NCBI GenBank assembly: GCA_903838125.1
Contig: CAILXF010000034.1
Span: forward strand, 1-34,897
From: an uncultured Pseudomonadota bacterium
Lineage (GTDB): Bacteria > Pseudomonadota > Gammaproteobacteria > Burkholderiales > Methylophilaceae
Direction: 5' to 3'
Length of the DNA: 34,897 nt
Shown: positions 1-34,897 of the stretch, in pieces
Position numbering within the stretch: position 1 is the first letter of the stretch
Layout: each line of letters begins with the position of its first letter
Program-made: the position numbers and the translations under genes
Notes under the pieces: generated by a model
Databases searched by the model: none
What the model saw: the letters and a program-made list of their open reading frames with translations, nothing else
Told to the model about the DNA's origin: nothing

Positions 1-2
1 CG

Positions 3-332
3 CCAAGCATCGCAGTGTTGTCTACGGGTCTAGCCAGTAACTATGACTTTACTTATGTATCTGCAACCAATACCGTTGCTCAAGCCGGTCTTGCCATTAC
101 GGGTACTGCCATCCCAGCAGACGCAATCGCTTATTCATCTTTAAAAATTGTGCAGGATGAAATGTTGTGCCCAGCAGTTTCCAATATTCCTTTACTTGCT
201 GAAACTAACGTAAAACCGTCTGCAATCTCCAATAAGTGCGCAACAGTTTATTTGCAGCCATCGCTGCAAATATTGGATGGTGGAGTTCTATTGCCAGTTA
301 ATAATCCTGAGACCCTTGCACGAATCAATTAA
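3..332 (+). CDS. 3' end of an unrecognised gene (partial)
   Basis: The reading frame is open from the first bases of the window to a TAA at 330-332, so this is the C-terminal part (about 109 residues) of a longer protein whose start lies outside. It is rich in Ala, Thr, Ser, Val and Asn and has two cysteines about 27 residues apart, with no obvious membrane segment. That composition suits an exported or surface protein, but I do not recognise a family. The in-frame GTG at 15 could be read as a start, but nothing marks it as one because the frame continues upstream. Confidence 0.6.
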   Translation, partial: PSIAVLSTGLASNYDFTYVSATNTVAQAGLAITGTAIPADAIAYSSLKIVQDEMLCPAVSNIPLLAETNVKPSAISNKCATVYLQPSLQILDGGVLLPVNNPETLARIN

Positions 333-753
333 TCATTGCGCTGTTGGTAAGTAGTTAAAAGGGGGCAAGTCGCACGATCTGGCGCAAGAATTACCCCTAA
401 ATTAATTATAAGTGATGTGGTAATGTATGGTTGCCAAGCTACTTTGCTGGCAGTTGTGTTGGTGCGCCGATCTCTATTATTCGATATTACATAAAGCAGC
501 AGCAAACACCCCATTAAATTCCAGGACGGCAAATTCGTTTACGCTATTTTACCCGCCATCAATAATGAATTGCTGCGTTAAGTATCAATTAAATATTATT
601 TTTATTTATTATTATCTTTTTGATAATAAATAAGTTACAGTCTAATCACTGCACGTTTAATCTCCTCTTGTTTTACCGCATAGCGCCATGGAATTTATTT
701 TTCATGGTGCTTCCCGAATTTTAGAATAGCAACCAAGAAGGCGTGCATCTAAT
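333..753. other. Intergenic region upstream of fnr, no convincing gene
   Basis: This 421-base stretch holds only short open frames with no family resemblance. It is AT-rich towards its right end. The one clear structure is an inverted repeat, GCGCCATG at 683-690 and CATGGTGC at 703-710 (8 bp with one G-T pair, 12-base loop), lying about 45 bases before the fnr start. It could be an operator or an RNA hairpin in the leader. I could not find a clean FNR box (TTGAT-N4-ATCAA) that would indicate autoregulation. Confidence 0.4.
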
Positions 754-1473
754 ATGAAGCAAGACATCCTTAATGCTGCTTGCTCAAAGTGTAGTCTGAG
801 TGAAACCTGTATGCCACAGGGCTTTAGTTCAGACGGTATGACTAAGCTCAGCGCAATAGTTGCGACACGCCTCCGCATTAGGCAGGGTCAGTCATTATTC
901 AAAGCTGGCGACCCTTTTGCATCCCTGTATGTTATCCGTAGCGGGTTCTTTAAAACCTCTCTGACTGAAAGCGATGGCCGTGAGCAGATATTAGGGTTTC
1001 AGATGGTGGGAGAGCTTATAGGTCTTGATGGTATTGTAAATGAAAGCCATAGTTGTAACGCCAAGGCGCTTGAGGACTCAGAGGTGTGCGCAATACCCTA
1101 TACTGATCTAGAAAGGCTTTCAAAGGAACATTCGGCACTGCAGCACCATATGCATCAGGTGATGAGCCATGAGATAGTGCGAGAAAATGGGGTGTTGATG
1201 TTATTGGGTAATATGAAAGCAGAAGAACGCTTAGCCACTTTCTTACTTAATTTAGCTCAACGTCAACATGTTCGAGGATTTTCGCAATCAGAATTACAGC
1301 TAAGAATGACACGTGAAGAGATTGGGATGTATTTAGGAATAAAACTTGAGACCGTCAGTCGTTTATTTTCAAAATTCAGTGCTGAAGGTAGCATTGATGT
1401 CAAAAAACGGTACGTCAAAATCTTAAACCCAGCCTATTTGAAATCTATTGGCGACAAGCAACCGCATTTATAA
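754..1473 (+). CDS. fnr: FNR/ANR-type oxygen-sensing transcription regulator
   Basis: This 239-aa Crp/Fnr family protein is a cytoplasmic regulator of the switch between aerobic and anaerobic metabolism. The N-terminus carries Cys10, Cys13 and Cys19, and a fourth cysteine lies at 112; the 93-residue gap from Cys19 to Cys112 equals that between Cys29 and Cys122 of E. coli FNR. All four ligands of an oxygen-labile [4Fe-4S] cluster are therefore present. The cyclic-nucleotide-like beta-roll covers about 30-145, the dimer helix about 140-165, and the helix-turn-helix about 188-212 (TREEIGMYLGIKLETVSRL). Length matches the family (about 240-250 aa). A weak Shine-Dalgarno AAGAAGG precedes the ATG by about 12 bases. 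It is transcribed alone and converges on pagP. Function is confident; the target genes cannot be seen here. Confidence 0.93.
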   Translation: MKQDILNAACSKCSLSETCMPQGFSSDGMTKLSAIVATRLRIRQGQSLFKAGDPFASLYVIRSGFFKTSLTESDGREQILGFQMVGELIGLDGIVNESHSCNAKALEDSEVCAIPYTDLERLSKEHSALQHHMHQVMSHEIVRENGVLMLLGNMKAEERLATFLLNLAQRQHVRGFSQSELQLRMTREEIGMYLGIKLETVSRLFSKFSAEGSIDVKKRYVKILNPAYLKSIGDKQPHL

Positions 1474-1581
1474 GCGTCTTTTCTTATGCTGTGCCTTAGC
1501 GTAACTTTATGTGGATTGTTGCTACAGTCTTAAAATAGGGGTGCACTTTTCAGAAGAGCATGAGTGCTTATTTGGGGCACC

Positions 1582-2127
1582 TTACTCTAGTCGCCAACGC
1601 AACCAAGTGAACAAAACATTGCCACTGCCTTGGCCACCGATTATGTAAGTTGATTGCACTGCTAGATCTTTATAACCAATTGATAAAAGAGGTGCGACCA
1701 CAGGAATTGGTAGCAGATAATCTGAATTATTGCGAAGCGTAACGCCGGCTGTGTAACCTAACCCCAAACGAATTACATCTGTAGGCCACCATATTTTCTG
1801 AAATCCAAAACCCACTATAGGTTCTATTTTGCTATGTGAGTCCAAAAAAGCCATGGCATATATGCTGTGCCAATCACCTTCCGCATCTATTCTATATTTA
1901 CCTAAACCCAACCCCCAGGGCTGCTCATTGTAGCTGGCAATTTGCTCGGCACTATAGTAACTGCGATTGTGCCAAGTATTGACGGGGATATAAAGCTCAT
2001 AATCTTTGGATTGCCATGTTTGAGACAAAGAATCTTTCACATCAGACCATATAGCTGATTTAGTCGGCTCATCTGCAAACAAAGTAGATGAAACCATCAT
2101 TAAAAATACTGCTAACCAATGTTTCAA
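1582..2127 (-). CDS. pagP: Lipid A palmitoyltransferase PagP
   Basis: The product (181 aa) is an outer-membrane eight-stranded beta-barrel enzyme that moves a palmitate from a phospholipid to lipid A, tightening the outer membrane. Residues 1-18 form a signal peptide ending in LFA. The family hallmarks are visible: YELYIPVNTWHNR with the active-site His53, and FLDSHSKIEP with Asp96-Ser97, matching His33, Asp76 and Ser77 of mature E. coli PagP. Length agrees with E. coli (186 aa precursor). The start codon is TTG, preceded by GGGA five bases upstream; the next ATGs (codons 10-11) would destroy the signal peptide. It converges on fnr with about 108 bases between them. In enterobacteria pagP responds to envelope stress via PhoPQ; no such site could be identified here. 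Confidence 0.93.
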   Translation of the reverse strand: MKHWLAVFLMMVSSTLFADEPTKSAIWSDVKDSLSQTWQSKDYELYIPVNTWHNRSYYSAEQIASYNEQPWGLGLGKYRIDAEGDWHSIYAMAFLDSHSKIEPIVGFGFQKIWWPTDVIRLGLGYTAGVTLRNNSDYLLPIPVVAPLLSIGYKDLAVQSTYIIGGQGSGNVLFTWLRWRLE

Positions 2128-2268
2128 TTTATTCCCAATACTTTATTTAAGATAGTTGTCACTTTTATTGCCTGCAAACGCTGAAGACGTTTAATTTTAC
2201 AAAGTTAATATATGGATTCAGAATTGCTTGAAAATCTACTTTTAGCAAGTTGCCACGCGCTAGCCGTG

Positions 2269-2496
2269 CTATTTTTTCTTAGGTGTTACCTCATCCACGC
2301 CATGTCCAATAATGCCACCAATAGCAGCACCACCAACCGTACCTAAGGCACTGCCTCCAGTCAAAACTGCTCCAGCAACACCGCCAACAGCCGCGCCTGC
2401 AGCCGCATTATTTTGCCGTGTTGATAAATTTGAACACCCACTCAAGACTATAAATAAACCGAGGAGGGTGATAATTAATGATTTTTTGCAACGCAT
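2269..2496 (-). CDS. Small glycine-zipper lipoprotein (OsmB-like)
   Basis: This is a 75-aa predicted outer-membrane lipoprotein. A type II signal peptide ends in the lipobox LSGC with Cys21 as the lipidated residue. Residues about 30-65 form a glycine/alanine-zipper segment (GAAVGGVAGAV..GGAAIGGIIG) typical of OsmB and related 2TM glycine-zipper proteins, followed by a lysine-rich tail. A good Shine-Dalgarno GGAG lies seven bases before the ATG. OsmB in E. coli is an osmotically inducible lipoprotein of 72 aa, but many glycine-zipper lipoproteins have no known role, so only the family-level call is safe. It lies upstream of pagP on the same strand with a 141-base gap, so it could be co-transcribed with it. 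Confidence 0.8.
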   Translation of the reverse strand: MRCKKSLIITLLGLFIVLSGCSNLSTRQNNAAAGAAVGGVAGAVLTGGSALGTVGGAAIGGIIGHGVDEVTPKKK

Positions 2497-2856
2497 GATA
2501 ACGCTCCATATTTAACGATTAAAATTAGGATGTAACAACTTATTGTAGTTTGTACTTATAGTTGAGTCGGCGCTTGACCTGTATCAATAAAGTTCCAATG
2601 AAATAATGTGTTAGGTATACGAGCGGCTACTATTGGTCATTAGTACTAAAAGCCGGCGACTGCTTTAGGAAAGTTTTAGTTTCAGATATTATTCCCTCAC
2701 ATTGATGGGGGCGGACTGGCTATATGCTAGCTTTTTTATTGGTTGGAATTAAGTCCCAGAGTACGATAGACGTAGATGGGGAAACTCTACATAGCCCCAA
2801 CATATAATAAAATATAACTGATATAAAAATCCTTAATTTCCATAAGCTATTGTTTT
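2497..2856. other. Intergenic DNA left of the integrated element
   Basis: No gene is seen. Before the element inserted, this DNA lay directly downstream of the tRNA-Arg gene. A weak terminator-like run (GCTA, five-base loop, TAGC, then six T) is at about 2719-2740 on the plus strand. A cluster of short inverted segments at about 2770-2805 (GTAGA..TCTAC and GGGG..CCCC) has no recognised role. Confidence 0.35.
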
Positions 2857-2913
2857 TATTGGTGCCCCCGACACGAATCGAACGTGTGACCCTCCCCTTA
2901 GGAGGGGGATGCT
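2857..2913. repeat. attachment-site repeat, displaced copy of the tRNA-Arg 3' part
   Basis: This is identical over 57 bp to 8966-9022. It contains the anticodon arm, variable loop, T arm, acceptor 3' strand and CCA of tRNA-Arg(CCU) on the minus strand, but no 5' acceptor strand or complete D arm, so it cannot make a tRNA. The match breaks at 2856 (T versus C) and at 2914 (G versus C). It marks the far end of the element and is the junction with the original downstream chromosome. Confidence 0.93.
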
Positions 2914-2929
2914 GCGCCCGTTGGGCGCA
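2913..2929. other. Perfect hairpin abutting the attachment repeat
   Basis: TGCGCCC (2913-2919) and GGGCGCA (2923-2929) form a 7-bp perfect stem with a GTT loop, starting at the last base of the 57-bp repeat. No T-run follows on either strand, so it does not look like a terminator. It may be a recombination-protein site or a strand-exchange-related structure of the attachment site; the role is unknown. Confidence 0.5.
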
Positions 2930-3254
2930 CGAGTTAAAATCGAAAAAGCTAATAAATTCACACTGTTAAGATACATTTGTTTTTTTTAAACCATGTACAT
3001 TTTGCACTAAAAACAATAGTAAGTGTGATGAGATTGTGATGAACTTAAAAATCTAGGTTGTCACAAGATGCAGTCCATGCGCATGCTGGATAAGGTAAGT
3101 AACGCGCTAAGTGGTCCTCACACTGGATGACAGACCCCACCCCATTACATTTTTCATAGTCATGAACTTCGACCCCACCACCCCCACTTTTATGAAGTTT
3201 GTCCAGCTACACCCCCGACTCTAAATTGAAGAGGCAGTCATAAAATTTTAAATT
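2930..3254. other. Non-coding left end of the element
   Basis: About 325 bases without a gene. Besides the paired TGTGATGA motifs, the stretch 3130-3222 has three C-rich tracts (ACCCCACCCC, ACCCCACCACCCCC, ACACCCCC) separated by AT-rich spacers, with GAACTTC and GAAGTTT flanking the central one. No insertion-sequence end or RNA gene was recognised. Confidence 0.4.
3024..3042 (+). promoter_or_regulatory. Paired TGTGATGA motifs, putative integrase arm sites (left)
   Basis: Two direct copies of TGTGATGA (3024-3031 and 3035-3042) are spaced 11 bp start to start, followed by ACT. The same pair with the same spacing and orientation, also followed by ACT, occurs at 8904-8922 at the other end. Arm-type sites of tyrosine integrases are short direct repeats flanking the core at both ends, which fits. 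Here they lie 111 bp inside the core repeat. Confidence 0.6.
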
Positions 3255-3482
3255 TTATTTTTTTGAAATTAAGTCGATAACTGAAACATCAAGTTGATGA
3301 GCAATCTTTGTGAGTATCTCTAATGATGGGTTTGCTATTTGCCTTTCAATTTTACTTACCAAAGTTCTATCCACTCCCGCCTCCAGTCCCAGCTTCTCTT
3401 GGGCTATAGCCTTCTCTTTTCTTAGTACTTTAATATTGTTGCTCAATATTAGCTTGAGCTCTTTAAAATCAGATTCCCACAT
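3255..3482 (-). CDS. XRE-family helix-turn-helix regulator (element repressor)
   Basis: This 75-aa protein is essentially a single Cro/CI-type HTH domain: a helix with IKVLRKEKAIAQEKLGLEAGV, a recognition helix DRTLVSKIERQI, then NPSLEILTKIAHQLDVSVIDLI. It resembles small phage repressors and restriction-modification controller proteins. The ATG at 3482 has GGGAG seven bases upstream; a TTG at 3506 is an alternative start that would add eight residues. It is divergent from the small membrane protein gene, and the intergenic DNA holds three CCACGG repeats at a 14-bp period, which are likely its operators. It probably controls its own promoter and element gene expression. Family is confident; the repressor role is inferred from size and position. 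Confidence 0.85.
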   Translation of the reverse strand: MWESDFKELKLILSNNIKVLRKEKAIAQEKLGLEAGVDRTLVSKIERQIANPSLEILTKIAHQLDVSVIDLISKK

Positions 3483-3538
3483 CACCTTACTCCCATCTAA
3501 CGTCAATTTGGGAGTGTTCGTTTATTCAATTTTTTAAT

Positions 3539-3572
3539 CCACGGCTATAGTTCCACGGTTAAAAAGCCACGG
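3539..3572. promoter_or_regulatory. Three CCACGG direct repeats, putative operator array
   Basis: CCACGG occurs at 3539-3544, 3553-3558 and 3567-3572, exactly 14 bp apart, each followed by an AT-rich spacer (the last two start TT). The array lies between the divergent XRE regulator and membrane protein genes. Regular phasing in the intergenic region of a small HTH regulator suggests an operator; iterons for the Rep protein are an alternative. Confidence 0.6.
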
Positions 3573-3656
3573 TTTTAAAACATCAAAATATAAGTTAGAA
3601 TGGTAATCAAATTAATAATAAGTTGTATCTGTGGAACTCAAAAGCAAAGGATGAGC

Positions 3657-3860
3657 ATGGCTACTAATAAAGAAAGACGAGAGCAAGAAGATAAGTGGCA
3701 AGCTGGAAAGGATTTAAAAAAATCAAAGGAAGTAGAGACTGTAGTTCTTTCTTTATTTGCAGCATTTATTTTTCTAGTGATAGCTGCATTTACAGGAAGT
3801 GGTTTTTTTATCTTCCTTATTTTTGTTGCACTATCTGTAGCCATATTTACAGGTCGATAA
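3657..3860 (+). CDS. Small two-helix membrane protein, unknown function
   Basis: The 67-aa product has a highly charged, lysine/glutamate-rich N-terminal half (about 1-25), then two hydrophobic segments (about 27-44 and 47-65) separated by a short Gly/Ser turn, ending in a short Gly-Arg tail. This predicts an inner-membrane hairpin with a cytoplasmic charged head. The ATG at 3657 has AAAGGA five bases upstream; frames starting earlier (3600 or 3651) lack a better site. It is divergent from the XRE regulator and probably under its control. Small membrane proteins in phages and satellites may act in superinfection exclusion, lysis or host-envelope sensing, but nothing in this sequence selects one of these. 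Confidence 0.65.
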   Translation: MATNKERREQEDKWQAGKDLKKSKEVETVVLSLFAAFIFLVIAAFTGSGFFIFLIFVALSVAIFTGR

Positions 3861-4006
3861 TTGTAGATTGTAAAGATTTCCTTTGTTGTAGTTAAATTAA
3901 GTGAAAAATATCGCTCATAAATAGCATTAAAAAAACAAACCCACTGGGGCATCTTTGTTCAGGTGAAAATGAAATATTACCCTCTTAAACTTGATGCATT
4001 AAGGTC

Positions 4007-4033
4007 TTGACGGAAGGGGCCACTTTACATAAT
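4007..4033 (+). promoter_or_regulatory. Possible promoter of the secreted repeat protein gene
   Basis: TTGACG (4007-4012) and CATAAT (4028-4033) resemble sigma-70 -35 and -10 boxes but are only 15 bp apart, and the ATG at 4048 would follow within about ten bases of the transcription start. The match is suggestive only. Confidence 0.28.
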
Positions 4034-4047
4034 TGATTGGATACACA

Positions 4048-4407
4048 ATGAAAAAAGTCTTTTTATTTTTTGCAATCGCATTAAATTTTATTTGCTTCGA
4101 GGTTAATGCCGAGCAAATTAATGTTCGCCATAGCGCTTTTACATCTGTAACAGGGGTTTTTGAGGAGGCGAGGAGTCAATGTGCACAGATGGGAAAAGTT
4201 GCTTTATTTGTAAGTGTTTATGATTCGCAACATAAAATATTTGAATGTAGTGATAATAGTTCCAGTCAGATAGTAGTCCATCATTCTTCGTTTGCCTCAC
4301 AGGCTGGGGTTTTTGAAGAAGCCAAAGCCCAATGTGGCCAACAGGGGAAAACGGCAGCTTATGTCGGTACTTATGATTCGCAAAATAAGATATTTGACTG
4401 CAGATAA
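4048..4407 (+). CDS. Secreted protein with two tandem 45-residue repeats
   Basis: The 119-aa product starts with a Sec signal peptide (MKKVFLFF..., predicted cleavage after VNA at about residue 21). The mature part is two copies of a 45-residue unit, residues 23-67 and 74-118, identical at 28 of 45 positions. Each unit has a GVFEEA helix-like segment, a central Cys (45, 96) and a terminal Cys (67, 118) after YDSQ(H/N)KIF, so each repeat could hold one disulfide in the periplasm or outside. I do not recognise the family. The TTG at 4033 is a poorer start because it precedes the signal peptide charge region. It sits in the integrated element between replication-side genes and the regulator, in the position expected of cargo. 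Any role such as exclusion of other phages or surface binding is a guess. Confidence 0.75.
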   Translation: MKKVFLFFAIALNFICFEVNAEQINVRHSAFTSVTGVFEEARSQCAQMGKVALFVSVYDSQHKIFECSDNSSSQIVVHHSSFASQAGVFEEAKAQCGQQGKTAAYVGTYDSQNKIFDCR

Positions 4408-4415
4408 AGCAATGA

Positions 4416-4439
4416 GGAATATCTTTTCGAAGATGTTCC
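4416..4439. terminator. UUCG-loop hairpin between convergent genes
   Basis: GGAATATCTT and AAGATGTTCC form a 10-bp stem (one G-T pair) around a TTCG tetraloop. It lies eight bases after the stop of the secreted protein gene and before the end of the convergent Cys/His protein gene. There is no good T-run, so it may be a bidirectional transcript end or an mRNA-protecting hairpin. Confidence 0.5.
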
Positions 4440-4470
4440 AAGCTTAGTGTATATGGCTACTTCTAAATTT

Positions 4471-4830
4471 TTATTCCATTCTCTGCAAATTTTTCTTAAC
4501 CACGGGCGATGACATGATTTTGCAGTACCCATTTGCTTTGCGGCCTTGTGAGCGCTTAGCGGTCGTTAAGCCCAGTAGATGCATTGCATCCTCTAATTGC
4601 TGTAGCTCGAGGCTTTGTTCACTAGCTTGCTTTTGACTTTCCAGTGTGCGGTTGCCGTGGGTGTAGTTAGGATGTAAATCACCTCGTTTGATTGATTCCT
4701 TTTTTCTTGCCCCGTGCATTTTGCACGTCCGACAACCATAAGCTGCTGGGTTATTGCAGGGCAGACTCGTTCTCTTTGACTTTCCAGCGCAAAGCTTCGC
4801 GCCATGCTTAACAACGCTAGGCAGCGGCAT
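4471..4830 (-). CDS. HGGxS-like phage-type Cys/His protein
   Basis: The 119-aa protein has an N-terminal module GAKLC..(T)SLPCNNPA..GCRTCKMHGA (about residues 10-41), matching the pattern CGAKTRxGxPCxxPAxxxGRCxMHGG of small phage proteins commonly annotated as HGGxSTG-domain proteins. Cys14, Cys25, Cys36 and His39 are the likely zinc ligands, with Cys33 extra. The rest is charged, with a possible helix at about 66-87 (QKQASEQSLELQQLEDAM). In phages such proteins often lie near the small terminase subunit, but their function is not settled. The gene overlaps the 3' end of the upstream 156-aa gene by 14 bases, so translation is probably coupled. The family call rests on the motif alone. Confidence 0.65.
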   Translation of the reverse strand: MPLPSVVKHGAKLCAGKSKRTSLPCNNPAAYGCRTCKMHGARKKESIKRGDLHPNYTHGNRTLESQKQASEQSLELQQLEDAMHLLGLTTAKRSQGRKANGYCKIMSSPVVKKNLQRME

Positions 4831-5287
4831 CGTATGGTTGCACCATTAAAATAACTGCATCACAAACTGCTATAGCTCTAACATAGGCCTTTATTAGCTC
4901 AGAATTGCCTGTTAAATGTTTTATATACTCATCCCTAACCGAAGTCCTCAAATAATTATTAAGATCGTCACAATACCCCACAAGAAGCGCATCTTTCCTA
5001 AGTTCATCTTCCACAGCCAGTTGGATGTTTGCATAAACACCACATTTACTCGCACCAACTATAGGATAAATAGTGAAGCCCCATTGGGCTGCTAAGATTT
5101 TAGGTAGCTTTTTTAAGTAGGTATCATTTCCCGCTTGGGGGTTAGTTAATAAGTTAGCTATGTTTTTTGCTTCCCGAATTAGCTCACATCTTAGGTCGAT
5201 TATGTCTTGAAGGTTTACTTTGCTCCTGCTCTTGTGTCTACGATGCGCTGCATCGAAAAGTTTTTTACTACATATTCCTTCATTCAT
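4817..5287 (-). CDS. Unknown 156-aa protein of the element
   Basis: No family was recognised. The N-terminal third is basic (KKLFDAAHRRHKSRSK), followed by mostly helical, mixed-charge sequence with four cysteines (6, 82, 105, 142) and a hydrophobic C-terminal segment (about 137-150, RAIAVCDAVILMV) ending in YDAAA. It has no signal peptide. A Shine-Dalgarno AAGGA lies eight bases before the ATG. It overlaps the downstream Cys/His protein gene by 14 bases, forming a two-gene unit separated from rep by two hairpins, so it probably has its own promoter. A weak -35/-10-like pair (TTTACA, TAAATC) lies upstream at about 5330-5358. Confidence 0.6.
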   Translation of the reverse strand: MNEGICSKKLFDAAHRRHKSRSKVNLQDIIDLRCELIREAKNIANLLTNPQAGNDTYLKKLPKILAAQWGFTIYPIVGASKCGVYANIQLAVEDELRKDALLVGYCDDLNNYLRTSVRDEYIKHLTGNSELIKAYVRAIAVCDAVILMVQPYDAAA

Positions 5288-5377
5288 TTTAAAAATCCTT
5301 TTGAATAGGCCGGCTCATAGCCACAGCCGATTTAATAATTCATTGACCTATGTAAAGCAGTTCTTTAATTCCATAAA

Positions 5378-5396
5378 GGCACCCTTTTAGGGTGCT
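5378..5396. terminator. GC-rich hairpin between rep and the 156-aa gene
   Basis: GCACCC (5379-5384) and GGGTGC (5390-5395) form a 6-bp stem with a TTTTA loop, extended by one G-T pair. On the minus strand it is followed by TTTAT, so it could end rep transcription before the downstream operon; on the plus strand it is followed by ATTTAT. Confidence 0.45.
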
Positions 5397-5453
5397 ATTT
5401 ATATATAGGGGATTCCCTTATAAACCCTTGTAAAACCTTAGGTTCTGGAGAGG

Positions 5454-5543
5454 AAAGGGCGCGCCCTTGCGCGCCCGTATAAATAAATTACATATATAAA
5501 ACAATATGTTATGTATTTTATATTGCCCTTTCGTTTGCCCTTT
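5454..5543. other. Origin-like stretch downstream of rep
   Basis: This non-coding stretch combines a 7-bp GC stem (GGGCGCG at 5457-5463 with CGCGCCC at 5470-5476, containing the palindrome GGGCGCGCCC), a strongly AT-rich segment (about 5477-5524), and two direct TTGCCCTTT repeats 12 bp apart (5523-5531 and 5535-5543); the inverted form AAAGGGC recurs at 5454-5460. Repeats, an AT-rich region and palindromes are usual parts of a replication origin for a RepA-type helicase. The hairpin could alternatively be the rep terminator, since CTTTCC follows it on the minus strand. Confidence 0.35.
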
Positions 5544-5547
5544 GCTT

Positions 5548-7494
5548 TTATAGACCTGCCAAAGTAGTACCACTTGTGGTTAGTTGCATAGCCCCTCGCG
5601 TTGGTATTGTTAGAAGGCCTTGCTTATTCAAATCTTCTAATTTCAGAACGAGTGCTTTTTCAGATAACCCGAACTTACCCGTTGCAGACCCATAGGATTT
5701 TTTGAATTGAGTTTTTGAAGTTGGATTAATCTTAATTTCTTGAAGAATAGATAAGTCTTGGTGCTGGCCAGCCTTCATACCGAATTGCTCTAGTGTTCCG
5801 TCTGTACGCTTACACAAAATCATTGGGGCTATTGGTGCTCCATAATTCGACTTCACACTACTGAGAGTTAGCACTCTAGGCATGATTATTTGCCGACCAT
5901 AAGCCTTTTCAATCTCAGCATCACTTAGCGCATTCAACTCATACACTAACCTTACTCCATCAATAAAAGCGCTTGACCCTCGTGCATTGTTTTGGGATGT
6001 GCCGTTAGTTTTTGCACCCTTGTTAACGTGATGAAGCGCCAATACAGTTGCACCCAGTTGGTCTCGTAGGTACTGAAGTGATTGAACAAAACGTGTTGTA
6101 TCAGAAGCAGAATTCTCTTCACCGCCCCTAAAACGAGATACTGGGTCAACAATGATTAGGTCAACTGAGTCACCAGCAACTTTTTTAATCGTTTCTACTA
6201 GCCTCAATGGTACGTTGGTTATCTGCACTTCACCGACAGCTGGCTTTTGGGTAAATAATTCGAAGGCATCCGCCAAATCAATGAAATGTAAATTCTTATC
6301 GATACTAGTTACGAGTGCTACTGGCATTCCATAAGTAACCGCATGAAGCCTACGTTTAATTTCAGTCTCATCATCTTCTCCGCTAATAAAAACAACTCTA
6401 GCTGGTTTAGTTGGTATGAACTTTCCAAAAAGACTAGACCCTGATGCTGACGACACAGCAATGTGCATTGCTAGATAGCTTTTACCTGTCCCACCAGCTG
6501 CGATAAGTGCAGCCACTACCTTACTAGGTAGAAAGTCTTTGATAAGCCAACTACGTGCTTGTGGGAGTGATGCCAGCAATGAACCTGCTGAAATTAAACG
6601 AAAGTTATTTGTAGCGGAAACTACCGATAAAGTATTCGCTTGAACAGAGGGGTTGTTACGTAGTTCAGTTTTCCAAATACTTGCGTGGGTTCTTGTTACT
6701 TCAGCAACATCCAACGGCTGTGGCAATGACTGATTCCAAGATAATGCCAACGTCAAAGTGTCATTAAAAATTAAACGCTTGCCAATTAAGCTTGCAATAT
6801 GGCGCATTAAAGCATCATTTCTTCCACCCACTTGCACACTGGATGGTGCAAGAGGAATTAGAGGCAATAATGAATTAGTTGCTAAAGTGGTTTGCTTAGT
6901 TTGCGATGGAATTAAGCAAGTTGCTGGATCTAATGGAATGCCCTTGATTCTAACAAACTCTGCACAAGAACTTCTTTCGATAGGGTAGCTAAACAAGTAG
7001 TAAGCTCTAGAAACGTCTGAACACGCTTTGTCAATGATTGACGCTAATGCTGGATTAAGCGATAAAAACCCATCCCTAACAGCAGTAAAGTGTTTAACAG
7101 GCACTGACTTCAGAAGCCTGACGATTAAACGATATCGCGGCTCCTGTTCGGTGTGTGACCATGTGGTATGAGCTATTACATCATAGCCTTGAACCAGATT
7201 AACAATGTCATTAGCGGATTTGCCTTGAGAGTCATCAATATCAAACACTAGCAATGAAACTTCAATCACATTGCTATTTCCGCGCTTTGCATCGCTAAGA
7301 CTGTATGGTCCAAAAAGTGGACCATCTTTAACTTCTGAGATAAACGGATTGGCAAGTTGCGTACATAACTTTTCCCAAGATAAATCAAATAATTTAGCTG
7401 AGGTAGATTTTATGCCTGTATACAACGATATTGGGTATTTTAATTCACAATCAACTTCTTGATTTAAAACAATATTTCTGATATTCTGTACCAT
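5548..7494 (-). CDS. Primase-like/RepA helicase fusion replication protein
   Basis: This 648-aa protein is the probable replication initiator of the element. Residues about 20-190 look like a primase-polymerase (archaeo-eukaryotic primase-like) domain: VFDIDD with Asp85 and Asp87, then TTWSHTEQEPRYRLIV with His114, Arg120 and Arg122, and D...SRAYYLFS around 160-169. Residues about 305-560 form a RepA/AAA_25 hexameric helicase ATPase with Walker A AAGGTGKS (332-339), the SGEDDETE acidic motif (371-378), Walker B DLIIVD (445-450) and the LALHHVNKG sensor segment (485-493). The C-terminus (about 580-640) looks like a winged helix. The ATG has GGAG eight bases upstream. The leader carries a 16-bp inverted repeat and a possible leader peptide. 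Similar primase-helicase fusions serve P4-like satellites and PICIs in role, though this belongs to a different ATPase family from P4 alpha. Confidence 0.82.
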   Translation of the reverse strand: MVQNIRNIVLNQEVDCELKYPISLYTGIKSTSAKLFDLSWEKLCTQLANPFISEVKDGPLFGPYSLSDAKRGNSNVIEVSLLVFDIDDSQGKSANDIVNLVQGYDVIAHTTWSHTEQEPRYRLIVRLLKSVPVKHFTAVRDGFLSLNPALASIIDKACSDVSRAYYLFSYPIERSSCAEFVRIKGIPLDPATCLIPSQTKQTTLATNSLLPLIPLAPSSVQVGGRNDALMRHIASLIGKRLIFNDTLTLALSWNQSLPQPLDVAEVTRTHASIWKTELRNNPSVQANTLSVVSATNNFRLISAGSLLASLPQARSWLIKDFLPSKVVAALIAAGGTGKSYLAMHIAVSSASGSSLFGKFIPTKPARVVFISGEDDETEIKRRLHAVTYGMPVALVTSIDKNLHFIDLADAFELFTQKPAVGEVQITNVPLRLVETIKKVAGDSVDLIIVDPVSRFRGGEENSASDTTRFVQSLQYLRDQLGATVLALHHVNKGAKTNGTSQNNARGSSAFIDGVRLVYELNALSDAEIEKAYGRQIIMPRVLTLSSVKSNYGAPIAPMILCKRTDGTLEQFGMKAGQHQDLSILQEIKINPTSKTQFKKSYGSATGKFGLSEKALVLKLEDLNKQGLLTIPTRGAMQLTTSGTTLAGL

Positions 7495-7512
7495 ATTAAG
7501 GACTCCATTAGA

Positions 7513-7567
7513 GCCTCTAAATATGTAGAATGTATGGCGTGAGAAACCTAGCTACATATTTAGAGGC
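7513..7567 (-). promoter_or_regulatory. 16-bp perfect inverted repeat in the rep leader
   Basis: GCCTCTAAATATGTAG (7513-7528) is exactly repeated in inverse at 7552-7567, with a 23-base spacer. It sits six bases upstream of the rep Shine-Dalgarno. As RNA it would form a stable stem just before the rep start; as DNA it could bind a dimeric regulator or Rep itself. The stop codon of the possible leader peptide lies inside the first arm in the direction of transcription. Confidence 0.7.
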
Positions 7568-7617
7568 GTAATTATATAAAACGAGCTTGAGCTCGCTGTT
7601 TTACAGCGGTTAAACAT
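7552..7617 (-). CDS. Possible 21-aa leader peptide upstream of rep
   Basis: An ATG with a strong Shine-Dalgarno (GGAG, eight-base spacer) opens a 21-codon frame, MFNRCKTASSSSFYIITPLN plus Met, ending in TAG within the 16-bp inverted repeat. Four consecutive serine codons lie over the second hairpin. A ribosome stopping here would occupy the first arm of the repeat and could change folding of the rep leader. The size is too small to judge by coding statistics; the ribosome site and the position of the stop are the only support. Confidence 0.4.
   Translation of the reverse strand: MFNRCKTASSSSFYIITPLNM
7578..7608 (-). terminator. Overlapping hairpins, possible attenuator in the rep leader
   Basis: In the direction of transcription the first hairpin is CGCTGT-AAA-ACAGCG (7608-7594) and the second is CGAGC-TCAA-GCTCG (7595-7582) followed at once by TTTTATAT. 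The second has the form of a short Rho-independent terminator. The two share bases 7594-7595 (and one more if a G-T pair is counted), so they compete, as in attenuators. Both lie inside the possible leader peptide frame. Confidence 0.45.
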
Positions 7618-7898
7618 TTTTTATTCTCCGATTAGTCTTTTTTCTCATTCCAATACTGCTCAAAAACTCAGTGCTGAAAGGTATTGTGGGTTATTTTTAT
7701 CGCACATCCCACTTAATAATGCCATTCTAGTAATGTATCTTGGTGAATGCAATATATATTTATAATCAATAAGTTAGGTTGATATCACCTGACTTTTTAT
7801 GATGCCTTATGACTTGCTAAGCCCTCAATTGATACTATGAAAATAAATAGACACTCGTTCTTTTCTTACCCAGTACCCATATCACTTCGCGCTTTGCA
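7618..7898. other. Gap between integrase and rep leader
   Basis: This stretch holds the predicted rep promoter and a leader region. Only very short frames are seen on the minus strand (12-21 codons), none with a clear AlpA/Cox-type excisionase. GTGGG and CCCAC at about 7687-7711 could pair around a 17-base loop in the leader. Confidence 0.35.
7724..7752 (-). promoter_or_regulatory. Predicted sigma-70 promoter of rep
   Basis: Reading the minus strand, TTGCAT (7752-7747) and TAGAAT (7729-7724) are separated by 17 bp, a good match to -35 and -10 consensus. Transcription would start near 7716 and give a leader of about 220 bases before the rep ATG, containing the leader peptide, the overlapping hairpins and the inverted repeat. 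Confidence 0.55.
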
Positions 7899-8891
7899 TC
7901 AACCAAGTTTCTTCGCTAAATCCTCAGCCTTTAAGTGGGTGTAGCGTTTAAGCATCTGCAAGGTCTTGTGTCCAGTAATAGTTGCAACCTCCATCATATT
8001 CATTCCTCCCTCAAATAAGCGTGATGTAGCCTCGTGCCTTAGGTCATGAAATCGAAAGTTAACAATGCTTGATTTTAAAACTGCTCGATGCCATGTGTGT
8101 TCAAAGCTATCAACACTCTTCCATTCCCAGAAAACTCTTGTGTTGCTTATGTGCCTTGGTAAGTTTTCTAATAGCCGAATCGCTTTGGTTGATAATGGCA
8201 CCATTCTAACTTCGCCATTTTTTGTGTGATGTAGGGTCGCTACTCTAGTGAAAAAGTTAATATCAACCCAATTCAATCCAAGTAGCTCACTTAAGCGCAT
8301 ACCAGTTTCAATATCAAATAAAACTATAGCCACTAACATAGGCGCCTTGCTTTGCCTGCATGCAGTTAATAACTGCTCTTCCTCAATACTGCTTAATCTT
8401 CTATCCCGTCCTCTTGCTGCCTTTGGCTTACGAATAAGCTTTACTGGATTAGCTGTAATAGGTAGACCCCAGTCTTTAGTTGCTGTATCAATAACATGGG
8501 ATAGGGTATTAAGTTCTTTGATTACTGTGGCACCAGTAAGTCCAGTATTCATTCTTAAATCGCGATATTGAGCTACATGCTTGCTTTGTACTTGTGTAAC
8601 CATAAGATAACCGAAGTGTGCTTTCAGAATGGCCAGTCGACTTTTCTCTCTGGATGCGGATAGCTTGTGTGGTGTGACTTCTATCAAATAACGGCTAAAG
8701 AGTTCTGCCATTGACGTACTGTCGGCTTCAGTTCTATCTAAAAAGATACCGCGATCTATTTCAGACTCAACTTGTCTTGCCCACATTGCAGCATCTGATT
8801 TGTTTATGAATGTATTAGTGATTGGCTTGTGCCCAGTGCGTCTTATTTGAGCTTGCCATTTAGAATTATTAAGCTGTCTTATCGATGCCAT
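7899..8891 (-). CDS. int: Tyrosine-recombinase integrase of the element
   Basis: The 330-aa product catalyses site-specific integration and excision at tRNA-Arg(CCU). The N-terminal part (about 1-55) is a beta-rich arm-binding-like domain (SKWQAQIRRTGHKP), residues about 60-150 are the core-binding SAM-like domain, and the C-terminus is catalytic. The catalytic set is complete: Arg199 (TGMRLSELL), Lys224 (HHTKNG), His282-x-x-Arg285 (FHDLRHE), His308 (GHK) and the nucleophile Tyr317 (KRYTHL). I chose the ATG at 8891 because GGAG lies five bases before it; the ATG at 8903 has no ribosome site. Its start region is overlapped by the paired TGTGATGA motifs, so the integrase may repress itself. It ends 78 bases from the 57-bp repeat side on the tRNA end, as usual for such elements. 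Confidence 0.95.
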   Translation of the reverse strand: MASIRQLNNSKWQAQIRRTGHKPITNTFINKSDAAMWARQVESEIDRGIFLDRTEADSTSMAELFSRYLIEVTPHKLSASREKSRLAILKAHFGYLMVTQVQSKHVAQYRDLRMNTGLTGATVIKELNTLSHVIDTATKDWGLPITANPVKLIRKPKAARGRDRRLSSIEEEQLLTACRQSKAPMLVAIVLFDIETGMRLSELLGLNWVDINFFTRVATLHHTKNGEVRMVPLSTKAIRLLENLPRHISNTRVFWEWKSVDSFEHTWHRAVLKSSIVNFRFHDLRHEATSRLFEGGMNMMEVATITGHKTLQMLKRYTHLKAEDLAKKLG

Positions 8892-8903
8892 TTCCACTCC
8901 CAT

Positions 8904-8922
8904 TGTGATGAAAGTGTGATGA
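8904..8922 (+). promoter_or_regulatory. Paired TGTGATGA motifs, putative integrase arm sites (right)
   Basis: TGTGATGA occurs at 8904-8911 and 8915-8922, 11 bp apart and followed by ACT, the same arrangement and orientation as at 3024-3042. The pair lies directly upstream of the integrase start and 44 bp inside the core repeat, where arm sites and autoregulation would be expected. Confidence 0.6.
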
Positions 8923-8965
8923 ACTAGCTTTTTTGATTGGTTACGTTGCCGTAAGACCTTGATTC

Positions 8966-9022
8966 TATTGGTGCCCCCGACACGAATCGAACGTGTGACC
9001 CTCCCCTTAGGAGGGGGATGCT
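8966..9022. repeat. attachment-site repeat within the intact tRNA-Arg
   Basis: This is the copy of the 57-bp repeat that is still part of the functional tRNA gene: the anticodon arm to CCA (8969-9022) plus three flanking bases. The integrase gene lies immediately inside it. Confidence 0.93.
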
Positions 9023-9044
9023 CTATCCACTGAGCTACGGGGGC
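8969..9044 (-). tRNA. tRNA-Arg (anticodon CCU)
   Basis: Reading the minus strand from 9044, the acceptor 5' strand GCCCCCG pairs with CGGGGGC before the discriminator A and an encoded CCA at 8971-8969. The D arm has GCTC/GAGC, the anticodon stem is TCCCC/GGGGA around the loop CTCCTAA (anticodon CCT, reading AGG), and the T arm has the conserved TTCGATT. The tRNA is 76 bases long including CCA. It is the integration target; the element restored its 3' part, so the gene remains intact. AGG is usually a rare codon served by this single tRNA. Confidence 0.97.
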
Positions 9045-9312
9045 TATTGGGTTTCAGTATTGTGGTGTCTGATTTCGTGCAGAATCTTTTTTTGTAACCC
9101 TTATATTATATAGCCTGCAGACTTATTCCCATAATAAGGTTACGGATGTGTTTGGTGTATTGTGGTAACAATCGATCATGATGATATGATTAAACCTGCT
9201 TTTGGATAACGTTAATTCGCTTTAGATTACAATGATGTTGTGTAGTTGCTTAATCCCGCGGATTGCTAAGCTATGCCGCTCAAGCTAGCATGGAAAATAC
9301 AGGAAAATTTAG
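9045..9312. other. Intergenic region between tRNA-Arg and the nucleotidyltransferase
   Basis: No gene is seen in these 268 bases. It must hold the tRNA promoter (minus strand) and the promoter of the plus-strand nucleotidyltransferase. An AT-rich stretch near 9095-9106 and an ACAGGAAAA ribosome site at about 9299-9307 are visible, but I could not pick clear -35/-10 pairs. Confidence 0.35.
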
Positions 9313-10425
9313 ATGACGAATAAGTTAAAAGGCATGATCCTTGCTGCTGGACAGGGGACGCGCGTGCGTCCGCTGACTAAAGATTTGCCTAAGCCGATGA
9401 TTCCAATTCTGGGTAAACCAGTGATGGAGTATTTGATTGAGCATTTAGCCCGCCATGGCGTACATGAAATTATGGTCAATGTGGCGCACTCACATCGAAA
9501 AATTGAACATTATTTTAGCAACGGTAGTCGCTGGGGTGTTGATATTGGCTACTCGTTTGAGGGGGTTTATGACCACGGCGAAATCAAGCCGTCGCCATTA
9601 GGTTCAGCTGGCGGTATGCGCCGTATTCAAGATTTTGGTGGTTTCTTTGATCAAACTACGATTGTCATTTGTGGTGATGCGTTAATTGATCTTGATATTG
9701 GTGCTGCACTACTAGAACATAAGCAAAAGAAAGCGATGGTAAGCATCATCACCATGCCGGTACCTGATAGTGAAGTTGGTAATTATGGAATTGTGGAAAC
9801 TGATGCTGAAGGTCGAGTGCTATCTTTTCAGGAAAAACCTAATCCTAAAGAAGCACGCTCTAATTTAGCCAGCACTGGCATTTACTTCTTTGAGCCAGAA
9901 GCGATTGATCTTATTCCACCAGGGGTGGTGTTTGATATAGGTAGTCAATTATTTCCATTGTTAGTAGAAAAAGGCCTGCCGTTTTATGCGCAGAATCGCC
10001 GCTATAACTGGATCGATATAGGCCGCATTTCTGATTACTGGGAGGTGTTGCAACGGGTGTTGCGTGGTGAAATTAGTTATATGAAAATGCCTGGCACTGA
10101 AGTAAAACCAGGGGTATGGGTTGGCCTCAATACGCGGATTGATTGGGATAATGTCAAGATTGAAGGTCCAGTTTATATCGCATCAGGCACGCAGGTTGAC
10201 GCTGGGGCTGAAATTATTGGCCCGTGTTGGATTTCACATGGCTCACATATTCGTAAGAATGCAAAAGTAATCCGTTCAGTGCTGTTTGATTACACGCGTA
10301 TTAGCGAAGGTGAGATTTTCTCTGAGATGATTGTGTCGCCTAATTATTGTGTTGATCGTAGTGGCGAGACGTATTATATAGGGGACGATCGCTGCAACTT
10401 GCGCTGGGGTGATGCGCGTCCATAG
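9313..10425 (+). CDS. Sugar-1-phosphate nucleotidyltransferase (GDP-mannose pyrophosphorylase-like)
   Basis: The 370-aa product should join a sugar 1-phosphate to an NTP, releasing pyrophosphate, to supply activated sugars for cell-surface polysaccharides. The N-terminal nucleotidyltransferase domain (about 6-235) opens with LAAGQGTRVRPLTKDLPKP (residues 10-28), carrying the GxGTR nucleotide loop and catalytic-type Lys27; GSAGG and CGDALIDLD are further substrate motifs. A left-handed beta-helix of hexapeptide repeats fills about 255-335 (IEGPVYIASGTQVDAGAEI). This layout fits mannose-1-phosphate guanylyltransferases and related enzymes; the exact sugar and nucleotide cannot be told from sequence. 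AGGAAAA precedes the ATG. It stands alone, followed by a hairpin terminator. Confidence 0.85.
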   Translation: MTNKLKGMILAAGQGTRVRPLTKDLPKPMIPILGKPVMEYLIEHLARHGVHEIMVNVAHSHRKIEHYFSNGSRWGVDIGYSFEGVYDHGEIKPSPLGSAGGMRRIQDFGGFFDQTTIVICGDALIDLDIGAALLEHKQKKAMVSIITMPVPDSEVGNYGIVETDAEGRVLSFQEKPNPKEARSNLASTGIYFFEPEAIDLIPPGVVFDIGSQLFPLLVEKGLPFYAQNRRYNWIDIGRISDYWEVLQRVLRGEISYMKMPGTEVKPGVWVGLNTRIDWDNVKIEGPVYIASGTQVDAGAEIIGPCWISHGSHIRKNAKVIRSVLFDYTRISEGEIFSEMIVSPNYCVDRSGETYYIGDDRCNLRWGDARP

Positions 10426-10478
10426 GCGTTCACCTTTAGGTTAGATCTGTATTAGTGTCAGAAAGCCTGTTAATGAGG

Positions 10479-10507
10479 GCGTCTAGCTTGGTTAGACGTC
10501 GCTTTTC
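10479..10507 (+). terminator. Hairpin terminator after the nucleotidyltransferase gene
   Basis: CGTCTA (10480-10485) pairs with TAGACG (10493-10498) around a 7-base loop, with one more G-T pair outside, followed by TCGCTTTTC. It lies about 55 bases after the stop codon. Confidence 0.5.
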
Positions 10508-10548
10508 TGCGATAATGAATTTTCGATTTTTATAGAAAGCACAAGAAA

Positions 10549-10860
10549 ATGGCACAATTTGACAATGTCAGCGTAAAAAAGAAGGCTAATATCTATTTTG
10601 ATGGTAAGTGCGTCAGTCATACAGTGATGTTACCTAATGGTACGCGTAGCACGATAGGCGTTATTTTCCCAAGTTTACTGACTTTTAATACTGATGCTCC
10701 TGAGTTGATGGAAATTAACGTCGGTGTTTGTAAAGTGCGCCTTAATGGTGATGAAGCATGGAAAACTTACAGTGCCGGTGAAAAGTTCACCGTACCTGGT
10801 AAATCTTCTTTTGATATCGAAACACTAGAAACTTTAGATTACGTTTGCCACTTTGAATAA
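10549..10860 (+). CDS. ppnP: Pyrimidine/purine nucleoside phosphorylase PpnP (YaiE/DUF1255)
   Basis: The 103-aa protein is a single small cupin-like domain. Recognised segments are [44 protein letters not shown], and the C-terminal [20 protein letters not shown], aligning along the length of E. coli PpnP (94 aa). PpnP phosphorolyses a broad set of nucleosides in salvage. The gene stands between two hairpins and is probably transcribed alone. An AAGCACAAGAAA stretch precedes the ATG with no strong ribosome site. Confidence 0.9.
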
Positions 10861-10869
10861 ATGCTAGTC

Positions 10870-10913
10870 ACAGCATAGACAAGCTACTGTTAGCCAGTGG
10901 TTTTCTATGCTGT
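10870..10913 (+). terminator. Long hairpin after ppnP
   Basis: ACAGCATAGA (10870-10879) pairs perfectly with TCTATGCTGT (10904-10913). Inside, CTACTG and CAGTGG can extend the fold, and ATTGTTTGT follows. This is a strong stem in the position of the ppnP terminator. Confidence 0.65.
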
Positions 10914-10962
10914 ATTGTTTGTATTTGCATGGATGAGTAAGTTTTGACTGAAAAGGATCGCT

Positions 10963-11457
10963 ATGCCTTCATTTGATATTAGTTCAGAAGTTGATATGGT
11001 CGCTTTGAAAAATGCGATTGATACTGCGGGTAAGCAAATTACCAATCGTTATGATTTTAAGGGCTCTTCAGCCAAGGTTGAGTTGAATGAGAAGGATAGT
11101 CTGATCACGTTGTTTGGTGATAATGATTTTCAGTTGGATCAAATTAAAGATATTTTGTTGCCAGGCATGGAAAAGAAAGAGCCTGACTCGTCAAAGCGAC
11201 TAGAGCACAAAGATGTGCAAAAAGTCTCTGGCAACAAGGTTAAGCAAGAGCTAAAAATTCGTGATGGCATAGACCAAGATTTGGCAAAGCGCATTGTGAA
11301 GCTAGTTAAAGACTCAGGCTTAAAAGTGCAAGCCAGTATTCAAGGTGAAACTGTGCGCATCAATGGAGCTAAGCGAGATTTGCTGCAAGATGCGATTGCC
11401 TTTGTTAAAAAAAGTGTGACTGACTTTCCATTGCAGTTCGGCAACTTTAGAGATTAA
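10963..11457 (+). CDS. yajQ: YajQ family nucleotide-binding protein
   Basis: The 164-aa protein is the typical YajQ: N-terminal PSFDISSEVDMVALKNAID and TNRYDFKGS, central GMEKKEPD, and C-terminal QLQFGNFRD-like end (FPLQFGNFRD). It has two ferredoxin-like domains. Some family members (in Xanthomonas and Pseudomonas) bind cyclic di-GMP and modulate transcription; whether this one does is not visible. AAAAGGA lies six bases before the ATG. It precedes leuC by 58 bases with no clear terminator, so read-through into the leucine genes is possible. Confidence 0.93.
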   Translation: MPSFDISSEVDMVALKNAIDTAGKQITNRYDFKGSSAKVELNEKDSLITLFGDNDFQLDQIKDILLPGMEKKEPDSSKRLEHKDVQKVSGNKVKQELKIRDGIDQDLAKRIVKLVKDSGLKVQASIQGETVRINGAKRDLLQDAIAFVKKSVTDFPLQFGNFRD

Positions 11458-11515
11458 GCGCGTCGCGTTTAATTAAGAACACTATCCACTAAGCGAACTA
11501 CCCATTAAGAGCATT

Positions 11516-12925
11516 ATGGCAAAAACCCTATACGAAAAACTATTTGATGCGCACGTGGTACATGAAGAAAACGGTACTGCACTCATTTATATTGACCGTC
11601 ATCTAGTGCATGAAGTAACAAGTCCGCAGGCTTTTGAGGGCTTGAAGCTTGCTAATAGGAAACTATGGCGCCCAGCATCGATATTAGCAGTGCCTGATCA
11701 TAATGTGCCTACTACTGATAGAAGTGCTGGTGTGGCTGGTATTAGCGACCCAATCTCACGTTTGCAAGTGCAAACCTTGGATGAGAACTGTGCGACCTAT
11801 GGTGTGACGGAATTTAAAATGAATGATGCCCGTCAGGGTATCGTGCATGTGATTGGCCCTGAGCAAGGTGCGACCTTGCCTGGTATGACCGTTGTATGCG
11901 GTGACTCGCATACAAGTACTCACGGTGCTTTTGGTGCCTTAGCGCATGGCATTGGCACTTCTGAAGTTGAGCACGTGATGGCAACCCAATGTTTGGTGCA
12001 AAAGAGATCTAAAACCTTGCAGGTGTTGGTCGAGGGTGAATTAGGCTTAGGCGTGACAGCCAAAGATGTGGCATTAGCTATTATCGGTAAAATTGGTACT
12101 GCTGGCGGCAATGGATTTGCCATTGAATTTGCTGGATCAGCGATTCGCGGTTTGAGCATGGAAGGTCGTATGACCTTATGCAATATGGCGATTGAAGCGG
12201 GCGCACGCGCTGGCATGATTGCTGTTGATGATATTACGATTGACTATGTGAAAGGTCGTCCTTTCTCACCTAAGGCTGAGTTATGGTCAGCAGCTGTCGC
12301 TTATTGGCGCACGCTGCATTCAGACGCTGATGCCCAATTTGACGCGGTCGTGACTTTGAATGCTGCTGATATACAACCACAGGTTACTTGGGGCACCTCG
12401 CCAGAAATGGTAGTAGGCATTGATGGGCGTGTGCCAAGCTTGGATATGGCTAAAAATGAGGTACAACGCGCCGACTGGGAACGTGCCTATGTTTATATGG
12501 GTTTAGAGGCCAATACACCAATCAATGCAATCAATATCGATAAGGTATTTATCGGTTCTTGCACAAATTCACGTATAGAAGATTTGCGTGCTGCGGCTGC
12601 GGTAGCCAAAGGTAAGCACATTGCACCTAATATTAAATTAGCCTTAGTAGTGCCAGGTTCAGGGTTAGTGAAAGCACAAGCCGAATCAGAAGGTTTAGAT
12701 CAGATTTTTATTGCAGCAGGTTTTGAATGGCGTGAGCCGGGTTGTTCTATGTGTCTAGCCATGAATGCTGATCGTCTAGAGGCAGGTGAGCGCTGCGCTT
12801 CCACTTCAAACCGAAACTTTGAAGGACGCCAGGGGCAGGGTGGTCGCACTCATTTGGTGAGCCCTCAAATGGCCGCTGCCGCGGCTTTGGCTGGTCATTT
12901 TATTGATGTTAGAACGTTTAATTAA
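11516..12925 (+). CDS. leuC: 3-isopropylmalate dehydratase large subunit
   Basis: LeuC (469 aa) with LeuD isomerises 2-isopropylmalate to 3-isopropylmalate in leucine synthesis, in the cytoplasm. The three [4Fe-4S] cysteine ligands are Cys349 (FIGSCTNSR), Cys410 and Cys413 (PGCSMC). Aconitase-family motifs [14 protein letters not shown] (128-140) and GTSEVEHV are intact, and the length is normal. It starts the leuC-(lipoprotein)-leuD-leuB block. No tRNA-like leader or leucine-rich leader peptide is evident upstream in the 58-base gap to yajQ. Confidence 0.97.
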
Positions 12926-12935
12926 AGGGCAGAAT

Positions 12936-13055
12936 ATGAAAGCATTATTGATTTTATTGGCATTGAGTTTTAGCGTAAGTGCCTGCAATACCATACAAGG
13001 CATGGGTAAAGATATAGAAAAGGGTGGCGAAGCCATTCAAAAATCGACCAAATAA
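12936..13055 (+). CDS. Entericidin-like small lipoprotein
   Basis: This 39-aa gene sits between leuC and leuD. It has a short hydrophobic signal peptide ending in the lipobox VSAC with Cys17 lipidated, then [22 protein letters not shown], which is the typical entericidin EcnA/EcnB tail. AAAGGG precedes the ATG by six bases. Entericidins are small envelope lipoproteins first described as an antidote/toxin pair in E. coli; single copies are common in betaproteobacteria and their role is unclear. The distance of ten bases from the leuC stop suggests co-transcription with leucine genes. Confidence 0.85.
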
Positions 13056-13083
13056 TTTTACAGCGGATAAGTACACTCACTCT

Positions 13084-13722
13084 ATGCAAGCTTTTAAGCA
13101 AATTAATGGTTTAGTCGCCCCCTTAGATCGTGCCAATGTGGACACGGATGCGATTATTCCTAAGCAATTTTTGAAATCCATCAAGCGTGCTGGGTTTGGC
13201 CCGAACGCCTTTGATGAATGGCGCTATCTCGATCATGGTGAGCCTGGCATGGATAATAGTAAGCGCAAAATCAATCCAGATTTCGTGCTAAACCAGCCTC
13301 GTTATCAAGGCGCTAGCGTGCTGTTAACCCGTGAAAATTTTGGTTGTGGCTCTAGTCGTGAACATGCACCATGGGCGCTTGAAGACTATGGCTTTAAAGT
13401 GGTAATCGCGCCAAGTTATGCTGATATTTTCTACAACAACTGCTTCAAAAATGGCATGTTGCCGATAATTTTAAGCCCAAGTATCGTGGATGCGTTGTTT
13501 ACGCAGGTTGATGCCAGTGCTGGCTATCAACTTAATGTTAATTTAGAGGCGCAAACAATCACTACACCAGGTGGTGAAGTGTATACATTTGAAGTCGATG
13601 CGTTCCGTAAGCACTGCTTAATGAATGGATTGGATGACATTGGCTTGACTATGGAGCAGCAAGATAAAATAAAGCTATTTGAGCAAAAGCATCAGCTAGC
13701 GCAACCGTGGCTATTTAAGTAA
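13084..13722 (+). CDS. leuD: 3-isopropylmalate dehydratase small subunit
   Basis: LeuD (212 aa from the chosen start) is the swivelling small subunit partner of LeuC. Motifs: [16 protein letters not shown] near the N-terminus, and [36 protein letters not shown] with the GCGSSREHA active-site loop, split here only by reading. The open frame extends upstream to 13024, overlapping the lipoprotein gene, but family members start near [22 protein letters not shown], so the ATG at 13084 is preferred despite a weak ribosome site (GGATAAG). It is followed by a strong hairpin before leuB. Confidence 0.95.
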
Positions 13723-13728
13723 ATTAAA

Positions 13729-13766
13729 ACTGCTGCTGCAGTGAATGTGCGGCAGTATTTGTTTTT
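13729..13766 (+). terminator. Hairpin with T-run between leuD and leuB
   Basis: ACTGCTGC (13729-13736) pairs with GCGGCAGT (13749-13756), 8 bp with one G-T pair, followed by ATTTGTTTTT. It begins six bases after the leuD stop and lies 35 bases before leuB, so it could end or attenuate the leuCD transcript. Confidence 0.6.
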
Positions 13767-13800
13767 CAAGATCAATCTATAAAACTAAGAAAGACAGTAC

Positions 13801-14859
13801 ATGAAAATTGCAGTATTACCAGGTGATGGCATCGGTCCTGAAATCGTAGCGCAAGCGGTAAAAGTATTAGATGCGTTGAATCTTAATTTAGAGATGACTG
13901 AGGCACCTATTGGTGGTGCTGGATATGAAGCCTCAGGCGACCCTTTGCCTGCAGATACATTGCAGTTGGCCAAAGAAGCCGATGCCGTTCTGTTAGGCGC
14001 TGTTGGTGATTGGAAATACGATACTTTAGAGCGTCATTTGCGCCCAGAACGTGGCTTATTACGCATACGTAAAGAACTTAATTTATTTGCTAATCTGCGC
14101 CCAGCTTTGCTTTATCCTGAGTTAGCCGACGCCTCAACGCTAAAGCCGGAAGTGGTTTCTGGGTTGGATATTATGATTGTACGTGAACTGACTGGGGATA
14201 TTTATTTTGGTCAACCACGCGGTATTAGTACTTTAGCTAATGGTGAACGCGAAGGTGTTAATACCATGCGTTATGCAGAATCAGAAATTCGTCGTATTGG
14301 CCGTGTAGCTTTTGATATTGCGATGAAACGTAATAAAAAAGTCTGCTCAGTTGATAAAGCCAATGTGCTGGAATGTACCGAATTATGGCGCCAAGTGATG
14401 ATTGAGCTTTCTGCAGATTACCCAGAAGTTGAACTGAGCCATATGTATGTGGATAATGCAGCGATGCAGTTAATCCGTGCGCCTAAGCAGTTTGATGTGA
14501 TGGTGACTGGCAATATTTTTGGAGACATCCTATCAGATGAAGCTTCGATGTTGACTGGGTCTATTGGCATGTTGCCTTCAGCTTCACTAGACGCTAATAA
14601 CAAAGGTATGTACGAGCCGAGCCATGGCTCTGCACCAGACCTTGCGGGTAAGAATATTGCTAATCCACTGGCGACAATATTGTCTGCCGCCATGATGATG
14701 CGCTATACATTTAACGATGAATTGCATGCATTAAAAATTGAAAATGCGGTTAAAAAGGCCCTAGCGCAAGGTTATCGTACTGCAGATATCGTCACTGCAG
14801 GTTGCAAAAAAGTGTCTTGTAGCGACATGGGTAATGCCGTGCTTGCTGCGCTTAATTAG
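13801..14859 (+). CDS. leuB: 3-isopropylmalate dehydrogenase
   Basis: LeuB (352 aa) oxidatively decarboxylates 3-isopropylmalate with NAD+ in leucine synthesis. The start [16 protein letters not shown] is the family's. Substrate and metal motifs are visible: [22 protein letters not shown] with the binding arginines, [18 protein letters not shown], and [13 protein letters not shown] with the metal-binding aspartates; [18 protein letters not shown] is the cofactor loop. AAGAAAGA precedes the ATG. It is only 14 bases from asd, a common betaproteobacterial pair that ties leucine to aspartate-family synthesis. Confidence 0.97.
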
Positions 14860-14873
14860 GGCGGGACTAAAGT

Positions 14874-15986
14874 ATGCTTAAGGTTGGTTTTGTAGGTTGG
14901 CGTGGCATGGTAGGTTCGGTCCTAATGCAACGCATGATGGAAGAAAATGACTTTGTGTTGATTGAGCCACAGTTTTTCACTACCTCACAAATAGGCGAGC
15001 CTGCCCCTAATGTAGGTAAAGATTCTGCGCCTTTGAAAAATGCAAAAAGCATTTCAGATCTTAAAGTGATGGATGTGATTGTGTCCTGTCAAGGAGGTGA
15101 TTACACCAGTGAAATATTCCCTGCATTGCGTGCAGATGGCTGGGCTGGACATTGGATAGATGCGGCCTCAACCTTGCGCATGGAGGATGATGCTGTCATC
15201 GTGCTTGATCCAGTTAATATGCATGTGATTCAAGATGCTTATGCGCATGGCAATAAAAATTGGGTTGGCGGTAACTGTACAGTTTCTTTGATGTTGATGG
15301 CTTTGCACGGCTTATTTAAGGCTGACTTAGTGCAATGGGCTACTTCAATGACTTATCAAGCAGCTTCTGGTGCTGGTGCGCAAAACATGCGTGAACTCCT
15401 TAAGCAAATGGGTGAAGCGCATTTTGCTGCCAGTGATTTGCTGGCCGACCCAGCCTCTGCAATTCTAGATATTGACCGAACCGTGGCTGGCACCCTGCGT
15501 GATGATAAGTTTCCTACCGCGCAATTTGGCGTTCCACTGGCGGGTAGTTTGATTCCATGGATAGATAAAGATCTTGGTAATGGTCAAAGCAAAGAAGAGT
15601 GGAAAGGTGGCGCTGAGACCAATAAGATTCTACGCCGTGAACAAAATCCAGTTTTAATTGACGGCTTGTGCGTGCGTATTGGTGCTATGCGTTGTCACTC
15701 TCAGGCGTTAACCATTAAGCTTAAGCAAGAGGTTCCTTTGGATGAGATTACGCAAATGCTTGCTGAGGCAAATCCTTGGGCCAAGGTCATTCCAAATGAA
15801 CGTGAGGCCAGTATGCGTGAACTTACCCCGGCAGCGGTTACTGGCAAGCTCAGCACCCCCGTAGGGAGACTCCGTAAATTAAATATGGGTAACGACTATT
15901 TATCTGCTTTTACGGTAGGTGATCAGCTTTTGTGGGGCGCAGCAGAGCCTTTACGTCGCATGTTAAGAGTGTTAATTGAAAAATAA
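14874..15986 (+). CDS. asd: Aspartate-semialdehyde dehydrogenase
   Basis: Asd (370 aa) reduces aspartyl phosphate to aspartate semialdehyde, feeding lysine/diaminopimelate, methionine and threonine synthesis. The N-terminal [14 protein letters not shown] is the NADP-binding GxxGxVG loop, the nucleophile is Cys135 in GGNCTVSLM, and [12 protein letters not shown] supplies the catalytic histidine. The length and motifs fit the Gram-negative (E. coli-like) class rather than the shorter Gram-positive class. It lies tightly behind leuB and ahead of fimV. Confidence 0.96.
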
Positions 15987-16045
15987 CTTAAGTTTAATCA
16001 GTGCGTTCGTCATTAGTTTCAGACTATTTATTAATGGTTGAAATT

Positions 16046-17935
16046 ATGAATAGGTTAAAGGTGAGCTCAATATTATTGGCCGCGTGCCTAGTGCTGATGC
16101 CTTTTTCAGGGTTTGCTGCTGGGTTAGGTAAGTTGAGTGTTGCATCTCGCTTAGGTGAACCATTTAAAGCGCAGATTGAGGTTTTATCCGTTAGCGCTGA
16201 TGAGATTGGTAGTTTAGTGGCCACGATGGCCTCTGAAGATACTTATGTAGCTCAAGGTATTACCCGGCTAGATATACATAGCAATATAGAAATTGAGCTA
16301 GCTCAAAACCCAGACGGCACGCCCATTTTAAAGCTGCACTCCAGCCAACCTGTTAACGACTCTTTTTTAGATATGCTCATTCAGTTAGATTGGGCTTCAG
16401 GTCGTTTAATCCGTGAATACACCATTTTATTAGCTCCGTCAGATTTGAAAGTCGCTACTGATGAAGCTTCTGCATTACCTAATGCACTCCCATCTGTTGA
16501 AGTTTCTGATCAACCCGTTGCCAGTAGCATGCCGGCTTTAGTCGTTGATGCACCAAACTTCACAACTAAGCCTGGTGACAACTTGAATGCGATAGCGAAG
16601 CAATTGCAAGTTGATGGCGTGAGCTTAGATCAAATGCTAATCGGTTTATTTGATAATAATAAACAGGCGTTTATACAAGGCAATATGAACCGTCTTAAAG
16701 TTGGCAAGATTATTAAAGTGCCCAGTCACGATAATCTTGTTGCCATTGATGAACGCCAAGCGAAACAGTTAGTACAGGTGCACACTGCCAATTGGAAAGC
16801 CTATAGGGGCTCATTAGCTAGTACAGTTGCTTTAGCGCCTACTGCGTTAGAAACTGATCAAAAACAAAATGTAGCAGGGAAAATTACTGGTGCAACAGAT
16901 CAGGCGGTGCCATCTAAAACTGGTTCACAGAATATTGTTAAATTGTCTGCAGGTGTTAAAGACGCTGCAAATCCATCAAAAGAGATGGAGGCTAAACTCA
17001 CGATGCTTCAGGAAGAAAATACGGCTCAAGCAAAGTCATTAAAAGAAGCGCAAGAGCGAACCGCTAACTTAGAAAAACAAATTGCAGATATGCGAAAATT
17101 GCTGGCATTAAATAGCCAAGTAATGGCCGATTTGCAAAAAAATACAGCAGCAAACATCGCAAAACCAGTAGTTCAATTGAATACTTCGTTGACGCCTACT
17201 GTCGGTGCTCAAGTGGCATCTACATCCACTACACCTGAGGCAGGTCTAGTGAAGACACCAGTCCCAGCGAAGCTTGCAGAGCCAGTTCGCGACTTAATGG
17301 GGATGATGTTTCGTATAGTTGATTTAAGTATGTTTATGGCCACCTCTGTCGTGGCGCTGTTGCTAGGGGTTTTGTGGTTCATACGCAATAAACGTAAAAA
17401 ATCGTTAGAAAAATTTGAGGTCAACGCTTTAAATTTAGGTGGAATGCGCAACAAGCCTATTAAATCACAACAGGTTGGCGAGCAATCCAAAGACGTTGTA
17501 ATGGCGCATGAAGGTCAAAGCGCAGGCAATGCAGACGTAGCCGATATCTCTAATGCGATGGAAGCCATTAGCTTAGACTTCGAATTGGATTCAGCGAAAA
17601 AATCCAGCACAAAACCTTCGCCCACGCTATCGGAAGTGCTACAAGATCAGGGCATACAAAAAAATGCAAAGGGATTTGATTTTTCTTCAATCAGCTTTGA
17701 TTTAGACGAAGCTGATACTAAGCCAGCAGTTGCTAAGCCGATCATGGACATCAATACCCAAGCATTGTCTGCCGTGGATGATCTGCAGGCTTTGGATTTA
17801 AAACTGGACCAAGTCTCGGCTTATATCGAGATGGGAGATACAGAAGGTGCGCGTATCCTGTTGGATGAGGTTAAAAAAATAGGGAATAAGCAGCAGAAAT
17901 TGCGCGCTAAAAAGTTACTAGCTAAATTAGTGTAG
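16046..17935 (+). CDS. fimV: FimV-like peptidoglycan-binding inner-membrane protein
   Basis: The 629-aa product has a signal peptide (about 1-25, ending SGFAA), then the FimV N-terminal domain GLGKLSVASRLGEPF..AQIEVL, a LysM peptidoglycan-binding domain (about 172-226), a coiled coil (about 312-365), one transmembrane helix (about 426-447) and an acidic cytoplasmic part ending in the FimV C-terminal domain (about 578-629, SAYIEMGDTEGARILLDEV). FimV/HubP proteins organise the cell pole and type IV pilus assembly. This is shorter than Pseudomonas FimV (over 900 aa), mainly in the cytoplasmic region. The frame is open back to a GTG at 16001; the ATG at 16046 begins the signal peptide. It lies in its usual betaproteobacterial place between asd and truA. 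Confidence 0.92.
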   Translation: MNRLKVSSILLAACLVLMPFSGFAAGLGKLSVASRLGEPFKAQIEVLSVSADEIGSLVATMASEDTYVAQGITRLDIHSNIEIELAQNPDGTPILKLHSSQPVNDSFLDMLIQLDWASGRLIREYTILLAPSDLKVATDEASALPNALPSVEVSDQPVASSMPALVVDAPNFTTKPGDNLNAIAKQLQVDGVSLDQMLIGLFDNNKQAFIQGNMNRLKVGKIIKVPSHDNLVAIDERQAKQLVQVHTANWKAYRGSLASTVALAPTALETDQKQNVAGKITGATDQAVPSKTGSQNIVKLSAGVKDAANPSKEMEAKLTMLQEENTAQAKSLKEAQERTANLEKQIADMRKLLALNSQVMADLQKNTAANIAKPVVQLNTSLTPTVGAQVASTSTTPEAGLVKTPVPAKLAEPVRDLMGMMFRIVDLSMFMATSVVALLLGVLWFIRNKRKKSLEKFEVNALNLGGMRNKPIKSQQVGEQSKDVVMAHEGQSAGNADVADISNAMEAISLDFELDSAKKSSTKPSPTLSEVLQDQGIQKNAKGFDFSSISFDLDEADTKPAVAKPIMDINTQALSAVDDLQALDLKLDQVSAYIEMGDTEGARILLDEVKKIGNKQQKLRAKKLLAKLV

Positions 17936-17950
17936 ATTTGTAGCCCTTAC

Positions 17951-17980
17951 AAAAAGCCGAGCCAGTAGCTCGGTTTTTTT
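17951..17980 (+). terminator. Rho-independent terminator after fimV
   Basis: CCGAGC (17957-17962) and GCTCGG (17968-17973) form a perfect stem with a CAGTA loop, followed by seven T and preceded by five A. It lies 15 bases after the fimV stop. Confidence 0.9.
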
Positions 17981-18046
17981 ATGAGGAAGGTCAGAAATTT
18001 GATTGCGTCGCCATTATTTGCCTGAATTCAGAGGATAATCTTGCCT

Positions 18047-18676
18047 ATGCATCCATTTGTTAAAATATTGAGTTTTGTATTGATTCTTTTGCTGACGAAT
18101 ATTCTCAAAGATCAATGGCTAATCATCTTGTGTGCAGGTCTATGCATCATGGCGGTATGGTCAAATAAGCGCAATTTTTTACGTGTTGTGAAGCGCATGC
18201 GCTGGCTATTTATATCATTACTTGTCATTTATGCATTCACGACGCCCGGGGAATATATCCCCGAATTATTAGCCTATGCTTCGCCAACTTACGAAGGGTG
18301 TGTATTAGGTTTATTGCAAATTACCAAACTATTGATTGCGCTGGCTAGCCTAAGCTTGTTGTTTGCTAGTAGTTCAAAGCAAGATTTAATCGCGGGTTTA
18401 TATATGTTACTGACACCATTAAAGTTGTTTGGTCTTAATGTAGAGCGCTTTAGTGCCAGATTAATGCTGACGCTAGATTACGTTGAGGAATTTGCTGCAG
18501 ATGCTAATCATAAAGTGACTTTTAATCAATTAGATGCGATACACATGACGGCCAATGAAATGCCTACACCACAGTTAATTGCTTTACAGCTGTCGGCGTT
18601 TAATCGTACAGATAAGTGGATAATTTATACGATGATCATCAGTGTAGGCATACTAATGACTAGGCATTTCTTCTAA
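18047..18676 (+). CDS. EcfT/CbiQ-like integral membrane protein
   Basis: The 209-aa product is strongly hydrophobic with about five or six membrane segments (about 8-22, 25-40, 52-68, 85-112 and 190-207) and a cytoplasmic stretch with LKLFGLNVERFSARLMLTLDYVEEF, resembling the coupling region of CbiQ/EcfT energy-coupling-factor transporter subunits. No ECF ATPase or substrate-binding S component is nearby in this window, so its role as a transporter is uncertain. A TTG at 18041 lies nearer to the AGAGGA ribosome site than the ATG at 18047; either may be used. Its stop overlaps the truA start by one base (TAATG), so the two are translationally coupled. Confidence 0.7.
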   Translation: MHPFVKILSFVLILLLTNILKDQWLIILCAGLCIMAVWSNKRNFLRVVKRMRWLFISLLVIYAFTTPGEYIPELLAYASPTYEGCVLGLLQITKLLIALASLSLLFASSSKQDLIAGLYMLLTPLKLFGLNVERFSARLMLTLDYVEEFAADANHKVTFNQLDAIHMTANEMPTPQLIALQLSAFNRTDKWIIYTMIISVGILMTRHFF

Positions 18677-19470
18677 TGAGAATTGCACTTGGGTTATCCT
18701 ATGATGGCGCTCATTTCTGCGGATGGCAAAGTCAACCATCGGGATGTGGCGTGCAAGATGCGCTTGAAGTGGCTATCGCCAAAATCGCGCAGCATACCGT
18801 ACGTGTTCATGCCGCAGGGCGTACCGATACTGGTGTTCATGCACTCGGCCAAGTGGTCCATTTTGATACAGTCAGCCTCAGGCCGACTTCTGCTTGGGTG
18901 CGTGGTGTAAACGCGCATCTCCCTCCTAGTGTCCGCGTGCAATGGGCCCATGCCGTTGATGACGAATTCCATGCGCGTTTTTCAGCCTTTGCACGTAGTT
19001 ATCAGTACCTGCTTTATAACGCTGAAGTTGCACCTGCGCTCATGGTTGATAAATCTGGCTGGTTTCATGCGCCACTTGATTTTTCTGCCATGGCTGAAGC
19101 AGCAAGTTATTTGGTTGGTGAGCATGATTTTAGTGCATTTAGAGCCTCTGAATGCCAGGCTAAGTCACCCATTAAACGCCTTCATGTTGCTAAAGTGGAG
19201 GTGCAGGGCGCCTATTTCATCTTTGATTTTTCAGCAACTGCATTTTTACAACATCAAGTACGCAATATGATTGGTGCATTAATCTACGTGGGTAAGGGTG
19301 CACATCCGCCACTTTACATTAAAGAGTTGCTGTTAAAACGTGATCGGACTTTATCACCGCCTACGTTTTCCCCGTGTGGCTTATATTTAACAGCTGTTGA
19401 TTATGATCCGAAGTGGGGCTTACCAATTGTTCCAGTGAGTGTCCAACGAGGCATGCAAGTGCTAATTTAG
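18676..19470 (+). CDS. truA: tRNA pseudouridine synthase A
   Basis: TruA (264 aa) makes pseudouridine at positions 38-40 of tRNA anticodon stem-loops. The catalytic Asp51 is in AAGRTDTGVHALGQV (46-60). Further family motifs are ALGLSYDGAHFCGWQSQP at the start, FSAFARSYQYLLYN, and FLQHQVRNMIGALIYVGKG near residues 191-210. It is coupled to the upstream membrane gene and is followed by trpF, the order conserved in many betaproteobacteria. Confidence 0.97.
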   Translation: MRIALGLSYDGAHFCGWQSQPSGCGVQDALEVAIAKIAQHTVRVHAAGRTDTGVHALGQVVHFDTVSLRPTSAWVRGVNAHLPPSVRVQWAHAVDDEFHARFSAFARSYQYLLYNAEVAPALMVDKSGWFHAPLDFSAMAEAASYLVGEHDFSAFRASECQAKSPIKRLHVAKVEVQGAYFIFDFSATAFLQHQVRNMIGALIYVGKGAHPPLYIKELLLKRDRTLSPPTFSPCGLYLTAVDYDPKWGLPIVPVSVQRGMQVLI

Positions 19471-19532
19471 CGTTACAATAGCGCTTCGTTATAGGCTAAA
19501 TGCAGTTGAACGATATTTACGAGGATATTTTT

Positions 19533-20168
19533 TTGAGAGTAAGGGTCAAGGTATGTGGCATCACGCGTCTAGAAGACGCACTGGCAGCTATTACGCATGG
19601 CGCTGATGCGATAGGGTTGGTGTTTTATGGGCCAAGCGATCGCAATGTCAGTATTAGTCAGGCGGTAGCCATTGCTAATCACATTCCTGCCTTTGTCAGC
19701 GTCGTCGGTTTATTTGTCAACGCAGAAGCTGATTTTGTTAAACAAGTGATGTCAGAAGTTAAGTTAGATTTATTGCAATTCCATGGCGATGAATCGCCAT
19801 CGTACTGTGCTCAATACCAACGACCTTATATCAAAGCAATCCGCGTAAAACCTGATACAAATTTGTTACAATGTGCAAAAGATTTTTCATCGGCCAAAGG
19901 CCTGTTGTTGGATACATATACTGAAGGCGTTGCAGGTGGGACTGGCCATGTGTTTAATTGGAGCTTAATCCCGCAACCGCTCATTAACATGCAACTCGGT
20001 TCGTTGCCTCCTGTCATATTGGCGGGAGGTTTAACCTCAGCTAATGTAGCGCAAGCTATAGCGCAGGTGAGGCCTTTTGCAGTGGATGTAAGTGGCGGGG
20101 TTGAATCCGCTAAGGGTATTAAAGATGTAGCCAAGATGGCTGCGTTTATGCAGCAAATCAATATTTAA
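19533..20168 (+). CDS. trpF: Phosphoribosylanthranilate isomerase
   Basis: TrpF (211 aa from this start) isomerises phosphoribosylanthranilate in tryptophan synthesis. The catalytic cysteine is in VKVCGITR (Cys8) and the catalytic aspartate in [11 protein letters not shown] near the C-terminus; [19 protein letters not shown] is the loop over the active site. The TTG at 19533 is preferred: GAGGA lies seven bases before it, and homologues begin MRTRVKICGIT. The ATG at 19500 would add 11 residues without a good ribosome site. It is the first of trpF-trpB-trpA. Confidence 0.95.
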
Positions 20169-20250
20169 TAAGTGGGTATTCTTTGGCGCTGTGAAGAGTC
20201 AGTGCTAGGACTTACGCGCGTTAAGACAAAATAAATGTGGAGAAATAAAC

Positions 20251-21453
20251 ATGCAGCTTTATGACATGCCAGATGTAAGGGGGCATTTTGGACAATTTGG
20301 GGGTACTTTTGTAGCGGAAACGCTAGTTGAGGCACTCGATGAACTGCGCGTGATGTATGAGAAATATCGCCATGATCCTGTTTTCTTAGCTGAATATGCC
20401 TACGATTTAAAACATTTTGTCGGTAGACCGAGCCCAATTTACCATGCGAAACGTCTTTCAGATAAGGTCGGTGGCGCGCAGATTTATTTAAAGCGTGAGG
20501 ATTTAAACCATACTGGTGCACATAAGATCAATAATACGATAGGTCAAGCCTTGCTGGCTAAGCGTATGGGTAAGCCGCGCGTGATTGCCGAAACTGGCGC
20601 AGGTCAGCACGGTGTTGCGACAGCCACTATTGCTGCACGTATGGGTTTAGAGTGTGTCGTCTACATGGGTAGCGAAGACATTAAGCGTCAAGCACCCAAC
20701 GTATTTAGAATGAAATTGCTCGGCGCGACGGTGGTGCCAGTAGAGAGTGGATCCAAAACCTTAAAAGATGCGCTCAATGAAGCCATGCGTGATTGGGTGA
20801 CCAATGTGCATAATACGTTTTACATTATTGGCACGGTAGCAGGTCCACACCCCTATCCAATGATGGTGCGTGACTTTCAGGCCATTATCGGTATTGAAGC
20901 TAAACAGCAAATGCAAGAAATGGTTGGTCGTCAGCCAGATGCTGTAGTTGCCTGTGTAGGCGGCGGCTCGAATGCGATGGGTATTTTTTACCCTTATATT
21001 GATGTGCCTAATGTGCGTTTAATTGGGGTTGAAGCTGCTGGTCATGGCTTGGAAACGGGCATGCACGCGGCGCCTTTAACCACTAATAGTCCTGTGGGCG
21101 TGCTTCATGGCAATCGTACCTATTTGATGCAAGATAATGATGGCAACATCATTGAAACACACTCAGTTTCAGCGGGTTTGGATTATCCTGGTGTAGGTCC
21201 AGAGCATGCTTGGTTAAAAGATATTAAACGTGCTGAATATGTCGCCATTACAGATGATGAAGCCATGGCAGCATTTCATAATCTATGTCGTACCGAGGGT
21301 ATTATTCCTGCGCTAGAATCAAGTCATGCATTAGCATATGCCGAGAAAATGGCTAAGACTATGCGCAAAGATGAAATAATTTTGGTTAATTTATCTGGCC
21401 GAGGCGATAAAGATATTAATACCGTTGCCAAACTCGCCAATATCACTTTATAA
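20251..21453 (+). CDS. trpB: Tryptophan synthase beta subunit
   Basis: TrpB (400 aa) is the PLP enzyme joining indole with serine. The PLP lysine is Lys92 in HTGAHKINN; other motifs are [24 protein letters not shown], and [12 protein letters not shown] (phosphate-binding loop). A GGAG ribosome site precedes the ATG by about eight bases. It ends ten bases before trpA, with which it makes the alpha2-beta2 channelled complex. Confidence 0.98.
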
Positions 21454-21463
21454 AAATAAGCTT

Positions 21464-22270
21464 ATGTCACGCATCCAAACTACTTTTGCAACATTAAAAC
21501 AACAGGGTAAAACTGCCTTAGTCCCATACATTACTGCAGGAGACCCTCATCCTAACCACACAGTTAATTTGATGCATACATTGGTTAAATTTGGTGCAGA
21601 TATGATTGAGCTTGGTGTACCTTTTTCTGACCCTATGGCAGATGGTCCAGTCATTCAGCGTGCCAGCGAACGTGCATTAAAACATAAGGTCGGTTTAACG
21701 GCAGTATTGCAGATGGTGAAAGACTTTCGTGCAGTAGATCAAAAAACGCCAATTATTCTAATGGGTTATGCTAATCCGATTGAAGCTATTGGTGCTAAAG
21801 CGTTTGCCGATAGAGCCAAAGCCGCAGATGTTGACGGTGTGATTACCGTGGATTATCCACCTGAGGAATGTGCTGATTATGTACAAGAATTGCGCTCGCG
21901 CGATATTGATCCCATCTTCTTGTTATCGCCAACCACTGAACCATCGCGCGTGGATTTGATTGTTAAACAAGCAAGTGGCTTTGTTTACTATGTGTCACTT
22001 AAAGGCGTTACCGGTGCCGCTAATTTAGATATTAATGAAGTGTCTGGACGCGTTGCCGATATCCGTAAGAAAACAAATTTACCAGTGGGTGTAGGTTTTG
22101 GTATTCGTGACGCAGCAACTGCTAAAGCGACAGCCGCAATCGCTGATGCTGTTGTGGTTGGCAGTCGCATCGTGACTACGATTGAATCCTCAACTGACGA
22201 AAATTTGCTTAGTAATGTAGCTGCATTGATGACGGAATTAAAAACTGCAGTAGACGCTGCTAAGCAGTAA
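21464..22270 (+). CDS. trpA: Tryptophan synthase alpha subunit
   Basis: TrpA (268 aa) splits indole-3-glycerol phosphate to indole. Catalytic Glu49 ([11 protein letters not shown]) and Asp60 (PMADGP) match the E. coli numbering exactly. The frame is open upstream to 21425 inside trpB, but the ATG at 21464 begins at the family's usual [10 protein letters not shown]. It is followed after 27 bases by accD. Confidence 0.98.
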
Positions 22271-22297
22271 TCAGAATAAATATAAAGGGATGCCCAG

Positions 22298-23161
22298 ATG
22301 AGTTGGTTAAATAAATTACCACAAAAAATTAAACGTGTTGTTGGCGGAGATAAAAAAACAGTGCCTGAAGGCTTGTGGAGTAAATGTCCAGCCTGTCAAT
22401 CAGTGCTGTATCGTAAAGACTTAGAAGATAACGCGGAAGTGTGTCCAAAATGCGCGTATCACAACCGTATCGGTGCCCGCGCTCGCTTAGCGCAATTGCT
22501 AGATGTTGATGGTCAGTTTGAAATTGGCGCGCAAGTACAACCGATTGATCCGCTAAAGTTTAAAGATAGCAAAACTTATGCAGAACGCATCAGAGAATCA
22601 CAAAAATCTGTGGGTGAAACAGATGCGCTAATCGTGATGCAGGGCAGCATAAAAAGCGTGCCTGCTGTGGTTGCTGCTTTTGAGTTTAAGTTTATGGGTG
22701 GCTCAATGGGGTCGGTTGTTGGTGAGCGCTTCGTGCGTGGCGTACAAACCGCGATTGATAATAAAATGGCCTTCATCTGCATTTCTGCTAGTGGCGGTGC
22801 GCGTATGCAAGAGGGCTTGTTATCCTTAATGCAAATGGCAAAAACCAGTGCGGCATTAACACAACTAAGTAAAGCTGGATTGCCTTACATCTCAGTATTG
22901 ACTGATCCTACTATGGGTGGTGTTTCAGCAAGTTTTGCGATGCTAGGTGATGTGATTGTCGCTGAACCACAAGCTTTAATCGGATTTGCCGGACCGCGTG
23001 TGATTGAGCAAACTGTTCGTGAAACTTTGCCTGATGGCTTTCAGCGTGCTGAGTTCTTATTAGAGCATGGTGCTATTGATTTCATTATAGACCGTCGTGA
23101 AATGCGTTCTCGTTTGGCTTCATTGTTGGCTAACTTAATGCGCTTACCCGCAGTAGCTTAA
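22298..23161 (+). CDS. accD: Acetyl-CoA carboxylase carboxyltransferase beta subunit
   Basis: AccD (287 aa) with AccA transfers carboxyl from biotin to acetyl-CoA, the first step of fatty acid synthesis. A zinc ribbon is formed by Cys30, Cys33, Cys49 and Cys52 (CPAC..CPKC). The crotonase-like carboxyltransferase core includes [24 protein letters not shown] and [20 protein letters not shown] precedes the ATG by about eight bases. Confidence 0.97.
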
Positions 23162-23268
23162 TAGGCATGCAACCCTCTGATTCACCGCTTTAAAGTTTTT
23201 GATTAGGCGATTATTTTAATGCCAGTTAAAAATGGTACAAACACTTTTTCTATGGCTAAACACCACAG

Positions 23269-24618
23269 ATGAGCAAAGACCTGCAGGCTTGGCTGACCTA
23301 TATTGAGGGTCTACACCCCAAATCAATAGCGATGGGATTGGATCGCGTTAAGATCATGATTGATCGCTTGCAATTGCATCCAACATTTCCTATTGTTACT
23401 GTCGCTGGGACTAATGGCAAAGGCTCAACCTGCGCCATGCTTTCTCAAATTTATCTTAATGCAGGTTACCAAGTGGCTTGTTATAGTTCACCGCATTTAA
23501 TGCGCTATAACGAGCGCGTGCGGGTCAATGGTATTGAAGCCACGGATCATGAATTGTGCACCGCCTTTGCAGCAGTTGATTCAGCAAGACTCAGTGCAGG
23601 GGCTGTGATTGAACTCACTTATTTTGAGGTCGGTACGTTAGCGGCTATGTGGCATTTTATGCAGTCTGGTATTGATGTTGCCATAATGGAAATTGGCTTG
23701 GGTGGCAGGCTGGATGCAGTCAACGCATTCGAACCTAGCTGCGCCATTGTCACTAACGTTGATTTAGATCATCAGGACTTTTTGGGTGATACGCGTGAGG
23801 AAATTGCGTATGAAAAAGCTGGTGTCTTCCGCACTAGTGTGCCGGCCATTTGTGGTGATGAGCATCCACCAAAAAGTTTAATTGATTACGCCAACAGCAT
23901 TAAGGCAGAACTCAAATATCTCCATCAAGACTTTGATTTTATTTGTAGCGATAATCATTGGCGTTTTTTTGCCGATGATGAAGTCCTTGGGCATGTTAAT
24001 TACATGTTACCTCTACCAGCGCTGACAGGTCCTTATCAGCTTAACAATGCAAGTTGTGCGCTTGCTGCTGTTTCTGCTTTGCAGGTAAAACTGCCAGTCG
24101 CACCTACTGCCATCATGACTGCCTTGCAGGAAGTTAAATTGGCTGGGCGTTTCCAGATGATTCCAGCCTCAAACACCAATCCTGTGCCTTTAATTTTGGA
24201 TGTAGCACATAACCCTCATGCGGCACAGGCTTTAGCTGGCAATCTGCATAATTGCAAATCATCGAAGCCGGCAAAAACAGTAGCTGTTTTTGCGATGTTG
24301 GCGGATAAAGATGTTAAAGGCGTCGTTAGCGCTTTGGCCGATGAATTTGATGCTTGGTATGTTGCTGGAATCGATCACGTACGTGGTGCATTAGCGCAAG
24401 ATTTAGCCAACATTATTCTTGCGTTACATCCAGGAGCTCAAGTAAAAACTTTTATTGATGCCGCGCAGGCATACCAACAAGCTTGCTTGGATTTAAAAGC
24501 TACAAATACTACGGAATCCTGTATACAGATGGATGAAAATGATAAAATAGTTGTGTTTGGTTCTTTTTACACGGTATCAAACGTTATGCAAGTACTTTAC
24601 GCGCAATCAAAAAGCTAA
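23269..24618 (+). CDS. folC: Bifunctional dihydrofolate/folylpolyglutamate synthase
   Basis: FolC (449 aa) adds glutamate to dihydropteroate and to folates, essential for one-carbon metabolism. The ATP-binding P-loop is GTNGKGS (47-53); other Mur-ligase motifs are EIGLGGRLDAVN, TNVDLDHQDFLG, and DVAHNPHAA. The start ATG has no strong ribosome site in the 107-base gap after accD. Its length is slightly above E. coli FolC (422 aa) through small loop insertions. Confidence 0.96.
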   Translation: MSKDLQAWLTYIEGLHPKSIAMGLDRVKIMIDRLQLHPTFPIVTVAGTNGKGSTCAMLSQIYLNAGYQVACYSSPHLMRYNERVRVNGIEATDHELCTAFAAVDSARLSAGAVIELTYFEVGTLAAMWHFMQSGIDVAIMEIGLGGRLDAVNAFEPSCAIVTNVDLDHQDFLGDTREEIAYEKAGVFRTSVPAICGDEHPPKSLIDYANSIKAELKYLHQDFDFICSDNHWRFFADDEVLGHVNYMLPLPALTGPYQLNNASCALAAVSALQVKLPVAPTAIMTALQEVKLAGRFQMIPASNTNPVPLILDVAHNPHAAQALAGNLHNCKSSKPAKTVAVFAMLADKDVKGVVSALADEFDAWYVAGIDHVRGALAQDLANIILALHPGAQVKTFIDAAQAYQQACLDLKATNTTESCIQMDENDKIVVFGSFYTVSNVMQVLYAQSKS

Positions 24619-24635
24619 TCTTTAAGGAAGCAGTA

Positions 24636-25436
24636 ATGCCACCTGACTTACCTAACGAACAAGAACTCAGCCTAAAAAAACGCGCACGACGCCGTTTAGT
24701 AGGTGCCATTGTGCTAGTCCTGCTAATGTTAGTGGTCTTGCCTAGAATCTTGCAGGATCGTGTTGCCCTTGCCCCACAAGAGGCCATCAAAATCACCATG
24801 ATAGAGTCCGCTGACCATCAACAGTTAAATGCCGCATCAGTCGCGAGTACTATTGAGCAGACACCAACAATTACTCCGGTTGTCCCGAATTTAGACTTAG
24901 CAACCAAGTCGCCGGTTCCAGTGACTCCAGCGCCTACTGGAGTGGTAGAAAAAAGCGATAATTTAAAATCTGCAAACAATAACGCTGACAGCAAGAATGC
25001 CTTGCCGCTAGAGTCTATTTCTAAAGATGCTAAAACTACAGACCAGAAAGTCGCGGAATCTAAAGCTAACCTTGCTAATGGTCTACGTCTACCTGTTGTG
25101 TCAGAGCCTAAAGTATCAGATTCGAAACTGGTAGACAGTAAGCCTTCGGCGGCCAAAGTTGTGGATAGCAAGATTGACGATGTTAAACCAACACAGAAAA
25201 AAGATGGTAATTTTAGTATTCAGGTTGGGGTGTATTCAGAAGCCGCAAATGTGAAGCAGTTGCAAGCCAAGCTCAAGCAAACTGGCTTTAGCTCTCATAC
25301 GCAAAAAATCACTACGCCTAAAGGCGAAAAAATACGTTTACGCGCAGGTAGTTTTGCCACGCGCCAAGAAGCGAATGCTGCGATACCTAAATTACAAAAA
25401 ATAGGCTTATCTGGGATGGTTATCAGTAATGAGTAA
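24636..25436 (+). CDS. SPOR-domain membrane protein (DedD-like)
   Basis: This 266-aa protein has a short basic cytoplasmic N-terminus, one transmembrane helix (about 24-42, VGAIVLVLLMLVVLP), a long linker rich in Lys, Ser, Asp, Pro and Ala, and a C-terminal SPOR domain (about 190-266, GNFSIQVGVYSEAANVKQL). SPOR domains bind denuded glycan strands at the division septum. The folC-SPOR-cvpA-purF order matches E. coli folC-dedD-cvpA-purF, so it is a DedD counterpart by position and architecture. AAGGAAG precedes the ATG by five bases. Confidence 0.9.
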   Translation: MPPDLPNEQELSLKKRARRRLVGAIVLVLLMLVVLPRILQDRVALAPQEAIKITMIESADHQQLNAASVASTIEQTPTITPVVPNLDLATKSPVPVTPAPTGVVEKSDNLKSANNNADSKNALPLESISKDAKTTDQKVAESKANLANGLRLPVVSEPKVSDSKLVDSKPSAAKVVDSKIDDVKPTQKKDGNFSIQVGVYSEAANVKQLQAKLKQTGFSSHTQKITTPKGEKIRLRAGSFATRQEANAAIPKLQKIGLSGMVISNE

Positions 25437-25487
25437 GTTAAGACGCCAACGCATGTTAGTTGCAGTAACTGTCGGATATAAGTTCCG

Positions 25488-25979
25488 ATGACCAGTTTTG
25501 ATTACGTAGTGATTGTGATTATCAGTCTTTCTGTGATTGTAAGTGTGATGCGCGGATTACTTAAAGAAGTGCTGGCAATTTTAGGTTGGGTAGTTGCGTT
25601 TTATGTCGCTAAAACTTACTCAAGTCAGATTCTTCCAATGATGCCAGTTGAAATTCCTACCGAATCATTACGTATGTTGGCTTCTTTTTTAGTGCTGTTC
25701 GTGGCCACTTTAATTGTATCCAGCCTATTGGCAATAGCGCTAGCGTCCATTTTTAAGAAAATGGATTTGGGCTGGCTCAATCGTTCACTTGGTGCGCTTT
25801 TTGGTTTAGCGCGTGGTGTATTGATTGTAGGGATTATCGTCTTTTTAGCTGGTTTAACCTCCATTCCAAAGGATGCGCGCTGGCGAAATGCAATGTTTAG
25901 TGCGCCATTAGAGGCATTGGTGATCAGCGCCAAGCCATGGGTCGCAGGCAATATGGCCACTTACATTAAGTACGACTAA
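25488..25979 (+). CDS. cvpA: CvpA family membrane protein
   Basis: The 163-aa protein has four predicted membrane helices (about 4-20, 27-44, 61-85, 100-122) and the family opening FDYVVIVIISLSVIVSVMRGLLKEVLAILGW read in parts, with the RG-LLKE segment conserved. CvpA was named for colicin V production in E. coli; its general role is unclear but links to envelope homeostasis are reported. It directly precedes purF, as in E. coli. Confidence 0.94.
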   Translation: MTSFDYVVIVIISLSVIVSVMRGLLKEVLAILGWVVAFYVAKTYSSQILPMMPVEIPTESLRMLASFLVLFVATLIVSSLLAIALASIFKKMDLGWLNRSLGALFGLARGVLIVGIIVFLAGLTSIPKDARWRNAMFSAPLEALVISAKPWVAGNMATYIKYD

Positions 25980-26030
25980 GTTAAAGCTCGCTATTTTTTA
26001 TTACAGAATTAATCACTTAAGGCTTTATAC

Positions 26031-27584
26031 ATGTGCGGAATTATAGGCATTGTAGGTAAAAATCCAGTCAATCAGTTGTTGTATGATGGTTTGCTGGTAT
26101 TGCAACATCGTGGTCAGGATGCCGCAGGCATTGTCACCACGGATGGCAATACATTTTTCATGCATAAAAATAATGGGTTGGTGAAGGATGTGTTCCAAAC
26201 CCGCCATATGCGTAGCCTGATCGGCAATGTTGGAATCGCCCACGTACGTTATCCTACCGCAGGTTCTTCAAGTGCTGCTGAGGCGCAACCATTCTACGTT
26301 AACTCACCTTTTGGTATTGTGCTTGGTCATAACGGAAATTTAACTAATTCAGCACAATTAAAAACTGAGATGTTCCGTCAGGATTTACGCCATATCAATA
26401 CCAGCTCAGATTCAGAAGTGCTACTTAATGTATTGGCGCATGAGATTGAGCGAACAGCCCATAATGCAGTGCTAAATACTGATATGGCTTTTGATGCAGT
26501 TGCGGGCGTGCACAAACGTTGTAAAGGCGCTTATGCTGTCGTTGCGATGATTGCTAATTTTGGGTTGCTGGCTTTTCGTGATCCCAACGGCATTCGTCCG
26601 CTAGTCATTGGTAAGAGTGAGACTGAAAAAGGCACTGAGTATATAGTGGCCTCCGAGAGTGTAGCTTTAGATGTTCTAGGCTTCAAAATGGTACGCGATG
26701 TAGCGCCAGGCGAAGCCATCTTTATTGATATGGATGGCAATTTTTTCTCAAGACTATGTGCCGCAGATGCCAAGCTTAATCCCTGTATTTTTGAGTATGT
26801 CTATTTGGCGCGTCCTGATTCAGTGATTGATGGTGTTTCTGTTTATCAAACGCGCTTGGATATGGGTAAAAGTTTAGCTGAAAAAATTAAACGCGAATGG
26901 GCCGATAAGAAAATTGACGTGGTTATTCCGATTCCAGACACTAGTCGTCCTAGTGCATTGCAAGTAGGGATTGCCTTGGGCTTAGATTATCGTGAAGGAT
27001 TCATTAAAAATCGCTATATTGGCCGTACCTTTATTATGCCAGGTCAAGCCTTGCGAAAAAAATCGGTACGTCAAAAATTGAATCCTATTGGCATAGAATT
27101 TAAAGGTAAAAATGTATTATTGGTCGATGATTCGATTGTGCGTGGGACCACCTCACAACAAATCGTACAAATGGCTAGAGACGCAGGCGCTAATAAGGTT
27201 TACTTTGCTTCAGCTGCGCCACCGGTACGTTTTCCTAATGTGTACGGCATTGATATGCCTAGCCGCGATGAATTGCTGGCTACTGATCGTACTGACGAGC
27301 AAATTTGTCAGGAAATTGGTGCCGATGCGCTTATCTATCAAGACTTAGATGCCTTGGTTGCTGGTGTTCAGTTGAGTAACCCTAGTATTAAAAATTTCGA
27401 TTGCTCCTGTTTTGATGGTAAGTATGTGACAGGTGATATTGATGAAGCTTATTTGGCTAACATCGAAGCTGCGCGCGGCGATGGAAGTGGAAACGCGAAG
27501 CCATCTAATTCAAGCACGCAGATGGATTTAAATCTGATTGAAAGTGAAGATTTCGAAGAATCTGCGGAAGCGCTTTCGCAATAA
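26031..27584 (+). CDS. purF: Amidophosphoribosyltransferase
   Basis: PurF (517 aa) makes phosphoribosylamine from PRPP and glutamine, the first committed step of purine synthesis. The catalytic N-terminal cysteine is Cys2 (MCGIIGIVG), exposed after Met removal, with no propeptide, as in the Gram-negative type. The class II glutaminase domain covers about 2-235 ([18 protein letters not shown]), and the PRPP site is [14 protein letters not shown] at about 361-374. It is followed by metZ after 18 bases. Confidence 0.97.
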
Positions 27585-27602
27585 ACGAGCGAGTTAATTG
27601 TT

Positions 27603-28793
27603 ATGAAAACACCAAAATACCATCCAGAAACGCTAAGTGTACGAGCCGGTAGTGAAGCTACTGAATTCGGCGAGAACTCGGAAGCTTTATTTTTAAACTC
27701 TAGCTTTAGGTTTAAAAATGCAGCGCAAGCAGCTGCACGTTTTGGCGGCACAGAGCCAGGTAATATTTATTCACGCTTTACTAATCCTACCGTTACTATG
27801 TTTCAAAACAAACTAGCGGCATTAGAGGGTGCGGAGCAATGTGTGGCAACCTCTAGCGGTATGGCAGCCATTCTAGCTTGTGTCATGGGCTTATGTTCAG
27901 CCGGTGATCATATTGTGGCGTCGCGAAGTATTTTTGGCACCAGTGTTCAGCTGTTCTCTAATATCCTTAAGCGCTGGGGTTTGGAAGTTAGCTTTGTGTC
28001 TCTGACACATCCAGAAGAGTGGACGGCAGCAGTCAATAGTAAGACTAAATTATTTTTTGTTGAAACCCCCTCCAATCCGCTGACGGAAGTTTGTGATATT
28101 CGCGTTTTGGCGGATATCGCACATCAAGCGGGTGCTTATTTGGTGGTCGATAACTGCTTCTGTACTCCTGCCATACAAAAGCCATTAACCCTAGGCGCTG
28201 ATATTATTATTCATTCAGCAACAAAGTATATAGATGGGCAGGGCAGATGTTTGGGTGGTGCAGTTTTAGGCAGTAAAGTGCTTATGGAGCCCGTGTACGG
28301 CTTCTTACGCACTGCTGGCGTAACCATGAGTGCATTTAATGCTTGGGTGTTTTTAAAAGGTCTAGAAACGCTTTATGTGCGCATGGAAGCGCATTCAAGT
28401 AAAGCGCTGGCGCTTGCTACTTGGTTGGAGGTGCAACCACAAGTGACACGCGTATACTATCCAGGCTTAGCATCACATCCGCAACATGCGCTAGCAATGC
28501 AACAACAGTTAAGTGGTGGTGGCATTGTGAGTTTTGAAGTTAAAGCTAAAGCTGGGCAATCTCAGCAGGAAGCTGCATGGGCTTTAATTGATGCCACTAA
28601 GCTAATTTCAATTACAGCCAATTTGGGTGATGCCAAAAGCACCATAACGCACCCAGCTAGCACGACGCATAGTCGAGTGACGCAAGAAGCTCGCACAGCG
28701 GCAGGCATTAGTGATAGCTTGGTTAGAATCGCGGTAGGTTTAGAGCACGTAGATGACTTAATCGCTGATTTGCAAGTGCTAACAAAAGCATAA
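27603..28793 (+). CDS. metZ: O-succinylhomoserine sulfhydrylase
   Basis: MetZ (396 aa) is a PLP enzyme that converts O-succinylhomoserine and sulfide to homocysteine, the direct sulfhydrylation route to methionine. The PLP lysine is Lys208 in HSATKYIDGQGR; YSRFTNPT and SSGMAAI are the PLP phosphate-binding segments. The N-terminus PETLSVRAG and FLNSSFRF are typical of MetZ rather than MetB or MetY. The purF-metZ pairing is the same in Pseudomonas and many betaproteobacteria. Confidence 0.94.
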   Translation: MKTPKYHPETLSVRAGSEATEFGENSEALFLNSSFRFKNAAQAAARFGGTEPGNIYSRFTNPTVTMFQNKLAALEGAEQCVATSSGMAAILACVMGLCSAGDHIVASRSIFGTSVQLFSNILKRWGLEVSFVSLTHPEEWTAAVNSKTKLFFVETPSNPLTEVCDIRVLADIAHQAGAYLVVDNCFCTPAIQKPLTLGADIIIHSATKYIDGQGRCLGGAVLGSKVLMEPVYGFLRTAGVTMSAFNAWVFLKGLETLYVRMEAHSSKALALATWLEVQPQVTRVYYPGLASHPQHALAMQQQLSGGGIVSFEVKAKAGQSQQEAAWALIDATKLISITANLGDAKSTITHPASTTHSRVTQEARTAAGISDSLVRIAVGLEHVDDLIADLQVLTKA

Positions 28794-28813
28794 ACTTGGC
28801 TAGCAGGTAATCT

Positions 28814-28972
28814 TCAAGTAGCGATAATCATAGCGCGTGATACTTGATTTACGTCATTTGTACAAATGCTCCAACGTACCCCGTATTTCACTAAAAATCC
28901 TAGCTATTTTTAGCTGAATTTAATCCTAAAAATTTCTATGCATCGTACCGCATGATAATGCGTTCTAGTACG
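28814..28972. promoter_or_regulatory. Palindrome and hairpins between metZ and gyrA
   Basis: Three structures are seen: an interrupted inverted repeat TCAAGTA/TACTTGA (28814-28820, 28841-28847), possibly the metZ terminator; a perfect 14-bp palindrome CATTTGTACAAATG (28855-28868), operator-like; and a hairpin CGTAC-CGCAT-GATA-ATGCG with GTACG closing (28944-28972). Whether they control gyrA or end the metZ transcript is not known. Confidence 0.4.
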
Positions 28973-28983
28973 GCGTAAAATCT

Positions 28984-29012
28984 ACAAATTTCAGCCTTAT
29001 TTATGCTAGAAT
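28984..29012 (+). promoter_or_regulatory. Predicted gyrA promoter with extended -10
   Basis: TG-C-TAGAAT (29004-29012) is an extended -10 element; a weak -35 candidate (ACAAAT) lies 17 bp upstream. The start would be near 29019, giving a leader of about 30 bases before the gyrA ATG. Confidence 0.4.
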
Positions 29013-29049
29013 TTGTGCTACATAAAAACCATAAAAAGTTAGTCTACAC

Positions 29050-31620
29050 ATGGATCAATTCGCTAAAGAAACCCTGCCAATCAGCTTAGAAGATGAGATG
29101 CGCCGTTCGTACCTAGATTACGCAATGAGCGTGATCGTAGGCCGTGCACTTCCTGATGTGCGGGATGGTTTAAAACCAGTGCATAGACGTGTTTTATTTG
29201 CCATGCACGAATTGTCCAATGACTACAATAAACCGTATAAAAAATCCGCACGTATTGTTGGTGATGTGATTGGTAAATACCATCCTCACGGCGATACTGC
29301 TGTTTATGACACGATCGTGCGTATGGCGCAAGATTTTAGTCTGCGTTATATGCTAGTGGATGGTCAGGGTAACTTTGGTTCAGTTGATGGTGATAATGCT
29401 GCGGCGATGCGATATACCGAAATTCGTATGTCAAAGATTGCACATGAGTTATTAGCTGACATTGACAAAGAGACTGTGGATTTTGGTCCTAACTATGATG
29501 GTAGTGAGCATGAGCCGTTGATCATGCCTGCACGTATTCCAAATCTGCTGATTAATGGCAGTTCTGGCATTGCTGTGGGTATGGCGACCAATATTCCACC
29601 TCATAATTTAAACGAAGTATTAGACGCTTGCTTTGCTTTGCTTAAAGACCCTGAAATGGGCATTGAAGAATTAATTGAACTCGTTCCAGCACCAGATTTT
29701 CCAACGGCTGGTATTATTTATGGCACGGTAGGGGTGAAAGAAGGCTATCGCACTGGTCGTGGCCGCGTGGTCATGCGCGGACGTACCCATGTTGAAGACT
29801 TAGAGCGTGGGGGTCGTCAGGCTTTGATCGTTGACGAGTTACCATACCAAGTCAATAAAAAAACCTTCGTTGAGAAGATTGCTGAATTAGTTAACGAGAA
29901 GAAAATAGAAGGTATTTCTGACTTACGCGATGAATCAGATAAATCTGGTATGCGCGTAGTGATTGAGTTGAAGCGTGGTGAGATTGCTGAGGTCGTTTTA
30001 AATAACCTATATAAGCAAACACAATTGCAAGATACCTTTGGTATGAACATGGTGGCTTTACTTGATGGTCAGCCACGATTACTGAATCTTAAGCAAATGT
30101 TGGAGGCGTTTTTACGCCATAGACGTGAAGTCATTACGCGTCGCACCGTATTTGAGCTTAAAAAAGCGCGTGCACGTGGACATGTATTAGAAGGTTTGGC
30201 TGTAGCACTTGCCAACGTTGATGACATGATTGCGCTCATTAAAGCAGCACCAACTCCACCTGAAGCTAAAGTAGACTTGATGGCGAAAGTTTGGCAATCG
30301 CCAGTAGTCGAAGAAATGCTTAAACGTGCAGCTATGGAAGCTTCACGCCCTGAAGGCATGAGTGTTGAATTTGGGTTAACGCCAAATGGTTATAAGTTAA
30401 GTGATGTGCAGGCGCAAGAAATTCTGCAAATGCGATTACAACGTTTAACTGGTCTTGAGCAAGATAAAATAGTCAGTGAATACAAAGAGGTGATGGATAT
30501 TATTGCGGACTTGCTGAATATTTTGGCTACACCGTCACGCGTGACCACTATTATTACTGATGAACTGACTGAGATCAGAAAACAGTTTGGTGATAAACGC
30601 CGTAGTGAAATTGTCGTGAATGCGCAGGATTTATCACTAGAAGATTTTATTACCCCGCAAGACGTAGTAGTGACCTTGTCGCATACGGGTTATGTGAAAT
30701 CGCAGCCTTTAGATGAATACCGTGCGCAACGTCGTGGCGGTCGTGGTAAGCAAGCAGCACCCACTAAAGAAGATGACTTTATCGACAAAATGTTTGTCGC
30801 GAATACGCATGATTACATTCTATGTTTCAGTAGTCGTGGACGTGTCTACTGGCTAAAAGTATATGAGGTACCACAAGGTAGTCGTATTGGACGTGGTAAG
30901 CCAATTGTGAATTTATTCCCGCTTGAAGAAGGCGAAAAAATTAACGCCATTCTTTCAGTAAAAGAGTTTGACGAAAATCACTATATTTTCATGGCAACCG
31001 CACGCGGTACTGTGAAGAAAACAGCCTTAATCGAATTTGCCAATCCACGTAAGTCAGGCATCATCGCCATTAATTTAGATGACGATGACTATTTGATTGG
31101 TGCTGAAGTGACTAATGGTTCTAATGATATCGTGCTGATTTCTAATGGCGGTAAAGCGGTATGGTTTGATGAGGAAGATGTCCGTGGTATGGGCCGTAAT
31201 ACCCGTGGTGTACGTGGTATGAAACTACAAAAAGATCAGCAAGTGTTGTCTCTACTGATTGCCGATGACGATAAGCAAACCGTATTAGTGGCCACTGAAA
31301 ATGGCTATGGAAAACGTACAGTATTGGCTGATTTCCGCCACTCTGGCCGTGGCACGCAAGGCGTGAAAGCGATTGCCATCAGCGAGCGTAATGGTTTGGT
31401 GGTGACGGCGAAGTTGGTGAATGATGAAGATGAAATTATGCTAATCACCACTGGTGGTGTGCTTATTCGCACGCGCGTTCACGAAATTCGTGAACTAGGT
31501 CGTGCGACACAAGGCGTTAAGTTGATTAATTTGGGTGAAGGTGAAAAACTTTCAGGACTAGAGAAAATTGTTGAAACTGATGACGGTGATCTTGAGTCAA
31601 GTGTAGAAGACGCATCTTAA
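29050..31620 (+). CDS. gyrA: DNA gyrase subunit A
   Basis: GyrA (856 aa) breaks and rejoins DNA in the gyrase A2B2 complex, introducing negative supercoils. The catalytic tyrosine is Tyr122 (AAMRYTE). The quinolone-resistance region reads [10 protein letters not shown] with Thr83 and Asp87 in E. coli numbering. The C-terminal DNA-wrapping domain (about 510-840) begins with the GyrA box QRRGGRGK, and blade motifs such as [10 protein letters not shown] and [11 protein letters not shown] repeat. The acidic tail is short. Length is normal (E. coli 875 aa). It heads the gyrA-serC-pheA-hisC block. Confidence 0.98.
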
Positions 31621-31636
31621 ATAATTAGCTATTTTG

Positions 31637-32716
31637 ATGAAAAAAATCTACAACTTTTCTGCGGGTCCTGCCGTACTACCTAGACCAGTGTTAGAGCGTG
31701 CTCAAGCTGAGATGCTCGATTGGCATGGCTCTGGCATGAGCGTGATGGAAATGTCACACCGTGGTAAAGAGTTCACTAGCATACTAGCTAAAACTGAAGC
31801 TGATTTACGTACATTGCTTAATATTCCAGTGAATTACAAAGTGTTGTTTTTGCAAGGTGGAGCCATTGCAGAAAATGCGATGATTCCGTTGAATCTTCTA
31901 GGTGGAAAATCTGCAGATTATGCAATTACTGGTGGTTGGAGTAAACGCAGTGTTGAAGATGCTAGCGCTTACGGCCATATCAATATTGTTGCCAGTAGCG
32001 AGAATGATCACTTCACGCATGTGCCAGCTTATGCTGATTGGGAGTTAGATCAGGACGCAGCCTATTTGCATGTGTGTACGAATGAAACGATGAGTGGTGT
32101 TGAGTTTGATGGTCTTCCTGATAGCCATGGTGTGCCTATCGTGGCTGATATGTCGTCACATATACTGTCCCGTGTCATTGATGTTAGCCAATATGGTGTC
32201 ATCTATGGTGGTGCACAGAAAAATATTGGTCCTGCAGGATTGTGTATCGTTATTGTGCGGGAGGATTTGCTAGATCGCGCATCACCGCTAACCCCAGCTG
32301 TATTTAACTGGAAAGCCCAGGCCGAAAATCATTCGATGATTAATACCCCTGCAACCTACAGTATTTATATTGCCGGCTTGGTGTTTGAATGGTTAATCGC
32401 TGAAGGTGGGGTGGCGGCTATAGAGCAGAAAAATATTGCTAAAGCGAAGTTGCTTTATGATTATATTGACCGTACTAAATTTTATGCCAATCATGTAGCA
32501 GTTAATAATCGTTCACGCATGAATATCCCATTTTTCTTAGCTGACGAGGGCTTGAATGATGCGTTTTTAAAAGGTGCGGAAGCTCAAGGTTTACTTCAAC
32601 TGAAGGGCCATCGAAATGTTGGCGGTATGCGTGCTAGCATTTACAATGCAATGCCCATTTCAGGCGTTGAAGCCTTGGTATCTTATATGCAACAATTTGA
32701 ATCTACACATTCATAA
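31637..32716 (+). CDS. serC: Phosphoserine aminotransferase
   Basis: SerC (359 aa) converts 3-phosphohydroxypyruvate to phosphoserine and also acts in pyridoxal phosphate synthesis. The PLP lysine is Lys195 in GGAQKNIGPAG; the start YNFSAGPAVLP and GGASAIAENAM-like FLQGGAIAENAM are typical. The frame begins with a TTG at 31634, but the next codon is the ATG at 31637, the likely start. The stop overlaps the pheA start by one base (TAATG), so the two are co-translated. Confidence 0.97.
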   Translation: MKKIYNFSAGPAVLPRPVLERAQAEMLDWHGSGMSVMEMSHRGKEFTSILAKTEADLRTLLNIPVNYKVLFLQGGAIAENAMIPLNLLGGKSADYAITGGWSKRSVEDASAYGHINIVASSENDHFTHVPAYADWELDQDAAYLHVCTNETMSGVEFDGLPDSHGVPIVADMSSHILSRVIDVSQYGVIYGGAQKNIGPAGLCIVIVREDLLDRASPLTPAVFNWKAQAENHSMINTPATYSIYIAGLVFEWLIAEGGVAAIEQKNIAKAKLLYDYIDRTKFYANHVAVNNRSRMNIPFFLADEGLNDAFLKGAEAQGLLQLKGHRNVGGMRASIYNAMPISGVEALVSYMQQFESTHS

Positions 32717-33798
32717 TGTCAGAACAACTTAAACAACATCGCGACCAAATTGATGCCATTGATGAGCAGGTATTAAAGCTAGTCAATGAGCGCGCTAAAC
32801 TCGCACGCCATATAGGTAGTTTGAAAAATGATGGCGTAATTTATCGACCTGAGCGCGAAGCACAGGTGTTACGGCGTTTGCAGGCTAGTAATGCGGGGCC
32901 ACTTTCTAATGAAGCTGTCAGTAATGTATTTCGTGCAGTGATGTCTAATTGCCGTGCATTGGAAAAAGAATTGTCTATCGCTTTTTTAGGTCCACTTGGA
33001 ACCTATAGTGAAGAAGCTGCACTTAAGCAGTTTGGTCTTGGTTGTAGTGCCGTGGTTTGTGGCTCAATTGACGAAGTGTTTCGTACCGTTGAAGCTGGGC
33101 AAGCTGATTATGGCGTGGTGCCAGTCGAAAATTCTACTGAAGGCGCTATCGGACTAACACTGGATTTATTGCTAGCGAGCCCATTAAAAATTTGCGGCGA
33201 AATATCTCTACCGATTCACCATTGCTTGCTTTCTAGCCAAACTGATATCAGCAAGATTAGCCATATTTTTTCACACGTACAATCACTTGCGCAGTGCCAT
33301 GAGTGGTTGAATCGTATGATGCCCAACGCAACACGTGAGGCGGTAACAAGCAATGCGCGTGCTGCACAGATGATTCATGATCTAGTTGCAAGTGAAGATA
33401 CGTTTGCAGCAGCGATAGCCAGTAAACGTGCAGCAGAGCTGTTTAACCTAAATGTGTTAGCTGAAAATATTGAAGATGATACCAAAAATACAACACGATT
33501 CTTAGTGATTGGTCAGCACGATGTTGCATCATCAGGTACGGATAAGACTTCATTGGTGATGACCACTAAAAATAAACCAGGCGCGATGATTGACTTATTA
33601 GAGCCACTCTCTCGGCATGGTGTCAGCATGACCAAACTAGAGTCGCGACCTTCTAAGCAGAACCTTTGGGATTACGTATTTTTTGTCGATATTGAAGGTC
33701 ATCAAACTGATGGGAATGTACAGGCTGCCTTGCAGGACTTGCAAACGCGGGCATCATTTCTCAAGGTGTTGGGTTCGTATCCAGTCGCTGTGATTTAA
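32716..33798 (+). CDS. pheA: Bifunctional chorismate mutase/prephenate dehydratase
   Basis: PheA (360 aa, P-protein) makes prephenate from chorismate and then phenylpyruvate, toward phenylalanine. An AroQ-type chorismate mutase covers about 1-85 (RDQIDAIDEQVLKLVNERAKLA in parts; Arg at YRPEREAQVL), prephenate dehydratase about 92-270 with the TRF motif Thr260-Arg261-Phe262, and an ACT regulatory domain about 275-355 with the ESRP motif (KLESRPSKQ), which binds phenylalanine for feedback control. It is coupled to serC and precedes the hisC-type gene by 13 bases. Confidence 0.97.
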   Translation: MSEQLKQHRDQIDAIDEQVLKLVNERAKLARHIGSLKNDGVIYRPEREAQVLRRLQASNAGPLSNEAVSNVFRAVMSNCRALEKELSIAFLGPLGTYSEEAALKQFGLGCSAVVCGSIDEVFRTVEAGQADYGVVPVENSTEGAIGLTLDLLLASPLKICGEISLPIHHCLLSSQTDISKISHIFSHVQSLAQCHEWLNRMMPNATREAVTSNARAAQMIHDLVASEDTFAAAIASKRAAELFNLNVLAENIEDDTKNTTRFLVIGQHDVASSGTDKTSLVMTTKNKPGAMIDLLEPLSRHGVSMTKLESRPSKQNLWDYVFFVDIEGHQTDGNVQAALQDLQTRASFLKVLGSYPVAVI

Positions 33799-33811
33799 CT
33801 AAGGTTTTTGT

Positions 33812-34897
33812 ATGACTTCACCCAGCCTATCTAGTTTAGCTCCAGATTATATTCGTGCGATTAAACCTTACCAAGGCGGTAAGCCTATTAGTGAGCTTGC
33901 GCGTGAAATGGGGCTTAATGAAGCAGATATCGTCAAGTTAGCCTCTAATGAAAATCCACTCGGCATAAGTCCAAAAGCACAAATGGCCATTGATGATGCG
34001 CTGTTTGATGTAGCGCGCTATCCAGATGGCAATAGCTTTGCGTTGCGTGCCGCAGTTGCAGAAAAATTCAATGTTTCACATCAGCAGATTGTGTTTGGCA
34101 ATGGTTCTAATGATATTTTAGAACTGGTCGCGCGCGCCTTTTTGCACACCGGTTGTGAGGTCATATACTCGCAACATGCTTTTGCTGTGTATGGTTTAGT
34201 CACACAAGCCGTTGGGGCAACTGCAGTAGTAGTGCCAGCTATTGGTTATGGGCATGATCTTGATGGGTTTTTACAAGCCATTACTCCTAAAACGCGCTTA
34301 ATCTTTATTGCCAATCCTAACAATCCGACAGGGACGCTCATCGCTAAAGAGGTATTGCACGCGTTTTTAGCGCAAGTGCCAAAACATGTGTTGGTCGTGT
34401 TGGATGAAGCTTATGATGAGTACTTATCTGCAGTACATAAATCTGAAGCCATTAATTGGTTAAGTGAGTTTGATCATTTGATTATTTCAAGGACATTCTC
34501 TAAGGCCTATGGACTCGCTGGTTTGCGCGTTGGTTTTGGATTGATGCATCAGGATGTTGCCGCAATTCTAGATCGAGTACGCCAACCATTTAATGTCAAT
34601 AGCATCGCGCAGGCAGCTGCAGTGGCGTCTTTGGCTGACGATGACTTTGTCCAACGTAGTTATGCCTTAAATCAAGCTGGTATGGCGCAATTGACACAAG
34701 GCCTCGAAGCCATTGGTCTAGACTACATTCCATCAAGCGCTAACTTTGTCAGTTTCGCTGTTGCAGAGGCGGCTTTAGTCAATCAAAAGTTACTACAAAA
34801 AGGCGTCATAGTACGTCCGATTGCCAATTATGAAATGCCTAATTTCCTGCGCGTAAGTGTGGGTTTATTTAGTGAAAATGCACGTTTTTTAAGCGCG
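33812..34897 (+). CDS. hisC: Histidinol-phosphate aminotransferase family, runs off window end
   Basis: The frame from the ATG at 33812 is open for 362 codons to the window end without a stop; the family is about 360-370 aa, so only a few residues are missing. It is a class I/II PLP aminotransferase: ASNENPLG near the start, the PLP lysine Lys231 in RTFSKAYGLAGLRVGFG, VLDEAYDEY with the PLP aspartate region, and IFIANPNNPTGT as LIFIANPNNPTGT. In this position, between pheA and usually tyrA/aroA, such genes are often a second HisC that also serves phenylalanine or tyrosine transamination. Specificity cannot be settled from sequence. Confidence 0.92.
   Translation, partial: MTSPSLSSLAPDYIRAIKPYQGGKPISELAREMGLNEADIVKLASNENPLGISPKAQMAIDDALFDVARYPDGNSFALRAAVAEKFNVSHQQIVFGNGSNDILELVARAFLHTGCEVIYSQHAFAVYGLVTQAVGATAVVVPAIGYGHDLDGFLQAITPKTRLIFIANPNNPTGTLIAKEVLHAFLAQVPKHVLVVLDEAYDEYLSAVHKSEAINWLSEFDHLIISRTFSKAYGLAGLRVGFGLMHQDVAAILDRVRQPFNVNSIAQAAAVASLADDDFVQRSYALNQAGMAQLTQGLEAIGLDYIPSSANFVSFAVAEAALVNQKLLQKGVIVRPIANYEMPNFLRVSVGLFSENARFLSA

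What the first reader, a model, noticed from the sequence alone, without database searches (positions are those of the whole stretch)
2857..9022. Minimal 6.1-kb replicative element at tRNA-Arg(CCU), candidate new phage-satellite type
Seen: a perfect 57-bp duplication of the tRNA 3' part, an adjacent complete tyrosine integrase, a primase-like/RepA-helicase fusion, a small XRE repressor, a phage-type Cys/His protein, and no capsid, terminase, relaxase or transposase genes. Known: P4-like satellites and PICIs pair an integrase, a regulator and a replication protein and depend on a helper phage. Inference: this is a very small satellite-like or plasmid-like integrative element in a methylotroph lineage, perhaps of an undescribed family.
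Basis: partly seen in the sequence, partly recalled or inferred. Interest (0 to 1): 0.72.

Follow-up and report, generated by a model that had tools for sequence, protein, structure and literature searches.

The report
Minimal phage-satellite-like element with terminase-like protein
A 6.1-kb DNA element sits between two copies of a tRNA gene end in a bacterium that is probably a freshwater methylotroph; it encodes an integrase and a replication protein but no recognisable virus coat genes, and is likely a phage satellite, in which a small zinc-type protein, whose kin in several viruses lie near the DNA-packaging enzyme gene, would steer a helper virus into packaging it.

Summary
A perfect 57-bp repeat of the tRNA-Arg(CCU) 3' part (2857-2913, 8966-9022) brackets seven ORFs: tyrosine integrase, primase-like/RSF1010-RepA-type helicase fusion, a 156-aa ORF, a Cys/His protein, two small accessory ORFs and an XRE regulator. 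Paired 11-bp repeats lie near both ends, as in a lambda-type attP. It does not look like a remnant: siblings occur in Polynucleobacter and other Betaproteobacteria. One is a contig that closes on itself (6,288 bp) with one copy of a moaC-end core; that core is doubled around siblings in two genomes and single, without element, in three. A sister genome has the intact tRNA-Arg without the element. The Cys/His protein is the main lead. In relatives it lies beside a replication gene even where that gene is of an unrelated kind, and it is profile-similar to the HGG_STG domain, which in one phage is the front of a small terminase next to the large terminase. Likely mode: excision, replication as a circle, and helper-phage packaging redirected by this protein. 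Packaging is inferred: there are no virion, helper or induction data, and no close relative was found among viral contigs. By the markers tested it fits none of P4-like, PICI, PICMI or cfPICI.

The parts
2857..2913 (-). distal attachment-site copy (3' part of tRNA-Arg)
   Evidence: 57 nt identical to 8966-9022
3024..3045 (.). paired 11-bp repeat, predicted integrase arm site, distal end
   Evidence: pattern found twice in the window, 0 in 100 shuffles, post hoc
3255..3506 (-). XRE-family regulator, 83 aa
   Evidence: HTH_3 1.3e-11; 43% identical over 72 aa to the XRE protein at the distal end of L023
3600..3860 (+). 86-aa ORF with membrane-type C-terminus (by eye), accessory
   Evidence: ORF; no family above cut-off
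4048..4407 (+). 119-aa ORF, signal-peptide-like start and two internal copies of a ~50-aa unit (by eye), accessory
   Evidence: translation; no family above cut-off
4471..4830 (-). Cys/His (HGG_STG-like) protein, 119 aa; proposed packaging adaptor
   Evidence: 297 relatives among 299 candidates; profile match to phage HGG_STG proteins; beside replication genes in relatives
4817..5287 (-). 156-aa ORF of unknown function, overlaps the Cys/His gene by 14 bp
   Evidence: 6 proteins found, itself included; weak match 4e-4 in sibling region L006/L041
5548..7494 (-). Rep: primase-like N-terminal part, PriCT_1, RSF1010-RepA-type hexameric helicase
7513..7567 (.). perfect 16-bp inverted repeat, 23-nt loop, upstream of rep: candidate origin or operator
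   Evidence: same repeat in L021, not found in the 7 other relatives tested
7899..8903 (-). tyrosine integrase (relatives suggest start at 8891)
   Evidence: Phage_integrase 2.3e-29; alignment A3
8904..8925 (.). paired 11-bp repeat, predicted integrase arm site, proximal end
   Evidence: such a pair by the integrase start in 6 of 8 elements tested, window included
8966..9022 (-). proximal attachment-site copy within the intact tRNA and its 3' edge
8969..9044 (-). tRNA-Arg(CCU), integration target
   Evidence: ARAGORN, Rfam tRNA 68 bits

Best explanation
This is a 6.1-kb element bracketed by a doubled tRNA-Arg(CCU) end that is likely a phage satellite: it would be cut out by its own integrase, copied as a circle by its own Rep, and packaged by a helper phage whose terminase the element's Cys/His protein is predicted to redirect. 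Shown here: the repeat, the genes, the paired 11-bp repeats near both ends, a sibling contig that closes on itself with a single core, and sibling sites both occupied and empty. Inferred by homology: integrase action, and the primase-like plus RepA-type helicase activity of Rep. Inferred with less support: that the Cys/His protein acts as a small-terminase-like or Rpp-like packaging adaptor. It stays beside replication genes of unrelated kinds, it resembles the HGG_STG zinc-type domain, and in phages that domain occurs in a small terminase and upstream of large terminases. XRE would hold the element silent until a helper arrives (inferred).
Against: No virion, induction or helper data. In IMG/VR one scan with Rep found no relative, one with its alignment a single distant one (33% over the helicase part), one with the Cys/His alignment none; neither protein is in the 80 viral contigs kept for integrase relatives, three of which hold distant relatives of siblings' other replication genes. 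No TerL_ATPase (PF03354, the only large-terminase family tried) in the 86%-complete host draft. The window protein itself does not reach NF041373. The domain also occurs in Haloferax volcanii and without integrase or primase nearby in 2 of 9 class-level loci, so it is no proof of packaging. moaC siblings in G109 and G092 lack the Cys/His gene, and the L024 copy lacks the zinc-type cysteines. The Cys/His model is weak (pLDDT 69). In two of the five phages TerL is 1.4 and 3.5 kb away, and in one of these (LuckyBarnes) another gene is annotated as TerS and the match to the window protein is weak (E 0.6).
Confidence: 0.57

Rival explanations
1. An integrative plasmid-like element without a helper phage: it would excise, replicate through its RSF1010-type Rep and spread by natural transformation, vesicles or mobilisation by a conjugative element through an unrecognised oriT.
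For: The helicase part of Rep resembles plasmid RepA most closely; no packaging has been seen; oriT-only mobilisation cannot be excluded; no close relative found in viral contigs.
Against: No record with 80% of Rep among 857 plasmid records hit and no relative of the L160 Cys/His variant in 72,556 plasmids (the window variant was not run there); the Cys/His domain points to phage packaging.
Confidence: 0.27
2. The Cys/His protein serves replication (a zinc-binding partner of the primase/helicase) and not packaging; the element may still be a satellite that is packaged in another way, for example through a helper-like pac or cos site.
For: It lies beside the replication gene in 7 of 8 loci, and 5 of 9 class-level HGG_STG loci have a replication gene nearby; no binding evidence exists.
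Against: It is kept beside unrelated replication enzymes; phage homologues mostly lie upstream of TerL and one is a TerS.
Confidence: 0.3
3. A deletion remnant of a larger prophage or ICE.
For: Small size; left flank not syntenic with the sister genome.
Against: Same core build in independent 4.5-12.5 kb elements at other sites, one a contig closing on itself; rep and Cys/His genes show excess third-position differences.
Confidence: 0.04

Closest known systems
PICMI (phage-inducible chromosomal minimalist islands, Vibrionaceae; PMC10803314, passages seen)
   Same: about 6.1 kb, integrase plus primase gene, no capsid-remodelling genes, site-specific integration
   Different: no AlpA and no DUF3987/DUF5906 primase in the window element, tRNA-Arg instead of fis, carries an HGG_STG-like protein; some relatives do carry AlpA or DUF5906
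Gram-negative PICI (PMC6092414, PMC6739421, passages seen)
   Same: integrase, regulator and replication gene; a small protein proposed to act on the terminase, as Rpp does
   Different: no AlpA, different replication enzyme; homology of the Cys/His protein to Rpp was not tested; induction and packaging untested
P4-like satellites (PMC8628076, passages seen)
   Same: integrase, primase-helicase; sibling L155 has a P4/D5-type primase
   Different: no Psu, delta, epsilon, alpha or AlpA in the window element by Pfam; Sid not tested
Putative satellite group G8 of glacier viromes (PMC4490671, passages seen)
   Same: small circular scaffolds with integrase and primase, described as lacking structural genes
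   Different: 14-16 kb, P4-type prim-pol, one member listed with tail and terminase genes; a link was not tested
Flexible genomic islands of Methylophilaceae, incl. tycheposon-like fGI-3 (PMC10872708, passages seen)
   Same: tRNA-Arg(CCT) is the stated edge of the replacement island fGI-1 in this family
   Different: those islands are described as phage-defence, metabolic or resistance regions; the word 'satellite' has 0 occurrences there

Membership tests
integrative element at a tRNA | integrase plus direct repeat of the tRNA end | tested here: met
integrative element at a tRNA | relatives without the element keep the intact site | tested here: met
   G028 tRNA-Arg intact; for siblings at moaC 3 of the 5 genomes read are empty, a sixth (G117) searched but undecided. 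The window's own left flank could not be matched
phage satellite (general) | packaged in particles of a helper phage | not testable with these tools
   no virion reads; no close relative found in viral contigs
phage satellite (general) | encodes a gene or signal favouring packaging | tested here: inconclusive
   Cys/His protein matches phage HGG_STG proteins found near TerL; function unproven
P4-like | Psu, delta, epsilon, alpha (PF03288), AlpA; Sid | tested here: not met
   none of the Pfam ones in the scan of the window ORFs; Sid needs a custom profile and was not tested
PICMI | AlpA plus DUF3987/DUF5906 primase next to fis | tested here: not met
   target is tRNA-Arg
Gram-negative PICI | AlpA regulator | tested here: not met
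   no AlpA in the window; present over cut-off in relatives L041, L156, L159
Gram-negative PICI | phage-dependent induction and packaging | not testable with these tools
   no culture or reads
cfPICI / prophage | capsid, portal, large terminase genes | tested here: not met
ICE / IME | relaxase or conjugation genes | tested here: not met
   oriT alone not testable
RSF1010-type replication | RepA helicase | tested here: met
RSF1010-type replication | separate RepC initiator and iterons (recalled) | tested here: inconclusive
   no further ORF with a replication family and no iteron array, but the 156-aa ORF is of unknown function
VEIME / tycheposon | found in virus particles / tRNA-bounded tyrosine-recombinase cargo element | tested here: inconclusive
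   tRNA and recombinase present; no virion evidence

The most novel reading that the evidence does not exclude
A widespread, unnamed family of very small phage satellites in freshwater Betaproteobacteria (with distant kin in other Proteobacteria), defined not by its replication enzyme, which is freely exchanged, but by a conserved HGG_STG zinc-type small-terminase-like protein that redirects helper-phage packaging.
Probability: 0.45. Interest if true: 0.76.

Novelty: new variant of a known kind. Interest (0 to 1): 0.6.

Why it matters
If right, one small, well-conserved protein family (297 relatives found here; among the 120 listed most have no source name, the rest are called hypothetical, 'glucans biosynthesis protein' or McsA) would mark satellites in common freshwater bacteria, for which the paper searches made here turned up no satellite report in the rows shown. 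It would also suggest a role for the HGG_STG domain, for which one search found no paper: the part of a small terminase that lets a parasite element claim a helper's packaging motor. Both can be tested with existing virome reads and simple binding or deletion assays.

Tried and rejected
A single-sequence scan of viral contigs with Rep gave 3 pattern matches and no relative; the Rep alignment gave one distant contig of 20 matched stretches; the Cys/His alignment gave none. Rfam: above gathering score only the tRNA; below it the truncated tRNA copy and three chance-level rows. No iteron array. The Cys/His fold was too weak to search. The fold comparison covered Rep residues 310-575 only, so the primase nature of the N-terminus rests on PriCT_1 and PHROG matches and on motifs recalled for that class; no primase appears in the fold rows shown, which is not evidence against one. 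The third DNA hit, G000:C60, is a sequence downstream of tRNA-Phe, not a second copy of the element. Considered and dropped: prophage remnant, ICE, transposon. Of the 17 loci only L021-L025 were read; L026, L029 and L030 were compared by BLAST and gave no Cys/His hit; the other nine were not examined.

Paper searches: HGGxSTG, 0 papers; satellites with freshwater/RepA/integrative terms, 8 papers; satellite with Polynucleobacter/Methylophilaceae terms, 90 papers, 10 shown, none of the 10 with 'phage satellite'. 'Undescribed' rests on these searches of open-licence papers only; for every paper cited I saw listings or passages, none in full.
Full report
What is there. tRNA-Arg(CCU) lies at 8969-9044 on the minus strand. 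Its 3' part, 57 nt with its edge, is repeated without a mismatch at 2857-2913. Between the copies are seven ORFs: XRE 3255-3506(-), 86 aa 3600-3860(+), 119 aa 4048-4407(+), Cys/His 4471-4830(-), 156 aa 4817-5287(-), Rep 5548-7494(-) and integrase 7899-8903(-). Pfam gives HTH_3, PriCT_1 plus AAA_25, and Phage_integrase. No structural, large-terminase, relaxase or transposase family is hit. A paired 11-bp repeat lies by the integrase start and again 110 bp inside the other end (2 matches against 0 in 100 shuffles, a post hoc pattern), the layout expected of integrase arm sites (inference).

Integration and excision. The exact empty site of this strain cannot be shown because the left flank differs. 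In sister genome G028 the intact tRNA-Arg, with 91.7% identical DNA on the right, is followed by umuDC and no element; the element was not found in G028 or G007, which are 88% and 71% complete. In the window's own genome umuDC is on another contig, C23, where the likeness to G028 stops at the tRNA end and other genes follow for 4.2 kb. The tRNA-Arg(CCT) is described as the edge of a replacement island in Methylophilaceae (PMC10872708, passages), which would explain a variable left flank. In the 16 other genomes of the genus whose tRNA-Arg stretch I read (L120-L135), the repeat core occurs once in each stretch; further genomes listed were not fetched. Stronger evidence comes from siblings with a related integrase (42-45% identity; 42% in G092) that use the end of moaC (Pfam MoaC 2e-55). 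G109 has a 4.5-kb element and G092 one of about 7.9 kb, each between two copies of a 116-121-bp moaC-end core. G101, G063 and G081 have one core and no integrase there; in G101 the two flanks meet directly, in the other two one or two unrelated genes lie between. A sixth genome searched, G117, is undecided. Contig L024 (6,429 bp, 141-bp exact terminal repeat, so a circle or head-to-tail array of 6,288 bp) has one core. L155 also lies beside a moaC-like end, judged by eye. Paired 11-bp repeats stand by the integrase start in 6 of 8 elements tested, window included, but on both sides of the core only in the window and L024; none was found in L021 and L155.

The Cys/His protein. It has 297 relatives among 299 candidates; the 120 listed are 65% or more identical. 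Of 187 genomes of the family, 10 have it, the host included. I fetched loci from 8 of them (not the host, not G117 with a 22-residue match). In 7 of 8 it lies within one gene of a replication gene, on the same strand in all but L159, and in 6 a tyrosine integrase adjoins. L161 ends before an integrase would come. L158 holds a truncated copy without replication gene; its integrase is 6 kb away beyond host genes. The replication genes are of different kinds: RepA-like, D5/P4-type, DUF5906/VapE-type, family-A DNA polymerase. In the five loci L021-L025 a Cys/His or HGG_STG ORF follows rep directly or one gene on; the L024 one is short and lacks the cysteines. Diverged members (L159, L160, L023) pass the NCBIfam model HGG_STG; L155 is sub-threshold and the window protein has no hit. 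The profile of the mixed family matches phage HGG_STG proteins at 98.1% (55 columns), that of the window's close family at 88.5% (33 columns).

What HGG_STG proteins do in phages. Two searches gave 9 records: 4 at E<=1 with the window protein (E 0.01 and 0.6, so weak) and 5 at E<=1e-3 with the L172 protein; the L160 protein gave none in 50,697. I count them as six kinds and read one record of each. Pasteurella phage Pm86: 196 aa, HGG_STG plus terminase small subunit (phrog_1889, 1.1e-24), TerL after a 2-bp gap. Bacillus phage vB_BpsS-36: TerL 0.5 kb on. Staphylococcus phage MVC_VPHSA2: 0.6 kb. Brevibacterium phage LuckyBarnes: 1.4 kb, with another gene annotated as TerS between (no NCBIfam hit; phrog_3678 match). 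Pectobacterium phage PcaP2EGY: a GpA-type TerL 3.5 kb on. Thermus phage Cumys: no TerL annotated in the stretch. So in one case the domain is the front of a small terminase, and in 5 of 6 it lies upstream of TerL in the same direction.

In-genome and class-level comparisons. The host contig C50 carries another element-like block: integrase, RepB-type primase, RepA-like gene and, on the opposite strand beside it, a Terminase_2 small subunit, then type I restriction genes (the restriction genes named by eye). There a true terminase subunit fills the place that the Cys/His gene fills in the window. Across the class, 9 of 369 genomes have HGG_STG at E<=1e-4, 8 over the cut-off. Of these 9 loci, 7 have an integrase and/or replication gene in the stretch (in L174 only an integrase, 4.4 kb off), 2 have neither (L175, L178), and one (L172) has an Sf6-type small terminase beside it. 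The one control genome of 14 that rings is Haloferax volcanii, so the domain is not specific to satellites.

Mechanism and verdict. I take the element to be a phage satellite (0.57): XRE holds it silent; integrase excises it; Rep replicates the circle; the Cys/His protein, alone or with a helper's TerS as PICI Rpp does (PMC6739421, passages), brings the helper terminase to element DNA. Excision and replication are inferred from homology plus the sibling circle and empty sites; packaging is inferred. Against it: no close relative found in viral contigs, no TerL_ATPase in the host draft, two moaC siblings without the Cys/His gene. It is not P4-like, PICMI, PICI or cfPICI by the markers tested. 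Some relatives carry AlpA, so the boundary to PICI/PICMI-type satellites is not sharp. I call it a new variant of a known kind. The host is taken as a methylotroph because of the island pattern in PMC10872708 and a Methylophilaceae name on a relative of the Cys/His protein; its taxonomy was not tested directly.

Noticed in passing
host genome G000:C50, L040/L180: A second element-like block: integrase, RepB_primase, RepA-like gene, Terminase_2 small subunit and type I restriction genes; looks like a TerS-bearing satellite.
   Followed up: partly
host genome G000:C23, L136: In the umuDC region the likeness to G028 stops exactly at the tRNA-Arg 3' end and unrelated genes follow; about 9.4 kb more than in G028 lies between the tRNA-Ser(GGA) side and umuDC.
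   Followed up: partly
L023 7948-20545: 12.5-kb sibling in a Burkholderiaceae MAG between 54-bp tRNA-Arg(UCU) repeats carries an MmeI-like type IIG restriction enzyme, a DEAD helicase and a T5orf172/MUG113-type protein.
   Followed up: partly
L022 14892-21875: Polynucleobacter sp. 31A-FELB: a cluster that looks like kinase, FHA, protease and PP2C-type genes beside a sibling element; unclear whether cargo.
   Followed up: no
L024 679-2361: The circular sibling carries a cation/proton antiporter (Na_H_Exchanger + TrkA_N) as cargo.
   Followed up: no
window 4048-4407: Secreted-type ORF that seems made of two copies of a ~50-aa unit with conserved Cys; no family above cut-off.
   Followed up: no
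window 2713-2856 and G000:C60:30583-30749: A ~140-bp sequence is shared between the left flank of the repeat and the region downstream of tRNA-Phe (72%).
   Followed up: partly
L275 405-8425: moaC-site sibling in G092 has the integrase and many small lipoprotein-like genes, but no hit to window Rep, to the sibling replication genes tried, or to the Cys/His protein.
   Followed up: no
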